From: Rhodothermus marinus
GTDB taxonomy: Bacteria; Bacteroidota; Rhodothermia; Rhodothermales; Rhodothermaceae
Assembly (NCBI RefSeq): GCF_009936275.1
Contig: NZ_AP019797.1
Coordinates: 2,711,890-2,775,889, forward strand
Direction of reading: 5' to 3'
Length of the DNA: 64,000 nucleotides
Shown here: positions 1 to 64,000 of the stretch, in pieces
How positions within the stretch are numbered: position 1 is the first letter of the stretch
Layout: the number at the start of each line of letters is the position of its first letter
Translations under genes and position numbers: made by a program
The notes under the pieces: model-generated
The model's input: only the letters and a program-made list of their open reading frames with translations
Database searches by the model: none
What the model was told of the DNA's origin: nothing

Positions 1-953
1 TCAACGCCCAGCACTTCCACTTTTACCGCGTTGTCGTAGGCCACCACCCCGCCCCGGAAGTACGTGGAGGCGCCGCTGACGCTGGTAATGCAGTCGGCCA
101 GATGGCCGCCCGTGCAGCTCTCGGCCACGGCCACGGTAGCTCCCAGCTCCCGAAGCAATCGCCCCACCACGACCTCCAGCGTCTCTTCGTCGAAGCCCAC
201 GAAGCGCTCCCCGATCCGCTCCAAGATAAACGATTCCAGCGCCGCCAGCCGCTCCCGGGCTGCTTCGGCCGTCGGAGCTTCCACGGTCAGGCGCAGGCGC
301 ACGCCGTAGGGTCCGGGCAGGTAGGCCAGCCGTGTATGTTCATCGAGCAGCGATTCCACTCCGGCCAGGCGCTGCTGCAGGTCCGACTCGCCGATGCCGG
401 TCGTGATCAGCGTGCGGTGCAGCACCACCGGGCGCCCGGGCCGCTGCATCAGACGCGGCAGCACCACCTCGCGCATCATTCGTTGCAGCTCGTGCGGCAC
501 GCCGGGCAGCACCGCCACGATGCCCGCTTCGTCCTCCAACCACAGGCCCGGAGCCGTACCCACCGGATTGGGAATCGGCTCGAAACCCTCGGGCACGAGC
601 GCCTGCATCCGGTTGCGCTCGGGCATGGCACGTCCCCGGCGCTTGAAGTGGGCTTCGATCTGTGCCAGCAGCTCCGGACGTAACTGCAGGGGGCGCCCCA
701 GGCAATCGGCCAACGCCTCGCGTGTTCGGTCGTCGTGCGTGGGGCCCAGCCCCCCGCATACGATCACCACCTCAGCCTCGGCACGTGCCAGACGGAGGGC
801 CCGGCAGATGGCCTCCGGATCGTCGCCGACCGCCTCGATACGCACCACGGCAACGCCTTGCGCTGTCAATTCGGCACCCAGCCAGGCCGCGTTCGTGTTG
901 ACCGTGGTGCCCGCAAGCAACTCATCCCCGATGGTCAGCAAGATGGCTTTCAT
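1..953 (-). CDS. cinA: CinA-family protein (NMN deamidase / ADP-ribose pyrophosphatase), 3' end cut by window
   Basis: The first 317 codons are visible; the C-terminus lies beyond the left edge. The start MKAILLTIGDELLAG and the GGLGPTHDD motif (about residues 67-75) mark the molybdopterin-binding-like N-terminal domain. The last visible part, with AESCTGG followed by FRGGVVAY, is the start of the CinA C-terminal amidohydrolase domain. In the family these domains hydrolyse ADP-ribose and deamidate NMN in pyridine nucleotide recycling. The ATG lies 4 nt after the pyrE stop, so this is the third gene of a pgsA-pyrE-cinA operon. Identification is firm; the exact reaction here is inferred from the family. 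Confidence 0.93.
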   Translation of the reverse strand, partial: MKAILLTIGDELLAGTTVNTNAAWLGAELTAQGVAVVRIEAVGDDPEAICRALRLARAEAEVVIVCGGLGPTHDDRTREALADCLGRPLQLRPELLAQIEAHFKRRGRAMPERNRMQALVPEGFEPIPNPVGTAPGLWLEDEAGIVAVLPGVPHELQRMMREVVLPRLMQRPGRPVVLHRTLITTGIGESDLQQRLAGVESLLDEHTRLAYLPGPYGVRLRLTVEAPTAEAARERLAALESFILERIGERFVGFDEETLEVVVGRLLRELGATVAVAESCTGGHLADCITSVSGASTYFRGGVVAYDNAVKVEVLGV

Positions 954-957
954 CGAT

Positions 958-1611
958 CTATTCAGCGTGCGCTTCCGACCAACCGTACGGATCGGCCCGC
1001 CAGTCCTCCAGGACAGTCACCGCATGTTCGTCGAGCAGCCCGTGCTCCCGGGCTACTTCCAGCAAAACGGACAGGTTCGTCAGCGTATGCAGGGGGATTT
1101 CGGCCTGAGCGAAGCGCATTTCGGCCTCGGGGAAGCCGTAGGTGAAGATGGCAAGCACGGCAAGCACATGGGCATCGGCCGCCATGAGCGCTTCGGCGGC
1201 CGCGATCGACGAGCCGCCCGTGGAGATCAGGTCTTCGATCAACACCACCTGTTGCCCCGGCTCCAGACGCCCCTCGATCTGACGGCCCTGTCCGTGCGCT
1301 TTCGGCCGGGCGCGCACGTACACCATGGGCAGCTCCAGCCGGTCGGCCAGCCAGGCGGCATGCGGGATGCCGGCCGTGGCCGTGCCGGCAATCACGTCGG
1401 GCTCCAGCTCCCAGAACTCGATGATCTGGCGAAACCCTTCGGTAATGGTGCGCCGAAGATGCGGATAGCTGATGAGCAGGCGGTTGTCGCAATACATGGG
1501 TGCTTTCAGGCCGGAAGCCCAGGTGAAGGGCCGATCCGGCGAAAACGACACGGCGCCGATCGTCAGCAGCGCCGCCGCTACCTGTCGGGAAAGGGCCTCT
1601 TCAGGTGTCAT
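958..1611 (-). CDS. pyrE: Orotate phosphoribosyltransferase
   Basis: A 217-residue protein of normal family length. It converts orotate and PRPP to orotidine 5'-phosphate in pyrimidine synthesis. The PRPP-binding motif VVLIEDLISTGGS lies at residues 122-134. The flexible loop RPKAHGQG (102-109) carries the conserved catalytic lysine and histidine. Its start overlaps the end of pgsA by 11 nt, and cinA follows after 4 nt, so the three genes are probably cotranscribed and translationally coupled. No other pyrimidine gene is in the window. Confidence 0.96.
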   Translation of the reverse strand: MTPEEALSRQVAAALLTIGAVSFSPDRPFTWASGLKAPMYCDNRLLISYPHLRRTITEGFRQIIEFWELEPDVIAGTATAGIPHAAWLADRLELPMVYVRARPKAHGQGRQIEGRLEPGQQVVLIEDLISTGGSSIAAAEALMAADAHVLAVLAIFTYGFPEAEMRFAQAEIPLHTLTNLSVLLEVAREHGLLDEHAVTVLEDWRADPYGWSEAHAE

Positions 1612-2194
1612 GGCGATACACGATGGTCTGTTTCCACATCCCCTGCACGTACCAGAGTCCGGTCAGCACCGTCAGCGCCACCAGGCCTACAAGCAGCCAT
1701 AACGGCAGAGGTCCCTCCAGGATCTGCTCCGCATAATGGCCTACTGAGCCCGGAAGCCGGCGCAGCACCAGCAACAGCAGCATCCCGATCAGAAAGACCA
1801 GCTGCACGGTGGTCTTGGTTTTCGCCAGCGGGAGCGTGCGCAGGCTCCGGCCACGTGCTTCGGCCCAGGTGCGCAACCCGGTTACCAGCAGATCGCGGGC
1901 GGCGATAATCCCGACGGCCCACCAGGGCACCTGTTCGGGCAGCAGAATGGCCAGACAAACAAACGTGCCCAGCACGAGCACCTTGTCGGCAAAAGGATCC
2001 AGGAACTGGCCCAGCCGCGAGCGAGCCCGAAAACTACGGGCCAGCTTGCCGTCCAGGTAGTCCGAAATGGCAGCAGCCACAAAAAGCCCCAGCGCGACCA
2101 GCTGACCGGTGAAGGTCCCACCGAGCAGCAGCACCAGCAGGACCGGCGTCAGCGCAATACGGGCAATGGTCAGGGCATTTGGCAGATGGCGCAT
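1601..2194 (-). CDS. pgsA: CDP-diacylglycerol-glycerol-3-phosphate 3-phosphatidyltransferase
   Basis: A 197-residue integral membrane enzyme that makes phosphatidylglycerol phosphate, the first committed step to phosphatidylglycerol and cardiolipin. The CDP-alcohol phosphotransferase signature is complete: D45, D48-G49, A52-R53, G62, D66 and D70 in the arrangement DxxDGxxARx8GxxxDxxxD. Several hydrophobic segments flank it, including residues 10-43 and two more near the C-terminus. It is the first gene of the pgsA-pyrE-cinA unit. The start gives MRHLPNALTIARI, the usual N-terminus of PgsA. Confidence 0.95.
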   Translation of the reverse strand: MRHLPNALTIARIALTPVLLVLLLGGTFTGQLVALGLFVAAAISDYLDGKLARSFRARSRLGQFLDPFADKVLVLGTFVCLAILLPEQVPWWAVGIIAARDLLVTGLRTWAEARGRSLRTLPLAKTKTTVQLVFLIGMLLLLVLRRLPGSVGHYAEQILEGPLPLWLLVGLVALTVLTGLWYVQGMWKQTIVYRHDT

Positions 2195-2422
2195 AATGAC
2201 AGCGAATCCCGATCTCTGCTCGCCTTAAGATACAAACCCGACGCGAAAATCGGTTCGTGCACGAACGTTCACCCCGGCCTCAGGTTCATGCAGCTTTACC
2301 GAAGACACGTGCCCGGATGACATTCTGACGCACCCGTTGGCCCGGCACTGTTCTTGAGCAAAGGCCGGCACGGCATCTGAGTGGTGCAATTTGTCGGACC
2401 TTTAAAACCATAGTAGTGAACG

Positions 2423-4345
2423 ATGGGCAAGATTATCGGCATCGACCTGGGCACGACGAACTCGGTGGTGGCCGTCATGGAAGGCGGCGAGCCCAAGGTG
2501 ATCATCAACCCGGAGGGCTCGCGGGTGACGCCATCGGTGGTGGCCTTTACACCGGATGGTGAGCGTCTCGTCGGCGCCCCGGCCAAGCGACAGGCCATTA
2601 CGAACCCGAAGAACACGATTTTCTCGATCAAGCGCTTCATGGGGCGCTTCTACGACGAGGTGACCGAGGAAATCTCGATGGTGCCCTACAAGGTCGTTCG
2701 GGGCGAGAACAACACGGTCCGCGTCGAGGTCGAGGTCGGCGGCGAAAAGCGCCTCTACACGCCGCAGGAGATCTCGGCCATGATTCTGCAGAAGCTGAAG
2801 CAGACGGCCGAGGAATACCTGGGCGAGCCGGTGACCGAGGCGGTCATTACGGTGCCGGCTTACTTCAACGACGCGCAGCGGAAGGCCACGAAGGAAGCCG
2901 GTGAGATCGCCGGCCTGAAGGTGCGTCGGATTCTCAACGAGCCGACCGCTGCGGCCCTGGCCTACGGGCTGGACAAAAAGGACAAAGAGCTCAAGATCGC
3001 CGTCTACGACCTCGGTGGCGGGACCTACGATATCTCGATTCTGGAGCTGGGCGATGGCGTCTTTGAGGTGAAGGCCACGAACGGCGACACGCACCTGGGC
3101 GGAGACAACTTCGACCAGCGGCTCATTGACTACATCGCCGACGAATTCCAGAAGCAGGAAGGCATCGACCTGCGGAAAGATCCCATGGCGCTGCAGCGGC
3201 TCAAAGAAGCGGCCGAAAAGGCCAAGATCGAGCTGTCCAGCGCCATGAAGACCACGATCAACCTGCCGTTCATCACGGCGACGGCCGAAGGGCCCAAGCA
3301 CCTGGTCATGGAGATCACGCGCGCCAAGTTCGAGCAGCTGATCGAAGACTTGGTGGCGCGTACGATCCCGCCCATGGAGCAGGCCCTCAAAGACGCCAAG
3401 CTTCGCAAGGAGGACATTGACGAGGTCATCCTCGTCGGTGGTTCGACGCGGATTCCGCTGGTGCAGCGGACCGTCGAGGAGTTCTTCGGCAAGAAGGCCA
3501 ACAAGTCGGTCAACCCCGACGAGGTGGTGGCCATCGGTGCGGCCATCCAGGCCGGCGTCCTCTCGGGCGAAGTGCAGGATGTGCTCCTGCTGGACGTGAC
3601 GCCGCTGAACCTGGGTATCGAGACGCTCGGCGGCGTGATGACCGTGCTGATTCCGGCCAACACGACGATTCCGACGCGCAAGAGCGAGATCTTCACGACC
3701 GCGTCGGACAACCAGACCTCGGTCGAGATCCACGTCCTGCAGGGCAACCGCGAGATGGCGGCCGACAACCGGAGCCTCGGGCGGTTCATCCTCGATGGCA
3801 TCCCACCCGCTCCGCGTGGTGTGCCGCAGATCGAGGTGACCTTCGACATCGACGCCAACGGCATCCTGCATGTGTCGGCGCGCGACAAGGCCACCGGCAA
3901 GGAGCAGTCGATCCGCATCGAAGCCTCCAGCGGTCTGACGCCGGAGGAAATCGAGCGGATGCGCGAGGAGGCGCGCCGGCATGCGGCCGAGGACCGGAAG
4001 CGGCGCGAACAGGTCGAAAAGCTCAACCAGGCCGACTCGCTCATTTACATGACCGAAAAGAACCTGCGCGAGTACGGCGACAAGCTGCCGGCCGACAAGC
4101 GGGCGAAGATCGAGTCGGCGCTCGAGCGCCTGAAGGAGGTGCACAAGGCGCGCAACTTCGACGAGCTCGACTCGGCGATCGCCCAGCTCAACCAGGCCTG
4201 GAACGAGGCCAGCCAGGACCTCTACCGGGCCCAGCAGGCGGCCGGTGCGCAGACGTCCGACGGTGCCTCGGCGCAGGCCGGCTCCGGTGGCGTCCGCGAG
4301 GCCGACTATGAGGTGATCGACGAGGACGACAAGGACAAGCAGTAA
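2423..4345 (+). CDS. dnaK: Chaperone protein DnaK (Hsp70)
   Basis: A 640-residue Hsp70. The nucleotide-binding domain (1 to about 385) starts with [16 protein letters not shown] and includes the phosphate motifs YDLGGGTYD and VGGSTRIP. The hydrophobic linker [12 protein letters not shown] leads into the substrate-binding domain, the helical lid and an acidic tail ending in [11 protein letters not shown]. It refolds and holds client proteins in the cytosol with DnaJ and GrpE, neither of which is adjacent. No clear Shine-Dalgarno sequence precedes the ATG. I saw no CIRCE element in the 228-nt upstream gap. A strong terminator follows. Confidence 0.98.
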
Positions 4346-4404
4346 GCGCGCGTTCGTGCGGTCCGGCCGCTGCGCACTTACTTTGACATAGATGGAGTGT
4401 GCAG

Positions 4405-4440
4405 GCCCCGGTGGTGCAGGCCACCGGGGCTTTTTTTCTG
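4405..4440 (+). terminator. Rho-independent terminator after dnaK
   Basis: A perfect 10-bp GC-rich stem (4405-4414 with 4421-4430, loop TGCAGG) is followed by seven T residues (4431-4437). It stands between dnaK and the convergent tatD gene. There is no T run on the other strand, so it serves dnaK only. Confidence 0.92.
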
Positions 4441-4450
4441 GTGTGCCGCC

Positions 4451-5242
4451 TCAGTCCGCCGGCAGCCGGAAAAGCCGCCGGGCATTTTCCGTGGTAACCC
4501 GCGTCACTTCTTCCAGCGGCACGCCCTTGACTTCGGCCAGCTTCTCGGCCACGTGGCGCACATAGGCCGGCTCGTTGCGCCTGCCGCGATGCGGCACCGG
4601 TGCCAGAAACGGGGCATCCGTTTCGAGCACCATCTGCTCCAGCGGTAGCGTGCGCACCAGCTCGGCCAGCCCGCTTTTTTTGAAGGTCAGAATCCCGCCG
4701 ATGCCCAGCAGAAAACCCAGCTCGGCGGCCGCCTCGGCCACCCAGGCCGGCCCGGTAAAGCAGTGAAAAATGCCGCGCAATCGCTCTGGATGGGCACTGG
4801 CCGCCCGCTCCTCCCTGAGGATGCGCACCAGATCTTCCGAAGCTTCCCGGTTGTGCAGAATCAGCGGCAGATCTTTTTCGATGGCCAGGCGGATGTGCTT
4901 CCGGAAGAAAAACTGCTGACGTTCATCGAAAGAGCGATCCCAGTAATAGTCCAGACCACTTTCACCCACGGCCACCACCCGCGGGTCGTCACAGAGACGC
5001 ACGATCTCCTTGAAGTCGGCTTCGGTGGCCGTGCGCGTTTCCGAGGGGTGCAGCGCCGCCATGGCGTACACGCCCGGATAGCGGTCGCAGAGCGCCAGCG
5101 CCCGGTGCACCGACGGTACGTCGATGGCCGGCAGGACCATGGCCACCACGCCGGCCTCCCGGGCGCTGGCCACCACCTCGTCGCGATCTTCGTCGAACGC
5201 TTCCAGATACAGATGAACGTGCGTGTCGATCAGGGCAACCAT
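4451..5242 (-). CDS. tatD: TatD-family metal-dependent DNase
   Basis: A 263-residue TIM-barrel hydrolase, normal for TatD. I chose the ATG at 5242, giving MVALIDTHVHLYLEAF; the open frame continues upstream but with composition unlike the family. Metal-binding features are H8 and H10 in THVH, the glutamate in GESGLDYYWD, the histidines in LILHNREA and GIFHCFTG, and the aspartate in LETDAPF. TatD proteins are metal-dependent 3'-5' exonucleases. It is divergent from the histidine kinase at 5419. Confidence 0.93.
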   Translation of the reverse strand: MVALIDTHVHLYLEAFDEDRDEVVASAREAGVVAMVLPAIDVPSVHRALALCDRYPGVYAMAALHPSETRTATEADFKEIVRLCDDPRVVAVGESGLDYYWDRSFDERQQFFFRKHIRLAIEKDLPLILHNREASEDLVRILREERAASAHPERLRGIFHCFTGPAWVAEAAAELGFLLGIGGILTFKKSGLAELVRTLPLEQMVLETDAPFLAPVPHRGRRNEPAYVRHVAEKLAEVKGVPLEEVTRVTTENARRLFRLPAD

Positions 5243-5351
5243 AACGCTGCGTCCGGCTGATGGCAGGTTTTGCGCGAACGCACAGACCCGGCGCAGGATC
5301 GAAATTCGGCGCACCTTTGACAGGCGCTTCAAATGCCGGAGACGGAACGGG

Positions 5352-5381
5352 TTGCCCTGCGCTCGAATCTTTGTAACTTGT
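5352..5381 (+). promoter_or_regulatory. Candidate Bacteroidota-type promoter for the LytS-like operon
   Basis: TTG at 5352-5354 is separated by 19 nt from TAACTTG at 5374-5380. This fits the -33 TTTG and -7 TAnnTTTG pattern of Bacteroidota primary sigma promoters with one base missing. It would start transcription near 5387, about 30 nt before the GTG at 5419. Confidence 0.4.
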
Positions 5382-5418
5382 AGCATCGATCTTCCTGGCA
5401 CCCACCCGCCGAACCGAC

Positions 5419-7914
5419 GTGTCGTCTTTCCGCCGTCGTCTGGGCCTGAGCCTGCTGCCACTGGTGACACTGGTGGCGCTGTGGCCGGTCGGCCGGATCC
5501 TTCATGACAGCTGGGAGGTGGTCCGGCTGACGGGTCAGATGCCCGAAGCGCCACCCGGTGGTTTCGACTGGGTGCACTGGGTGTCGGAAGAGGGGCGCAT
5601 CGTGGCCGGCTACGTCTTCCCCGGTGGCCCGGCCGCCCGCGCCGGCATCCAGGAAGGCGACGTATTCTACCTGCTGGACTTCCAGCAATTTTTCAACCTG
5701 GAAGATCTCAAACAGGCCATCGACGGCCAGCCGCCCGGCAGCGTGCACACCTACGCGCTGTTTCGGGACGGCAACTACCTGGAAGTGCGCGTGCGCTTTA
5801 CGCGCTACCCCACGTTTCTCTATCCCCTCTCGCCCACGCTCTGGCAGTTTTCGCTCTGGGGGTTTGCGCTGGGTGCCTTTGTGCACGTGCTGGCGCTGCT
5901 GCTGCTGTTTCCGCTGGCCCGCCACGGCCGCCGCGCCCGCTTTTCGCTGCTGCTCATCTGCGTTTCGGCGCTCTGGTTCTTCAGCAACCTGGGCCGACTG
6001 CTGCAGGTGACCTTTCTGGGGCCGCCTTATCCCGGCGGCCTGCAGGACCGGGTGTTTCAACTGATGACGTTTACCGGTCTGGTCGGCTGGATCGGCTTTC
6101 CGGCGCTGCTGCTCCGGCAGATTGTCCATGACCTGCGCCTGCATCGCCCGGCCTTCTACCATCGCATCGGGCACGTGCCACCGCTGGTCCTGGCCGCTGC
6201 CGTGGTGCTGACGACCTTCCACCCCGGTGCATTGCCGTTCACACTGGAAGCCCTGATTGCGCCGATTCTGTTCTACGTCTGCTGCTACGTGGGGCTGGCC
6301 GCCGGCCTGATCCTGCTGCTTGGCACCGGCCGAAGCACCACTTCCGAAAGCTGGAATCGTTCGGGCAGCTGGCTGACGCTGGCCTTCTCGGTGCTGCTGG
6401 GGCTTTCGGTGCTGGACGTCGTGCCGCTTTTTGGGCTGGTCACCGACAGCATGGTGGGCTGGGTCATCGTCGGTGCCCAGCTCCTTGCACTTGCCCCGAT
6501 CGGGCTGGTCTCGCTGGCCACGCTCAAGCTGGGCAAGGTGGATCTGGTGCTGGAGCGCACGCTCGTGTACGGGACCGTGCTGGGCGCCATCTTTCTGGCC
6601 TTCGTCGGCGGCATGTCGCTGATGGAACCCCTGCTGGCCCGGATGAACACCCCCTGGCAGGTGGTGGGCGGCCTGTATGTCGTGCTCCTGCTCGTGCTGT
6701 TCGAGCGGCTGGCCCGCTGGCTCCGCCGCGAACTGCCCGCTTTCTTTTCGACGGAGCGCCAGCGCACGCGCCAGCTGCTCAGCCATTTCCAGGAGCAGAT
6801 GACCCAGCTTTTCAGCTTCGAGGCGCTGGCGCGACGGACCGTCGAGGTCGTGGCCGAGGCGTTTCGGGTGCGCTCCGTGCGCATCTTTTTCCGTCCGGAC
6901 GAATCGTTGCCCTGGTTTTCGGCCGCCTACCACCCGGAGCCTCCGTATCTGACCGAACGCATCGTGGAAGCGATCTGGCCGCATTTTCGGGAAGAAGGAC
7001 GCATCTGGGCCCGTAATCCCGAACTGAGCGAAGCCCATCTGCCGCAGGAACTGCAGGCCCTTCTCGAAAGCCGGCATGTGGCCCTGCTCGTCCCTATCCT
7101 TGCCAAGCATCGCCCGCTGGGCCTGCTTGCCCTGGGCCCTCGACGCAATCGCCACGAATTTTACAACCTGGAAGACCTGGACCTGCTGCGTATGCTCGGC
7201 GGCCAGCTGGCGCTGGCCATCGAACGCCTCTATCTGGTCGAGCGCGAGCGGGCCCTGATCCGTCAGAATGCCGAAGCGCAACTGGTGGCGCTGCGCGCCC
7301 AGATCAACCCCCATTTTCTGTTCAATGCGCTCAACACCATCGCCGCGCTGATCAACGAGCACCCGGAAAAGGCCGAAGCCGTGGTCGAGCACCTGGCCGC
7401 AATCTTTCGCCACACGCTGAACACGGGCGGCCGGTCGTTCGTCTCGCTGGACGAAGAGCTGCAGCTCGTGAGGCACTATCTGGAAATCGAACGGGCACGC
7501 TTCGGGGAGAAGCTTTCGGTCGCCATCGAATGGCCTGCTGAACTGAGCACGTTCCCCGTTCCGGCGTTTTCGGTGCAGACGCTGGCCGAAAACGCCGTCA
7601 AACATGGCCTGGAGAAACTACGCACCGGCGGTGCCGTTCAGATCCGGGCCCGGCGCCTCGAAGATGGGCTGGTTGAAATCCTGGTGGCCGACACCGGCGC
7701 AGGCATCCCGTGGCTCTGGGAGCAGAACGGACAGCCCGGAGAAGGCCCCCTGCCCTTTTTCGGACTGGGCCTGCGCAACGTCATGGCCCGGCTGGAACAA
7801 CTCTACGGGCGCCGCGATCTGCTTCGTTTCGAAAGCGCACCGGGACAGGGCACCCGCGTGCGCCTGCTGCTCCCGCCGGTTCCTCAGCCCGAACCGACTT
7901 CGCCCGTGAATTAA
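5419..7914 (+). CDS. LytS/YehU-type sensor histidine kinase with PDZ and GAF regions
   Basis: An 831-residue membrane kinase starting at GTG. After an N-terminal membrane segment (about 8-27), residues about 45-130 look like a PDZ domain (GGPAARAGIQEGDVFYLLD). Eight or more hydrophobic segments follow up to about 435, then a GAF-like region (about 460-620). The His_kinase domain has H632 in QINPHFLFNALNT, and the HATPase has NAVKHG and GAGIPW. It should phosphorylate the LytTR regulator encoded 15 nt downstream. The signal is unknown; the PDZ may sense periplasmic protein ends. It heads a five-gene unit with an envelope theme. Confidence 0.9.
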   Translation: MSSFRRRLGLSLLPLVTLVALWPVGRILHDSWEVVRLTGQMPEAPPGGFDWVHWVSEEGRIVAGYVFPGGPAARAGIQEGDVFYLLDFQQFFNLEDLKQAIDGQPPGSVHTYALFRDGNYLEVRVRFTRYPTFLYPLSPTLWQFSLWGFALGAFVHVLALLLLFPLARHGRRARFSLLLICVSALWFFSNLGRLLQVTFLGPPYPGGLQDRVFQLMTFTGLVGWIGFPALLLRQIVHDLRLHRPAFYHRIGHVPPLVLAAAVVLTTFHPGALPFTLEALIAPILFYVCCYVGLAAGLILLLGTGRSTTSESWNRSGSWLTLAFSVLLGLSVLDVVPLFGLVTDSMVGWVIVGAQLLALAPIGLVSLATLKLGKVDLVLERTLVYGTVLGAIFLAFVGGMSLMEPLLARMNTPWQVVGGLYVVLLLVLFERLARWLRRELPAFFSTERQRTRQLLSHFQEQMTQLFSFEALARRTVEVVAEAFRVRSVRIFFRPDESLPWFSAAYHPEPPYLTERIVEAIWPHFREEGRIWARNPELSEAHLPQELQALLESRHVALLVPILAKHRPLGLLALGPRRNRHEFYNLEDLDLLRMLGGQLALAIERLYLVERERALIRQNAEAQLVALRAQINPHFLFNALNTIAALINEHPEKAEAVVEHLAAIFRHTLNTGGRSFVSLDEELQLVRHYLEIERARFGEKLSVAIEWPAELSTFPVPAFSVQTLAENAVKHGLEKLRTGGAVQIRARRLEDGLVEILVADTGAGIPWLWEQNGQPGEGPLPFFGLGLRNVMARLEQLYGRRDLLRFESAPGQGTRVRLLLPPVPQPEPTSPVN

Positions 7915-7929
7915 ATTCCCCCAAATGCC

Positions 7930-8757
7930 ATGCTTCGCATCCTGATCGTGGACGACGAACCACCGGCCCGACGCCGATTGCGCAAACTGCTCGAGCCGCT
8001 GCGGACTTCCGGCCGCGTGGCGGTCATCGAGGAGGCGAACGACGGCGTCGAGGCCCTCGAAAAACTACAGCAGCAGACGTTCGATCTGTTGCTGCTCGAC
8101 GTACGCATGCCGGAGCTGGACGGCTTCGAAGTACTCGAACGCATCGATCCGAATCGGCGGCCGTTCGTCGTCTTTACGACGGCCTACGACGACTACGCGC
8201 TGAAAGCGTTCGAGGCGCACGCCATCGACTACCTGCTCAAGCCGATCAACCAGGAGCGCCTGCTGGAAGCCGTCGCCCGCGTCGAGCAACTGCAGACCAC
8301 CGCCCAGCTCCGGGAGCAGGAAGAACGTCTGTCCAGACTCCTGGACTGGCTCGAATCGCAACAGCAACAGGCAGCGCCCGCCCCCGGACCCGCAACGTCG
8401 TATCTCGAACAACTGTCGGTTAGCTACCGGGATCGCATCCTGCTCATTCCCGTCACCCGACTGGTCTCCGCCGAAATTCATGACGGCATTACGCGGCTGT
8501 ATGTGCTGGAGGAAGAGTCCGGAGCGCCGCCGCGGTTGCGCCAGCACGTGGTCAGCTACACGCTGGATCAACTGGAAGCCCGCCTGAATCCGCACGATTT
8601 CATGCGGGTGCATCGCTCGGCGATCGTCCAGCTCCGGCACATCCGGGAGCTGATTCCCTGGTTCAGCGGCCGCTACAAACTGAAACTGACCGGAGACCAC
8701 GAGGTGATCGCCAGCCGCGAACGGTCCAAACTGCTCAAAGAACGGCTTGTACTCTGA
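7930..8757 (+). CDS. LytTR-family response regulator
   Basis: A 275-residue regulator. The receiver domain (1 to about 125) has the acidic pair DDE near residue 10, the phosphoacceptor D57 in LLLLDVRMPELDGF and the lysine in DYLLKPI. A coiled linker rich in Q and E follows, then a C-terminal LytTR DNA-binding domain (about 165-270) with FMRVHRSAIVQL. It is the partner of the upstream kinase, from which 15 nt separate it, and is followed after 3 nt by the SpoIID-like gene. LytTR regulators usually control envelope, autolysin or surface polysaccharide genes. Confidence 0.94.
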   Translation: MLRILIVDDEPPARRRLRKLLEPLRTSGRVAVIEEANDGVEALEKLQQQTFDLLLLDVRMPELDGFEVLERIDPNRRPFVVFTTAYDDYALKAFEAHAIDYLLKPINQERLLEAVARVEQLQTTAQLREQEERLSRLLDWLESQQQQAAPAPGPATSYLEQLSVSYRDRILLIPVTRLVSAEIHDGITRLYVLEEESGAPPRLRQHVVSYTLDQLEARLNPHDFMRVHRSAIVQLRHIRELIPWFSGRYKLKLTGDHEVIASRERSKLLKERLVL

Positions 8758-8760
8758 GCC

Positions 8761-10119
8761 ATGCTACGACGCCTCCCCATCCTGCTGCTTCTGATCGGCG
8801 TGGTGCGGACGCCGGCCGCCCAACCGGTCGATACGCTTCGTGTGCAACTGTTCACCGGGTTTCAGCCCGACGTACTGGCCGTCGAGTCCACCACCGCGGC
8901 CCGGATCTATGCGGAAGATTTCGCGCGCCCCCTGCTGCGTCTGCCCGCCGGCGCCATGCTGCTGGTGGATCGCCGGGGCAACGAGCTACGCCTGCGCACG
9001 TCTGAGGGGACGATCTTTGCCCGCTGGATCCGCATCTACCCGGAGGAAGGCGGGCACCTGCGCCTGACCGCCCGACGCCCTGGCCAGACGTCCGGCCCGT
9101 TCACCTACCCCGGCTGGATCCAGATTGCCCCCGATCCTTCCGGCCTGCAGGTCCTCAATCACGTCGCCCTCGAAGACTACGTGGCGGGCGTGCTGGCCCG
9201 CGAGCACCACTTCGACGACCTGGAAAGCACCAAGGCGCTGTCCGTGGCCATCCGTACCTACACGCTGCGTCGCCTGCAGACGAGCGACACGCTGCTGGAT
9301 CACGCCGCCCACCAGATGTACGAGGGGATCGATCGGGTCACGCCCCTTATCCGCGAGGCCGTCGAGCAGACGCGCGGTGAGGTGCTGACCTATCAGGGGG
9401 AATTGATCGAAGCGGTCTATTTTGCCGCCAGCGGCGGCCACACCGCCAACAACGAAGACGTGTGGGACGGGGTACCGCTCCCCTACCTGCGCGGGCGGCC
9501 GGATCCGTATGACCGCAACGCCCCCTTTCAACACTGGGAGGCTTCCGTCCCCCGACAGCGCCTGCTGGAAATCCTTTCGCAGAAATATGGTACCCGCATC
9601 ACCGGTTTTCGCATCGGCACGCACAGCCCGGACGGCCGCGTGGCCACGATCGAACTGCTCCGCGAGCGGGGCGATCCGCTGACGATCCGCGCCAACGAGT
9701 TCCGGTTGCTGGTCAACGCGCACTTCGGTCGCCATACGCTGCGCAGCACCTACTTCACAGCCCGACGCCAGGGCGATACCTATCATTTCGAAGGCAAAGG
9801 CTTCGGGCACGGCGTGGGGCTCAGTCAGTACGGCGCGCTCGAAATGTCCCGTCAGGGTTATTCGTACCGGGATATTCTGGCCTTTTATTACCCGGGCACC
9901 GAACTGCACCTTTACGAAGCCGGGCCTCTGCTGGCCGCCGGTTCGTCTTCGGAGGCGCCCGACGACTTCTCGCCTCCACCGGCCCGCACGCCTGCCGCTT
10001 CACCTGAGGTGACCACTCCGGCCGCTTCAGGCGCAACGCGCCCCGTGGTCGCGGTCGGCTGGAGCGCTACCCCCACTCGGACGGTCGAACGTCCCACCCG
10101 TCACCGGATCGGCTGGTAG
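8761..10119 (+). CDS. SpoIID/LytB-domain protein, probable peptidoglycan-acting secreted enzyme
   Basis: A 452-residue protein with an N-terminal signal sequence (LPILLLLIGVV ending near PAAQ). The SpoIID domain spans about residues 125-385, with the family signatures ALEDYVAGVL, TRGEVLTYQG, ASGGHTANNEDVW and GKGFGHGVGLSQYGA. SpoIID is a lytic transglycosylase acting on peptidoglycan glycan strands lacking stem peptides. A Pro/Ala/Ser-rich tail (about 395-450) looks disordered. It lies 3 nt after the LytTR regulator and 1 nt before the TonB receptor, so it is cotranscribed with both. Confidence 0.9.
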   Translation: MLRRLPILLLLIGVVRTPAAQPVDTLRVQLFTGFQPDVLAVESTTAARIYAEDFARPLLRLPAGAMLLVDRRGNELRLRTSEGTIFARWIRIYPEEGGHLRLTARRPGQTSGPFTYPGWIQIAPDPSGLQVLNHVALEDYVAGVLAREHHFDDLESTKALSVAIRTYTLRRLQTSDTLLDHAAHQMYEGIDRVTPLIREAVEQTRGEVLTYQGELIEAVYFAASGGHTANNEDVWDGVPLPYLRGRPDPYDRNAPFQHWEASVPRQRLLEILSQKYGTRITGFRIGTHSPDGRVATIELLRERGDPLTIRANEFRLLVNAHFGRHTLRSTYFTARRQGDTYHFEGKGFGHGVGLSQYGALEMSRQGYSYRDILAFYYPGTELHLYEAGPLLAAGSSSEAPDDFSPPPARTPAASPEVTTPAASGATRPVVAVGWSATPTRTVERPTRHRIGW

Positions 10120-10120
10120 T

Positions 10121-12163
10121 ATGCGACGTGTTCTGTTCTGGCTCGCGCTGGGCCTGAATCTCTGGCTCCAGACTACCCTGGCGCAGGAGCGTCCGCTGCC
10201 GCGCTTCCGCACGCAGCAGGACAGCCTCACCGTCTTTCAGTTGCCGCCCGTGCTGGTCGAAGCCACGCGCGGGTTTACGGCCCCCTGGGGCGAGGCGCTT
10301 CCCCTGCTCACGCTGGAGCGCCGGCCGCCCGAGGTGCAATTCCGTCCGGCCCTGACGCTGACCGAAACGTTGCACGACCTGCCCGGCCTCTGGCTCAACG
10401 ATCGCCAGAACTATGCGCTGGGCGAGCGGCTGCTCGTGCGCAGTGCCGGCTGGCAGGCCGCCTTCGGCGTGCGTGGCGTGCAGGTCGTGCTCGACGGCAT
10501 TCCGCTGACCATGCCCGACGGGCAGGCGGTGCTCGACCCGGTCGATCCGGCTTTCATCCGCCGTGCCGAGCTGCTGCGCGGCCCGGCCGCGCTGTTCTGG
10601 GGCAACGGCAGCGCCGGGGCACTGGTGCTCTCGACCTGGCCCGAGCCGATCCGGCCCGGTCTGCGCGTTCGTCTGCTGGGAGGCAGCTACGGCCTGCGTC
10701 GTCTGGGCGGCGAGGCCGTGCTGCGCGCCGGTCCGCACGCGCTGGCCTTCCACGCCTCGCACCTGGAGCAGGAAGGCTACCGGGCCCATAGCCAGACCCG
10801 CCTGAGCCGTTTCGGCCTGCAGGCCGGTGTTCGGCTGGACGCCCGCTCGCGTCTGCGGGTCACGCTGGCCGGTGCCTGGCTGGATGCCCGGCATCCGGGC
10901 GCCCTGACGGCCGACGAACTGGCCCGCGATCCACGCCAGGCCAGTGCCCGCTACGTGGCCACCCATGCCGGCAAAGAAAGCCGGCAGGGCCAGCTCGGCG
11001 CGACCTTCGTCCACCGGTTGCCTGCAGGCTGGCTGACGTTCACCACCTTCGCGCTGGTGCGCCATCTGGACAACCCCCTGCCCTTTGCCTACATCCGCCT
11101 GCAACGCCAGGCCGCCGGAATGCGCACGACCTGGACGCAGGAGCGCGGCCGCTGGCGCACCGGCCTTGGACTCGACGTCACGCTGCAGGACGACGACCGC
11201 CAGAACTTCCCCAACAACAACGGTCGCCCCGGCACGCCGCGCCTGCTTGACCAGCGCGAGCGCGTCGGTGAACTGGCGCTCTTCGGTCTGGCGCGCTATG
11301 CCTTCACGCCGCGCCTGCAGGCGCTCGCCGGCCTGCGCCTGAGCTACCTGCACTTCGCCCTGACCGACTACCTGCTCACCAACGGCGACCAGTCCGGCCG
11401 CCGCACGTTCAGCGTCTGGACGCCCACGCTGGGACTGACCTACCAGATAATGCCCGGCACGCAGCTTTTTGCCACGCTGGGCACGGCCTTCGAGTCGCCC
11501 ACCACGACCGAACTGGTCAACCGTCCGGACGGCCGGGGCGGCTTCAATCCCGAGCTGGAGCCGCAATATCTCTACGGCATCGAGCTGGGCGGACGTCGCC
11601 GGGGAAGTGCCGTCCAGGCCGATCTGACCCTGTTCTACCAGTGGGTACGCGGCCGCATCATCCCCTTCCAGCTCGAAGGCGATGGCCGCACCTTCTACCG
11701 CAACGCCGGCCGCACCCGCCAGTACGGGATCGAACTCTGGCTGCAGGCGCAGCTGACGCCGGCGCTGCAGGCACGGCTGGCCTACACGGGCGCCCGCTAT
11801 CGGTTCGAGGAAACCGAGCTCCGGGACAAGCGCCTGCCCGGCCTGCCCGAACAGCACCTCGCGCTCACGCTGCAATACCGGAGAGGACCGCTCTGGCTGG
11901 AGACGACCGGCACGGCCGTGGGTCCCTGCTATGCCGACGATGCCAACACCGTGCGTGTGGATGGCTACGTCACGCTGGACGTCACGCTGGGACTGGCCCG
12001 CTCGCTGTTGCCCGGATTCGACGTGCAGCCGTTCGTCTCCGTGCAGAACGTGCTGGACCGGCGCTACGTGGGCTCCGTCGTGGTCAACGCGGGTGGCGGC
12101 CGCTATTTCGAACCCGCCGCCGGCCGCAGCGTTCGCTTCGGGCTGAACCTGAGCACCCCCTGA
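10121..12163 (+). CDS. TonB-dependent outer membrane receptor
   Basis: A 680-residue receptor with signal peptide MRRVLFWLALGLNLWLQTTLAQ. The plug domain has VLDGIPLTMPDGQAVLDPVD and RRAELLRGPAALFWGNGSAG, typical for plugs of siderophore and cobalamin receptors. The barrel runs to the C-terminus RFGLNLSTP. No carboxypeptidase-regulatory N-terminal domain is present, unlike the receptor at 26091. It imports an unknown ligand across the outer membrane using TonB energy. The start lies 1 nt after the SpoIID stop and the Nudix gene follows after 3 nt. Confidence 0.93.
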   Translation: MRRVLFWLALGLNLWLQTTLAQERPLPRFRTQQDSLTVFQLPPVLVEATRGFTAPWGEALPLLTLERRPPEVQFRPALTLTETLHDLPGLWLNDRQNYALGERLLVRSAGWQAAFGVRGVQVVLDGIPLTMPDGQAVLDPVDPAFIRRAELLRGPAALFWGNGSAGALVLSTWPEPIRPGLRVRLLGGSYGLRRLGGEAVLRAGPHALAFHASHLEQEGYRAHSQTRLSRFGLQAGVRLDARSRLRVTLAGAWLDARHPGALTADELARDPRQASARYVATHAGKESRQGQLGATFVHRLPAGWLTFTTFALVRHLDNPLPFAYIRLQRQAAGMRTTWTQERGRWRTGLGLDVTLQDDDRQNFPNNNGRPGTPRLLDQRERVGELALFGLARYAFTPRLQALAGLRLSYLHFALTDYLLTNGDQSGRRTFSVWTPTLGLTYQIMPGTQLFATLGTAFESPTTTELVNRPDGRGGFNPELEPQYLYGIELGGRRRGSAVQADLTLFYQWVRGRIIPFQLEGDGRTFYRNAGRTRQYGIELWLQAQLTPALQARLAYTGARYRFEETELRDKRLPGLPEQHLALTLQYRRGPLWLETTGTAVGPCYADDANTVRVDGYVTLDVTLGLARSLLPGFDVQPFVSVQNVLDRRYVGSVVVNAGGGRYFEPAAGRSVRFGLNLSTP

Positions 12164-12166
12164 GCC

Positions 12167-12772
12167 ATGGGCAAGAAGCAAAAAGTGCAGGCGGGCGTCC
12201 TGCCCGTGCGCCAGCAGAACGGTCGGATCGAAGTGCTGCTGATCACCTCGCGCACGGTGGGCCGCTGGATCCTGCCCAAGGGCAACGTCAAACGACACCA
12301 GACGCCCATCGAAGCGGCCCGCCAGGAAGCCTATGAGGAGGCCGGCATCCGCGGACGCATCGACCCGGAGCTGCTGGGCCGCTACCTGCACGGCCGCCCC
12401 GGCGATCAGCGCTGGGTGGAAGTCTATCTGATGACGGTCGAAGAAGAACTGGACGACTGGCCCGAGCGGCACGAGCGCACCCGGCGCTGGATGCCGCTGG
12501 ACGAAGCCCGGCAGGTCGTCTATGAAGACGGACTCCGGGCGCTGCTCGACCGCCTGCCCGACGAGCTGGCACGCCGCCGTCAGGGACGCAAGCTGAGCCC
12601 CCGAGCCTCGCGCCTGCTGGTGGTGCTGGTGCTGCTGGCCTCGCTGGCACTGGCCTTCGGCGGTACGTACTATCTGGCGCGGTTGCTTGCCCGCCCCGAA
12701 GTCCAGCAACGCCTGCAGGAACTGGAACGCCAGGAGAATCCCGCTCCTTCGCCCGACTCCGTTCGTTTTTAA
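12167..12772 (+). CDS. Nudix hydrolase with a C-terminal membrane anchor
   Basis: A 201-residue protein. The Nudix domain occupies residues 1 to about 135, with the box starting at G39 and ending in EAYEEAGI. The metal-binding glutamates E54, E57 and E58 are kept, but the first conserved Glu is Q45 and the Arg before E54 is Q53. The WILPKGNVK context is like the diphosphoinositol-polyphosphate phosphohydrolase branch. A hydrophobic segment (about 148-172) followed by a charged tail anchors it in the membrane. It is the last gene of the LytS-LytTR operon; its substrate is not evident. Confidence 0.88.
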   Translation: MGKKQKVQAGVLPVRQQNGRIEVLLITSRTVGRWILPKGNVKRHQTPIEAARQEAYEEAGIRGRIDPELLGRYLHGRPGDQRWVEVYLMTVEEELDDWPERHERTRRWMPLDEARQVVYEDGLRALLDRLPDELARRRQGRKLSPRASRLLVVLVLLASLALAFGGTYYLARLLARPEVQQRLQELERQENPAPSPDSVRF

Positions 12773-12876
12773 CAGCCGTTCGCTTCAGAATTCACGCGAG
12801 GCAAACGTGGCCGTCCAGCGTGCGTTGTAGTTTCCGGGAGCCTTTTCACAACAGGAAAACAACTGGTTAAGCACTC

Positions 12877-14334
12877 ATGAGCCAGCCACAGGAAAAATAC
12901 CGGGTCACGATTGCCTACGGAGACGGGATCGGTCCGGAAATCATGCGGGCCACGCTGGCCGTGCTCGAAGCGGCCGGCGCTCCGCTGGAATACGACGTCA
13001 TTGAAATCGGTGAAAAGGTCTATCGCCAGGGCATTACGTCCGGCATCCCGGACGAAGCCTGGGAGGTGTTGCGCCGCAACCGGGTCTTCCTGAAGGCGCC
13101 GATCACCACGCCGCAGGGTGGCGGCTACAAGAGCCTGAACGTGACGATCCGCAAGGCGCTGGGGCTTTTTGCCAACATCCGTCCCACCAAGTCGCTGCAC
13201 CCTTACGTCGAGACGCCCTACCCCGACATCGACCTGGTGATCGTCCGCGAAAACGAAGAGGACCTGTACGCGGCCATCGAGCACCGACAGACCACCGAGG
13301 TGGTGCAGGCGCTCAAGCTGGTCACGCGCCCGGGCAGCGAGGGGATCATCCGCTACGCCTTCGAATATGCTCGCGCCTACGGCCGTCGGAAGGTCACCTG
13401 CATGTCGAAGGACAACATCCTGAAGCTGACCGACGGCCTGTTCCACAAAATCTTCGATGAGATTGCCGCCGAGTATCCGGACATTGAATCCGAGCACCGC
13501 ATCATCGACATCGGCGCGGCGCTTGTGGCCGCCCGACCGGAAACGCTCGACGTGATCGTCACGCTGAACCTGTACGGCGACATTCTGTCGGACATCGCCG
13601 CGCAGGTAGCCGGATCAGTGGGACTGGGCGGTTCGGCCAACGTGGGTACGCACGCGGCCATGTTTGAGGCCATCCACGGCTCGGCGCCCGACATTGCCGG
13701 CAAGGACATCGCCAACCCGTCCGGCCTGCTCAACGCCGCCGTCATGATGCTCGTGCATCTGGGGCTGGCCGACATCGCCGCCCGGATCGAAAACGCCTGG
13801 CTGCGCACGATCGAGGACGGCATCCACACGGCCGACATCTACCGTCCGGGCAAAAGCAAAAAGAAAGTCGGCACCCAGGCCTTCGCCGAGGCTGTCATCG
13901 CCCGGCTGGGTCAGGAGCCGCAGCATCTGAAGCCGGTGCACTTCCGCAAGCCGGGCGTTGCCGTGGAGATTCGGCCTACGCCACGTCAGCCCAAGCAGCT
14001 CGTGGGCGTGGATGTGTTCATCGACTGGGACGAGGCCGGACGTGATCCGAACGTGCTGGGGCGAAAGCTCGAAGCCCTGGCCGGCGACGCCTTCCGCCTG
14101 CGCGTGATCACCAACCGGGGCGTGAAGGTCTATCCCGGCGGCCTGCCCGAGACGTTCTGCACGGATCACTGGCGCTGCCGCTTCGTGGCGGCCGAAGAAG
14201 GCGGCACGGTCACGCCTGCACAGATTCTGGAGCTGCTGCGCCGCATTCACGAAGCCGGCCTGGAGTTCATCAAGACCGAGCACCTGTACACGTTCGACGG
14301 GCAGCGCGGCTTTTCGCTGGCCCAGGCGGAGTGA
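12877..14334 (+). CDS. icd: NADP-dependent isocitrate dehydrogenase, Thermus-type with C-terminal extension
   Basis: A 485-residue TCA-cycle enzyme converting isocitrate to 2-oxoglutarate and CO2. The N-terminal part (1 to about 340) is the isocitrate/isopropylmalate dehydrogenase fold, with ITTPQGGGYKSLNVTIRK for substrate binding, IVRENEEDLYAAIEH, NLYGDILSDIAA for metal binding, and HGSAPDIAGKDIANP near the cofactor site. Residues about 350-485 are an extra C-terminal domain, as in Thermus thermophilus IDH, which explains the length. It stands alone, about 100 nt after the preceding operon. NADP rather than NAD preference is inferred from that subfamily. Confidence 0.92.
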   Translation: MSQPQEKYRVTIAYGDGIGPEIMRATLAVLEAAGAPLEYDVIEIGEKVYRQGITSGIPDEAWEVLRRNRVFLKAPITTPQGGGYKSLNVTIRKALGLFANIRPTKSLHPYVETPYPDIDLVIVRENEEDLYAAIEHRQTTEVVQALKLVTRPGSEGIIRYAFEYARAYGRRKVTCMSKDNILKLTDGLFHKIFDEIAAEYPDIESEHRIIDIGAALVAARPETLDVIVTLNLYGDILSDIAAQVAGSVGLGGSANVGTHAAMFEAIHGSAPDIAGKDIANPSGLLNAAVMMLVHLGLADIAARIENAWLRTIEDGIHTADIYRPGKSKKKVGTQAFAEAVIARLGQEPQHLKPVHFRKPGVAVEIRPTPRQPKQLVGVDVFIDWDEAGRDPNVLGRKLEALAGDAFRLRVITNRGVKVYPGGLPETFCTDHWRCRFVAAEEGGTVTPAQILELLRRIHEAGLEFIKTEHLYTFDGQRGFSLAQAE

Positions 14335-14340
14335 TGCGAG

Positions 14341-14400
14341 TTCCCGGGCATCATGGCGCGCGGCATCCCCTGCGCCCCGTCCCCGACTGAAAGCCCGAAC
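14341..14400. repeat. Dispersed intergenic repeat, copy A
   Basis: The stretch starting CCGGGCATCATGG, followed by GCGGCATCCC and ending at CTGAAAGC, is shared in the same order with 18284-18357. The two copies differ by small insertions. This copy lies directly after the icd stop codon. It does not look coding. Confidence 0.5.
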
Positions 14401-14483
14401 GCCTCCCAGCACCGGATCGGGTTCGGCCCGTGCAGGGGAACGCCATCCGATCCCGGCTTCTTTCCATCAGGACGCAGCCGACG

Positions 14484-15338
14484 TTATGCTTCGCGCAGCA
14501 AAGCGAGGGCGCGGTCCGGATAGTCCGTGATCAGGCCGTCCACGCCCAGACGCAAAAGGCGCTGCATGTCGCGCACGCGGTTGACGGTCCAGGGAATCAG
14601 GCGCATGCCGCGGGCGTGGACCTCGGCCACCAGCTTTGCCGTGATCAGGCGATAGTCGGGGCCGTACACCTCCGGCACGAACCCCAGCCGCGCCAGCTGG
14701 TCTGCCAGCGGCCGGCGATCGTGGTGCTCCACCAGCAGCGACAGCGCCAGCTCCGGAAACAGTCGCCGCGCCACCTGCAGCACGCGCACGTCGAACGACA
14801 TCAGGGTGGTTCGCGCCGTCACGCCGCAGGCTGCCACGACGGCCTGCACCCGCCGCACGAACGTCTCCGGATCGGGCTGATACTTCCCCTCCCACTCCGG
14901 CCGCGACTTGATCTCGATGCTGTAGCGCACCGGTGGGCGGCCCAGTTCGGCCGCGTACACCTCGGCCCGCCGCAGCACATCTTCCAGCCGGGGTTTGGGA
15001 GCGGGCACCGGCTCCTGCTGCGGAAAACGCGGATGCCGACGGCTGCCGCAGTCAAAGCGGGCGATCTCCGCGTAGGTCATCCGGTACAGGTTGTAGCGCC
15101 GGAACGGTCGCACGGGACGGCCGGACGGCTCCCGGCACAGCGTGGCGGAAAACCAGGGCTCGTGCGATACGACCACCGTGCCGTCGCCCGCAATCACCAC
15201 ATCCATCTCCAGCGCATCCACCCCCAGCTCAATGGCCCGGGCAAAAGCCGGCCAGGTGTTCTCCGGGCGCAATCCCCTGGCTCCTCGGTGCCCCAGAATG
15301 TCCGGCGGCACCCGCGTCTCTGTGAAGCCTGTCTCCAT
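14484..15338 (-). CDS. Glycerophosphodiester phosphodiesterase
   Basis: A 284-residue TIM-barrel hydrolase of the GDPD family. I chose the ATG at 15338 (METGFTE); a start 5 codons earlier is possible. The catalytic signature is ILGHRGARGLRPENT with the first catalytic histidine at residue 17, then ALEMDV (metal-binding Glu and Asp) and VVSHEPWF (second histidine). IEIKS and TVNRVRDMQRLLRLGVDGLITDYPD close the barrel. It releases glycerol 3-phosphate from deacylated phospholipids. There is no signal peptide, so it is probably cytosolic. It is convergent with icd and divergent from gyrA. Confidence 0.93.
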   Translation of the reverse strand: METGFTETRVPPDILGHRGARGLRPENTWPAFARAIELGVDALEMDVVIAGDGTVVVSHEPWFSATLCREPSGRPVRPFRRYNLYRMTYAEIARFDCGSRRHPRFPQQEPVPAPKPRLEDVLRRAEVYAAELGRPPVRYSIEIKSRPEWEGKYQPDPETFVRRVQAVVAACGVTARTTLMSFDVRVLQVARRLFPELALSLLVEHHDRRPLADQLARLGFVPEVYGPDYRLITAKLVAEVHARGMRLIPWTVNRVRDMQRLLRLGVDGLITDYPDRALALLREA

Positions 15339-15514
15339 TTCACGCAAATGCAAATTTGCCAGAACTTTCCCGTCTCAAAAAATGAGAACTTTTTTCATCT
15401 TGCGCGTTCGCTTCACCGGGTCTTTTTTCCTATTTTGGGATGTTCCCCGGCGGAAAATGTCCGCTGCGATCGCATCGTTCTCAATCGGTTCGGCATCAAT
15501 CATATTCAGCAGAA

Positions 15515-18076
15515 ATGGAAGCAGAAAAACCTCGCATTATTCCTGTCAATATTGAGGAGGAAATGAAATCCTCCTACATCGACTATTCCATGTCGGTGAT
15601 TGTGGGCCGGGCGTTGCCGGACGTACGCGACGGGCTCAAGCCGGTTCATCGCCGCGTGCTCTACGGCATGTACGAACTCGGCCTGACCTCCAGCGCCCCT
15701 TACAAGAAAAGCGCCCGTATCGTCGGCGAGGTGCTCGGTAAGTACCACCCGCACGGCGACGCGGCCGTCTACGACACGATGGTGCGCATGGCGCAGGACT
15801 TCGCCATGCGCTATCCGCTGGTCGATGGCCAGGGCAACTTCGGCTCGATCGACGGCGACAGTCCCGCCGCCATGCGCTACACGGAAGCACGGCTGACGCG
15901 CCTGGCCGAGGAAATGCTGCGGGACATCGACAAGGACACCGTCGATTTTCAGGATAACTTCGACGGCTCGCTGAAAGAGCCCGTCGTGCTGCCGGCCGCC
16001 CTGCCCAACCTGATCGTCAACGGCGCCGACGGCATCGCCGTGGGCATGGCGACCAAGATCCCACCGCACAACCTGGGCGAGGCCGTCGATGCGCTCGTGG
16101 CCATGATCGACAACCCGGACATCTCGCTGGACGAGCTGCTGAAGCATCTTCCGGCACCGGACTTCCCCACGGGCGGCATCATCTACGGCTACAGCGGCGT
16201 CAGGGAAGCCTACGCCACCGGCCGCGGCCGCATCCTGATCCGCGCACGCATCCACGAAGAGGAGATCCGGCCCGGCCGCATGGCGCTCGTCATCACGGAA
16301 ATCCCCTATCAGGTCAACAAAAGCAGCCTGATTGAGAAGATCGCGCATCTGGTGCGGGAGCGCCGCATCGACGGCATCACGGACATCCGGGACGAAAGCG
16401 ACCGCGAAGGCCTGCGCGTCGTGCTGGAGCTGCGCAAAGATGCCGTGCCGCTGGTGATTCAGAACCAGCTCTACAAGTACACGCCCTGCCAGCAGACCTT
16501 CGGCGTGAACATGGTGGCGCTGGTGAACGGCCGCCCGCGCACGCTCACGCTCAAAGAACTGATGCGCCATTACCTGGATCACCGGCACGAGGTCGTAACG
16601 CGGCGCACCCGCTTCGAGCTGCGCAAGGCCGAGGAGCGCGCCCACATCCTGGAAGGGCTCAAGATCGCGCTCGATCACCTCGACCTCGTCATCAACATCA
16701 TCCGCTATTCGGCCGACCCGGACGAAGCGCGCCAGCGCCTCATGGAAGGCGTACTGCCTGAACGGCTCACGCCGGAGCAGCGCGAGCGGCTGGGGTTGCC
16801 CGTCGAACAGACCTCGCATTTCACGCTCACCGAGGCGCAGGCCAACGCGATCCTCGCCCTGCGGCTGAGTCGCCTGACTGGCCTCGAACGCCAGAAACTC
16901 GAAGAAGAATACCGGGCGCTGCTGCAGGAAATCGAGCGCCTGCGCAGCATCCTGGCCAGCGAGCCGCTGCGCTGGCAGATCATCCGGGAAGAGCTGCTCG
17001 AGCTGAAGCAGAAGTACGCCGACGCACGGCGTACGGAGATCGACTATGCGGGCGGCGGCGACTTTGCCATCGAGGACCTGATCGAAGACGAGCAGGTGGT
17101 GGTCACGCTGTCGCACCAGGGCCTGATCAAACGCACGCCGGCGCACATCTACCGGCAGCAGGGCCGCGGTGGCGTGGGCATGAAGGCCAGCGGCATGCGG
17201 GAAGATGACTACATCGAGCACCTGTTCGCCTGCAAGAACCACGACTATCTGCTCTTTTTCACGGACCACGGCCGTTGCTACTGGCTGCGCGTCTACGACA
17301 TCCCGGAGGGTAGCCGCACCAGCCTCGGCCGCTCCATCCGCAACCTGATCCAGATCGCGCCCGACGATCGCGTGCGCACCGTGCTGAACATCCGCAAGGA
17401 AGACTTCGAAAATCCGGAATTCCTGCGCACGCACTACGTGCTGATGGCCACGCGCCAGGGCCTGGTCAAGAAAACGGAACTGGAAGCCTTCAGCCGTCCG
17501 CGGGCCGACGGCATCATCGCCATCGCCTTTGCCGAAGGCGACGAGCTGATCGAAGCGGTGCTGACCGACGGCCGGGCGCACGTGCTGCTGGCCTCTTCGG
17601 GCGGGCGCGTTGTGCGCTTCGACGAAGCGGACGTGCGGCCGATGGGCCGCAACACGCGCGGCGTGCGGGGCATTGCGCTGGAGCCCGGCGAGCAGGTCGT
17701 GGGCATGGTGGCCGTCGCCCCTGAAGCCTCGCCCTGCATCCTTTCGATCAGCGCCAACGGCTACGGCAAGCGCACCCCGCTGGAAGAGTATCCCGTCCAC
17801 CGGCGCGGTGGCAAGGGCGTCTGGACCATGAAGATCACGCCGCGCACGGGCCGACTCATCGCCATCAAGGCCGTGCAGGACACCGACGATCTGATGATCA
17901 TCACCCAGAACGGCCTGATGATCCGCATCCACGTGGCCGACATCAGCCGCATGGGCCGGCACACCCAGGGCGTCCGGCTGATCCAGCTCAAGCCCGGCGA
18001 CGCCATTGCCGACGTGACACGCCTGGTCACCGAAGCCCAGGAAGACGAAGCGGCCGCCGCACCGGCCATCGTCTGA
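15515..18076 (+). CDS. gyrA: DNA gyrase subunit A
   Basis: An 853-residue type IIA topoisomerase subunit that negatively supercoils DNA with GyrB. The ATG at 15515 ([20 protein letters not shown]) is chosen over an upstream in-frame ATG because it matches the usual start. The active-site tyrosine is Y122 in AMRYTEARL. The quinolone-resistance region reads [10 protein letters not shown], with Ala at position 83 and Asp at 87. The C-terminal beta-pinwheel starts near residue 520 and has a GyrA-box-like QGRGGVG at 549-555. No gyrB is nearby, and a terminator follows. Confidence 0.96.
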
Positions 18077-18110
18077 GGTTGTCGGCGCACGGCAATTCGG
18101 ATTTATCCTG

Positions 18111-18142
18111 ACGGCGTCGCCTTCCGGGGCGACGCCGTTTTC
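18111..18142 (+). terminator. Terminator hairpin after gyrA
   Basis: An 11-bp perfect stem (18111-18121 with 18128-18138, loop TTCCGG) with T residues at its 3' side, about 35 nt after the gyrA stop codon. Confidence 0.8.
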
Positions 18143-18356
18143 TGTTGCATCAGCACGCCCAGGTCAGCACCATGGCGGGCATTTCTCCAGAGCAGGAACT
18201 CCTGCAAACCATGGTACATTGAGCCAGAAAAGACGTGCTTGAACCAGGTCATCGGCCTGCTCAACCTGGAAGTTATATGATTTTCCGGGCATCATGGTGC
18301 ATGTGTGCGGCATCCCATGACCCCCTCAGTCGCTTCGCGACAGCTCCCCCTGAAAG
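18143..18356. other. Intergenic stretch with decayed coding remnant and repeat copy B
   Basis: Between the gyrA terminator and the insertion sequence. Positions 18171-18221 read MAGISPEQELLQTMVH then stop, and a second frame reads EKTCLNQVIGLLNLEVI then stop at about 18281. Together they look like a frameshifted, truncated reading frame of unknown family. From 18284, the CCGGGCATCATGG repeat (copy B of the element at 14341) runs into CCCCCTCAGTCGC and CTCCCCCTGAAAG at the insertion sequence border. No intact gene is seen. Confidence 0.4.
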
Positions 18357-19862
18357 CTTATCTTTACCCACAAGTGCCGTGGGATTAGCAGGAGGATACT
18401 TAAGATAACCTTTTACCCCAGCGAAGCAATCAAAGAGGAGCCCCAAATGGATACGGAAAACCCTGAGCTTGATGAGCTGTCCGCCTGGCTTGTGCATGAG
18501 TTACACGACGTTGCGCTGGGCGATAAGCGTCTGGAGCGGCGACTGCTCACAACAGGCGCCCAACTGGCGGCCAGGCCTTCGGGATCGATCAATCAGGCCT
18601 GTGCCGCTTGGGCCGACACCAAGGCCGCCTACCGGCTCTTTGCGAATGCCAAAACGACCGCCGAAAAGATCCGCGCGCCCCATTATCGCCGCACGCGAGA
18701 ACGCGCCCGGGGGCACCAACTGCTCTTTGCCCTTCAGGATACGACGTACCTGAACTATACCCATCACCCTGCGACGAAAGGCCTGGGGCCCATCGGCACC
18801 GCGCAGCAGAAGCTCTCGGGCCTGGTCATGCACACCGCGCTGCTCATGAGCGAGCAGGGTCTTCCGCTCGGATTGACCAGCCAGGCGATCTGGGCGCGTC
18901 CGCCTAAGCGCCCCCGGCGCAGCGCGGAAGCACGACGCAAGCTGCCGCTCGAAGCCAAAGAAAGCGCCAAGTGGCTCAAGGCCCTGCGCCAGAGCCGGGC
19001 CGTTGTTCCCCCCGAGGCGCAGCTTATCACCATCGGCGACAGCGAGTCGGACCTTTTTGCGCTGTTTGACCAAGCCCGCACCCTGGAGACCGAGCTGCTG
19101 GTGCGGGCCGCCCAGAACCGTTCGGTCTGTGAGCCTGAAGTGGGGCGGCTCTGGGAGGTGATGGGCCGGCAGGCGGTGTGCGGTCAGCTGCAGGTGCTTG
19201 TCCCGGCCCGCAAAGGGAAGCCGAAACGCCAGGCCCTGGTCACGGTGCGCTTTGCGCCTGTGAGCTTGAAAGCCCCCCAGCACCTGCGCAAAACGATGGG
19301 CGACATGCCGCTCTATGCGGTGCTGGTGCAAGAGGAGGCTCCGCCCCGGGATGTCAGCTCCCCTTTGTGCTGGCTTCTTTTGACCACGGTGCCCGTAGAT
19401 AGTTTTGCCGACGCCGTGGAGCGGATCCGGTGGTACGGCCTGCGCTGGCAGATTGAAGTCTATCACAAGGTGCTCAAATCGGGATGCGGTGTGGAGAAAG
19501 CTCAGTTGGCCAGTGTGGAGCGTTTGTTGCCCTATCTGGCCCTTTTGAGCATCATCGCCTGGCGTCTTTTTTGGATGACGCTGCTGGCGCGTCATGCGCC
19601 GGAGGCGCCCTGCACGCTGGTTTTGGCCGCACATGAGTGGCAGGCCCTGTATGCCTTCCACCACAAGACCCACCAGGTGCCGGCCCGGCCGCCCACGGTG
19701 GGTCAGGTGGTCTTATGGATTGCGCGGCTGGGCGGCTTTTTAGCTCGCAAAAACGATGGTCCTCCGGGTGTCACGGTGCTCTGGCGTGGCTGGCAACGTC
19801 TCAGCGATATTGCCGCCGCCTGGCTTGCCTTTCACCCCTCCTGATTTGTGGGTAAAGGTAAG
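18357..19862 (+). mobile_element. IS4-family (Tn5/IS50-like) insertion sequence, 1506 bp
   Basis: Terminal inverted repeats of 17 bp are visible: CTTATCTTTACCCACAA at 18357-18373 and TTGTGGGTAAAGGTAAG at 19846-19862, matching at 16 of 17 positions when inverted. One transposase gene fills the element. The flanking 9-mers are CCCTGAAAG (left) and CCCTGCCAG (right), identical at 7 of 9, which may be an altered 9-bp target duplication. It sits between gyrA and hicBA, inside a repeat-rich stretch. Confidence 0.85.
18447..19844 (+). CDS. IS4-family transposase, Tn5-like, apparently intact
   Basis: A 465-residue DDE transposase. The N-terminal Tn5-type DNA-binding region (about 10-75) includes LGDKRLERRL and AAYRLFANAKTT. 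The catalytic residues are placed as in Tn5: D98 in ALQDTTYLNY, D198 in TIGDSESDLF and E336. The YREK signature is complete as Y329, R332, E336 and K343. The C-terminal Tn5 dimerisation region has VGQVVLWIARLGGFLARKNDGPPG. The stop codon lies 1 nt before the right inverted repeat. No frameshift is seen, so the element may still be active. Confidence 0.93.
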   Translation: MDTENPELDELSAWLVHELHDVALGDKRLERRLLTTGAQLAARPSGSINQACAAWADTKAAYRLFANAKTTAEKIRAPHYRRTRERARGHQLLFALQDTTYLNYTHHPATKGLGPIGTAQQKLSGLVMHTALLMSEQGLPLGLTSQAIWARPPKRPRRSAEARRKLPLEAKESAKWLKALRQSRAVVPPEAQLITIGDSESDLFALFDQARTLETELLVRAAQNRSVCEPEVGRLWEVMGRQAVCGQLQVLVPARKGKPKRQALVTVRFAPVSLKAPQHLRKTMGDMPLYAVLVQEEAPPRDVSSPLCWLLLTTVPVDSFADAVERIRWYGLRWQIEVYHKVLKSGCGVEKAQLASVERLLPYLALLSIIAWRLFWMTLLARHAPEAPCTLVLAAHEWQALYAFHHKTHQVPARPPTVGQVVLWIARLGGFLARKNDGPPGVTVLWRGWQRLSDIAAAWLAFHPS

Positions 19863-19982
19863 CCCTGCCAGGGAGGGGGCCAGGGGGAGGGTTGCTCCTG
19901 CGGGTTGCTGGCACCGACGTTCAGGACGTTGGCGTTGGCGGTTGGCGCCGCTTATTCTGGGCTGAAAGCACGGACACATGGG
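19863..19982. other. Right flank of the insertion sequence
   Basis: This 120-nt stretch holds GGGAGGGGG and CAGGGGGAGGG runs, then a GT-rich part, then CTGAAAGCACGGACACATG. The last part, read on the opposite strand (CATCCCATGTGTCC), resembles the left-flank repeat at 18284-18340 in inverted orientation, though only loosely. No gene is seen. Confidence 0.3.
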
Positions 19983-20276
19983 ATGTTGCGCTATCATGTT
20001 CCAGTAAATCAGCGATCACATATTACCAATGAGCTCCGAAAAAAAAAACGCAAGCAGAAACATCAGGGCCGCACGTTTACCGTAATCATCGAGCGCGACG
20101 CCGCAGGCTATTACGTGGCCAGCGTCCCCGAACTGCGCGGCTGCCACACCCAGGCCAGATCGCTGGATACCCTGATGAAGCGCATTCGAGAAGCCATCGA
20201 GTTGTGCCTGGAAGTCGAGGAAGAAATGGAACCGACCGGTGGTGAATTTGTCGGCGTCCAGCAGATCCGGATATGA
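19983..20276 (+). CDS. hicB: HicB-family antitoxin
   Basis: A 97-residue protein whose region from about residue 30 is a HicB fold: TFTVIIERDAAGYYVASVPELRGCHTQ, then LDTLMKRIREAIELCLEVEE. HicB binds and neutralises the HicA RNase and represses its own operon. The N-terminal 28 residues before the domain are unusual and basic (RKKKRKQKHQ). A second ATG at 20029 is out of frame by one base across a run of ten A residues (20039-20048). One more A would give the start MSSEKKKRKQKHQGRT. It overlaps hicA by 4 nt. Confidence 0.85.
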   Translation: MLRYHVPVNQRSHITNELRKKKRKQKHQGRTFTVIIERDAAGYYVASVPELRGCHTQARSLDTLMKRIREAIELCLEVEEEMEPTGGEFVGVQQIRI

Positions 20277-20498
20277 CGCGACAGCCCCGCCTCAAGGGTA
20301 ACGAACTGATTGCGGCCCTGCGCAAGGCGGGGTTCGAGGTCGTACGCATCAAAGGGAGTCACCGTTTTTTACGACACCCCCGACGGACGCTGCAAGGTCG
20401 TCCCCGTCCATCGTGGGGAAATTATTGGTCCAGGTCTGCTCTCAAAAATCCTTCGCGACTGCGAGTTATCCCGAGAAGACCTACTACGACTATTGTAA
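20273..20498 (+). pseudogene. hicA: HicA-family toxin, frameshifted
   Basis: The first frame reads [20 protein letters not shown] then [16 protein letters not shown], a clear HicA start with the dsRBD-like fold and catalytic His in GSHR. The rest of HicA ([18 protein letters not shown] then [20 protein letters not shown]) continues in the next frame to a stop at 20496-20498. The break falls at a run of five C residues (20377-20381); removing one C restores a 74-residue HicA of normal length. HicA toxins cleave mRNA. As read, the toxin is inactive unless slippage occurs or the base is a sequencing error. Confidence 0.82.
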
Positions 20499-20523
20499 CG
20501 AACTCCTGGTGGTGCGGAACACC

Positions 20524-20559
20524 GGAAAAGGCCGGCCCCGTCCGGGACCGGCCTTTTCC
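20524..20559. terminator. Bidirectional terminator between hicA and the transaminase gene
   Basis: A perfect 12-bp stem: GGAAAAGGCCGG (20524-20535) pairs with CCGGCCTTTTCC (20548-20559). The A and T residues in the stem give a T-rich end on either strand. It lies between two convergent genes. Confidence 0.8.
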
Positions 20560-20580
20560 AGTGGTGTGGATTGCATGCGT

Positions 20581-21939
20581 TCAGGAAGTCGGCTGCTGAC
20601 GGGCCACGTACTCCAGTGCCCGACGCAACCGACGAAGCCCTTCGTCGATCTCGGCTTCCGTGATGATCAGCGGCGGACGGAAGCGGATCGAGCGCTCGCC
20701 ACAGCCCAGCACCAGAACGCCCTCTTCCAGGCTCCGCTGGCGCACGGCATCCCGGAAGGCCGGGGTGGGCAGATCGAAGGCACACATGAGCCCACGCCCG
20801 CGCACGTTGGTCATGAACGGCAGCGCCTCGGCCATCTCCTCCAGCCGACGCAGCAGGTAGGCGCCCACGCGGGCGGCATTTTCCACGAGCCGATCTTCTT
20901 CGATGATTTCCAGAATCCGATCGAAGCGGACCATGTCAGCCAGGTTGCCGCCCCAGGTGGAGTTCAGCCGGCTCGACACATGGAAGACGTTGTCTTCCAC
21001 TTCGTCCAGCCGCCGCCCGGCCAGAATGCCGCACACCTGGGTCTTTTTGCCAAAGGCAATGATGTCGGGCTGCACGCCGAGCGCCTGGTGCGCCCAGAAG
21101 GCGCCTGTGATGCCAACGCCTGTCTGCACTTCGTCGAAGATCAGCAGCGCGTCGTTTTCGTCGGCCAGCTCCCGGAGCGCCTTCAGAAACTCGGGCCGGA
21201 AGTGGTTGTCGCCGCCTTCGGCCTGAATGGGCTCGATGATGATGCAGGCGATGTCGTCCTTGTATTCGTAAAAGTACTGCTTGGCCTGACGGATGGCCAG
21301 TTGCTCCAGCTTGATCGTGCGCTCCAGGTTTTCCTCGGTGAGCGGGAACGTGAGCTTCGGATTGATGGCGCGCGGCCAGTCGAACTTCGGGAAATACTGG
21401 GTCTTGCGCGGATCGAAGGTGTTCGTCAGCGAAAGCGTATAGCCGGTGCGCCCGTGGAACGCCTGGTCGAAGTGCAGCACCCGGTGGCCCACTTCGCGGC
21501 GGTAGCCCTTCCGGAAGTTTTTGCGGACTTTCCAGTCGAAGGCCGCCTTGAGCGCATTCTCCACGGCCAGCGCGCCGCCGTCGATGAAAAAGGCATAAGG
21601 CAGGTAATCCGGAATGCCCACCCGCTCGAAGGTCTGGACGAATCGGGCCATGTGCACTGTGTAGATGTCCGAGTTCGTCACCTTGTTCAGGGCGGCCTCC
21701 ATCAGGCGCTTCTTGAAGTCCTCGTCGCCGAGCATTTTGGGATGGTTCATCCCGACCGCGCTCGAGGCGAAGAAGCCGAAAAAGTCGATCAACTCACGGC
21801 CGGTAAGCTGATCGTACAGATGCACCCCCTGACTCCGCTCCATGTCGAGCACGATCGGCAACCCGTCGGTCAGCAGGTGGCGGGCCAGGATGGGCCGCAC
21901 CATTTCCGGAGTAATCTGCTGCATGGTCACATGCTCCAT
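20581..21939 (-). CDS. lat: L-lysine 6-transaminase
   Basis: A 452-residue class III PLP aminotransferase. It moves the epsilon-amino group of lysine to 2-oxoglutarate, giving 2-aminoadipate semialdehyde. Recognisable features are [70 protein letters not shown] and the PLP lysine in [12 protein letters not shown]. The pattern is that of Lat rather than of ornithine or GABA transaminases. GGAAGGGAG precedes the ATG at 21939 by 6 nt, supporting this start over one 20 codons upstream. The gene is alone and divergent from lipA. Confidence 0.9.
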
Positions 21940-22146
21940 AAGGCACTCCCTTCCGTTTTCCACGACGTTGTTTTTTGCAAAATACGAAAACCGAAACATC
22001 CAGACGGGCGCGTAAAGCCGGGAAAACTTGAAAGATCAACGAAAGCGGCATCGGGCCCGGGCCACGCGCTCACGGGATCATTTCGATGGCTGTCGGGTAG
22101 CCTTTCCCCGATTTGGATGGGTTGCACTTTTCCGGAAATACAGACC

Positions 22147-23133
22147 ATGGCCCAGCAGCACACCGAGTCGCCGCGTCGTCGCTACCTTCCGGGCGAGATC
22201 GAACTGAAGCGCGTGCCCAAGGAGCCCCTCTTTCCTGAGGGGGACGGCGGTTTCTTCGAACTGCCCGTGGTGGATCCGCCGCCGGTGACGAACGAGCGGG
22301 GGCGGCGTCCCGCCTGGCTCCGGGCCAAGCTGCCTTACGGCCCCACCTACCGGCGCGTGCTGGACATTGTCGAAACGCACCGGCTGCACACGGTCTGCCA
22401 GAGCGCCCGCTGCCCGAACATGGGCGAATGCTGGACGGCCGGCACCGCCACGTTCATGATCCTCGGGAACGTCTGCACGCGCTCGTGCGGCTTCTGCGCG
22501 GTCAAGACCGGCCGCCCGGATCCACTGGACTGGGATGAGCCGCGTCGCGTGGCCGAAGCGGTGCGTCTGATGGGCATCCGACACGCCGTGGTTACCTCGG
22601 TGGACCGCGACGATCTGGAAGACGGCGGCGCCTCGCTGTTCGCCGAAACGATCCGCCAGATCCGGGCGCTCAACCCGGGCGTGACCGTCGAAGTGCTGAT
22701 TCCGGACTTTCAGGGCAACTGGGACGCCCTGCAGCTGGTGCTTGACGAGCGCCCGGACATCCTCAATCACAACGTCGAGACGGTGCCGCGCCTCTATCGC
22801 CGCGTGCGGCCTCAGGCCCGCTACGAACGCTCGCTGGAACTGCTATGGCGGGCCAAGCAGGCCGGCCTCCGCACCAAGAGCGGGATCATGGTGGGGCTGG
22901 GCGAGACAAAGGAAGAAGTGCTGGCCGTGATGGACGACTTCGCGCGGATTCGACTCGACATCATGACGATCGGCCAGTACCTGCAACCCACGCGCATGCA
23001 CCTGCCCGTCGAGGAGTTCGTGCACCCGGACGTGTTCCGCTGGTACAAAGAAATGGGCGAAGCCAAGGGGATCGGCCACGTCGAAAGCGGCCCCCTGGTC
23101 CGCTCCTCCTATCACGCCGAGCGGCACGTGTAA
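22147..23133 (+). CDS. lipA: Lipoyl synthase
   Basis: A 328-residue radical SAM enzyme that inserts two sulfurs into octanoyl groups on lipoyl domains. It has both clusters: the auxiliary [4Fe-4S] ligands C84, C89 and C95 in [12 protein letters not shown], and the radical SAM motif C110, C114 and C117 in CTRSCGFC. The C-terminal SSYHAE supplies the serine ligand. An N-terminal extension of about 60 residues is slightly longer than in E. coli. No lipB or dehydrogenase genes are adjacent. The ATG at 22147 gives [12 protein letters not shown]. Confidence 0.96.
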
Positions 23134-23142
23134 TCGGCCGGC

Positions 23143-23367
23143 TCAGCGTTTTCGGGCCCGGTTGTTCGTCCGGGGCGCGGCGTCCGACTCCAGTCGGTCG
23201 GCCAGTTCCTGCCACCTGGCCGGATCGAGCAGGACGGCCACGGCCTTTCCCTGTCGCTGCACGATTACCGGCCCCTGCGCCAGCCGCTGCTTCAACGCAT
23301 CCGTCGCCTGGAGTCGAATCCTGGAAATGGCTACGGTATCCGCCGATCCTGCACGCGTGCGCCTCAT
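23143..23367 (-). CDS. Phd/YefM-like antitoxin, without a visible toxin
   Basis: A 74-residue protein. Residues about 15-55 (SRIRLQATDALKQRLAQGPV then IVQRQGKAVAVLLDPARWQEL) match the Phd/YefM pattern: an N-terminal DNA-binding fold followed by a helical toxin-binding tail. AAGGGA lies 4 nt before the ATG. Such proteins normally pair with a RelE-, Doc- or VapC-like toxin. None is encoded on either side (lipA and a DUF2892 gene), so it is an orphan or has taken on a regulatory role. Confidence 0.65.
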   Translation of the reverse strand: MRRTRAGSADTVAISRIRLQATDALKQRLAQGPVIVQRQGKAVAVLLDPARWQELADRLESDAAPRTNNRARKR

Positions 23368-23516
23368 CGTTCCCTTTCAATAACCTCTGGCTTTAACGCA
23401 ACGTATTACGCCCGACCGATCGATTTTTGCCATCCGTTACCAGTTTATTACGCACCATTTCAGGCACTTCCTGTACCTTGTTACAGGTTGTCATTACAGA
23501 ACAGACACCACCTGCC

Positions 23517-23729
23517 ATGAAACGCAACGTCGGCACCATCGACCGGGTCCTCCGCGTCGTGATCGCGCTGGTGATCGGGGTGCTGCTGATCACCGGACAG
23601 CTCAGCGGTGCGCTGGCCGTCATTCTGGGCATTGTGGCGCTTATTCTGCTGGTAACCGGCCTGGCCGGAAGCTGTCCGCTGTACGCGGCGCTCGGCTTTT
23701 CCACCTGTCCGCGGAAGGCGAGCGGTTAA
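23517..23729 (+). CDS. DUF2892 (YgaP-like) small membrane protein
   Basis: A 70-residue protein. The start MKRNVGTIDRVLRVVIALV and the end LAGSCPLYAALGFSTC are the standard DUF2892 pattern, with two transmembrane segments (about 11-29 and 33-50). In some proteins this module is fused to a rhodanese domain, and the conserved cysteines suggest a redox or sulfur role, but none is established. The gene stands alone and is followed by a GC-rich hairpin repeat. Confidence 0.85.
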   Translation: MKRNVGTIDRVLRVVIALVIGVLLITGQLSGALAVILGIVALILLVTGLAGSCPLYAALGFSTCPRKASG

Positions 23730-23747
23730 GCGTTTCCCGGAAAAGGC

Positions 23748-23770
23748 GGGGCGCACACAGGGTGCGCCCC
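23748..23770. repeat. GGGGCGCAC hairpin repeat
   Basis: GGGGCGCAC (23748-23756) pairs perfectly with GTGCGCCCC (23762-23770) across a 5-nt loop. A second small hairpin (GCCCCGA/TCGGGGC) follows near 23792-23808. No T run follows, so neither looks like a simple terminator. The sequence matches the type of hairpin seen at 41151-41173. Confidence 0.5.
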
Positions 23771-23828
23771 TGCAGACCGGGCCTGCTCATTCGCCCCGAA
23801 CTTCGGGGCATGCGCTGCTTTCCGGAGC

Positions 23829-24161
23829 TTATCCCATCCGGAAAAGGGACTGGAATTTCATGGCCATCGGGAGCGAGCCGCTCACCTTGAGCTTGCCCAT
23901 CATCATGAGCGACATGGGGTTGGCCTCGCCGTTGTTGATCTTGAGCCAGTTCTCGGCGGAGGTGGTGACGGTGACCGTCGGATTTTCGTGTTTGCCTTCT
24001 TTGATTTCCAGCGTGCCGTCCTTGATCACCATGTAGTACTCGCCCCCGCCCTCGCCGGTCAGGTTGAGCTGCACAACACCCTCGACACCTGCGGCCTGGT
24101 CGGGGAGAAACCGCTCCTTGTAGGATTCGAGCACTTCAGGAATGCTGGTGTACTTCGGCAT
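23829..24161 (-). CDS. SCP2 sterol-binding-domain protein
   Basis: A 110-residue single-domain protein. MPKYTSIPEVLESYKERF, then VVQLNLTGEGGGEYYMVIKD, TVTTSAENWLKINNGEANPM and MMMGKLKVSGSLPMAMKF match the SCP2 domain, which forms a hydrophobic tunnel for fatty acyl or sterol ligands. The ATG at 24161 is chosen over an upstream start because it matches the domain start. It is the last gene of the minus-strand acyl-CoA arm, 32 nt after the CoA transferase gene, and is probably a lipid or acyl-CoA carrier for that pathway. Confidence 0.88.
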   Translation of the reverse strand: MPKYTSIPEVLESYKERFLPDQAAGVEGVVQLNLTGEGGGEYYMVIKDGTLEIKEGKHENPTVTVTTSAENWLKINNGEANPMSLMMMGKLKVSGSLPMAMKFQSLFRMG

Positions 24162-24193
24162 GGCTGTTTTCGGGTTTGGTGAAAGATTTTTTT

Positions 24194-25399
24194 TCAATCA
24201 GGGCTGGAAAAATCGGTGCCGAACGCCCCTTCGGCGGCCAGTGCCTCGATTTCTTCCGGGGTAAACCCTGCTTCCTGCAGCACCTTGCGGGTATGCGCGC
24301 CCAGCGGCGGGCCGGTATGCCGGTAGGCCGGCGGCGTACGCGAAAACTGCACGGGAAAGCCCACCTGTCGCTGCGGCGGCGCATCCGGCCGCGGCACTTC
24401 GACGATCAGTCCACGCGCCTGCACCTGCGGGTGCTGTGCCATCTCGTCGAGCGTCAGCACGGGCTCGACGCAAACGTCGCGTTCGGCAAAGACCGCCTGC
24501 CATTCGGCCAGCGTCCGCGAAGCGATCACCTGCTGGATTTCTTTCTTGAGCCGCTGCTGGACGGCCGCATCCCACACGTTGTAGCCGTAGGGTGCCAGGT
24601 CCGGCCGGCCGATCGCCTCACAGAAGCCTTCCCAGAATTTCGGCTCCAGACCGGCCACGGCCAGATAGCGGCCGTCGCGTGTGCGGTAGCAGTCGTAGAA
24701 GCTGCCGCCGTTGAGCGGCTCGGTCTCGTAGCCGGGACGATGTCCGGCGCCCAGCAGGCCGCTGACGGCCAGTCCGTTGAAAGCAATCGTCGTGTCGAGC
24801 AGCGCCAGGTCCAGGTACTGGCCCTCTCCGGTGCGCTGTCGGTGCACGACGGCCGCCAGGATGGCCAGCGCGGCAAAAAGCCCCCCGGCCACGTCGGCCA
24901 GCGGCACGCCGGAAGGTGCCGGCCCCACTTCGCGGCGGCCGCTGTGGCTCAGCAGACCGGAGAGCGCCTGATAGTTCAGGTCGTGCCCGGCCCGTTCGCG
25001 GTAGGGTCCCGTCTGCCCGTAGCCGGTGACGGCGCAGTAAATCAGTGCCGGATTTTCGGCCGCCAGCGTTTCGTAGTCCAGCCCCAGCCGCTGCATGACG
25101 CCCGGCCGGAAGCCTTCCACCACGATGTCGTAGTGCCGGACAAGCCGGCGCACTACGTTGGCCGCCTGCGGGTGCTTCAGGTCGAGCGTCACCGAGCGCT
25201 TGGAACGATGGACCCAGGCGTAGCCGGCCGACGTGCCGGAGTCGTCGTAAGGGGGCGCCAGGCGCATCAGGTCGGGCCGGTCGGGCGACTCGATGCGCAC
25301 CACGTCGGCGCCCAGGTCGGCCAGCAGCAGCGTCGCGTACGGCCCGGGCAGTAGCGTGGTGAAGTCCAGCACACGAAGCGAACGCAGCGGTCCGGTCAT
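24194..25399 (-). CDS. CaiB/BaiF family (type III) CoA transferase
   Basis: A 401-residue protein. The start LRSLRVLDFTTLLPGPYAT, then LADLGADVVRIESP, LDLKHPQAANVVRRLV, DIVVEGFRPGVMQRLGLDY, TGYGQTGPYRERAGHD and PLADVAGG (the aspartate that carries the acyl or CoA intermediate) define the family. Members move CoA between carboxylic acids or racemise 2-methylacyl-CoA; which applies here is not decidable. It follows the TetR gene by 5 nt and precedes the SCP2 gene, so it is cotranscribed with them. The GTGAGGGCT before the ATG supports the start. Confidence 0.92.
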   Translation of the reverse strand: MTGPLRSLRVLDFTTLLPGPYATLLLADLGADVVRIESPDRPDLMRLAPPYDDSGTSAGYAWVHRSKRSVTLDLKHPQAANVVRRLVRHYDIVVEGFRPGVMQRLGLDYETLAAENPALIYCAVTGYGQTGPYRERAGHDLNYQALSGLLSHSGRREVGPAPSGVPLADVAGGLFAALAILAAVVHRQRTGEGQYLDLALLDTTIAFNGLAVSGLLGAGHRPGYETEPLNGGSFYDCYRTRDGRYLAVAGLEPKFWEGFCEAIGRPDLAPYGYNVWDAAVQQRLKKEIQQVIASRTLAEWQAVFAERDVCVEPVLTLDEMAQHPQVQARGLIVEVPRPDAPPQRQVGFPVQFSRTPPAYRHTGPPLGAHTRKVLQEAGFTPEEIEALAAEGAFGTDFSSPD

Positions 25400-25404
25400 A
25401 GCCC

Positions 25405-26016
25405 TCACGTGTTGAGCGAGGCCGACACGCTGCGGCCGGCCCCCTGCAGGCTCTGCAGGACCAGCGGCGTCAGCCAGGCGGCCACAGCCTCCGGGGCTTC
25501 CTCGCCGGTCAGGCGCTGCCAGCAGTAGACGCCCTGCACCAGTCCGAGACACGCCCGCGCCGCCGTGTCCGGCTCGGTAGTCGCCACAAAAACGCCCTGC
25601 TCGATGCCCTCGACAATCACCTCGTTCCAGCAGGTTTCGTACTGCCGGAGCAGCTCCTGCAGGTCGATCGCAAGCACCTCCTGCAGCGCTTCCCGGCCTT
25701 CGCACTGCAACAGCAGCCAGCTCTCCTGCTCGGCGGCCAGGCTTTGCAGGTGCTGCGCGATAAGGCGGGTCAGCTTTGCCGCGGGCGAATCGTTGCCCGC
25801 GGCAATCTCGCGGGCCTGTTCCAGCAGACGTCGGAGCGGCGTCTCGACGACCGCCCGCACCAGGTCGTCTCTGCTGGCCACGTAGTAGTACAGCGCGCCC
25901 CGGGGCACGCCCAGCTCGTCGGCCACATCCTGCAACCGCGTCTGCTGCAGCCCCTTACGTCGGAATACCCGGGCCGCCGCCCGGTAGAGTTCCGCTTCGC
26001 GCCGACTTCGTTCCAT
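25405..26016 (-). CDS. TetR-family transcriptional regulator
   Basis: A 203-residue regulator. The N-terminal helix-turn-helix (about 8-52) has ELYRAAARVFRRKGLQQTRL, DVADELGVPRGALYYYVASR and DDLVRAVV. The C-terminal ligand domain has the form seen in FadR-like TetR repressors of fatty acid degradation. GGGAAGAG lies 6 nt before the ATG at 26016. It sits inside the minus acyl-CoA arm, 5 nt before the CoA transferase gene. Its likely targets are the palindrome at 31426-31439 and the weaker copy at 30493-30506, with acyl-CoA as inducer; both are inferences. Confidence 0.92.
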   Translation of the reverse strand: MERSRREAELYRAAARVFRRKGLQQTRLQDVADELGVPRGALYYYVASRDDLVRAVVETPLRRLLEQAREIAAGNDSPAAKLTRLIAQHLQSLAAEQESWLLLQCEGREALQEVLAIDLQELLRQYETCWNEVIVEGIEQGVFVATTEPDTAARACLGLVQGVYCWQRLTGEEAPEAVAAWLTPLVLQSLQGAGRSVSASLNT

Positions 26017-26043
26017 CGCTGCTCTTCCCGTTTGTCCCCGTTG

Positions 26044-26077
26044 CCGGCCGGGTTCGGGCAATCCCGAACCCGGCCGG
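26044..26077 (-). promoter_or_regulatory. Long perfect hairpin between the TonB receptor and tetR genes
   Basis: A perfect 15-bp stem (26044-26058 with 26063-26077) with a 4-nt loop CAAT lies in the 74-nt gap after the receptor stop codon and before tetR. No T run follows on the minus strand. It may protect the receptor mRNA 3' end, weaken read-through into tetR, or be a processing site. Confidence 0.6.
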
Positions 26078-26090
26078 ATGGTGTTGTGGT

Positions 26091-28778
26091 TCAGCGGCCG
26101 CCCACCGTGTAGGTCAGGCGGGTGGTGATCAGCCGCCCCATCTTGGGGGCGCCGATGTACTCGCGGTGCTCGTTGTTCAGCACGTTCTGGGCCAGCACGT
26201 CGATGCGCAGGCCGGGCGTGAGCCGACGCAGATCGTAGCCCAGCCCCAGATCGAGCAGGAAGTAGCTATCGACGGTGCCCCTGAAAATTCCCGAACGCAC
26301 CTCGAACTTGTCCACATAGCGCCCGGCCAGGTTGACCGACAGCCCGGACGGATCCGTGTATTCGACCCCGCCGGCCATCTTGTAACGCGGCGCATTCATC
26401 GAGATCTCCCGGCCGGTGCCCGGCTCGCCCAGCTCCTCGTCGTCGAAGAAGTTGTCGCTCACCCACGAGAAATTCCCGAACAGCGCCCAGCGCGCATTGG
26501 GCGTCCACTGCACGGCCACATCGGCTCCGTAGTAGTCCACATCCCCGAAGTTCACGTAGGAGAGCAGCAACTCGGGCTTGCGATTCGGATCGAAGTTTTC
26601 CGTCGGTTCGATCAGACCGATCGGGTTAGCCGCCAGACTTGCCGCCGCCTGACGGTAAATGTTCGCCAGCGCCTGCCGATTCAGACCGTAAGGTTGCAAC
26701 TCTTCATCCGTAAAAGCATTTGCCACGGCTGTTGCCAGATCGCCTGCCACGCCGGGTGCCACCACCAGCGGCGTAAAGGGCTGCAACTCGCTGATGAAGT
26801 TTTTCTTGCGCGTGTAGTACAGGTCGATCGTTACCAGCAACTGGTTGGCGAACAACCCCTTGTAGCCCAGTTCGTAGGAGTTCGTGATCGTCTGGCGGGC
26901 GGCCGGGACGTTCTCCAGGCTCGTAAGCACCTCGCCTGACGTGTTCACCATCAATCCAGACGAAAAGCCCTTAATCTGGCTGGCCTTGGCCTTGCTCTGG
27001 AGATAGGCCACCAGCGGACCGGGCAACACGCCCTGCGCGGCCAGTCCGGCCGTCACCGCCTGGTAAGCCACGGCCAGCGGAATGCCCACGCCGGGCCAGG
27101 CGCGAATGCCGGGAATGAAGCTGGAAGTCTGCACCTGGCTCGGGAAGGTCCAGCCATCGACGGCCCCTACCCCGCGCACGCCGAACGGCCCGCGGTCTTC
27201 GATGAACAGATCCAGGAAGAGGTTCACCCCGGGCGGCGTCGTGAAGGCCCGGTTGTAGGTGGTGCGGAAGCTGTGCGTGGGTGAAGGCTTGAAGACAAGT
27301 GCCACGCGCGGCGAAAACTGCGTTTTCTGAATCACATCGTCGTAGTCCAGCCGCCCGGCCAGCACCACGTCGAGCTGCTCGGTCAGACGCGTCTCGGACT
27401 GAACGTAGCCGCCGATCTCGTTCGTCTCGTCGCGTCCCTCGAAGCGACCGTGGATCGTACCGCCCGTGCGGGGCACCGTTCGCCGGTAATCGGCTCCTAC
27501 GATGAAGCTCTGGCGGTCGTCCAGCACGCTGAAGCTGTACTGCGCCTGGGCGGCCATCAGAAACGACTTTTCATAGACCTCGACGGGCGTCCGCACAAAG
27601 TGCGTGTTGCCGTCGTCATTCTGCGTGTAGAATACCTGTCCGAAGAACCCGCCGGCCTGCAGCCGGAGCTGGCCGAAGTAGTTGGCAAAGTTGTCCGTGG
27701 CGTTCTCGCCGGTATTGGCCAGAACCATCTGTTTGATCGAGGAATAGCCGCCGCTTGCCGTCAGCGTGGTCTGCGGCCCCAGCCGGTACTGCAGCGTGCC
27801 ATAGACGTATCCCTGCCAGGTATCGTAATCGCGCCCCCCCCAGCGCGGGTGAATGGCCTCGAGCAATTCACGATCGTGTGGATCATTCGGGTCCAGTTTC
27901 CAGTCCTCACCCTGGCTGTAGTAGCCCACGATCTTGTAGCCCAGTCGGTCGTTGATAACGCCCGCATGGCGCAGCGCGCCCTGGATGATCGAGCGCTCGC
28001 CGCCGCCGAGCATCACCGACGTGCCCGGATAGGTCAGCGGATCTTTCGTGATGAAGTGAATCACACCCTGCTCCACGCCGGCCCCGTAGAGTGCCGAGTT
28101 GGGACCCCGCACGACTTCGATCCGGGCCAGGTCGATCGGCGCGATGGGCATCGACGAAAACTCATTGATGGCCAGGCTTGGCGTGGTGGCCTGTCGGTAA
28201 TCGACCAGCGCATAGGTTTTGGCCACGAATACCGAGTTGAAGCCACGCAGCGATACCTGGAAACGATTCAGGCTGGACTGTGAAATGTCCACGCCCGGCG
28301 TGTAGCGCAGCGCGGCGGCCGTCGCATGCGTGGCCGTCTGCTCCAGATCGCGCGCGTCGAGCACCGAGATCGACGCGGGCGACTCCAGCACTTTTTCCTG
28401 ACGGCGCGAGGCCGTCACCACCACGGGGTTCAGGCCGAGTTCGACCGGCGCCAGCGCCAGATCGACCGTTACCGTGGCACCGGCCGTCAGCGTGACCGTA
28501 CGCCGGGCATCGGCGTAGCCGACGAAGCGGGCTACCACCTCGTAGGTACCGGCCGGCAGGTTTTCCAGCCGATAGCGGCCTTCCAGATCGGTTGCAGCTC
28601 CCCGAAAAGCCGCCGTCTCCCCGGGCCGATAAAGCACCACGTTGGCGCCGGGCAACGGATCACCGCTTTCGGCGTCGGTCACCCGGCCCTGCAGCGTGGC
28701 CATCGATTGCGCGGCCGCCAGACCGGGAAGGAGCACCAGCGCGGCCAGCAACCAGAGACGCGTGAGCATGTGGGGCAT
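26091..28778 (-). CDS. TonB-dependent receptor with carboxypeptidase-regulatory N-terminal domain
   Basis: An 895-residue outer membrane receptor. The signal peptide ends at AAAQS. A CarboxypepD_reg-like domain (about 25-110) follows, with LQGRVTDAESGDPLPGANVV and GTYEVVARFVGYADARRTV. The plug has VLDARDLEQTATHATAAALR and IARIEVVRGPNSALYG, and the barrel ends in TRLTYTVGGR. I used ATG 28778; a GTG 11 codons upstream (28811) is also possible. It lies between the acyl-CoA ligase and tetR genes on the same strand, so its ligand is probably a hydrophobic acid or lipid used by this cluster. Confidence 0.92.
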   Translation of the reverse strand: MPHMLTRLWLLAALVLLPGLAAAQSMATLQGRVTDAESGDPLPGANVVLYRPGETAAFRGAATDLEGRYRLENLPAGTYEVVARFVGYADARRTVTLTAGATVTVDLALAPVELGLNPVVVTASRRQEKVLESPASISVLDARDLEQTATHATAAALRYTPGVDISQSSLNRFQVSLRGFNSVFVAKTYALVDYRQATTPSLAINEFSSMPIAPIDLARIEVVRGPNSALYGAGVEQGVIHFITKDPLTYPGTSVMLGGGERSIIQGALRHAGVINDRLGYKIVGYYSQGEDWKLDPNDPHDRELLEAIHPRWGGRDYDTWQGYVYGTLQYRLGPQTTLTASGGYSSIKQMVLANTGENATDNFANYFGQLRLQAGGFFGQVFYTQNDDGNTHFVRTPVEVYEKSFLMAAQAQYSFSVLDDRQSFIVGADYRRTVPRTGGTIHGRFEGRDETNEIGGYVQSETRLTEQLDVVLAGRLDYDDVIQKTQFSPRVALVFKPSPTHSFRTTYNRAFTTPPGVNLFLDLFIEDRGPFGVRGVGAVDGWTFPSQVQTSSFIPGIRAWPGVGIPLAVAYQAVTAGLAAQGVLPGPLVAYLQSKAKASQIKGFSSGLMVNTSGEVLTSLENVPAARQTITNSYELGYKGLFANQLLVTIDLYYTRKKNFISELQPFTPLVVAPGVAGDLATAVANAFTDEELQPYGLNRQALANIYRQAAASLAANPIGLIEPTENFDPNRKPELLLSYVNFGDVDYYGADVAVQWTPNARWALFGNFSWVSDNFFDDEELGEPGTGREISMNAPRYKMAGGVEYTDPSGLSVNLAGRYVDKFEVRSGIFRGTVDSYFLLDLGLGYDLRRLTPGLRIDVLAQNVLNNEHREYIGAPKMGRLITTRLTYTVGGR

Positions 28779-28859
28779 GGTCGTTTTCACAGGTTGGTTA
28801 ACGGTGTTCACTTCCGGCGTTTATGAATCGTCCTGATCTGGTTTTTCAGGAAAAATTTT

Positions 28860-30437
28860 TCACGACAATCCGGCGATCTCCCGTTCGCGCTTGACCAGTT
28901 CCCGCCGCAGAATCTTACCCGAAAGTGTCTTGGGAATCTGATCGACGAACTCCACGCGCCGGATCTTCTTGTACGGTGCCACCCGCTCGGCCACGTAGGC
29001 CATCAGTTCTTCCGCCGTGGCCTGCATGCCGGGCTTGAGCACCACATAGGCCTTGGGCACCTCGCCCGCCTCTTCGTCAGGACTCGGCACGACGGCCACG
29101 TCGGCCACGGCCGGATGCCCCTGCAGAATCTCCTCCAGCTCGGCGGGAGCCACCTGATACCCCTTGTACTTGATCAGCTCTTTGACGCGATCGACGATGT
29201 ACAGATAGCCGTCCTGATCCACACGGGCCACGTCGCCCGTATGCAGCCAGCCTTCCTCGTCAAGCGTGTCGCGCGTGGCCTGCGGGTTCTTCCAGTAGCC
29301 CTTCATGACCTGAGGCCCGCGGATCCACAGCTCGCCCGTCTCGCCCTCCGGCACGTCTTCGTGCGTGGCCACATCGACGATCCGGAATTCCGTGTTCGGT
29401 ACGGCCACGCCCACCGACGAGAGCTTGATCGGAAAGCCGCGCGGCGTGAAGTGCGTCACCGGACTTGTCTCGGTCATGCCGTAGCCCTGGCGCACCGTCA
29501 CGTTCAGGCGCTCGGCACACTGACGGGCCACCGGCTCGGGCAATGGTGCCGCGCCGGAGTTGACATAGCGGAGACTGGAGAGATCGTACTGATCCACCAG
29601 CGGGTGCTTGGCCAGCGCCAGGATGATCGGCGGCACCAGAAAGGCTGTGGTGATTCGATAGCGCTGGAGCAACTCCAGAAACTGCTCCAGATCGAAGCGC
29701 GGCATGGTCACCACCGTGGCCCCGGCATGCAGCGCCATGCTCATGATGACCGTCATGCCGTAGATGTGGTAAAACGGCAGAATGCCGATGAGCACCTCGT
29801 CGTCCTCGAACTGCTCGACGGCCATCGTCTGGGCAATATTCGCCACGATGTTGTAGTGCGTGAGCATGACGCCTTTGGGACGCCCCGTGGTGCCGCTCGA
29901 ATACGGCAGCACCACCAGATCTTCGCGCGGGTTGATGTCCACGGCCGGCGGTTCGGTCCCGTGCTGCAGCAGCTCGGCCAGCGGCGTGGCCCCGTCGGCC
30001 TCCCCGATGACGATCACCTCCTCCACACCGGTGCGTTCGGCTGCCGCCCGGGCATTTTCCAGAAACAGCGGGAACGTCACCAGAAATCGCGCCCCGGCGT
30101 CTTCCAACTGGTGCGCCAGTTCATCGACCGTGTAGAGCGGATTGACCGTCGTCGTGATACCACCGGCCATCGCCACCCCGTAGAAGACCACGGCATACTC
30201 CGGCAGATTGGGGCTGTAGAGGGCCAGCACGTCGCCCTTGCGAAAGCCCCGGGCGGCCAGTCCGGCGGCAAAAGCCCGCGCCTGCTCCCGGAGCTGCGCG
30301 TAGGTGAGCGTGTGCCCGGTCATTCCCTCGATGAGCGCCGGCTTATCCGGGTGCTCATCTACCCGCTGAAAGACCATCTCCGGAAGCGGGATTTCCGGAA
30401 TCTCCACATCGGGAAACGGGCTGCGGTAAATATGCAT
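28860..30437 (-). CDS. Acyl-CoA ligase (long-chain fatty acid / 4-coumarate CoA ligase-like)
   Basis: A 525-residue adenylate-forming enzyme that activates a carboxylic acid with ATP and CoA. Motifs are complete: the P-loop YSSGTTGRPKGVML, the acyl site QGYGMTETSP, GELWIRGPQVMKGYW, TGDVARVDQDGYLYIVDR and VKELIKYKGYQVAPAELE, and the catalytic lysine in PKTLSGKILRREL. The ATG at 30437 gives MHIYRSPFPDVEIPE; a GTG at 30452 is an alternative. The likely role is entry of imported acids into the pathway. A promoter candidate carrying a degenerate operator lies just upstream. Confidence 0.93.
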   Translation of the reverse strand: MHIYRSPFPDVEIPEIPLPEMVFQRVDEHPDKPALIEGMTGHTLTYAQLREQARAFAAGLAARGFRKGDVLALYSPNLPEYAVVFYGVAMAGGITTTVNPLYTVDELAHQLEDAGARFLVTFPLFLENARAAAERTGVEEVIVIGEADGATPLAELLQHGTEPPAVDINPREDLVVLPYSSGTTGRPKGVMLTHYNIVANIAQTMAVEQFEDDEVLIGILPFYHIYGMTVIMSMALHAGATVVTMPRFDLEQFLELLQRYRITTAFLVPPIILALAKHPLVDQYDLSSLRYVNSGAAPLPEPVARQCAERLNVTVRQGYGMTETSPVTHFTPRGFPIKLSSVGVAVPNTEFRIVDVATHEDVPEGETGELWIRGPQVMKGYWKNPQATRDTLDEEGWLHTGDVARVDQDGYLYIVDRVKELIKYKGYQVAPAELEEILQGHPAVADVAVVPSPDEEAGEVPKAYVVLKPGMQATAEELMAYVAERVAPYKKIRRVEFVDQIPKTLSGKILRRELVKREREIAGLS

Positions 30438-30465
30438 GGCGGATTTTTTCACTGATTGAAAGCGA

Positions 30466-30522
30466 TTCCTTTAGCAAAGCTTCACTATAAAATAAACGCA
30501 TGTTCACGCTTGTGCAAACCCA
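30466..30522 (-). promoter_or_regulatory. Candidate promoter with degenerate TetR-type operator for the acyl-CoA ligase gene
   Basis: On the minus strand, TTTG is followed after 20 nt by TATTTTAT, fitting the Bacteroidota -33/-7 pattern. The spacer contains TGAACATGCGTTTA (plus-strand 30493-30506), which matches 10 of 12 fixed bases of the palindrome TGAACG-N2-CGTTCA found intact at 31426-31439. Confidence 0.45.
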
Positions 30523-30544
30523 TTCGGAAGGGATCGGCGACCGT

Positions 30545-31384
30545 TCAGACAAAAAGATCGGGCATCAATTCGCCCACGGACGGATCGACCGCGTAGGGGG
30601 TGAAGTCCGTGACACCCACCTGACGCAGTACGTCTTCGTCGATAAAGAAATTTCCGGTGCACCGGCGACTGGGCTGCGTCAGGATCACGTGCGCCGCATC
30701 GGCCACGATCTCGGGCTTGCGGGAGCGCCGCACCATCTCCTCACCGCCCAGCAGGTTGCGCACGGCCGCCGTCGCGATCGTCGTGCGCGGCCAGAGCGCA
30801 TTGACGGCCACGCCCGCCTCCCGGAATTCCTCGGCCATGCCCAGCACGCACATCGACATGCCGTACTTCGAGAGCGTGTAGGCCAGGTGCGGCGCAAACC
30901 AGCGCGGCTCCAGCTTCAGCGGCGGCGACAGCACCAGAATGTGCGGATTCTCGGCCTTCATCAGGTGCGGCAGACAGGCCTGCGAGCAGGCAAACGTGGC
31001 GCGCACGTTCACCTGGTGCATCAGGTCAAAGCGCTTCATGGGCGTTTCGAGCGTACCGGCCAGGTAGATCGCGCTGGCATTGTTGACGAGCATGTCGATC
31101 CCCCCGAAATGGGCCACGGCCTGCTCCACGGCCTGCTGAATCTGATCCTCGAAGCGCACATCGACCGGGATCGGCAACGCCTCGCCTCCGGCCGCCCGTA
31201 CCTCCTCGGCCGCCGTGTAGATCGTGCCCGGTAGCTTCGGATGCGGTTCGACGGTCTTGGCCGCAATTACGATACGCGCGCCGTCGCGCGCCGCCCGTAG
31301 CGCAATCGCCTTACCGATACCGCGGCTGGCGCCGGTGATGAACAGCACCTTCCCTTTCAGCGACCCGCCGGTTACAAACTCCAT
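30545..31384 (-). CDS. Short-chain dehydrogenase, HSDL2-like
   Basis: A 279-residue SDR. The cofactor motif [20 protein letters not shown] and the long insert AAKTVEPHPKLPGTIYTAAE are typical of the HSDL2 (hydroxysteroid dehydrogenase-like 2) group. NNASAIYLAGT follows, and the catalytic pair is in AYTLSKYGMSM. In animals HSDL2 carries a C-terminal SCP2 domain; here a separate SCP2 gene lies in the same arm (23829-24161). The substrate is unknown, probably a hydroxy- or keto-acyl-CoA. The ATG at 31384 starts MEFVTGGSLKG. It is the first gene of the minus arm, divergent from the crotonase gene. Confidence 0.9.
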   Translation of the reverse strand: MEFVTGGSLKGKVLFITGASRGIGKAIALRAARDGARIVIAAKTVEPHPKLPGTIYTAAEEVRAAGGEALPIPVDVRFEDQIQQAVEQAVAHFGGIDMLVNNASAIYLAGTLETPMKRFDLMHQVNVRATFACSQACLPHLMKAENPHILVLSPPLKLEPRWFAPHLAYTLSKYGMSMCVLGMAEEFREAGVAVNALWPRTTIATAAVRNLLGGEEMVRRSRKPEIVADAAHVILTQPSRRCTGNFFIDEDVLRQVGVTDFTPYAVDPSVGELMPDLFV

Positions 31385-31397
31385 GATGCCCCTGGAC

Positions 31398-31439
31398 TTT
31401 ATTTCACAACTTGTCCATAGTATATTGAACGAGCGTTCA
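31398..31439 (+). promoter_or_regulatory. Divergent control region with perfect palindrome TGAACG-AG-CGTTCA
   Basis: Positions 31426-31439 form a perfect 6+6 inverted repeat with a 2-nt spacer, in the 78-nt gap between the two divergent arms. A plus-strand promoter candidate (TTTA at 31398-31401, 19 nt, TATATTG at 31421-31427) overlaps its left edge. The core AACG-N2-CGTT resembles operators of PaaR/FadR-like TetR repressors as I recall them. A TetR gene lies in the same cluster. Confidence 0.6.
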
Positions 31440-31462
31440 TTCTCGCAATCCCCGAAACGATC

Positions 31463-32257
31463 ATGCAGGAAGCCGTCCACGAAGAACTGCTCTTTGAATA
31501 CGACGGGCCGGTGGCCGTGTTGACGCTGAACCGACCCGAACGGCGCAATGCGCTCAACCGCACGCTGGAAAAAGCGCTGCACGAAGCGTTGCTGCGCGTG
31601 CGGGACGATCCCGACATCCGGGCCGTGGTGCTGACCGGCGCCGGACCGGACTTCTGCTCAGGAGCCGACCTGAGTTCGTTTCAGGAGATCCCCTCCCCGG
31701 CCTTCGTCCGCCGCCACCTGCTGCAGGTCTATGGCCCCATCGTCGAGCTGATGACCTCCATCGAAAAGCCGATCATCGGGGCCATCAACGGCACGGCGGC
31801 CGGGGCCGGCTGCTCGCTGGCGCTGGCCTGCGACCTGCGCATCATGGCCGACGACGCCAGCCTGATGCTGGCCTTCAGCAACATCGGGCTGGTACCCGAC
31901 ATGGGTGCCACGTTCCTGCTGGTACGGCTGGTGGGCTACGCACGGGCTTTCGAGATGGCTGCCGAAGGCCAGCGCATTCCGGCCGGTCGCTGCCTCTCAT
32001 GGGGGCTGGCCAACCGCATCGTGCCGGCCGACCGCCTGCAAGAAGAAGCACGGCGCTGGGCCCGCGAACTGGCCGCCCGCCCCACGCTGGCGCTGGGCCT
32101 GACCAAGACGGCGCTGCACCACGCACTCACGGCCACGCTCCGCGAAGCGATCGCCTACGAGGCGCTGCTCCAGCAGCAGTGCATCCAGAGCCACGACCAC
32201 CGCGAGGGCATTCAGGCCTTCCTCGAAAAACGTCCCCCTGTGTTCACCGGCAACTGA
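31463..32257 (+). CDS. Enoyl-CoA hydratase/isomerase family protein, PaaG-like active site
   Basis: A 264-residue crotonase-fold protein. The oxyanion-hole segments are FCSGADLSSF and INGTAAGAGCSLALACDLRI. At the position where hydratases have a catalytic glutamate, this protein has D146 in IGLVPDMGAT, as in PaaG-type isomerases. It probably shifts a double bond or hydrates an unusual enoyl-CoA. It starts the plus arm; the amidase ATG lies only 2 nt after its stop. Confidence 0.9.
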   Translation: MQEAVHEELLFEYDGPVAVLTLNRPERRNALNRTLEKALHEALLRVRDDPDIRAVVLTGAGPDFCSGADLSSFQEIPSPAFVRRHLLQVYGPIVELMTSIEKPIIGAINGTAAGAGCSLALACDLRIMADDASLMLAFSNIGLVPDMGATFLLVRLVGYARAFEMAAEGQRIPAGRCLSWGLANRIVPADRLQEEARRWARELAARPTLALGLTKTALHHALTATLREAIAYEALLQQQCIQSHDHREGIQAFLEKRPPVFTGN

Positions 32258-32259
32258 CA

Positions 32260-33687
32260 ATGGAACTCTGGAAGCTGACGGCGCTCGAACTGGGCCGACT
32301 GATCGCCCGTCGGGAAGTGCGGGCCGTCGAGGTGGTCACACACTTTCTGGAGCGCATCGAAGCGCTGAACCCCACGATTAACGCCATCGTAACGCTCGAC
32401 GCCGACGGGGCGCTGGCCGCCGCCCGCGCGGTGGACGAACGACTGGATCGCGGCGAGACGCTCGGACCGCTGGCGGGCGTGCCCGTTACCATCAAGGACC
32501 TGACCGAAACGAAGGGCCTGCGCACCACCTACGGCTCGGCGCTGCTGCGCGACCACGTGCCGGACGTCGATGCCGTGCTCGTCGAGCGCCTGCGGCGGGC
32601 CGGGCTGCCCATCCTCGGCAAAACGAACACGCCGGAGTTCGGCGGCAAGTTCGACACCGAAAACCGCCTCTTCGGCGCCACGCGCAACCCCTGGAAGCTC
32701 GACCACAGCCCGGGCGGCTCCTCGGGCGGAGCGGCCGCCCAGGTGGCCGCCGGGCTCGGACCGATCGCCCACGGCAACGACGGCGGCGGCTCGATTCGCG
32801 TACCGGCCTCCTGCTGCGGGGTGTTCGGTCTCAAGCCCCAGTTCGGGCGCGTCCCCTTCTGGCCGCGTCAGGATAGCTGGGCCACGCTGAACCACGAGGG
32901 GCCGATCGCCCGGAGCGTGCGCGACGCGGCGGCGCTGCTGGACCTTATGGCCGGACCGGACCCGCGCGACCCCTACAGCCTGCCGGGTCCGGTGCCGTCG
33001 TTTCTGGCGGCCTGCGAGGGCGACGTCCGGGGCCTCCGCGTGGCCTGGAGTCCCACGCCCGGCTACGGTCGCGTCGATCCCGAAGTGCAGGCGCTCTGCG
33101 AGGCGGCCGCGCGCACCTTCGAAGACCTGGGCTGCCACGTTGAAGAAGCCTCGGCCGGCCTGGACTTCCCCGCCGAGGCGTTTCTGGGCATCATTGTGCC
33201 CCGCATGGTGGCCCAGCTCGAACGCGACCTGCCGCCGGGCTTCGTCGAGCAGCTCGACCCCATGCTGGCCGTCTTTCTACCCTACGCCGACCAGCTTTCA
33301 GCCCGCGACGTGGCCCGCGCCGAATTCGCCCGTCTGCAGCTCTACGACCGCGTGGAAGCCTTCCTGCAGCGGTACGATCTCTGGCTGCTGCCCGTCATGG
33401 CCGCACCCCCGCATCGTTCCGGTGAGTTCGGCCCCACGGAAATCGCCGGACAACCGGTGGAAAGCCCGCTGGAGCCGTTCTTTACGTTTCCGTTCAACCT
33501 GACCGGCCATCCGGCCGCCAGTGTGCCCGCCGGCTTCACCCGCGACGGTCTGCCCGTCGGACTTCAGATCGTCGGTCGCCGCTTTGCCGAAACCACCGTG
33601 CTGCGTGCGGCGGCCTGCTACGAAGCGGCCCGTCCCTGGGCCGACCGCTGGCCTGAGATCGCGCAACAACCCGGAAAATCCTCATGA
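32260..33687 (+). CDS. Amidase (amidase signature family)
   Basis: A 475-residue enzyme that hydrolyses amides to acid and amine. The Ser-cisSer-Lys triad is visible: K79 in [14 protein letters not shown]154 in [11 protein letters not shown] and nucleophile S178 in [12 protein letters not shown]. The ATG at 32260 ([15 protein letters not shown]) matches the family start. It is not next to gatB or gatC, so it is not GatA. Within this acyl-CoA operon it could release an acid from a fatty amide or amino-acid conjugate; that is inference. It overlaps the next SDR gene by 4 nt. Confidence 0.92.
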
Positions 33688-34484
33688 GCGAACCGCGTCC
33701 GCCATTTACCGCCGACCTGCGCGGCAAGGTGGCCCTCATCACCGGCGCCAGCCGGGGCATCGGCCGGGCCATTGCCGAGGCCTACGCGGCCGCCGGTGCC
33801 CGCGTGGTGCTGGCCGCCCGCAAGCCGGAAGGCCTCGAGACGGCGGCCGAAGCGATCCGACAGCGGGGCGGCGAAGCCCTGGCCGTCCCCACGCATACCG
33901 GCCACCCGGACGAGGTGGAGGTGCTGGTGGCCCGCGCCGTCGAAGCGTTCGGTGGCATCGACATCCTGGTCAACAACGCCGCCACCAACCCGCACTTTGG
34001 CCCCATCCTGACGGCCGAACCCTCCCACTGGGACAAAACCTTCGAGGTGAACGTCAAGGGCTATTTCTACACGGCCCGCGCCTGCCATCCGCACATGAAG
34101 CGGCGGGGCGGCGGTAAGATCATCAACGTCGCCTCGATCGCCGGGGTGCGGCCGCAGCCGGGCATGGGCGTCTATTGCGTCACGAAGGCGGCCGTGCTCA
34201 TGCTGACCGAAGTGCTGGCGGCCGAGCTGGCCTCGGACAACATCCAGGTCAATGCGATCGTGCCCGGCTTCATCCGCACGCGCTTCAGCCGGGTGCTCTG
34301 GGAGACGCCCGCCCTGCACGACGCCATCGTCCAACAGATTCCCCAGCGCCGCATGGCCGAGCCCGAAGAACTCGTCGGCCTGGCGCTGTTTCTGGCTTCG
34401 AGCGCGTCCGACTACATGACGGGTGCCGCGCTCCCGATCGACGGCGGTCTCCTGATCGGCTACCCACCCATGCCCCTGCCATGA
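33684..34484 (+). CDS. Short-chain dehydrogenase/reductase (SDR)
   Basis: A 266-residue classical SDR. It has [20 protein letters not shown] for cofactor binding, [26 protein letters not shown] with the catalytic Ser, and [12 protein letters not shown] with Tyr and Lys. The end [20 protein letters not shown] is typical. The start overlaps the amidase stop (ATGA) and its stop overlaps the following dehydrogenase start by 4 nt, showing translational coupling. The family includes oxidoreductases of hydroxyacyl-CoA and of 4-hydroxy/4-oxo acids, which would fit this cluster. Confidence 0.93.
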
Positions 34485-35674
34485 GCACGCAAGCGCTACC
34501 CGGTCCCCTGCTTGTCGAGGTGCAGTCGTTCCTCGAAAGCCGCGTTTATCCGCTGGAACGACGGCTGCTGCGGGAAGGATTGCACGCGCTCACCGACGAA
34601 CTGGAGGCCCTCCGGGCCGAGGTGAAAGCGCGCGGCTGGTGGTGTCCGCCGCTGCCCCGACGGTTGGGCGGCATGGGACTGTCGCTCACCGAATTCGCCC
34701 ACCTGAGCGAGCGTCTGGGTCGCACGCCGCTGGGCCATTACCTGTTCAACTGCCAGGCGCCCGACATCGGCAACATGGAGCTGCTGCTGGCACACGGCAC
34801 GCCGGAGCAGCAGGAGCGCTTTCTGCTTCCGCTGGTGCAGGGCAAAATCCGGAGCTGCTTTGCGATGACCGAGCCGGAGCACGCCGGCTCCAATCCGGTC
34901 TGGCTCAGCACGACGGCCCGCCGCGAAGGAGACCACTACGTGCTCGACGGCCACAAGTGGTTCGTCACGGGCGCCGACGGGGCCGCCTTTGCCATCGTCA
35001 TGGCCGTGACCAATCCCGAAGCCGAGCGGCCGCACGAACGGGCCAGCCTGCTGATCGTCCCCACCGACACGCCGGGCTTTCTGCACGTGCGCCGGCTGCC
35101 GGTCATGGGCGAACTCGGCGAAGGATGGATGAGCCATTCCGAAGTACGCTTCGAGCGGTGCCGCGTCCCGATGCACTACCGGCTGGGCCCCGAAGGAGCC
35201 GGCTTCGCGCTGGCTCAGGAGCGGCTGGGTCCCGGACGAATCCATCATGCCATGCGCTGGATCGGCATCTGCGAGCGGGCGCTGGAGCTGATGTGCCGTC
35301 ATGCCCTGCGTCGCGAACTGGCGCCCGGTCATGTGCTGGCCGACCAGCAGGTGGTTCGCCACGCCATTGCCGACAGCCGGGCCGAGATCGAAGCCGCCCG
35401 CCATCTGGTGCTGGCCACGGCCGAAAAGATCGAACAGGCCGGATCCCACGCGGCCCGCGCCGACATCTCGCTGCTCAAGTTCTACGTGGCGGGGGTGCTG
35501 CAGCGGGTGCTCGATCGGGCGCTGCAGGTGCACGGCGCGCTGGGCATGACCGACGACACGATCCTTGCCTTCTGGTACCGCCACGAACGGGCCGCCCGCA
35601 TCTACGACGGCCCGGACGAGGTGCACCGCGACCTGGTGGCCCGCCTGGAGCTGCGCCGCTACGTGGAACGCTGA
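34481..35674 (+). CDS. Acyl-CoA dehydrogenase, ACAD10/11-like
   Basis: A 397-residue flavoprotein with the acyl-CoA dehydrogenase fold: N-terminal helical domain ([20 protein letters not shown]), flavin strand region ([37 protein letters not shown]) and C-terminal helices ([20 protein letters not shown]). The end [20 protein letters not shown] resembles the ADGPDEVH ending of ACAD10 and ACAD11. Those eukaryotic proteins fuse such a domain to an APH-like kinase; here the kinase is a separate gene at 37738. The ATG overlaps the SDR stop. Confidence 0.92.
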
Positions 35675-35687
35675 CCGACTACCCGCC

Positions 35688-37370
35688 ATGTTCGTGCAGG
35701 AACCGCCCCGGCTGGACAACACCTACGAGGCCGACAGCCCGCTGCGCGGCTATCTGGCGCGCACGCTCCCCGCCGACGTGCTGCGCGAGATCGAGCCGGA
35801 GCTGCAGGAACTGGGCGCGCTGGCCGGCGGTCCGCTCTACCGCCTGCAGCTTGAAGACCGCGCCAGCGAGCCCGTCCACATTCCCTGGAGCGCCTGGGGC
35901 GAGCGCATCGACGAAGTGCGGCTGACGCGCGTCTGGCAGGAAGCCGAACCGCTGGCGGTTCGCTTCGGCCTGGTGGCCACGGCCTACGAGCAGGCGCACG
36001 GTGCGTTTTCACGCATCCATCAATTTGCCAAAGTGTACCTGTTCGCTCCCTCAACCGACATCTACGCCTGCCCGCTCGCCATGACCGACGGCGCCGCCCG
36101 CACGCTGCTCGACAGCGGCAACCGGCGCCTGATCGAGCGGGCGCTGCCCCACCTGACCAGCCGCGACCCCGCCACGTTCTGGACCAGTGGCCAGTGGATG
36201 ACCGAGCTGACCGGCGGCTCGGACGTCGGCAGCAGCCAGACCGTGGCCCGCCGCGAAGCGGACGGCACCTGGCGCCTCTACGGCCGCAAGTGGTTCGTGT
36301 CGGCCATCACGTCGCAGATGGCGCTCATCCTGGCCCGCCCCGAGGGCAATCCCCCCGGCGGTCGGGGCCTGGCGCTGTTTTATGCAGAACTCCGGGACGA
36401 ACGGGGCCGTCCCCGGGGGTTTCAGATCCTGCGCCTGAAGGACAAGCTGGGCACGCGCAAGCTTCCCACCGCCGAAGTGTTGCTGGAAGGGCTGCCGGCC
36501 GAGCCGGTGGCGGGAATGACTCACGGCACGCGGACCATCGCCCCCATGCTGAACGTCACGCGCACCTGGAACGCCATCACGGCCGCCGCCCTCATGCAGC
36601 GCGGCCTCCTGCTGGCCCGCGACTATGCCCGGCGACGCGTCGCCTTTGGCCGGCCGCTGGCCGAGCACCCGCTGCACCTCGACACGCTGGCCGGACTCCA
36701 GGCCGAAACGGCCGCCGCCTTTCACCTGGCTTTCTGCGTGGCCGAACTTATGGGCCGCGTCGAAACGGACGAGGCTTCCGACGACGAGCGCGCACTATTG
36801 CGACTGCTGACGCCGGTGGCCAAGCTGACCACGGCGCGCCAGGCCGTGGCCGTCCTCAGCGAAGTGCTCGAAGCCTTCGGCGGCGCCGGCTACGTCGAAG
36901 ATACGGGGCTGCCCGTGCTGCTGCGCGACGCCCAGGTGCTGCCCATCTGGGAAGGCACCACGAACGTACTGGCGCTCGACGTGCTGCGCGCGCTCGAAGA
37001 CACCGGCGGCCTGCAGGCCCTGCACCGCGCCTTCGACGTCTGGCTGCAGGACCTGCCCGACGCACTGGTGCCTCTGGCCCACGAAGCCCGGGCCGCCCTG
37101 CAGGCGGCCGACGCCTGGCTGGCCGAAACCGCCAGCGACCCTGTGCGCCTTCAGGCCGATGCCCGCCGCTTTGCGCTCACGCTCGGCCGGAGCACGGCGC
37201 TGGCGCTGCTGGTGCGCCAGGCCGCCTGGAGCCAGACGCACGGCGACGAGCGCCCGGCCGCTGCGGCCCGCCGTTTTGCCCGACACGGCGTCAACCTGCT
37301 CCCCACGGGCACACTCCCCGCGGACAACCGAATGCTGGCGCTGGACGAGCCGTCCCTGGACGCCCGGTAG
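35688..37370 (+). CDS. Acyl-CoA dehydrogenase, AidB-like large form
   Basis: A 560-residue flavoprotein, longer than the usual ACAD of about 380. The N-terminal part (1 to about 160), with EADSPLRGYLARTLPADVLR, resembles AidB and its relatives. The central motifs are FWTSGQWMTELTGGSDVGSS and RKWFVSAITSQMALILA. Toward the C-terminus, EAFGGAGYVEDTGLPVLLRD and LPIWEGTTNVLALDVLRALE are family-typical. It lies 13 nt after the preceding ACAD. AidB proteins bind DNA and may act on alkylation damage, but next to acyl-CoA genes a catabolic role is more likely. Confidence 0.9.
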   Translation: MFVQEPPRLDNTYEADSPLRGYLARTLPADVLREIEPELQELGALAGGPLYRLQLEDRASEPVHIPWSAWGERIDEVRLTRVWQEAEPLAVRFGLVATAYEQAHGAFSRIHQFAKVYLFAPSTDIYACPLAMTDGAARTLLDSGNRRLIERALPHLTSRDPATFWTSGQWMTELTGGSDVGSSQTVARREADGTWRLYGRKWFVSAITSQMALILARPEGNPPGGRGLALFYAELRDERGRPRGFQILRLKDKLGTRKLPTAEVLLEGLPAEPVAGMTHGTRTIAPMLNVTRTWNAITAAALMQRGLLLARDYARRRVAFGRPLAEHPLHLDTLAGLQAETAAAFHLAFCVAELMGRVETDEASDDERALLRLLTPVAKLTTARQAVAVLSEVLEAFGGAGYVEDTGLPVLLRDAQVLPIWEGTTNVLALDVLRALEDTGGLQALHRAFDVWLQDLPDALVPLAHEARAALQAADAWLAETASDPVRLQADARRFALTLGRSTALALLVRQAAWSQTHGDERPAAAARRFARHGVNLLPTGTLPADNRMLALDEPSLDAR

Positions 37371-37737
37371 GGACATTGTTTTAGGACAGCAACCTCGCGC
37401 AAATGGCGCACCCAGACGGCACGGTGCTTTCGTTCTGTGCCCGACTACCAGCATAAAGGCGTTCGTAGTAAGCCACGAAGGCGTCAGCCGACGTAGCGTC
37501 ACCTGAGACGGCACTACGCTTCGCTCCGTGCCTGACTACAAGCGCGCTGGTCGTGCTTCAAACAGCAGGCTATAAACCTCACCAAAATGCTACAAAGGTT
37601 TACAGGTCAAAATCGCGAACTTCTTCGACACTATTTTTCGGAAGACTTCTACAAACGCGCCCTCAGCAAACCTCGAATGCAGACTGACGTGACACCTGGC
37701 GACATACCGCTTGGCACCCAAAAAACTGTCAGTGCGC
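37371..37737. other. Intergenic region with palindromic repeats and a low-GC remnant
   Basis: This 367-nt stretch separates the AidB-like and kinase genes. From 37414 to 37543 it holds two related hairpin units (see the repeat entry). From about 37560 to 37735 the sequence is noticeably more AT-rich than its neighbours. An open frame from 37587 reads MLQRFTGQNRELLRHYFSED then FYKRALSKPRMQTDV and runs into the kinase region. It matches nothing I recognise and may be a remnant of a lost gene or insertion. No clear promoter is seen. Confidence 0.5.
37414..37543. repeat. Two palindromic repeat units (AGACGGCAC...GTGCC...GACTAC)
   Basis: Unit 1 (37414-37451) and unit 2 (37506-37543) share AGACGGCAC, a variable loop around GCTT and CG, then GTGCC and GACTAC. 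In each unit GGCAC pairs with GTGCC. The connecting part has CGTTCGTAGTAAGC and CGAAGGCGTC. The layout is like dispersed intergenic palindromes. Confidence 0.55.
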
Positions 37738-38790
37738 ATGAAGGGCATGCCCGAACTGGCCGAAGTCCGTCCTGAAGCCCGCTTCGACGAAGCCCGGCTG
37801 GCCGCCTTTCTGCGCGGCAAGCTGCCCGGCACCGAACGGCCGCTGCGCGTGTGGCAGTTCACGGGCGGCGCGGCCAATCTGACCTACCTGCTTGACTACG
37901 GCACCCATCAGTATGTGCTCCGACGCTCGCCGCCCGGTCCGCTGCCCCGCGGTGGACACGACATGCGGCGCGAATACACGGTGCTCTCGCGCCTCTGGCG
38001 GGCCTATCCGCCGGCACCCCGTGCCTTTCTGTTCTGCGACGATCCCGAGATCGTGGGCACGCCGTTTTTCGTGATGGAGCGACGGCACGGGGTCGTCGTG
38101 CGCACTGAGCTGCCCGAGGCTTTTCGGACGCACCCCGAGGCACCACGCCGGATGGCTCTGGCGCTCGTCGATGCGCTGGCCGACCTGCATGCCGTGGACT
38201 TCCGGGCCATCGGACTGGCCGACCTGGGCCGCCCCGAGGGGTTTATCGAGCGCCAGATCGAAGGCTGGTGGAAGCGCTGGGAAGCCGCCTGTACGATGGA
38301 TCTGCCCGACCTGGCGGCCGTCTACGAGTGGCTGCGGGCCAACCGCCCCGCCCGGTCCGAGGCAACGCTGGTGCACAACGACTACAAGCTCGACAACGTG
38401 ATGTTCGACCCGTCCGATCCGGGCCGCCTGGTGGCCGTCTTCGACTGGGACATGTGCACGCTGGGCGATCCGCTGAGCGATCTGGGTGCGCTGCTGGCCT
38501 ACTGGGTGCGGCCGGACGATCCGCCTGTCTTTCGCGCGCTCACCACCATGCCGCTGGACGAACGCTTCCCCACACGGGACGAACTGGTGGCCCGTTACGC
38601 GGCGCGAACCGGCCGCCCGCTTCCCGACGTGCGCTTTTACCACGTGCTCGGCCTCTACCGCGTCACGGTCATCGTGGCCCAGCTCTACGCCCGCTACGTC
38701 CGGGGCCTGAGCCGCGACCCCCGCTATGCCGAGCTCGGCCGGGCGCTGCCCGCCCTGGCCCGCGCCGCCCGCACCGTGGCCGAAACGTGA
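37738..38790 (+). CDS. APH-like kinase of the ACAD10/LvaA type
   Basis: A 350-residue aminoglycoside-phosphotransferase-fold protein. It has GGAANLTYLLDYG (nucleotide loop), the catalytic loop LVHNDYKLDNVMFD with D215 and N220, and the metal-binding D236 in AVFDWDMCTLGDPLSDLG. The last motif is typical of the APH domain of ACAD10/11 and of LvaA, which phosphorylates 4-hydroxyacyl-CoA. With the ACAD10/11-like dehydrogenase upstream, this looks like the split form of that fusion. Several starts are possible (TTG 37711, ATG 37738, ATG 37747); none has a strong ribosome site. Confidence 0.88.
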   Translation: MKGMPELAEVRPEARFDEARLAAFLRGKLPGTERPLRVWQFTGGAANLTYLLDYGTHQYVLRRSPPGPLPRGGHDMRREYTVLSRLWRAYPPAPRAFLFCDDPEIVGTPFFVMERRHGVVVRTELPEAFRTHPEAPRRMALALVDALADLHAVDFRAIGLADLGRPEGFIERQIEGWWKRWEAACTMDLPDLAAVYEWLRANRPARSEATLVHNDYKLDNVMFDPSDPGRLVAVFDWDMCTLGDPLSDLGALLAYWVRPDDPPVFRALTTMPLDERFPTRDELVARYAARTGRPLPDVRFYHVLGLYRVTVIVAQLYARYVRGLSRDPRYAELGRALPALARAARTVAET

Positions 38791-38799
38791 GGCGCATGA

Positions 38800-40938
38800 C
38801 TAACGGCCATCCGTCTTCGGCTCGGCCTCAAACGGAATGTCCAGCGCCCGCACCAGGAAGGCCCATTTGTCTGCTTCCATTTCGATGCGTTTCTGCGTGG
38901 GGATGCCGCCGCCGTGCCCGGCCCGCGTCTCGACCCGCAACAGGATAGGGTTGGTGCACCCCTGCGCCCGCTGCAGCGTGGCGGCAAACTTGTACGAATG
39001 GGCCGGCACGACGCGGTCGTCATGATCGGCGGTCATAATGAGTGTGGGCGGATAGCAGCGATGCAACCGCACATTGTGCAGCGGCGAGTAGGCATACAGA
39101 AAGCGGAAGTGCTCCGGGTTGTCCGGTGAGCCGTACTCCGGCACCCAGGCCCAGCCGATCGTGAACCGGTGATAGCGGAGCATGTCCAGCACCCCCACCT
39201 GCACAATCACGGCACCGAACAGCTCCGGCCGCTGCGTGAGCACCGCGCCGGTCAGCAGGCCCCCGTTGCTGGCCCCGCCGATCGCCAGACGCTTCGGCGA
39301 CGTGTAGCCTTCCCGGATCAGATACTCGGCCGCCGCGATGAAATCGTCAAACACGTTCTGCTTGTTTTCCAGCATACCGGCCCGGTGCCAGGCCTCACCG
39401 TACTCGCCGCCACCTCTCAGATTGGCCACCGCGTAGATGCCGCCCAGCTCCAGCCAGACCAGATTGCTCGGATTGAACGAAGGCGTCAGGCTGATATTGA
39501 ACCCGCCGTAGCCGTACAGATAGACGGGATGCGAACCGTCGCGCACCAGCCCTTTGCGGTGCACCAGAAACATCGGCACGCGCGTGCCATCTTTGCTTCG
39601 ATAGAAAACCTGGCGTACCTCGTAGCGGCTCGCGTCGAAGTCGATTTCCGGCGCATGGAACACTTCGGTAGTGCCGGTTTCCAGATCGTGCTGGAAGATT
39701 GTGGTCGGATAGATAAAGCTGGTAAAGCTGAAAAACAGCTCGGGGTCGTCCGGACGGCCGCTCACGCCCGAGACGCTCCCAATCGTAGGCAATGCGATCG
39801 TATCCAGCGGCGTGCCGTCGAGTGCATGCACTGTCAGCCGCGCTTTCACGTCTTCCAGAACCTGCACGACAAGGCGCCCACCGGCCAGCGTCACGGACTG
39901 AAGGACCGCTTCGCTTTCCGGGATGAGCGTACGCCAGTTGGCCCGTTCCGGGCGGGTGATATCGATGGCGATCAGGCGACCGTTGGGGGCATCCAGGTTG
40001 GTCAGGAAGTAAAACGTCGTGCCCGTGTTGCCCACGAACTCGTAGCTGGCGTCGAAGTCGTCCAGCAGCCGCACCACCGGCCCGTCCGGCTGCGTAAGGT
40101 CTTTGTAATAGACGCGATTGCGCGTGTCGGTCCCCTTCCAGACGTTGATGATCAGGTAACGCCCGTCGTGCGTCACCTCGGCGCCGAAACCCAGCTCCGG
40201 ATCGTCGGGCCGCTCGTAGATCAGCACGTCCTCAGATTGATCCGTTCCCAGCCGGTGGAAGTACAGTTGCTGGTTGCGGTTGGCCGCCGCCAGCGTGTCG
40301 TCGGTCGGCTCAGGATAGCGGCTGTAGAAAAATCCGCTGTGATCCGGTGCCCAGGCGGCCCCGCTGAACTTGATCCAGCGAAGTGTTTCGGGAAAGTCCT
40401 CCCCTGTTTCCACGTCCCGAATGCGAAACGTACGCCAGTCGGAGCCGGCCTCGCTGAGCCCGTAGACGACGTAACGGCCGTCGCGACTGATGGCCAGCGT
40501 CGTCAGCGCTACCGTGCCGTCTTCGGAAAAGGTGTTGGGATCGATCAGCACACGCGGCGTCCCTTCGCGTCCTTCCTGCACGTAAAGCACCGACTGGTTC
40601 TGCAGACCGTCGTTTTTGAAAAAGAAGTACCGGCTGCCTTCTGTCTGCGGAAGCCCGTAGCGGGGATAGTTCCAGAGTTCCGTCAGCCGCTGACGAATCC
40701 AGTCACGCTGCGGAATGCTGTCGAGGTAGGCAAATGTCAGCGCATTCTGCGCTTCGATCCAGCGGCGGCTCTGCTCGCCATCCAGGTCTTCCAGCCAGCG
40801 GTATGGATCGGGTACCGGCACGCCGTGGTAGTCGTCCACTACCGGCATGCGGGGCGTTTCGGGATAGACGATCTCCTGCGCCTGCAGCGTCGGCGCCAGA
40901 AGCAGTGCCGCGGTCAGGAAGCAAACGTACGGTCTCAT
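38800..40938 (-). CDS. Prolyl oligopeptidase family serine peptidase (S9A), secreted
   Basis: A 712-residue peptidase with signal sequence MRPYVCFLTAALLLAPTLQAQ. AAAGGA lies 9 nt before the ATG at 40938; an ATG three codons earlier is also possible. PRMPVVDDYHGVPVPDPYRW opens the domain, followed by the seven-bladed propeller and then the alpha/beta hydrolase. The catalytic Ser is in IGGASNGGLLTGAV, Asp in MTADHDDRVVPAHS and His in ETRAGHGGG. It cleaves short peptides after proline, probably in the periplasm. It is convergent with the kinase gene and stands alone. Confidence 0.94.
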   Translation of the reverse strand: MRPYVCFLTAALLLAPTLQAQEIVYPETPRMPVVDDYHGVPVPDPYRWLEDLDGEQSRRWIEAQNALTFAYLDSIPQRDWIRQRLTELWNYPRYGLPQTEGSRYFFFKNDGLQNQSVLYVQEGREGTPRVLIDPNTFSEDGTVALTTLAISRDGRYVVYGLSEAGSDWRTFRIRDVETGEDFPETLRWIKFSGAAWAPDHSGFFYSRYPEPTDDTLAAANRNQQLYFHRLGTDQSEDVLIYERPDDPELGFGAEVTHDGRYLIINVWKGTDTRNRVYYKDLTQPDGPVVRLLDDFDASYEFVGNTGTTFYFLTNLDAPNGRLIAIDITRPERANWRTLIPESEAVLQSVTLAGGRLVVQVLEDVKARLTVHALDGTPLDTIALPTIGSVSGVSGRPDDPELFFSFTSFIYPTTIFQHDLETGTTEVFHAPEIDFDASRYEVRQVFYRSKDGTRVPMFLVHRKGLVRDGSHPVYLYGYGGFNISLTPSFNPSNLVWLELGGIYAVANLRGGGEYGEAWHRAGMLENKQNVFDDFIAAAEYLIREGYTSPKRLAIGGASNGGLLTGAVLTQRPELFGAVIVQVGVLDMLRYHRFTIGWAWVPEYGSPDNPEHFRFLYAYSPLHNVRLHRCYPPTLIMTADHDDRVVPAHSYKFAATLQRAQGCTNPILLRVETRAGHGGGIPTQKRIEMEADKWAFLVRALDIPFEAEPKTDGR

Positions 40939-41278
40939 CAGGTTCATTCCTTTGCTTTCCGAAATCCAGAAGCAATTTATCAAACAGTTGCCATAAAGTG
41001 AGACGTTGCATCTCTTTTCTAATAGGGGATCGCTGATTCTCTGGTGCATGATGGCGCCCCATTTGCCCAGCATGATCTAACAAACAGACAGGGCGGACAC
41101 AGCGGTCCGCCCCTACATGGTATGGTAGAAACGTTGTCGTTTGCCTGGTAGGGGCGCACCGTAGTGTGCGCCCGTGCTTTCAGTATGGGGAAAGAGGCGG
41201 AATCAGGGGATTCCATGTACATGCACTGGAATATCCGGAAATTAAAGAGTATCAGGCACCTATCTCTTCCAGTTGGTT
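40939..41278. other. Intergenic region with paired hairpins
   Basis: A 340-nt gap between two minus-strand genes. It carries two strong hairpins (41091-41112 and 41152-41173, see the repeat entry) and AT-rich flanks. The part near 40960-41030 should hold the promoter of the S9 peptidase. The part at 41190-41278 lies just beyond the stop codon of the T9SS protein and shows no T-run terminator. No gene is seen. Confidence 0.5.
41091..41173. repeat. Pair of inverted hairpin repeats (GGGCGGAC and GGGCGCAC type)
   Basis: Hairpin 1: GGGCGGAC (41091-41098) with GTCCGCCC (41105-41112). Hairpin 2: GGGCGCAC (41152-41159) with GTGCGCCC (41166-41173). CGCCCCTAC after hairpin 1 is itself the inverted copy of GTAGGGGCG at hairpin 2, so the two units face each other, as in BIME-type repeats. 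Confidence 0.65.
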
Positions 41279-42988
41279 TCAGCGGTTCAACATCACCCAC
41301 CGATGACGCACCAGTCGATGCCCTTCGTTCGCGAAGACTTCCATCCGAACCAGGTACATACCGCTGGCCAGGTGTGAAGGCGGCACCCAGACAAACGAAT
41401 ACCTGCCCGCGATCTGTTGTCCTTCGACCAGCCGCGCCACCTCACGGCCCAGCAGGTCGTAGATGCTCAGTCGCACGCGGGCCGTTCGGGCGAGCTGCAG
41501 CGGGATCGTCACCGACGCGCGGGCGGGATTGGGATAAGGCGGCAGCAGCTGTACGGTAGGCCCCGGGGCCTCTGATAACCCCGCAGTTTCGGTCAGCACG
41601 CGGGGGTGTCCGCTGACCATGTTGACCAGCCCTTCGTAGGTGCGCGTCTGCGTCGAGGTAATCGCCGTCAGCCGGACGTACCAGTAGCTGGAGTCCGGCG
41701 ACGGCTCCTGATCGGTGTAGTAGCCACCGCCCATGAGCTGCACGACCAGGCTGCGCACGGGAGTGTTCGGGTCGAAAATCAGGGCAAACGTGGGATCGGC
41801 CTGGATGGAATCGGCCAGCGCCTGCGCGCCACGGTCGAGCAGCGTGCTCACCGCCTGGTCGCTGTCGATGAACGGCTCGGGCACCGCCGGAATGGTGCCC
41901 AGCCCTTCGCCGCTCAACACCGACGTCGTGGCTCCCAGCGGATCGACGCGCACCTGGATGCGCCGCGACTGCGCGGGCGTGTAGAACTCGTAGATCCACG
42001 TGTAGGCTCTTCCGGAGCGGCGAGGACTGTTGGCGGCCACCAGGCCGATCAGGTAGGCATCGGCAGCCCGCGCCTGCGCCGAATCGCGGGCCAGCGCCAG
42101 CCGCTCGCGGGCCGTAGCCAGCGTAAAGGCGTGCATTTCCAGCGTAATACCGGTAGCGTCGGTGTCTTTCAGCGTGACCGGATCGGGCGCGCCGTCGCCA
42201 TCGGCATCGTAGTAGCCCAGCGCTTCGATCTCAAGCTGCGCAAGATTTCGGTAGCGCACGGCGACCGGCCAGTAGGTGCCGGGGCGGACGTACTCGACCT
42301 GATAGGTGCCCGAGCTACCGGCCACGACGGTTGCCGCCGCCACATCCCAGGCGGCCACGGTCTGCGTGAAGCTCCGGAGCAGAAAGACCACCGTGAAATC
42401 GCGCTCGTCCTGCACGGCGGGCGTTTCGGCCTCAAAGACCGGACGGCCCAGTCCCGTGGCTTTGGCCTGCGCCAGCAACGTCCGCAGCGTACGCGCCTGC
42501 GCGGTGGACGGCCACGCCCGCTTGGCCGCCGGCGTTGCGATCGTACCCGCCACCTGCAGCGACCCGATCGTGGCAGCCGTCGTGTAGCGCAGCACGTACG
42601 GCGCCGTCATGGAGCGATCCTTCGCATTCTGCACGGCAAACACCAGCCAGGTGTAGTCTGTCTCCGCCTCGTGCGTAACGGTATAGACGACCAGATTCGG
42701 GCACGTCTGGCCGGCACCGACCGAAGGGCAATCGGTCCGGTTGGGCGTCTCCGGTATCAGATCCACCCGGCGAATGCGCACGGCCCGCCGGGGCTCAAAC
42801 AGAAAGGCCGTGTTGAAGTCGGTCTGCTGCGAAACCGCATCGTTGAAATAGAACCGGACTTCCGCCTCCAGCGGTACCCTGGCCGTTCCCGAAGCCGGCT
42901 CGGAGCGCTCCACGAAGAAAGGCTGCGCGCGCAGCGTCGGACTGCTACTCAGAGCGAAAAGCGCCAGACAGAACAGATACTTTCGCAT
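41279..42988 (-). CDS. T9SS type A sorting domain-containing secreted protein
   Basis: A 569-residue protein of unknown catalytic role. Signal peptide MRKYLFCLALFALSSSPTLRAQ. An N-terminal Big-5-like Ig domain (about 28-125) has ERSEPASGTARVPLEAEVRF. The middle (about 150-450) matches nothing I recognise. The last about 80 residues are a type IX secretion sorting domain: LLPPYPNPARASVTIPLQLA, RLSIYDLLGREVARLVEG, GRYSFVWVP, SGMYLVRMEV. It should be exported through the Por system and attached or released at the surface. Tandem alanine-rich parts are present. It is alone on its strand. Confidence 0.85.
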   Translation of the reverse strand: MRKYLFCLALFALSSSPTLRAQPFFVERSEPASGTARVPLEAEVRFYFNDAVSQQTDFNTAFLFEPRRAVRIRRVDLIPETPNRTDCPSVGAGQTCPNLVVYTVTHEAETDYTWLVFAVQNAKDRSMTAPYVLRYTTAATIGSLQVAGTIATPAAKRAWPSTAQARTLRTLLAQAKATGLGRPVFEAETPAVQDERDFTVVFLLRSFTQTVAAWDVAAATVVAGSSGTYQVEYVRPGTYWPVAVRYRNLAQLEIEALGYYDADGDGAPDPVTLKDTDATGITLEMHAFTLATARERLALARDSAQARAADAYLIGLVAANSPRRSGRAYTWIYEFYTPAQSRRIQVRVDPLGATTSVLSGEGLGTIPAVPEPFIDSDQAVSTLLDRGAQALADSIQADPTFALIFDPNTPVRSLVVQLMGGGYYTDQEPSPDSSYWYVRLTAITSTQTRTYEGLVNMVSGHPRVLTETAGLSEAPGPTVQLLPPYPNPARASVTIPLQLARTARVRLSIYDLLGREVARLVEGQQIAGRYSFVWVPPSHLASGMYLVRMEVFANEGHRLVRHRWVMLNR

Positions 42989-43086
42989 GGCGGCAACGCG
43001 ACCAGGTTTTCGTTGCCGCAAAGAAAGGAAACCGGCCTCGCAGATACTATGGCGATCTGGCGCAAACTATGCGCGGGTGCCTTTGC

Positions 43087-43431
43087 TCAACAGGGCTGCT
43101 GGCCGAAGACCAGCTCCAGTTCCCCCTCCGGCGGATGATCCAGCCGCTCGGCGGGGAATTCCCGGTAGATGCGTCCGGCATATTCGAAAGGTCCACAGGA
43201 GAAGTAATAGTCGTGCGTGCCGGGCCTCCGGTACAGCACCATGCCTTCTGGCCGTCCCAGCGTGTGATAGAAGCGCTCGAATCGATGCAGAAAGACCTCG
43301 ACCCGACGCCGACGCACCTCGTCGTCGGAGAAACGGATATGGTACCAGTAACACGTGCCCGAATGAGACGGCCGCGATGTGCCCGAGCGGGCTCGTTCCG
43401 GTGTCGGCGATGCAGCAGAAACGGACATCAT
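43087..43431 (-). CDS. Uncharacterised small protein (about 114 aa)
   Basis: A 114-residue reading frame with coding-like composition in the part CYWYHIRFSDDEVRRRRVEV and FLHRFERFYHTLGRPEGMVL, then YRRPGTHDYYFSCGPFEYAG. It has many aromatic and charged residues and no signal or membrane segment. The end is HPPEGELELVFGQQPC. I do not recognise the family. Two consecutive ATGs (43431 and 43428) follow AAGGGGG. It lies between the T9SS protein and moaA genes on the same strand but with gaps of about 100 nt on both sides. Confidence 0.6.
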   Translation of the reverse strand: MMSVSAASPTPERARSGTSRPSHSGTCYWYHIRFSDDEVRRRRVEVFLHRFERFYHTLGRPEGMVLYRRPGTHDYYFSCGPFEYAGRIYREFPAERLDHPPEGELELVFGQQPC

Positions 43432-43529
43432 CCCCCTTGGCAACGTTACGTAGCTTCGCCTTCATCGGGGGGATCGACCGGATCGCGCCGAACTTAAGCC
43501 GTTAGGAAGCAGCAATCACGTGAAAAGTT

Positions 43530-44621
43530 TCAGCCGCCGATGGTGATCATCGGCCGATTGCGCATGCGCGCCAGGTTGTACATGCCGGCATGGCGGGCGT
43601 GCTTGCGTCCGACGGCCGCGCTGATCAGCGCCAGCAGCTCTTCGTCGCTGGCGCCCCGGCGCATGGCATCGCGCAGGCTGACCTCAGCCCGACCGAACAG
43701 GCACACCTTCAGGCTACCGTCGGCCGTAATGCGCAGCCGGTTGCACCCCTCGCAGAAAGGCTCGGTCATCGACGCGATGAAGCCCAGGCGCCCCTGGTGG
43801 CCGGGAATGCGGAACAGCCTCGCCGTTCCGTGCGGATCGAATGCGATGGGTTCGAGTGGATAGCGGGCTTCGATGCGGGCGCGCATCTCGGCGGCCGGTA
43901 CGAGCTGCGCGTCGTTCCAGCCGTTGCCGTCGAAGGGCATGAACTCGATGAAGCGCACCTCGACGGGCCGGTCTTTCGTCCAGGCGGCAAAGTCCAGCAG
44001 CTCGTCGTCGTTGAAGCCCCGGAGCACGACGCAGTTCACCTTGAGCGGGCGGTAGCCCCGCGCAATGGCCAGATCGATGGCGCGCAGCACCTGCTCGAAG
44101 CCTTTGCGGCGCGTGAGGATTTCGAAGCGCTCGGGCCGCAGCGTGTCGAGGCTGATGTTGAGCTGGGTCAGACCGGCCGCCTGCAGGCGGTCGAGTTTTT
44201 TGGGGAGCAGCAGACCGTTCGTGGTCATGGCCAGCGCCCGGAGCCCCGGAAGGCGGGCCAGCTCGGCCACGATACGCTCGATCCCTTTGCGCAGCAGCGG
44301 CTCGCCCCCGGTCAGCCGGATCTTCGTCACGCCCTGCGACACAAACAGACGGGCCAGCCGGATGATTTCCTCGTCGGTCAGCAGATGCTCGGGCGGCGTC
44401 CAGTCCAATCCCTCTTCGGGCATGCAGTAGCGGCAGCGCAGGTTGCAGTGTTCGATGAGCGAAATGCGCAGATAGGTGTGGCGCCGGCCAAAGCCATCGG
44501 TGAGCACGTCCGCTTCCGAGCGCGCCGGATCGTACGTGAGGCCGAAGTCTTCCGGAACCCGGGCGGGGTCTTCCGCCTGGTTCACGGCCTCGGCGGGTAG
44601 AATCGGAAGCGAATAGACCAT
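43530..44621 (-). CDS. moaA: GTP 3',8-cyclase, molybdenum cofactor synthesis
   Basis: A 363-residue radical SAM enzyme that rearranges GTP to 3',8-cyclo-GTP, the first step to molybdopterin. The N-terminal cluster is C59, C63 and C66 in CNLRCRYC. The C-terminal GTP-binding cluster has [10 protein letters not shown] and CLFG. The protein ends in the required double glycine (MITIGG). An N-terminal stretch of about 45 residues is longer than in E. coli. The ATG at 44621 gives [13 protein letters not shown]. No moaC or other cofactor genes are in the window. Confidence 0.96.
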
Positions 44622-44689
44622 GACCGCCGCCTGCTGATGAAGCCCCGGGCCTGCTTTCAATTACTCAAAAATTGATGACAAAAGCAAGC

Positions 44690-45490
44690 TCAGGAGCCGA
44701 GCGGTTTTAAAAAGACCGGTTCAAATTCACGCAAAGGCATCCCTTCTTCTGGCGGAATGCGGCGCCGGCTGTCGCGCTCCAGCACCAGTTCGTAAATGAT
44801 CCGATCGCTCCGGTAAAAGCGCTGCTGGAAGTACACCACCTTATTGCCGCTGGTGCACGAAGTGCGGTCGATGCGGAGCAGTGCCGTTCCCTCGGGCACC
44901 TGGAGCAGCCGGGCCACGTCGGCCTCGGCGTTGACCGCTGCGATGCGATAGTAGCCGCGCACGATCGGGATGCCCAGCGCTTCCAGAATGCGGTAGATCG
45001 TTTCGTGCTCCAGATCTCTGCCCTCCAGAAACTGCGCGTAGAACGGCGTCAGCCAGGTACGATCGAACGCAAGGGGTTCGTCGTTGCCCAGCCGCAGGCG
45101 GTCCAGCCGCACCACCATGGCCCCTTCGGCCACACCCAGACGGCTGGCCACCTCGGCCGAGGCCGGCTCCGGCGCAAAATGCACGACCTGCGAGCGGGCC
45201 TGGAGCCCGGCCCGGGCCATATCTTCGGCAAAGTCGGTCAAACGTACCAGTCCCTGCTGAATGTGCGAGGGTTGTTTCACAAAAGAGCCGACGCCCTGAC
45301 AGCGATAGATCAGCCCTTCGTGCTCCAGCGTCTGCAGCGCCCGACGCACCGTGATCCGGCTCACGCCGAAACGGCGGCTCAACTCGTGCTCGGACGGCAG
45401 CCGATCCTGGGGCTTGTAAACGCCCTGCTCGATCTGCTCCCGCAGCCAGTCGCTGAGCTGCTGATGACGGGGTTTTCCTGGTTGAAGCAT
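44690..45490 (-). CDS. GntR/HutC-family regulator with UTRA domain
   Basis: A 266-residue regulator. The winged helix-turn-helix (about 10-75) has RLPSEHELSRRFGVSRITVR and RALQTLEHEGLIYRCQGVGS. The UTRA ligand domain (about 90-255) begins LVRLTDFAEDMARAG and includes IYRILEALGIPIVRGYYRIA. Family members sense sugars, histidine-pathway intermediates or fatty acids. I chose the ATG at 45490 (MLQPGKPRHQQL). The target is not evident; its neighbours are moaA and the divergent ndk. Confidence 0.93.
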   Translation of the reverse strand: MLQPGKPRHQQLSDWLREQIEQGVYKPQDRLPSEHELSRRFGVSRITVRRALQTLEHEGLIYRCQGVGSFVKQPSHIQQGLVRLTDFAEDMARAGLQARSQVVHFAPEPASAEVASRLGVAEGAMVVRLDRLRLGNDEPLAFDRTWLTPFYAQFLEGRDLEHETIYRILEALGIPIVRGYYRIAAVNAEADVARLLQVPEGTALLRIDRTSCTSGNKVVYFQQRFYRSDRIIYELVLERDSRRRIPPEEGMPLREFEPVFLKPLGS

Positions 45491-45574
45491 GCGCTTTGCA
45501 GTCTCGTGATCTTTCAAATTAACGACAGAAAACGACGGCGCGGGCTTGAACGCGTTTTTTCACCGGCAATTTCC

Positions 45575-45604
45575 TTTGAAACCATCGCTTTCCCTGTATC
45601 TTTG
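45575..45604 (+). promoter_or_regulatory. Bacteroidota-type promoter for ndk
   Basis: TTTG at 45575-45578, then 18 nt, then a full TAnnTTTG match TATCTTTG at 45597-45604. This is the cleanest copy of the Bacteroidota primary-sigma promoter pattern in the window. Transcription would start near 45611, 35 nt before the ndk ATG. Confidence 0.65.
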
Positions 45605-45645
45605 GGCGCACCTTTTCCTCAAGAACCAGACCTGAATGTCTGACC

Positions 45646-46068
45646 ATGGAACAGACACTGGCGATTCTCAAGCCCGACTGCGTGCGACGGGGCCTCATCG
45701 GTGAGGTGATTCGCCGGATCGAAGCGGCCGGCTTTCGCATTCGTGCCATGAAAATGGTGCACCTGACCAAAAAGGAAGCCGAAGGCTTCTACGCGGTGCA
45801 CCGGGGCCGGCCGTTCTTCGACGAACTGACGACGTTCATGTCGAGCGGTCCCTGCGTGCCGATGGTGCTGGAGAAAGAAAACGCCGTGGCGGACTTCCGG
45901 GCGCTCATCGGCGCGACCGACCCGGCCGAGGCGGCCGAAGGCACCATCCGGCGCGAATTTGCCGAATCCAAAGGCCAGAACATCGTGCACGGCTCCGACT
46001 CGGTCGAAAATGCCCGCATCGAAATCAACTTTTTCTTCCCGTCGATCGAGCTGGTGGATCGCGGCTAA
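45646..46068 (+). CDS. ndk: Nucleoside diphosphate kinase
   Basis: A 140-residue enzyme, normal length. It exchanges the gamma phosphate between nucleoside tri- and diphosphates through a phosphohistidine. Key parts are [20 protein letters not shown], the nucleotide-binding [20 protein letters not shown], and the active-site histidine H115 in [16 protein letters not shown] canonical promoter lies 42-71 nt upstream. The downstream lipoprotein gene appears to start inside its last 59 nt in another frame. Confidence 0.97.
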
Positions 46069-47302
46069 CGGGCTGCTCCTGAGTCTGCTGGTGCTGGCGG
46101 GCTGCTTCACTTCGGTGCCTTCCGGGCGCGTGCGGACGGGCGCCGATGTGCTGGCGGCCCGCCATTTCGATCTATTGCAGGGCAAGCGCGTCGGGCTGAT
46201 CGTGAACCACACGGCCCGCCTCGACACGATGCACCTGATCGACCGGCTGATGGCCGAGCCCGAGGTGCACCTGGTGGCGCTGTTTGCCCCGGAGCATGGC
46301 CTGCGGGGCACGGCCGCCGCGGGCGAGGAGATTCGGGACGGCCGCGACGTGCGCACGGGGCTTCCGGTCTACAGCCTCTACGGCGCCACGCGCAAACCGA
46401 CCCCGGAGATGCTGGCCGGGCTTGATGTGCTCGTGTTCGACCTGCAGGACGTGGGCGCCCGCTGCTACACGTACATCTCGACGCTGGGGCTGGCCATGCA
46501 GGCCGCCGCCGAAGCCGGTATCCCCTTCATCGTGCTGGACCGCCCCAACCCGCTCGGAGGCGAGCTGCTCTCCGGCTTCGTGCTGGAGCCGGAACAGGCG
46601 TCGTTCGTGGGACTCTACCCGATTCCGCTGGTTTACGGGATGACGATCGGCGAACTGGCCCGCATGATCCAGGGTGAGCGCCTGCTACCGGGCCTGGAGC
46701 ACCTGGAGCTGATCGTCGTGCCGCTGGAAGGATGGCGCCGCTCCATGCAGTGGCCCGATACCGGTCTGCCCTGGCGGCCGCCCAGCCCCAACCTGCCCAC
46801 GTTCGAAGCAGCGCTGGCCTATCCGGGTACCGTCTTCTTCGAGGCGGTCGATGGCAGCGAGGGCCGCGGCACCGACGCGCCGTTTCTGCAGGTGGGGACG
46901 CCCTGGGCCAACGCGCAGGCGCTGGCCGACACGCTCAATGCCCGCGGGCTGCCCGGCGTGCACTTCGAGCCCGTCACGTTCACGCCGCAATCACGCCCGG
47001 GCGCCCCGCATCCCCGCTACGAAGGCCGGCCGCTGCACGGCGTGCGCCTGCACATCACCGACCGCCGGACGTTCCGGCCGGTCGTCACCGGGATCCACCT
47101 GCTGCATGCGTTCTATCACCAGGCGCCGCCGGCCTTCCGCGACCCGTTCATTCAACGACCGGACTGGCTGGCCCGACTGGCCGGCACCGATCAGCTTTAT
47201 GAATGGCTCCGAAACGGGGCCGCTCCTGAAGCGATCGTGGCAAGCTGGGAAAAAGAAGTAGAAGCGTTCCGGCAACGACGCCGGCCCTATCTGCTTTACT
47301 GA
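46010..47302 (+). CDS. DUF1343 / NamZ-like lipoprotein (probable exo-N-acetylmuramidase family)
   Basis: A 430-residue protein. Core motifs are [74 protein letters not shown] and [14 protein letters not shown], typical of the DUF1343 family. Members such as NamZ remove terminal N-acetylmuramic acid from peptidoglycan fragments. The N-terminus has a basic stretch, a hydrophobic segment and a lipobox LAGC at C32, so it is a lipoprotein. The only in-frame ATG that includes this signal lies 59 nt inside ndk; the start is therefore uncertain. Confidence 0.85.
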
Positions 47303-47559
47303 TCGCGCTTCGACGCGCGCGGCCGCCAGAGAATGGCCCAGATCACTTCCAGATAGCCGGCCACGATGATGATCGGCGCGACGTTGCGCGACCAGAAGCC
47401 GTCCAGCTCGTGCTCGATGGCCATGATGGCAAAACCCACCACGACCAGCGCAACGCCGATCAACAGCAGGTGATAGTTCCGGCGCGCGAAAACCATGGGC
47501 CGGCTGCTCGAAGCGGCCGGGCGTGTGCCGGTTCGGGTAGCGGTGCGTGGACGAGCCAT
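47296..47559 (-). CDS. DUF3098 small membrane protein
   Basis: An 87-residue protein with two transmembrane segments (about 28-46 and 58-76). The segment MVFARRNYHLLLIGVALVVV then GFAIMAIEHELDGFWSRNVA, and the end VIWAILWRP, match DUF3098, a small family common in Bacteroidota and of unknown role. The N-terminal about 20 residues are basic and Thr/Arg-rich. Its stop codon overlaps the end of the convergent NamZ-like gene by 7 nt. The ATG at 47559 is chosen over a start 19 codons earlier. Confidence 0.82.
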   Translation of the reverse strand: MARPRTATRTGTRPAASSSRPMVFARRNYHLLLIGVALVVVGFAIMAIEHELDGFWSRNVAPIIIVAGYLEVIWAILWRPRASKRDQ

Positions 47560-47648
47560 CCTGCTTTTTTCCGGTTTGCTGCTCGGCGAACCTGAAGGCG
47601 TCCGTTCAGGTTCCACCCTGCGATGTATTTGTCAACCGTCCGGCGGTC

Positions 47649-49082
47649 ATGCGTTTTGTTCACCTGCTGTACGTCGCCCTGCTGGTGGCCCTGAGCACGA
47701 CCGGCCTGCACGCGCCGGCCTCCCTCGAAGCCCGCCTGGAAGACGTTCGCGCCCACCTGTCCACCGAACAGGCTTTCTGGGGCCTGTACGTCGCCGACGT
47801 GAAAAGCGACCAGGTGCTGGTGGCGCAGAACGCCGAGCAGGGGTTGCTTCCGGCCTCCACGCACAAACTGCTCACCACGGCGGCCGCCCTGGATCTGCTG
47901 GGACCGGACTACCGCTATCAGACCGTCCTGTACTTCGTCGGTCAGGTGGACGGCGCCACGCTGCGCGGCGATCTGATCCTGCGCGGCTCGGGCGATCCCA
48001 CCTTCGGTAGCCCCTCCTGGCCGGGCCCCGACCCGCTCCGAACCTGGGCGCAGGAGCTGGCCCGCATGGGCATTCGCCGCATCGAAGGCCGCCTCATCGG
48101 CGACGACAACCGCTTCGACGACCGCCCCTACGCGGACGGCTGGGACATCGACTACGTGACCACGCAGATCAACCTGGGGCTGGGTTTTGCCGTCGGCGGC
48201 CTGTCGTACCACGACAACATCGTACGGCTGCGCATGCAGGCCACGCGGCCGGGCGCACCGCTGGCGTTCACGCAGGAGCCCTTCGACTATCTGACCATCG
48301 AGAACCGGGCCTATACGGCCGCCCGACGTTACGGCGAGGCCATCCGGATCGAGCGGGCGTTCGCCTCCGAGCAGGTGCGGCTGACCGGTTCGGTCCCGGC
48401 CACGTACCGGGGTACGATCGAACTGCCCGTCGCCAATCCGACCCGCTACGCGCTGGCGGCTTTCCGCCATTACCTGGAGCAGGCGGGTATCACCGTGGCG
48501 GCCGAGTTGTTCGATGTGGACGAACTACCGGCACCGCCCCGCTACGACCGCCGCCAGGCCCTGCTCGTACACTTTTCGCCCCCGCTGGCCGAGATCGTGC
48601 GCGTCATCAACCACCGGAGCCACAATTTCTATGCGGAGCAGGTCTTCCGGACGCTCAGTCCGGACGGCTCGGCCGAAGGAGCCGCCCGACGCATCCGCGC
48701 CTTCCTGCAGCGTCAGGGCATCGATACCCGCGGACTGACCATCCGGGACGGCTCGGGGCTTTCCCGCAAGAACCTGGTCCCGCCGGCCGTGCTGGGCCAG
48801 TTGCTGGTGGCCATGCAGCACCATCCGAGCCGCGACGCCTTCGTGGCCTCGCTTCCGCAGGGCGGCACGCGCAGGTCGACGCTGGAAGACAGGCTGCACG
48901 GCGTTCCGGTCCGGGCCAAAACCGGTTCGCTGCTGCACGTGCGCACGCTGAGCGGGTACCTGACCACCCGCGACGGCCGCACGCTGGCTTTTGCCCTGAT
49001 GGCGAACAACTTCACCACATCGCCTTCCCGGATCGTGCGCACGCTCGACGAAATGGTCCGTACGCTGCACACCGCTCCCTGA
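47649..49082 (+). CDS. dacB: D-alanyl-D-alanine carboxypeptidase/endopeptidase (PBP4, S13 family)
   Basis: A 477-residue penicillin-binding protein with signal peptide MRFVHLLYVALLVALSTTG. The three active-site motifs are present: S70-x-x-K73 in LLPASTHKLLTT, SHN in INHRSHNFYAEQ and KTG in VRAKTGSLLHVRTLSGY. The large insertion between the first two motifs is typical of S13. It trims or cuts peptidoglycan cross-links in the periplasm. mreD follows after 3 nt, and the NamZ-like gene lies upstream, so this region has a cell-wall theme. Confidence 0.94.
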   Translation: MRFVHLLYVALLVALSTTGLHAPASLEARLEDVRAHLSTEQAFWGLYVADVKSDQVLVAQNAEQGLLPASTHKLLTTAAALDLLGPDYRYQTVLYFVGQVDGATLRGDLILRGSGDPTFGSPSWPGPDPLRTWAQELARMGIRRIEGRLIGDDNRFDDRPYADGWDIDYVTTQINLGLGFAVGGLSYHDNIVRLRMQATRPGAPLAFTQEPFDYLTIENRAYTAARRYGEAIRIERAFASEQVRLTGSVPATYRGTIELPVANPTRYALAAFRHYLEQAGITVAAELFDVDELPAPPRYDRRQALLVHFSPPLAEIVRVINHRSHNFYAEQVFRTLSPDGSAEGAARRIRAFLQRQGIDTRGLTIRDGSGLSRKNLVPPAVLGQLLVAMQHHPSRDAFVASLPQGGTRRSTLEDRLHGVPVRAKTGSLLHVRTLSGYLTTRDGRTLAFALMANNFTTSPSRIVRTLDEMVRTLHTAP

Positions 49083-49085
49083 ATC

Positions 49086-49586
49086 ATGCCGACGCTCTTG
49101 CTTTCTTCCACACAACTCGTCCGCATCCTGCGCACGACCCTGCTGGGCGTACTCGTGGTGGTGCTGCAGTGGCTGGTGCTGAACCGGCTGCGCCTCTGGG
49201 GCGCCTACCCGGATGCGGTCCTGCTGTTTGTGGCTTACCTCGGACTGACCTACGGGCGTCGCGCGGGCCTGATCGGAGGCTTTCTCAGCGGCTTTTTGCT
49301 GGACGCACTGCTCGACAGCTGGGGGCTGCACGCCCTGGCCAAAAGCCTGATGGGCTTTCTGATCGGCCTGTTCGCCCTGCAAGAGCCGGAGGCCTTCCGA
49401 CCGACGCTCGGCCAGGCCTTTCTGGGCGGCCTGGTGCTGGCACTGGTGCACAACGGCCTGTTTGTGGCCTTGCTGGCGCTTGCGGCCGGCACCCGCACCG
49501 CCTTCATGCTGGAGGCGCTCTGGCTGGGCGGCGCGCTGTACACGGCCTTCCTGAGCGCACTCGTCGTGCTCGTTCGTACGGATTGA
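49086..49586 (+). CDS. mreD: Rod shape-determining protein MreD
   Basis: A 166-residue polytopic membrane protein with about five hydrophobic segments. LWGAYPDAVLLFVAYLGLTY, GRRAGLIGGFLSGFLLDALL and LHALAKSLMGFLIGLF are the family pattern. MreD works with MreB, MreC, RodA and PBP2 in side-wall synthesis. It is separated from mreBC here and instead follows the dacB-like gene by 3 nt. The start MPTLLLSSTQLVRILRTTL is plausible. Confidence 0.86.
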   Translation: MPTLLLSSTQLVRILRTTLLGVLVVVLQWLVLNRLRLWGAYPDAVLLFVAYLGLTYGRRAGLIGGFLSGFLLDALLDSWGLHALAKSLMGFLIGLFALQEPEAFRPTLGQAFLGGLVLALVHNGLFVALLALAAGTRTAFMLEALWLGGALYTAFLSALVVLVRTD

Positions 49587-49611
49587 ACCGTCAAAAAACA
49601 CCAGGAGCACT

Positions 49612-50505
49612 ATGCCCACCGTCGCTGTGATCGGACTGGGGCGTATGGGACAGCCCATCGCCCGCAATTTGCTGAAAGCCGGCTACGAGGTCGTCGTTTA
49701 CAACCGCACGCCGGAAAAAGCCGAAGCGCTGGTAAGCGAGGGCGCGCGGTCCGTCTCCACACCGGGCGAAGCCGCTCGAACCACCGGTCTGGTGCTGACC
49801 ATGGTGGCCGACGATGCGGCGCTGGAAGCTGTCGTGGAAGGGCCTGACGGCCTGCTGGCGCATCTGCCGGCCGGCGGGATCCATGTAGCCATGAGCACCA
49901 TCAGCCATGAACTTTCAGCGCAGCTGACCCGTCGGCACCAGGAACGCGGCCAGTTTTTTGTCGGTGCGCCCGTCTTCGGACGCCCCGATGCAGCTGCGGC
50001 TGCCCGGCTTCGGATCGTGGCTGCCGGTCCGACCGAAGCAATCGAACGCTGCCGCCCGATCCTCGAGGTGCTGGGGAGTCAGCTATTTGTGGTCGGAACG
50101 GAGCCGGCGCAGGCCCATCTGGTAAAGCTGGCTGGCAATTTTCTGCTGGCTTCTATGCTGGAAGCGCTGGGCGAAGCGTTTGCGCTCACGCGCAAGGCCG
50201 GACTGGCGCCGCAGCAGTTCTTCGAGATCATCGACGCGCTGTTCGGCTCCCCCATCTACCACAACTACGGCCAGCTGATCGCTTCACAGCGCTACACGCC
50301 GCCGGGCTTTGCCCTGCCGCTGGGCCTGAAGGACGTGCGTCTGGCCCGCCAGGCGGCCCATGCGCTGCAGGTTCCTATGCCGCTGGCCTCTCTGGTGGGA
50401 AACCACTTTGTCGAAGCACTCGCCACCGGGCTGCAGGAAGCCGACTGGGCCGCGCTGGCCGAAATTGCCGCCCGCCATGCTGGCCTGCCACCGGCCGGCG
50501 CTTAG
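49612..50505 (+). CDS. NAD(P)-dependent beta-hydroxyacid dehydrogenase (3-hydroxyisobutyrate dehydrogenase-like)
   Basis: A 297-residue oxidoreductase. It has a Rossmann motif VAVIGLGRMGQPIARNLLKA, VVYNRTPEKAEALV, a GIHVAMSTISHELSAQLTRR substrate segment, and the catalytic lysine in HLVKLAGNFLLASM. It belongs with 3-hydroxyisobutyrate, tartronate semialdehyde and glyoxylate reductases; the substrate cannot be chosen from sequence alone. The GLKDVRLARQAAHAL end is common in the GLYR group. An AGGAGC lies before the ATG. Its end overlaps the convergent thrA by 4 nt. Confidence 0.9.
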   Translation: MPTVAVIGLGRMGQPIARNLLKAGYEVVVYNRTPEKAEALVSEGARSVSTPGEAARTTGLVLTMVADDAALEAVVEGPDGLLAHLPAGGIHVAMSTISHELSAQLTRRHQERGQFFVGAPVFGRPDAAAAARLRIVAAGPTEAIERCRPILEVLGSQLFVVGTEPAQAHLVKLAGNFLLASMLEALGEAFALTRKAGLAPQQFFEIIDALFGSPIYHNYGQLIASQRYTPPGFALPLGLKDVRLARQAAHALQVPMPLASLVGNHFVEALATGLQEADWAALAEIAARHAGLPPAGA

Positions 50506-52973
50506 CGCATCTGCTCCAGCGCGCGCCGCAGGTCCGACACGATCCCGGCCGCCGTAACCTCCGGGCCGGCACCCGGCCCACGCACCACCAGTGGCGTGCG
50601 GCAATAGTAGGCCGTCGTGAAGGCGATCAGGTTGTCGGTGCCCTGCAGGTTGTAGAAGGGCGAGTCGGGTCCGACGGCCTGCACGCCGACGGCCAGGCGG
50701 CCGTCTTCGATCCGCCCGATGTAGTGCAGGCGGCGTCCTTCGCGCCGGGCTTCTTCGACGCGCTCGCGCCAGTAGGCATCCTGTTCGCACAGCCGCGCCA
50801 GAAATTCCTCCAGGGGCACCTCGCGCAGCTCGTCCGGCACCAGCGGCTGCACTTCCACGTCGCTGCGCTCGACGGGCAGGCCCGCCTCTCGTGCCAGAAT
50901 GAGCAGCTTGCGTGCCACGTCTTCGCCCGAGAGGTCGTCGCGCGGATCGGGCTCGGTATAACCGGCCGCGCGGGCTGCCCGCACCGCTTCGGAGAAAGGC
51001 ACCCCTTCGGCCATCTGGTTGAACAGATAGGCCAGTGTGCCCGAAAAGACCCCTTCGATCCGTCGCACGCTGTCGCCGGCCAGCAGCAGATCCTGCAGCG
51101 TGGCGATGACCGGAAGTCCGGCCCCGACCGTGGTCTCGTAGCGGTAGGGCACGCGGCGCTCGCGGGCAATCTCACGCAGGCGTCGGTAGAATTCGTACGA
51201 CAGCGTATTGGCCCGTTTGTTTGGCGTGACGACCGCCACACCGGCCGTGAGCAGGTCCGGGTACCGGCGAGCCACCGCTTCGGAAGCTGTTGCATCGACC
51301 ACCACGAGGCGACGCGGCCGCTCGGTGGTCAGGAGTTGCACCAGCCGGTCCAGGTCCATGGGCTCCCCTTCGGCACGCAGCCGCTCGCGCGCTTCGTTCC
51401 AGGGAATGCCGGCCGGCTGCCAGAGCATGCGTTCGGCGGTTGCCAGACCGGCCAGTCGGAGTTCAAGCCCTTCTTCTTCTTTCAATTGTGGAATCTGGCG
51501 GGCCAGCATGTCCAGCAGCGTCCCTCCGATCACGCCGGTCCCGATCAGAAACAGATGGGCGCGCATCGTGCGCAGGATGAACGTCTCGTGCAGGGCCTGC
51601 ACGGCCCGCTGGGCATCCCGCTGGGCGATGACGGCCGAGATGTTCGTCTCGGCGGCCCCCTGCGCGATCGCCAGCACGTTCACGTTGGCCTGCCCGAGCG
51701 CCGAGAACATGCGTCCGGCCAGTCCCGGCTGGTGGCGCATGCGATCGCCCACCACGGAAACCGTCGCGCATTCGGGCACAAGGTAGATGCGCCGGATGCG
51801 ACCGGTCTCCAGTTCGAAGGCGAACGTGCGCCGGAGCACGTCCAGCGCCGTCTCGGCATCGGCGGCCCGCACCCCCAGGCAGAGACTCTGCTCGCTCGAA
51901 GCCTGCGAGACCAGCAATACGTTGATTTTATGCTCGGCCAGCGCCTGGAATGCCCGTCCCGTAAGTCCCGGTGCACCCAGCATACCGGACCCTTCGAGCA
52001 TGAGCACGGCCACGTCCCGAATGGCCGTCACAGCCCGGACGTACCATGGCGGCGGCGGGGCCTCGGCCGTGATCAGCGTGCCAGGGGCCGCCGGATTCAG
52101 CGTGTTGCGAATGCGCAGCGGAATTCCTTTCGCCTGCAGCGGCTCCATGGTGCGCGGGTGCAGCACCTTGGCGCCAAAATAGGCCATCTCGGCCGCTTCC
52201 CGGTAGCTCAGGTGCGGCAGCACAAACGCCTCGGGTACCAGGCGGGGATCGGCCGACATTACGCCATCGACATCGGTCCAGATCACCACCAGTTCGGCGT
52301 CCAGGGCCGCTCCCAGAATGGTGGCCGTGTAGTCGCTGCCCGAACGTCCCAGCGTGGTGGTCACGCCTTCCGGTGTGGACCCGATAAAGCCGGTGACCAC
52401 CACGATCTGATCTTCGGGGATGGCGGCAAACCGCTCGCGGATCAGTCGGTTGGTCGTGACAAAATCGACGTTGGCTTCGCCGAAGGTGTCGTCCGTGCGG
52501 ATCAGCTCGGTAGCTTCGAGCGCGATGGCCTCGCTGCCGGCTGCCCGGAAGGCGGCCGCCACCAGCGGCGCCGAGAGCCGCTCGCCGAAGCTGATGATCG
52601 CGTCCCGCGTTCGGGGCGTACACTCGCGCAGCAGGTACAGGCCGTCGAGCAGTTCGGTCAGCGCCTGCCAGTGCGCGTTGAGCTGGGCTTCGAGCGCCGT
52701 TCGTTCTTCCGGGAGTACGAGCGCTTCCAGCACCTCCTGATGCCGCTGGCGAAGCGCCTCGATCGTCGTGCGGTGGGCGCCGGTGCGGGCCAGTGCCGCG
52801 TCGATGCAGCCCAGCAGCTGGTCGGTCACGCCACCCAGCGCCGAGACCACCACGACGCGCCGAGCCGTTTCCGGCTCGGCCTGCACGAGCTGTACCACGC
52901 GCCGGATGCGGTCGGCCGTGGCTACCGATGTACCCCCGAACTTATGCACCCGAACGGGACGCGCTACCGTCAT
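50502..52973 (-). CDS. thrA: Bifunctional aspartokinase / homoserine dehydrogenase
   Basis: An 823-residue fusion. Residues 1 to about 290 are aspartokinase (VHKFGGTSVATADRIRRVV, FGERLSAPLVAAAFRA, GRSGSDYTATILGAALDAEL, WTDVDGVMSADPRLV). About 310-460 hold two ACT regulatory domains. About 465-823 are homoserine dehydrogenase (HLFLIGTGVIGGTLLDMLAR, VVTPNKRANTLSYEFYRRLR, KLLILAREAG). It catalyses the first and third steps from aspartate to threonine and methionine and is probably threonine-inhibited. Length and order match E. coli ThrA. No thrB or thrC is adjacent. Confidence 0.96.
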   Translation of the reverse strand: MTVARPVRVHKFGGTSVATADRIRRVVQLVQAEPETARRVVVVSALGGVTDQLLGCIDAALARTGAHRTTIEALRQRHQEVLEALVLPEERTALEAQLNAHWQALTELLDGLYLLRECTPRTRDAIISFGERLSAPLVAAAFRAAGSEAIALEATELIRTDDTFGEANVDFVTTNRLIRERFAAIPEDQIVVVTGFIGSTPEGVTTTLGRSGSDYTATILGAALDAELVVIWTDVDGVMSADPRLVPEAFVLPHLSYREAAEMAYFGAKVLHPRTMEPLQAKGIPLRIRNTLNPAAPGTLITAEAPPPPWYVRAVTAIRDVAVLMLEGSGMLGAPGLTGRAFQALAEHKINVLLVSQASSEQSLCLGVRAADAETALDVLRRTFAFELETGRIRRIYLVPECATVSVVGDRMRHQPGLAGRMFSALGQANVNVLAIAQGAAETNISAVIAQRDAQRAVQALHETFILRTMRAHLFLIGTGVIGGTLLDMLARQIPQLKEEEGLELRLAGLATAERMLWQPAGIPWNEARERLRAEGEPMDLDRLVQLLTTERPRRLVVVDATASEAVARRYPDLLTAGVAVVTPNKRANTLSYEFYRRLREIARERRVPYRYETTVGAGLPVIATLQDLLLAGDSVRRIEGVFSGTLAYLFNQMAEGVPFSEAVRAARAAGYTEPDPRDDLSGEDVARKLLILAREAGLPVERSDVEVQPLVPDELREVPLEEFLARLCEQDAYWRERVEEARREGRRLHYIGRIEDGRLAVGVQAVGPDSPFYNLQGTDNLIAFTTAYYCRTPLVVRGPGAGPEVTAAGIVSDLRRALEQMR

Positions 52974-53114
52974 CGTCGTACCGTTAAATTCTGAACAGTT
53001 TAGTCGTGGAATTTACAATGAGCCCCGGCGCTTTCCGTTTTAAAGACGCATTAAATCGCTGAAAGCGCTTTGCATCGGAAGCCGTGAAAAAACGGCGCAG
53101 GAGCGCGACGGACG

Positions 53115-53146
53115 TTGACGCGGCCGGAGCTTTTTTCGTAAGATGG
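53115..53146 (+). promoter_or_regulatory. Candidate promoter for tRNA-Ala
   Basis: TTG (53115-53117), 21 nt, then TAAGATGG (53139-53146). Spacing fits the Bacteroidota pattern but the -7 element is weak. It would start transcription about 15 nt before the tRNA. Confidence 0.35.
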
Positions 53147-53166
53147 CGTTCCAGCGATCGCAACGT

Positions 53167-53242
53167 GGGGCCATAGCTCAGTTGGTAGAGCGCCACAATG
53201 GCATTGTGGAGGTCGCCGGTTCGAATCCGGCTGGCTCCACCA
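53167..53242 (+). tRNA. tRNA-Ala (anticodon GGC)
   Basis: A 76-nt cloverleaf: acceptor GGGGCCA pairs with TGGCTCC with one G-U, the D arm has AGCTCAGTTGGTAGAGC, the anticodon stem is CCACA/TGTGG with loop ATGGCAT, and the T arm is GCCGG-TTCGAAT-CCGGC. The 3' CCA is encoded. The anticodon GGC reads GCC and GCU codons. Confidence 0.97.
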
Positions 53243-53244
53243 GA

Positions 53245-53281
53245 AAGCGGGACGTCGCGCACGGCGTCCCGCTTATTTTTT
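53245..53281 (+). terminator. Terminator after tRNA-Ala
   Basis: A 10-bp stem AAGCGGGACG / CGTCCCGCTT followed by ATTTTTT, starting 3 nt after the tRNA. Its end overlaps the stop codon region of the convergent terC gene. Confidence 0.88.
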
Positions 53282-54052
53282 GCTGTCGCTTTTCTCCAGC
53301 GCTTTTCGCAAACCCGGTTGGTGCAGGCGAACGGGCTGCGCCCGACGTGCTCCGGCCTTGATGTTCAGCAACTCCACGAACAGCGAAAAGGCCATAGCGC
53401 TGTAGATGTACCCGCGCGGGATGTGCTGTCCGAAGCCTTCGGCCACCAGCATCACCCCGATCAGCAGCAGGAAGCTCAGCGCCAGCATCTTGATTGTCGG
53501 ATGCCGCTCGATGAACCGGGCAATCCCTTCGGCCAGCACCATCATGACGAGCACGGCCAGCACGATGGCCACCACCATGACCGGCACGTGCCGGGCCATG
53601 CCCACGGCCGTGATCACCGAATCCAGCGAAAAGACCAGGTCCAGCAGCAGAATCTGCGTGATGACGCCCGCGAAAGACGCCGTTCCGGCCGCCCGATCGA
53701 CTGCTTCCTCGTCAACCCCTTCCAGTCGGTGATGGATTTCGTGCGTGCTTTTACCGATCAGAAACAGCCCACCCGCCAGCAGGATCAGATCGCGCCCGGA
53801 AAACGTCCGCCCCAGCAGCGCAAACAGCGGCGCAGTCAGTCGCATGATCCAGGCGATGCTGAGCAGCAATGCAATACGCCCGGCCATGGCCAGCCCGAGT
53901 CCGAGCAGCCGGGCCTTGCGCTGCTGATGCCGAGGAAGACGGCCGGACAGGATCGAGATGAACACGATGTTGTCGATGCCCAGCACGATCTCCAGCGCGG
54001 TCAGCGTGGCCAGCGCCGCCCAGGCTTCGGGACTGGTCACCCAGTCGAACAT
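53273..54052 (-). CDS. TerC-family integral membrane protein
   Basis: A 259-residue protein with about seven transmembrane segments. The start MFDWVTSPEAWAALATLTAL, then EIVLGIDNIVFISILSGRLP and LLDLVFSLDSVITAVGMARH carry the conserved acidic residues (E, D and N in membrane segments) of TerC. The family is linked to tellurite resistance and to metal (manganese) export. It stands alone between tRNA-Ala and the citrate synthase gene. A good -7 promoter element lies just upstream. Confidence 0.92.
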   Translation of the reverse strand: MFDWVTSPEAWAALATLTALEIVLGIDNIVFISILSGRLPRHQQRKARLLGLGLAMAGRIALLLSIAWIMRLTAPLFALLGRTFSGRDLILLAGGLFLIGKSTHEIHHRLEGVDEEAVDRAAGTASFAGVITQILLLDLVFSLDSVITAVGMARHVPVMVVAIVLAVLVMMVLAEGIARFIERHPTIKMLALSFLLLIGVMLVAEGFGQHIPRGYIYSAMAFSLFVELLNIKAGARRAQPVRLHQPGLRKALEKSDSKK

Positions 54053-54085
54053 GATGCGATATGCCGTTTGACTTCAGCTTTTCTT

Positions 54086-54093
54086 CAAAAATA
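54086..54093 (-). promoter_or_regulatory. -7 element upstream of terC
   Basis: Read on the minus strand this is TATTTTTG, a full match to TAnnTTTG, 33 nt before the terC ATG. No clear TTTG -33 element is found 19-21 nt further upstream. Confidence 0.4.
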
Positions 54094-54236
54094 GGCGCTT
54101 CGAGCGGCCTCATTCTATGATTTTTTCGTACGCTTCTAACGAAGAAGGCTGGTAGATCCGAGGCTCAAAGCGTAACTTCGCTAAGGCAGAAGCCCTTTTT
54201 GTCCTGAAAATTTTTCACAGGAAATCGGAGCCGACC

Positions 54237-55514
54237 ATGCCGACCGCCAAACTTATCCTTGACGATACGACCGTCGAACTGCCCGTCATTGTAGGCACCG
54301 AGGGCGAGCGGGCTATCGATATCCGTAAACTCCGGGCTCAGACGGGCTACATCACCTACGATCCTGGTCTGGCGAATACGGGTTCGTGCCAGAGCAGCAT
54401 CACGTTCATCGACGGCGAGGCCGGGGTGCTGCGCTACCGGGGGTATGCCATCGAAGATCTGGTGGAGCACTCGTCGTTCGTCGAGGTGAGCTACCTGCTC
54501 ATCTACGGCGAGCTGCCCACACGCGCGCAACTGGAGCAGTTCCAGGACCGGTTGACGCACCACAGCCTGCTCCACGAGGACATGAAGAAGTTCTTCGAGG
54601 GCTACCCGCCCAGCGCGCACCCGATGAGCGTGCTCTCGGCCATGGTGGCCTCGCTTTCGACCTACTATCCAGATTCGACGGATCCGGAGGTCACCGAACT
54701 CAACATGATCCGACTGCTGGCCAAGCTGAAGACGATTGCCGCCTTCTCCTACAAGAAATCCATCGGCCAGCCCTACATCTATCCGCGCAACGACCTGAGC
54801 TACACGGCGGACTTCCTGCACATGATGTTCGCCGTGCCCTCGGAGCCCTACGAGGTGCCGCCGCTCTTCGAGAAGGTTCTGGACGTGCTGCTCATCCTGC
54901 ACGCCGACCATGAGCAGAACTGCAGCACCTCGACCGTGCGCATGGTGGGGAGCAGTGGCGCCGACCTGTTCGCCTCCATCTCGGCGGGCATCAGCGCGCT
55001 GTCCGGTCCGCTGCACGGCGGCGCCAACCAGGCCGTCATCCAGATGCTGGAGGCGATCCGCGAGGACGGCGGCAACTACCAGAAGTACATCGAAAAGGCC
55101 AAGGATCCGAACGATCCCTTCCGGCTGATGGGCTTCGGTCACCGCGTTTACAAGAACTTCGACCCGCGGGCGCGGCTGATCAAAAAGCTCGTCGATCAGG
55201 TCTTCAACGAAATGGGCATCAACGACCCGCTGCTGGAGATCGCCCAGAAGCTGGAAGAGGCGGCGCTCAAAGACGAATATTTCATCGAGCGCAAGCTGTA
55301 CCCGAACATCGACTTCTACAGCGGCATCCTGTACCGGGCCATGGGCATCCCGACGAACATGTACACGGTGCTGTTCGCGATGGGCCGCCTGCCCGGCTGG
55401 ATCGCCCAGTGGAAGGAGATGCGCGAAGACCCGCACACGCGCATTTACCGGCCGCGCCAGATCTACCAGGGTCCCACGCACCGGCCGTACGTCCCTATCG
55501 ACCAGCGAGGATAA
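54237..55514 (+). CDS. gltA: Citrate synthase
   Basis: A 425-residue type II (hexameric-type) citrate synthase, joining acetyl-CoA and oxaloacetate. Features are TGYITYDPGLANTGSCQSSI, FIDGEAGVLRYRGYAIEDL, the catalytic region HADHEQNCSTSTVRMVGSS, GPLHGGANQAVIQMLE, MGFGHRVYKNFDPRA and the aspartate in NIDFYSGI. An N-terminal beta region (1 to about 50) supports the type II assignment. It is alone, with a terminator downstream. A 184-nt upstream gap must hold its promoter; I found only a weak TAACTTCG candidate at 54173. Confidence 0.96.
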   Translation: MPTAKLILDDTTVELPVIVGTEGERAIDIRKLRAQTGYITYDPGLANTGSCQSSITFIDGEAGVLRYRGYAIEDLVEHSSFVEVSYLLIYGELPTRAQLEQFQDRLTHHSLLHEDMKKFFEGYPPSAHPMSVLSAMVASLSTYYPDSTDPEVTELNMIRLLAKLKTIAAFSYKKSIGQPYIYPRNDLSYTADFLHMMFAVPSEPYEVPPLFEKVLDVLLILHADHEQNCSTSTVRMVGSSGADLFASISAGISALSGPLHGGANQAVIQMLEAIREDGGNYQKYIEKAKDPNDPFRLMGFGHRVYKNFDPRARLIKKLVDQVFNEMGINDPLLEIAQKLEEAALKDEYFIERKLYPNIDFYSGILYRAMGIPTNMYTVLFAMGRLPGWIAQWKEMREDPHTRIYRPRQIYQGPTHRPYVPIDQRG

Positions 55515-55531
55515 GCGCCCGAGCGGTTACG

Positions 55532-55565
55532 ACGCCTCCCCGCAGCGGGAGGCGTTTTTTATTTC
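55532..55565 (+). terminator. Terminator after citrate synthase
   Basis: A perfect 9-bp stem ACGCCTCCC (55532-55540) with GGGAGGCGT (55547-55555), then TTTTT and ATTT. It overlaps the stop codon of the convergent anti-sigma gene. Confidence 0.9.
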
Positions 55566-55834
55566 TGCGAAAGGCGCTCGCGGAGAAAGGCCAGCGTGTG
55601 CTCGATGAGTTCCTGCGGGGGTTCAGGCACCTCGGCGGCCCGGCGGGTCAGTTCGATCGTCTTGCGATACTGGTCCAGGTAGGCCTGACAGTCGGCGCAG
55701 GCCTGGAGGTGCGCCTCGAAGGCCGCCCGCGTCCGCGCATCCAGTGCGCCGTCCAGATAGGCCGCCAGGAAACGGTTCACCTCTTCACAGGTGAGCCGCT
55801 TACGGCCCAGCCATTTTTTCAGCCACTGCTTCAT
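55559..55834 (-). CDS. Anti-sigma factor with zinc-finger (ZAS-like) motif
   Basis: A 91-residue cytosolic protein. The putative zinc site is H42, C46 and C49 in AHLQACADC, with an upstream Cys in RLTCEEVNRFLAAYLDG, as in ZAS-domain anti-sigma factors. It has no transmembrane segment, so it would act in the cytosol, perhaps as a redox or metal switch. Its ATG overlaps the sigma factor stop (ATGA), typical of an ECF sigma/anti-sigma pair. The helical tail (about 55-91) may hold the sigma. Confidence 0.85.
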   Translation of the reverse strand: MKQWLKKWLGRKRLTCEEVNRFLAAYLDGALDARTRAAFEAHLQACADCQAYLDQYRKTIELTRRAAEVPEPPQELIEHTLAFLRERLSQK

Positions 55835-56433
55835 ACGTCACCTTTCTCAATATGCGGACTGAGCAGGGCCCGCAATGCCTGTCGGGCTCGATGAAGTCGC
55901 ACGCGCACGGCCCCTTCGCTCAGGTTCAACAGTCGGGCCACTTCCTCAGTAGAGAGTTCCTCAATGTCGCGCAACAGGATGATTTCCCGGTAGCTGTCCG
56001 GCAACTGGTCGATGGCCTCCCGGACCAGTCGCCGCAGGTCTTCTCGTTCGGCCAGCACGTCCGGCGGCCAGGGCCGATGGCGCTGCGCGTACATCCCTCG
56101 CGAAAAGGTTGGCTGCAACCGGTCCAGGTCGGCCTCGTCCATGGCCTCGTAGCGCCGGTTCTTGCGTAGCAGCACACGGGCCTGGTTCAGCGCAATGCCG
56201 TAAAGCCAGGTGGTCAACCGCGCGTCCCCCCGGAAGGTGTCGATGCGTCGAAAGGCCTGTAGGAACGCTTCCTGCATTACGTTGTGGGCATCCTCTTCAT
56301 TCTCCAGAAAACGCAGCAGGAAGCGAAACAGACGCGGGCTTTCTGCACGCACGAGCGCCTCAAAAGCGGCCGGATCGCCACGCTTCAGCGCCTCCAGATC
56401 GTAGGTGGACTGCGTTTCCGGAGCGTCTGGCAT
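55831..56433 (-). CDS. ECF RNA polymerase sigma factor
   Basis: A 200-residue sigma-70 family factor. Region 2 (about 20-95) has LVRAESPRLFRFLLRFLENE, DAHNVMQEAFLQAFRRIDTF and LTTWLYGIALNQARVLLRK. Region 4 (about 135-190) has LPDSYREIILLRDIEELSTE and EVARLLNLSEGAVRVRLHRA. AGAGG precedes the ATG at 56433. It is cotranscribed with the downstream anti-sigma gene and probably regulates itself. Its target promoters are not evident in the window. Confidence 0.95.
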   Translation of the reverse strand: MPDAPETQSTYDLEALKRGDPAAFEALVRAESPRLFRFLLRFLENEEDAHNVMQEAFLQAFRRIDTFRGDARLTTWLYGIALNQARVLLRKNRRYEAMDEADLDRLQPTFSRGMYAQRHRPWPPDVLAEREDLRRLVREAIDQLPDSYREIILLRDIEELSTEEVARLLNLSEGAVRVRLHRARQALRALLSPHIEKGDV

Positions 56434-56502
56434 AAATACACCTCTGTGTGCCGGTAGGAACCGATATGTTACCAACCATACCTTTTCGGTTCAAGGGGCC
56501 CT

Positions 56503-57156
56503 TCAGCCCGAACGCTCGTTTTCGACCCACTGGACCGCGTGCCGCATGAGCTCGGCCGCCGTCCGAAGCCCCAGCTTGGCCTTGATGCGTGCCCGATAGG
56601 ATTCGACGGTTTTGACCGAAAGATGCAGTCGCTCGGCGATCTCCCGCGTGCTGAGTCCGCGTCCCGTCAGCTCGAACACTTCCAGCTCCCGGTCGCTGAG
56701 CAGTTCCATGGGCGACTGGCCGGTCGTGCGCCTGTGGCCGGTCATGCTCATCAGCAGCCGCTCGCTGACCTCCTGGCTCACGTAGAGCCCTCCGGCCAGC
56801 ACGCGCCGCACGGCTTTGACGATCACATCGACCGCCTCGATCTTCATCACGTAGCCGCGCGCGCCGGCCCGAATGGCCCGCTCTGCATAGAGTGCTTCGT
56901 CATGTCGCGAAATGACCAGCACGGGCAAATCCGGATTCCAGGCATGCAGGTGTTTGATCAGCTCCAGCCCGCTCATGCCCGGCAGCGAGATGTCCACGAT
57001 GGCCAGATCGGGCCGGACTTCATCCAGCATTCCGAGCGCCTCCTCGGCCGAAGCGGCCTGTCCGCATACCTCCAGATCGGGTTCGGCCTCAAGCGTCAGC
57101 GCCAGCCCTTTGCGCACGAGCGGATGATCGTCGACGATCAGGATCCGTTTTTTCAT
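56503..57156 (-). CDS. NarL/LuxR-family response regulator
   Basis: A 217-residue regulator. The receiver domain (1 to about 120) has D9-D10, phosphoacceptor D55 in LAIVDISLPGMSG and a Lys in GYVMKIEAVD. The C-terminal LuxR helix-turn-helix (about 150-210) has LSDRELEVFELTGRGLSTRE and IAERLHLSVKTVESYRARIK. It lies 7 nt after the histidine kinase gene and is its likely partner. The ECF sigma gene follows after about 70 nt. Confidence 0.95.
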   Translation of the reverse strand: MKKRILIVDDHPLVRKGLALTLEAEPDLEVCGQAASAEEALGMLDEVRPDLAIVDISLPGMSGLELIKHLHAWNPDLPVLVISRHDEALYAERAIRAGARGYVMKIEAVDVIVKAVRRVLAGGLYVSQEVSERLLMSMTGHRRTTGQSPMELLSDRELEVFELTGRGLSTREIAERLHLSVKTVESYRARIKAKLGLRTAAELMRHAVQWVENERSG

Positions 57157-57163
57157 GACGCCT

Positions 57164-59128
57164 TCAGGGGATCACTTCGGTTTCCGGAAGCACCTGCGAC
57201 GCATCGGCCGGGAGCACGCGTCCGGTCAGCGGGACGGCCGCGTGCACTTCGGTGCCTCCCTCCTCCCGCCGACGCACTTCCAAATGGCCGCCCAGCAGCC
57301 GTGCTCGGTAGTGCATGATGCGCAGGCCCATGCCGGCCGTTTCGGGCAGTTTTTCCGGAATGCCCACGCCGTCGTCGCGCACCCACAGGTGGAGCGCTTC
57401 GTCGTCGGCCGCCAGCGTGACGGTGATGGTCTGCGCCCGGCCATGCCGCACGGCGTTGTTGAGCGCCTCCTGCGCGATGCGATACAGGTGCGTGGCCACC
57501 ATGTTGTCGGCCACCGGCACATCCTTTTCGGCCTCAAAGCGACAGCGTATGCCGAAAAGCTCCTCGGTCTGACGGGTCAGCCGGTAAAGGGCGGCCTGCA
57601 GACCGTTGGCTTCCAGCTCGACGGGAATCAGGCCGCGCGCCAGCGTACGGGCCTGCCGGTCGGCCTGGCGGATCAGCTCAGTCAGTTCTTCGAGCTCGCG
57701 GGCTTCGGGGCGTCCCTGCGCGGCCAGACGCCGGGCCAGGCTCTGACTGATCAACGCCATGCCGGTCAGCATCTGGCCGAGTCCGTCGTGCAGGTCCTGG
57801 CCGATGCTGCGCCGTTCCTCGTCGCTGATGCGCAGGATTTCCTGCTCTAAGCGCCGCGTCTCGGACAGATCGCGCACGATTCCGGTGAACAGCCGCCGAT
57901 CGGGCAGACGCACCTCGCTGACGGCCAGGTACATCGGAAACGTCGTACCGTCTTTGCGGAGCCCCGTCACCTCGCGTCCCCGGCCGATGATGCGGCGGCG
58001 GCCGGTTTCCAGGTAATTGCGGATGTAGCGGTCGTGCTGCTCCCGGTAGGGCGAAGGCATCAGGATCGAGATGTTGCGGCCGATGACCTCCTCGGCCCGG
58101 TAGCCGAAGAGGCGTTCGGCGGCCGGATTGAACAGCAGAATACGGCCGGTTTCGTCGATCGTGATGATGGCATCGACCGCCGTTTCCACGATGGCGCGGT
58201 AGCGGGCCTCGCTTTCGCGCAGCGCCTCCTCACGCTCCCGGCGTTCGATGGCCGTGGCCAGCACGTGCGCCACCGCCTGCAGAAAGTGCACGTCGTCGTG
58301 CGAAAAAGTGCGCGGGCGACAGGTATGGGCTCCCAGTACGCCCCACGAGTGGCCCCCTACAAAGATCGGCACGCTCAGCCCGGCCTGCACGCCGTGGCGT
58401 CGGAGCAACTCCGGGCAGGCGAAGCGGTTTTCCCGGGCAAAATCCTCTACGACGACGGGGCCACCGGCGCGAAGCGTGTAGCCGGCCTGCGAGTCGGTGC
58501 CGGCCGGCACGCGAAACGTCCCCACCAGTCCATCCTGCCAGCCATAGCCGGCCACCAGGAGAAATTCCCGGCCGTCGGGTAGCAGACGCAGCACCTTGGC
58601 CAGTTCGACGCCCAGTGCCGCCGCCACGCGTTCGGTGGCATATTCAAGAAGAAGCGGAAGCGGCATGTTGGCCAGTGCCCGGCGGCCCAGTTCGGCCACG
58701 ACAGCCTGCTGACCGACTCGCACCTGCAGCTCGCGCTCGATGTCCCACCGTCGCTGGCGGGCCCGTGCCCGCCGCACCAGCAGCCGCAGCCGGGCTTTGA
58801 GCAGCGGAGCAGGCGCGCCGAGGTCCAGCAGATCGTCCACGCCCGCACGAAGCAGGCCGTCGAGCGATTCGGGCGTAGTGCGATCGGCCAGGGCGGCCAC
58901 CAGCACCACCTGTTCACCGCCGGCCGTCGCGCGCACGGCTTCGACCTGCTCACGGAGAACCTCGGGATAGCCGAACAGGATGAGCAGATGCGGAAGCGTC
59001 TCAGGAGCCGAAGGAAAAGTGCCGGGATGCAGCGCGACCGTAACCTCCCCTGCTTCGCGGAGCAACTGGCTCAACCGCTGCCCCACGCTCCGCGAAGCGC
59101 CCCAGATGCCGACCTGAACGGAAGTCAT
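57164..59128 (-). CDS. Sensor histidine kinase with receiver-like, GAF and FixL-like PAS domains (NarX type)
   Basis: A 654-residue soluble kinase. Residues 1 to about 125 look like a receiver that lacks the phosphoacceptor Asp (LLILFGYPEV at its position). A GAF domain (about 145-297) follows. The PAS (about 305-425) closely resembles the FixL oxygen sensor (ERLFGYRAEEVIGRNISILM), but at the heme-ligand His position it has R379 (GRRRIIGRG). HisKA_3 has H447 in GQDLHDGLGQ, and the HATPase has ALNNAVRHG. No membrane segments are seen. Its partner is the NarL-like regulator downstream. Confidence 0.92.
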   Translation of the reverse strand: MTSVQVGIWGASRSVGQRLSQLLREAGEVTVALHPGTFPSAPETLPHLLILFGYPEVLREQVEAVRATAGGEQVVLVAALADRTTPESLDGLLRAGVDDLLDLGAPAPLLKARLRLLVRRARARQRRWDIERELQVRVGQQAVVAELGRRALANMPLPLLLEYATERVAAALGVELAKVLRLLPDGREFLLVAGYGWQDGLVGTFRVPAGTDSQAGYTLRAGGPVVVEDFARENRFACPELLRRHGVQAGLSVPIFVGGHSWGVLGAHTCRPRTFSHDDVHFLQAVAHVLATAIERREREEALRESEARYRAIVETAVDAIITIDETGRILLFNPAAERLFGYRAEEVIGRNISILMPSPYREQHDRYIRNYLETGRRRIIGRGREVTGLRKDGTTFPMYLAVSEVRLPDRRLFTGIVRDLSETRRLEQEILRISDEERRSIGQDLHDGLGQMLTGMALISQSLARRLAAQGRPEARELEELTELIRQADRQARTLARGLIPVELEANGLQAALYRLTRQTEELFGIRCRFEAEKDVPVADNMVATHLYRIAQEALNNAVRHGRAQTITVTLAADDEALHLWVRDDGVGIPEKLPETAGMGLRIMHYRARLLGGHLEVRRREEGGTEVHAAVPLTGRVLPADASQVLPETEVIP

Positions 59129-59181
59129 CGTGCCCCTGACTTACGTGCTACCGGATTGGCTCATGGGAGTATAGCCAACCC

Positions 59182-59364
59182 TCAGGCGGCACGCAAGCCG
59201 GAGCGTCCGGTTCCCGGTAGTACGAGCAGCAGGGCTGCGCTACCGGCGGCGTCCAGTCGCGCCTCCGGCCCCAGCACATAGGCCAGAAACACGAAGAACG
59301 CCACCATCAGCACAAACAGCAGCACCAGCGTCACCAGCAACCAGCGGGGGGTGAGTTCGGCCAT
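59182..59364 (-). CDS. Small single-pass membrane protein
   Basis: A 60-residue protein with one strong transmembrane segment (about 9-32, LLVTLVLLFVLMVAFFVFLA). The N-terminus MAELTPRW and a less hydrophobic tail follow no family I recognise. It is on the same strand as the GT fusion upstream and the kinase downstream, about 50-70 nt from each. Composition and the clean membrane segment make it more likely real than not. Confidence 0.5.
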   Translation of the reverse strand: MAELTPRWLLVTLVLLFVLMVAFFVFLAYVLGPEARLDAAGSAALLLVLPGTGRSGLRAA

Positions 59365-59436
59365 AGACAACTGCTTTCAGCGGATTCGGATACACTACCC
59401 GCTTCAAATAACCGAACCCGCCTGCAATTCGTCAAG

Positions 59437-61572
59437 TCAGAAAGCCGCAATCAGCACGATGTGATCGCGAAGGGCCGGGCAGCGCTGCAACAGCTCTCTT
59501 GTTCGACCGTCCAGCGGACCGGGTCCTTGGGCAAAGCAGAACCGCTCCACCTCAAACCCGGCTTCACTGACCACCTTGCTGAGTGTGTACGGCGTAAACC
59601 AGAACCTGTGGTCGGAATTGATAATTTCCAGATGCTGCCGGGCGGCCTGTTGGTTCAGCAATTTCAGTGCATTCGGTACGGTAAGAATCAGGCGATCTAC
59701 CAGGCCCCGGTATTTTTCATGGATCTGTTGCAGGAAAGCGACCGGATTATCGATATGCTCCAGCACCTCACCCAGTACCATGTAGTCCCAGTGCTCGGCC
59801 TTTACCTCATCCGGTACCGGGTCGGTCAGCACATTGTGCCGGTAGATCGGATACCCCAGCCGTTGCGCCACGGCAATGGCCTCTTCATCCACGTCCAGTC
59901 CGACACACCGACGGGCCACGCGGGCCAGTTCGGCATGCAGCCAGCGTCCCTGCTGCAGCTTCTGTTCGATCAAAGGCGCATGGTCGGCACAGCCGACGTC
60001 CAGAATGGCCTGTCCCTTCACCAGATCCTTCAGCAGCTCCTGCCTGTACACCAGCGGCGCATCGGGATGTGCAATAACAAGTTGCAGTCCGTTATCAAAC
60101 TTTTCACCTTTCAGATAAGCCTGCCACGTCGAAGGATCAATCCATCCATCGCGTTCATGCAGTGCTGCGCTGTCTGAAGACCGGCCACTAAGGCTAACCG
60201 ATACCGGTTTAATGGATGCAATCAAACGGTCAATTGCATCTATCTGATCTGTCTGATCGAAATGGTCTATAATCCAGTTTCGATATGCTCTGCTATCGTA
60301 ATCAGGGGATTGTACAATGTTTACAAACTCCTCAACATTGCGAAACAGCCACGTTTCAGGAAATAGTTTTTCTGCTCCATGAAAATGGTGAACCACCGGC
60401 TTGATGCCACAGGCGGCGGCTTCCAGCACGTTGTACGGGCACCCTTCATGTACACTGGTGGAAATCAGAAAATTCTTATCCTCCAGCCAGGCATCGATGT
60501 CGTTCACCCATCCCTCCATGATCACATGATCCTGCAGGCCCAGCGTCTGGATCATGTGATTCCAGTAGACTTCAAAGCACGGATCCTGATGCACTCCGGC
60601 TACAAAGAGACGATAGCGTTTGTCTTTTTGAACCAACCGGTGAAGGCACTGAAGCAACAGGACAGGATTTTTACGGGGATTGATGTAGCCCACATAGGCC
60701 AGATTGAATCCCGGTCCACGTTCTCTGAACGTAAATCGGTCCAGATCTACCCCGTTGAAAATAACCGTACTTTCTACCTGACTGGCGGCCCCGGGGAAAT
60801 ATTGCCAGAAAAGGCGTTGCATGTGTGGCGCCACAAAGATCAGGCGATCCACAAACGCCCAGTTTACCTGGCCCGGCCAGGGCGTAAACACTTCGTACCG
60901 GTGCAGCCGGCAAACGACGGCCGCGCGTTTTTCCAGGTGCCGGCTGGCCTCTACGAGGATCTGGTCGCACCATTCGAACCACACCACATCGGCCCAGTCC
61001 AGCGCTTCCTGGATCTTCAACAGATCCAGTCGCTGTGTGAAATGATACACGCGCACGTGGTGGCGGCGGGCCAGTCGCTCTTCGATGTCGAAGATGAACT
61101 TCGTATGTGGCCCGCATACGAACGCCACCTTGAGCACTTGCTCGCCAGGTTCGGTCGGCTCGCCCAGATAGATGCCGGGATTGGCGTTCAGCGTGGCTTC
61201 CCACTGCTTTCGGGCCGCCCGCGCCAGGTCTTTTTCGTATTTGCGTTTCTGCTCGCTGTCGGGAATGGCCTCCTGGTAGCGCAGAAACGTCTCGACCGCC
61301 AGATCGAACTGGTTGTAGCGCAGCAGCTGATCGATCAGGTTGAAAAACGCGTTTTCATGGCCGGGATCGGCCTGCAACGCCCGCTCGAAGCATTCGACGG
61401 CCCGGTCCAGCTGCCCCAGTTCGGCGTAGGCCAACCCGGCATCGTTCAACGCATAAGGGTTGCTCGGATCCTCTTCCAGAACGGCCTCGAACGTCTGTAA
61501 GGCCTGGGGATAGGCCCCTTTCAGAAACAGGTCCTCTCCTTCCAGGAGTCGGGTCTTTAGGTCTTCGCGCAT
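59437..61572 (-). CDS. TPR / glycosyltransferase (GT4-like) / SAM methyltransferase fusion protein
   Basis: A 711-residue cytosolic protein. Residues about 5-100 hold TPR repeats (YPQALQTFEAVLEEDPSNPY, NDAGLAYAELGQLDRAVECF). Residues about 146-420 form a GT-B glycosyltransferase, with NGVDLDRFTF, LAYVGYINPRKNP and the EGCPYNVLEAA motif (E377, E384). Residues about 515-700 are a class I methyltransferase with ILDVGCAD and YMVLGEVLEHIDNP. It could glycosylate and methylate a surface glycan or protein. Base composition near 60100-60400 is more AT-rich than its neighbours, suggesting transfer. Confidence 0.88.
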   Translation of the reverse strand: MREDLKTRLLEGEDLFLKGAYPQALQTFEAVLEEDPSNPYALNDAGLAYAELGQLDRAVECFERALQADPGHENAFFNLIDQLLRYNQFDLAVETFLRYQEAIPDSEQKRKYEKDLARAARKQWEATLNANPGIYLGEPTEPGEQVLKVAFVCGPHTKFIFDIEERLARRHHVRVYHFTQRLDLLKIQEALDWADVVWFEWCDQILVEASRHLEKRAAVVCRLHRYEVFTPWPGQVNWAFVDRLIFVAPHMQRLFWQYFPGAASQVESTVIFNGVDLDRFTFRERGPGFNLAYVGYINPRKNPVLLLQCLHRLVQKDKRYRLFVAGVHQDPCFEVYWNHMIQTLGLQDHVIMEGWVNDIDAWLEDKNFLISTSVHEGCPYNVLEAAACGIKPVVHHFHGAEKLFPETWLFRNVEEFVNIVQSPDYDSRAYRNWIIDHFDQTDQIDAIDRLIASIKPVSVSLSGRSSDSAALHERDGWIDPSTWQAYLKGEKFDNGLQLVIAHPDAPLVYRQELLKDLVKGQAILDVGCADHAPLIEQKLQQGRWLHAELARVARRCVGLDVDEEAIAVAQRLGYPIYRHNVLTDPVPDEVKAEHWDYMVLGEVLEHIDNPVAFLQQIHEKYRGLVDRLILTVPNALKLLNQQAARQHLEIINSDHRFWFTPYTLSKVVSEAGFEVERFCFAQGPGPLDGRTRELLQRCPALRDHIVLIAAF

Positions 61573-61602
61573 CGCAGATTCTGGCGGTGATGGACCGTGC
61601 GT

Positions 61603-62517
61603 TCACAACTGCTCTGAAACAAATGGATTGCCATCACCGCTCTTCCCGGCGTCGGAAGCGCCCGGATGACGCGGGTCCAGGTTGAAAAAGGCCTGTAATG
61701 CGGCAAAAAGCTCGGGATGGCGATGGGCCAGCAGCTCCGGGCGCTCGAAAAAGTTTTCCACCGCCACGGCAAAAAATTCGGCCGCGTTCGTGGCGGCATA
61801 GCGCCGGAGCAGGGAGCGTCCCTGCCGGACCTTCACCATTTCCTGTCGGATCAGCCGCCGCCAGGCCTCGGCCGAGGCCGGATCCAGCAGCGTCGGCATA
61901 CCGTCGGCGTCCAGGTCGCCAAAATCGAACACGTGCGCCAGCTCGTGCAGCACCACGTTGCTGCCATCGTTGGGCACGGCCCAGCCTTCCTCGACGGCTT
62001 TCGCCGACAGGATGATCGGCCCCTGGGCATGTGCCATCCCGTCGAATTCGCCCGCCTCGTCTTCGAAATAGTCCGCGTCGAACCGATCCGCATAGAACAG
62101 AATGGTGCGGCGCGCGGGCCACTCCCAGTCGGGCCGTCCGTGCAGCAACAGCGCCGCTCCGGCCGCCACGGCCAGCCGGAGTTCGTCGGTCACCTCGACG
62201 CCCACCCCCTCGAACCGCTGCTCGGCGAGGAAGAACTGCACATCGCGCTCGAAACGACGGCGCCCCGCCACATCCAGCGCCCGGTAGAAGGGCACGTGCG
62301 CCTCGAGCCATCGGCGCCAGGCTTCGGGAAAAGGACGACGGGCCAGACGCCAGCGCCGGAGCGGCTTTCGGGCCCCCACGGCCAGCACCCCCAGCGCCAC
62401 CACCCCGCCCGGCCAGGCACCGACCCCGGCCCGCAATCCGACCAGCGCGGCCAGACCGCCCAGCACCAGCGCCAGCATCCCGTAAAACCAGACCGTCACC
62501 GGCCGTACAATCCGCAT
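61603..62517 (-). CDS. mtfA: MtfA-like zinc metallopeptidase (M90)
   Basis: A 304-residue protein. The zinc motif HELAH is in NVVLHELAHVFDFGDLDADG, with the downstream acidic residue in AATNAAEFFAVAVENFFERP. The signature FYADRFDADYFEDEAGEFDG and the order of motifs match MtfA, which in E. coli binds the repressor Mlc and has aminopeptidase activity. One or two N-terminal hydrophobic segments (about 8-47) suggest membrane attachment, unlike E. coli MtfA. It lies 30 nt upstream of the GT fusion gene on the same strand. Confidence 0.92.
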   Translation of the reverse strand: MRIVRPVTVWFYGMLALVLGGLAALVGLRAGVGAWPGGVVALGVLAVGARKPLRRWRLARRPFPEAWRRWLEAHVPFYRALDVAGRRRFERDVQFFLAEQRFEGVGVEVTDELRLAVAAGAALLLHGRPDWEWPARRTILFYADRFDADYFEDEAGEFDGMAHAQGPIILSAKAVEEGWAVPNDGSNVVLHELAHVFDFGDLDADGMPTLLDPASAEAWRRLIRQEMVKVRQGRSLLRRYAATNAAEFFAVAVENFFERPELLAHRHPELFAALQAFFNLDPRHPGASDAGKSGDGNPFVSEQL

Positions 62518-62632
62518 AGTATCGCCCGTCTGGTAGCAAACTCAAGGAAAAGTTGCCCGTCTCGCTGGAAAATTATGCCTTTTCCGGACGAATCACGCCC
62601 GGCAAATCCGCGCGTTTCCGCACCTGCAACAC

Positions 62633-62647
62633 TGGCAATGCTTTTGC
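62633..62647 (+). promoter_or_regulatory. Probable sigma-54 promoter for flgF-flgG
   Basis: TGGCAATGCTTTTGC has the -24 GG and -12 GC separated by exactly 10 nt and matches TGGCA...TTGC of the sigma-54 consensus. It would start transcription near 62659, 30 nt before the flgF ATG. Many flagellar rod and hook operons use this factor. Confidence 0.55.
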
Positions 62648-62688
62648 CGGAGGCCTCCTCGGGTTCATTCAGCCATCCTGCCCTGCCC

Positions 62689-63417
62689 ATGCTGTTACGC
62701 CTGCAGAATGCCGCGGCGTCGATGACCGAGGCGATCCGCCAGCAGGAACGTCTCGCCAACAACCTGGCCAACGTCAACACGGCCGGCTATAAACAGGAGC
62801 GCTTCTTCGTGGAGGCGCTCAACGAACGGCTCGACGCCGAACGCTCGCCGAGAAGCGACCGGCGCCTCACGCAGTGGAACGACCTGACCCAGGGGGCGCT
62901 CGAGCACACGGGCAGCCCGCTGGACGTGGCCATCGAAGGCGACGGTTTCTTCGTGGTCACCGATGCGGCGACCGGGGCCACCTTCTACACGCGCGCCGGC
63001 CAGTTTCGACTGGACGGGGAAGGTTACCTGCGCACGATCGACGGCCTGCTTGTGGAAGGCGAAGACGGTCCGATCCAGCTCCTGCCCCACGAGCGCAACC
63101 GCACGCTTTCGATCAGTCAGGACGGCGTGCTGCGCGCCGACGAACGCGAGGTCGCCCGCCTGCGCATCGTGCGCTTCGCCCGCCCCGAAGCGCTGCAGCG
63201 CGTCGAAGGCGCCCGCTTTGCCGCCACCGACCAGGAGCCCCTTCCGGTCGAAACACCCCATCTGCGCCCTGGCTTCCTGGAAAGCAGCAACGTAAATCCG
63301 GTGCTCGCCATGACCGAGATGATCGAGCACTTTCACCGCTTCGAGACGCAGCAGAAGGTCATCCAGACCACCGATCAGCTGCTCGGACAGATTACCCGGG
63401 ATCTCGGAAAGTTCTAA
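62689..63417 (+). CDS. flgF: Flagellar basal-body rod protein FlgF
   Basis: A 242-residue rod protein. The start LRLQNAAASMTEAIRQQERL, then ANNLANVNTAGYKQERFFVE is the flagellar rod N-terminal signature. PLDVAIEGDGFFVV and TFYTRAGQFRLDGEGYLRT follow, with the C-terminal ESSNVNPVLAMTEMIEHFHR then FETQQKVIQTTDQ. FlgF forms part of the proximal rod. The ATG at 62689 excludes a long non-family upstream extension. flgG follows after 18 nt. A probable sigma-54 promoter lies 41-56 nt upstream. Confidence 0.93.
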   Translation: MLLRLQNAAASMTEAIRQQERLANNLANVNTAGYKQERFFVEALNERLDAERSPRSDRRLTQWNDLTQGALEHTGSPLDVAIEGDGFFVVTDAATGATFYTRAGQFRLDGEGYLRTIDGLLVEGEDGPIQLLPHERNRTLSISQDGVLRADEREVARLRIVRFARPEALQRVEGARFAATDQEPLPVETPHLRPGFLESSNVNPVLAMTEMIEHFHRFETQQKVIQTTDQLLGQITRDLGKF

Positions 63418-63435
63418 ACCATCCGTCGTGCACTT

Positions 63436-64000
63436 ATGCTTCGGGCCCTCCGCACCGCCGCGCTGGGCATGAACGCCCAGCAGACCAACGTCGATAACAT
63501 CGCCCACAACCTGGCCAACGCCAACACGACGGGCTTCAAAAACGCCCGCGTGGTCTTTCAGGACCTGCTCTACCAGACCGTCCAGACGCCCGGCCAGGAA
63601 GAAGCCGAGGGGCTCACGCCACCGGCCTCGCTGCAACTGGGCAGCGGTGTGGCCGTCGTGGCCACCGTGCGCCAGTTCACGCAGGGCAGCCTGGTGGAAA
63701 CCGGCAACGCACTGGACCTGGCCATCAACGGCGACGGCTTCTTCCAGATTCGGCGGCCAGACGGCACCATCGTTTACACGCGCGACGGCACCTTCACGCT
63801 GAACGCCGACGGCACATTCGTCACGCAGACCGGCCTTCCGCTCGAGCCCGAGCTGAGCGTGCCCCCCGATACCATCGAGATTCACATCAGCCAGGATGGC
63901 GTCGTGTCGGTCCGGCTGCAGGGCGAGACGGAAAGCGTGGAGATCGGCCGGCTCGAGCTGGCCCGCTTCCCGAACCCGGCCGGCCTGCGGGCCATCGGTG
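63436..64000 (+). CDS. flgG: Flagellar basal-body rod protein FlgG, 3' end cut by window
   Basis: The first 188 codons are visible. MLRALRTAALGMNAQQTNVD then NIAHNLANANTTGFKNARVV is the classic FlgG start. TPPASLQLGSGVAVVATVRQ, then FTQGSLVETGNALDLAINGD and GFFQIRRPDGTIVYTRDGTF follow. FlgG makes the distal rod (about 260 residues in total). It lies 18 nt after flgF in the same unit, and the operon probably continues beyond the right edge with flgA, flgH and flgI. Confidence 0.95.
   Translation, partial: MLRALRTAALGMNAQQTNVDNIAHNLANANTTGFKNARVVFQDLLYQTVQTPGQEEAEGLTPPASLQLGSGVAVVATVRQFTQGSLVETGNALDLAINGDGFFQIRRPDGTIVYTRDGTFTLNADGTFVTQTGLPLEPELSVPPDTIEIHISQDGVVSVRLQGETESVEIGRLELARFPNPAGLRAIG

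Follow-up and report, generated by a model that had tools for sequence, protein, structure and literature searches.

The palindromic sites found in a 64,000-nucleotide stretch of the Rhodothermus marinus genome (the window) are likely to serve as the operators through which a small FadR-like regulon for fatty-acid degradation is controlled. Its repressor is most likely TetR-2, encoded elsewhere in the genome, and not TetR-1, whose gene lies in the window itself. Judged from the sequence, this offers a compact genome-wide prediction for Rhodothermus, made up of four sites with the consensus TRAACRNNYGTTYA and a named candidate repressor. It also corrects which repressor ranks first for testing; a preliminary description of the same DNA had pointed to the TetR gene at 25405, that is, to TetR-1. 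Among the matches listed by a search of the open-access literature for Rhodothermus marinus and TetR, nothing deals with such a regulon. R. marinus strain PRI 493 is mentioned as having been genetically modified (PMC5822342).

Two of the sites lie in the window (Table 1). Operator 1 occupies the 78-bp gap between the divergent starts of the SDR gene (31384, minus strand) and the enoyl-CoA hydratase gene (31463, plus strand), and it is indeed the perfect 6+6 inverted repeat with a 2-nt spacer reported before. The degenerate second site of that report, operator 2, is there as well, matching 10 of the 12 fixed positions of the motif (two mismatches in 12). Does the symmetry of operator 1 by itself mean anything? 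The window has a G+C content of 65%, and perfect 6-2-6 palindromes are common in it: 29 were seen, compared with 27.2 (sd 5.5) in simulated sequence. Palindromicity alone therefore carries no significance, and symmetry was rejected as evidence for function. Exact matches to the 12 bases were absent from 60 simulated windows and from 4 Mb of simulated sequence, and the genome (a single contig of 3,430,829 bases) contains two. Matches with up to three mismatches show no enrichment in the window (26 against 26.9 expected).

Table 1. Positions of the sites, predicted promoters and genes discussed in the text (window coordinates unless marked as genome coordinates).
Feature	Position	Strand	Remark
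TetR-1	25405..26016	-	Candidate repressor of the preliminary description; alternative binder
TonB-dependent receptor	26091..28778	-	Same operon
TetR-3 type 13-bp site, TGAACACCGTTAA	28798..28810	-	Upstream of TonB receptor; in 7/7 Rhodothermus genomes
Fatty acid--CoA ligase (AMP-binding, fadD-like)	28860..30452	-	Predicted target
Predicted ligase promoter	30489..30517	-	Sequence-read; TTGCAC (30517-30512), 17-bp spacer with operator 2, TATTTT (30494-30489)
Operator 2, TAAACGCATGTTCA	30493-30506	.	Acyl-CoA ligase promoter
SDR-family oxidoreductase (PRK08278 subfamily)	30545..31384	-	Predicted target
Weak hydratase promoter candidate	31398..31426	+	Sequence-read; TTTATT-N17-TATATT, -10 at 31421-31426 abuts operator 1
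Predicted SDR promoter	31419..31448	-	Sequence-read; TTGCGA (31448-31443), 18-bp spacer with operator 1, TATACT (31424-31419)
Operator 1, TGAACGAGCGTTCA	31426-31439	.	Between divergent SDR and enoyl-CoA hydratase genes
Enoyl-CoA hydratase/isomerase	31463..32257	+	Predicted target
TetR-2	genome 1902813-1903427		Outside window, 0.84 million bases away
TetR-3	genome 2176493-2177050		TetR-2 paralogue (43% identity)

Both operators are located in predicted promoters. Operator 2 lies towards the 3' end of the ligase promoter's spacer and has two bases in common with the -10 box. This agrees with its earlier assignment to the acyl-CoA ligase promoter spacer, which can now be read on the minus strand as TTGCAC-N17-TATTTT. 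Operator 1 has the same placement in the predicted minus-strand SDR promoter, which had gone unmentioned; the site had been described as overlapping a promoter candidate of the plus arm, and it does touch one, the weaker one in front of the hydratase gene. The minus-strand TTGC and TAT boxes around both operators are conserved in six genomes at 17-18 bp, and the TATATT of the plus-strand hydratase candidate is invariant in six genomes. A protein sitting on operator 1 would obstruct polymerase in both directions.

Comparison within the genus covered seven Rhodothermus genomes, including this one; the divergent SDR/hydratase locus exists in six of them. All six retain operator 1 at an unchanged position, as TGAAC[GA]A[GT][CT]GTTCA, with 11 of 14 columns invariant against 27 of 65 in the non-coding flanks. 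In these six genomes operator 2 follows the pattern TAAACGNN[CT]GTTCA (11/14 invariant columns, compared with 49/91 in the flanks), and it is also found in the seventh, G001, as TAAACACTTGTTCA, giving 7/7 in total. The SDR gene of G001 has a different upstream neighbour, which explains why operator 1 is missing there. In G002, operator 1 reads TGAACAAGTGTTCA, with both arms altered and the symmetry retained, a paired change that would be expected where a dimer binds. As looked for in a TetR operator, the inverted repeat is kept in promoters and its symmetry is kept through changes. Could the palindrome still be a functionless product of chance? This would fit the figures for the window, where neither perfect palindromes (29 against 27) nor approximate matches are enriched. 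However, place, sequence and target genes are the same genus-wide and the change is symmetric, so chance is hardly credible as an explanation. In all likelihood the palindrome is a genuine repressor site, conserved in evolution, that serves genes of fatty-acid uptake and breakdown.

How far does the motif reach beyond the window? Genome-wide scans, a check that the preliminary description had proposed, were carried out as pattern searches. In the 3.43-Mb genome the refined motif matches at just four places, compared with two for the reversed control pattern, and all four fall in promoters of TetR-2 or of fatty-acid genes. Besides operators 1 and 2 they comprise a site that lies 17 bp before the start of a FadL/OMPP1-type porin (PF03349, E 4e-50) and one in the TetR-2 promoter. 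By the lists of the pattern searches the porin site has a counterpart in 7/7 genomes, with the flanks read in five, and the TetR-2 promoter site is kept in 7/7 as well. The TetR-2 operon runs in the order tetR-2, metallo-beta-lactamase-fold protein, zinc-type dehydrogenase and thiolase (PF00108/PF02803). Sites are thus present at genes for import, activation and beta-oxidation, as looked for in a FadR-like regulon, namely at fadL, the ligase, the hydratase, the SDR and the thiolase operon. With import, activation, hydration and thiolysis all placed under a single motif, the set has the anatomy of a fatty-acid degradation regulon, and the proposed tie between a TetR-type operator and acyl-CoA or fatty-acid genes gains support from these four conserved promoter sites. 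Several other matches were set aside. G001, G002 and G004 have extra sites away from these four places, and none of them recurs in the lists of the other genomes. One mismatch to the motif is found in TGCACGAACGTTCA at window positions 2258-2271 (genome 2714147), probably a chance match; it is unchanged in G004, which says little because the region is 97% identical. The one-mismatch genome site at 2063339 was discarded as an operator, as it is not kept in G004, and a further one lies at 2187232.

From the sites, the promoter-like boxes, their conservation, the list of target genes and the site in TetR-2's own promoter, all read in the sequence, we infer binding, repression, TetR-2 as the binder and acyl-CoA as the ligand. 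A TetR dimer bound between the -35 and -10 boxes of the SDR promoter, or of the acyl-CoA ligase promoter, would block RNA polymerase; at the divergent enoyl-CoA hydratase promoter it would sit against the -10 box, blocking polymerase there too. Once fatty acids have been taken up and activated, the repressor would be released by a ligand, most likely an acyl-CoA, leading to joint induction of fadL for import, the ligase for activation and the hydratase, dehydrogenases and thiolase for breakdown. TetR-2, the most likely repressor, would also repress its own operon via TGAACGATCGTTCA.

The predicted regulon can be set beside several known systems. TetR-type fatty-acid repressors, such as Bacillus FadR/YsiA, Thermus FadR, Pseudomonas PsrA and betaproteobacterial FadP, resemble it in that their sites are found both at their own promoter and at genes for import, activation and beta-oxidation. 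The system would thus work like a FadR-type regulon; as for kinship to a named family, TetR-1 and TetR-2 both score far below the curated cut-offs of named NCBIfam regulators. The sites of Bacillus FadR are longer and those of PsrA are GAAAC-N4-GTTTC, so both differ from the Rhodothermus operator. The operator of Pseudomonas DesT, near an acyl-CoA responsive TetR, has a TGAAC half-site like the Rhodothermus one; unlike the targets predicted here, DesT controls a fatty-acid desaturation pathway. The core of operator 1 had been likened to PaaR/FadR-type operators. The PaaR operator consensus of Thermus thermophilus is CNAACGNNCGTTNG (PMC9493321). It shares the core AACGNNCGTT and the 14-bp length with the Rhodothermus sites, so that this part of the comparison stands, but in place of its outer C/G each of the 27 Rhodothermus sites has T/A. 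Thermus PaaR acts on phenylacetate (paa) genes; the predicted targets in Rhodothermus are fatty-acid genes, and the hydratase of the window reaches 234.9 bits compared with a PaaG cut-off of 345. The Thermus FadR operator is the 15-mer TTRNACYNRGTNYAA (PMC5597230), and it was rejected on sequence as a match, since its odd centre and its ACY/RGT core differ.

Which TetR protein would bind the 14-bp sites? The host genome has five TetR_N genes, and TetR-2 is favoured because the operator stands in its own promoter in every one of the seven genomes, while TetR-1 has no such site, is more variable and is absent from G001. The recognition-helix region of TetR-2, SVGSLYLYF, is unchanged in the seven genomes, and its identity among them is 83-99%, compared with 57-91% for TetR-1. 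In Rhodothermus, the region upstream of TetR-1 contains no 14-bp site and has a hairpin instead. This hairpin (26030-26075, GGCCGGGTTCGG...CCGAACCCGGCC), between the TonB receptor and TetR-1, has a counterpart with changed sequence in other species and may be a terminator or attenuator that limits TetR-1 expression. TetR-1 is missing from G001, where its locus showed no remnant; the sites at TetR-2, fadL and the ligase, three of the four, persist in this genome. The short gene that replaces TetR-1 after the TonB receptor there (L113:13360-13700) looks by eye like one for an SCP2 sterol-carrier domain protein.

The earlier choice of TetR-1 is not the best reading of these data, yet it deserves weighing. 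TetR-1 might repress operators 1 and 2, alone or with TetR-2, and so control its own operon, of which its gene is probably a member. On the Bacillus FadR model (NF053878) TetR-1 scores 62.5 bits and TetR-2 40.4 bits, both below the cut-off of 200. Outside the genus, a TetR-1 homologue occurs in only one of 107 genomes of the order, G024, a metagenome-assembled genome of another family that is 83% complete, and of the nine hydratase loci from outside the genus, that of G024 alone has a 14-bp site (TGAACGGACGTTCA, upstream of the hydratase orthologue). Its gene order is ligase-TonB-TetR, the last being the TetR-1 homologue, and no TetR-2 was found among the six TetR genes of this 83% complete genome. 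This combination makes TetR-1 a serious rival or co-regulator. Upstream of the G024 homologue lies the palindrome TTCAAACGTGTGTTTGAA (L112:4345-4395), possibly its own operator, with the same AAC-R-N2-Y-GTT core; against this, sites of that type (TCAAACNNNNGTTTGA) are not enriched in the window and were dropped. A second G024 site (C368:5568) falls inside an ORF and was likewise set aside. With the bare upstream region of TetR-1 in Rhodothermus, its greater variability and the sites that outlast it in G001, we consider repression by TetR-1 unlikely, and the repressor of the 14-bp sites is most likely TetR-2. Might TetR-3 regulate them instead? It is a paralogue of TetR-2, and two genomes of another family, G075 and G076 (L125, L126), have a TetR-3 type site, TTAACGACGTTAA, in front of their hydratase orthologue. 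The site in the promoter of TetR-3 itself, however, is of a different kind throughout much of the order, 13 bp long with one base less in the centre, and a role for TetR-3 at the 14-bp sites is very improbable.

TetR-3 offers a parallel to TetR-2. Its own-promoter site, TTAACNNNGTTAA, is one that Rhodothermus shares with many further genomes of the order. Sites of both types occur in the promoter of the respective regulator and in the SDR-ligase-TonB operon, and they differ in the half-site (TTAAC for TetR-3, TGAAC in the 14-bp sites) and in the centre. As the TonB receptor is preceded by a 13-bp site of the TetR-3 type, two related repressors appear to act on the operon. It is conceivable, with the balance tipping slightly against it, that two paralogues diverged in half-site (TGAAC vs TTAAC) and centre (two-base vs one-base) and came to share one operon, TetR-2 taking the SDR/hydratase and ligase promoters and TetR-3 the TonB receptor, and that the hydratase switched from the TetR-3 type to the 14-bp type of site after the duplication of the regulator. 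With operators of two lengths, 14 bp and 13 bp, in a single operon, such a paralogue pair would be a clean case of repressor and operator divergence after duplication.
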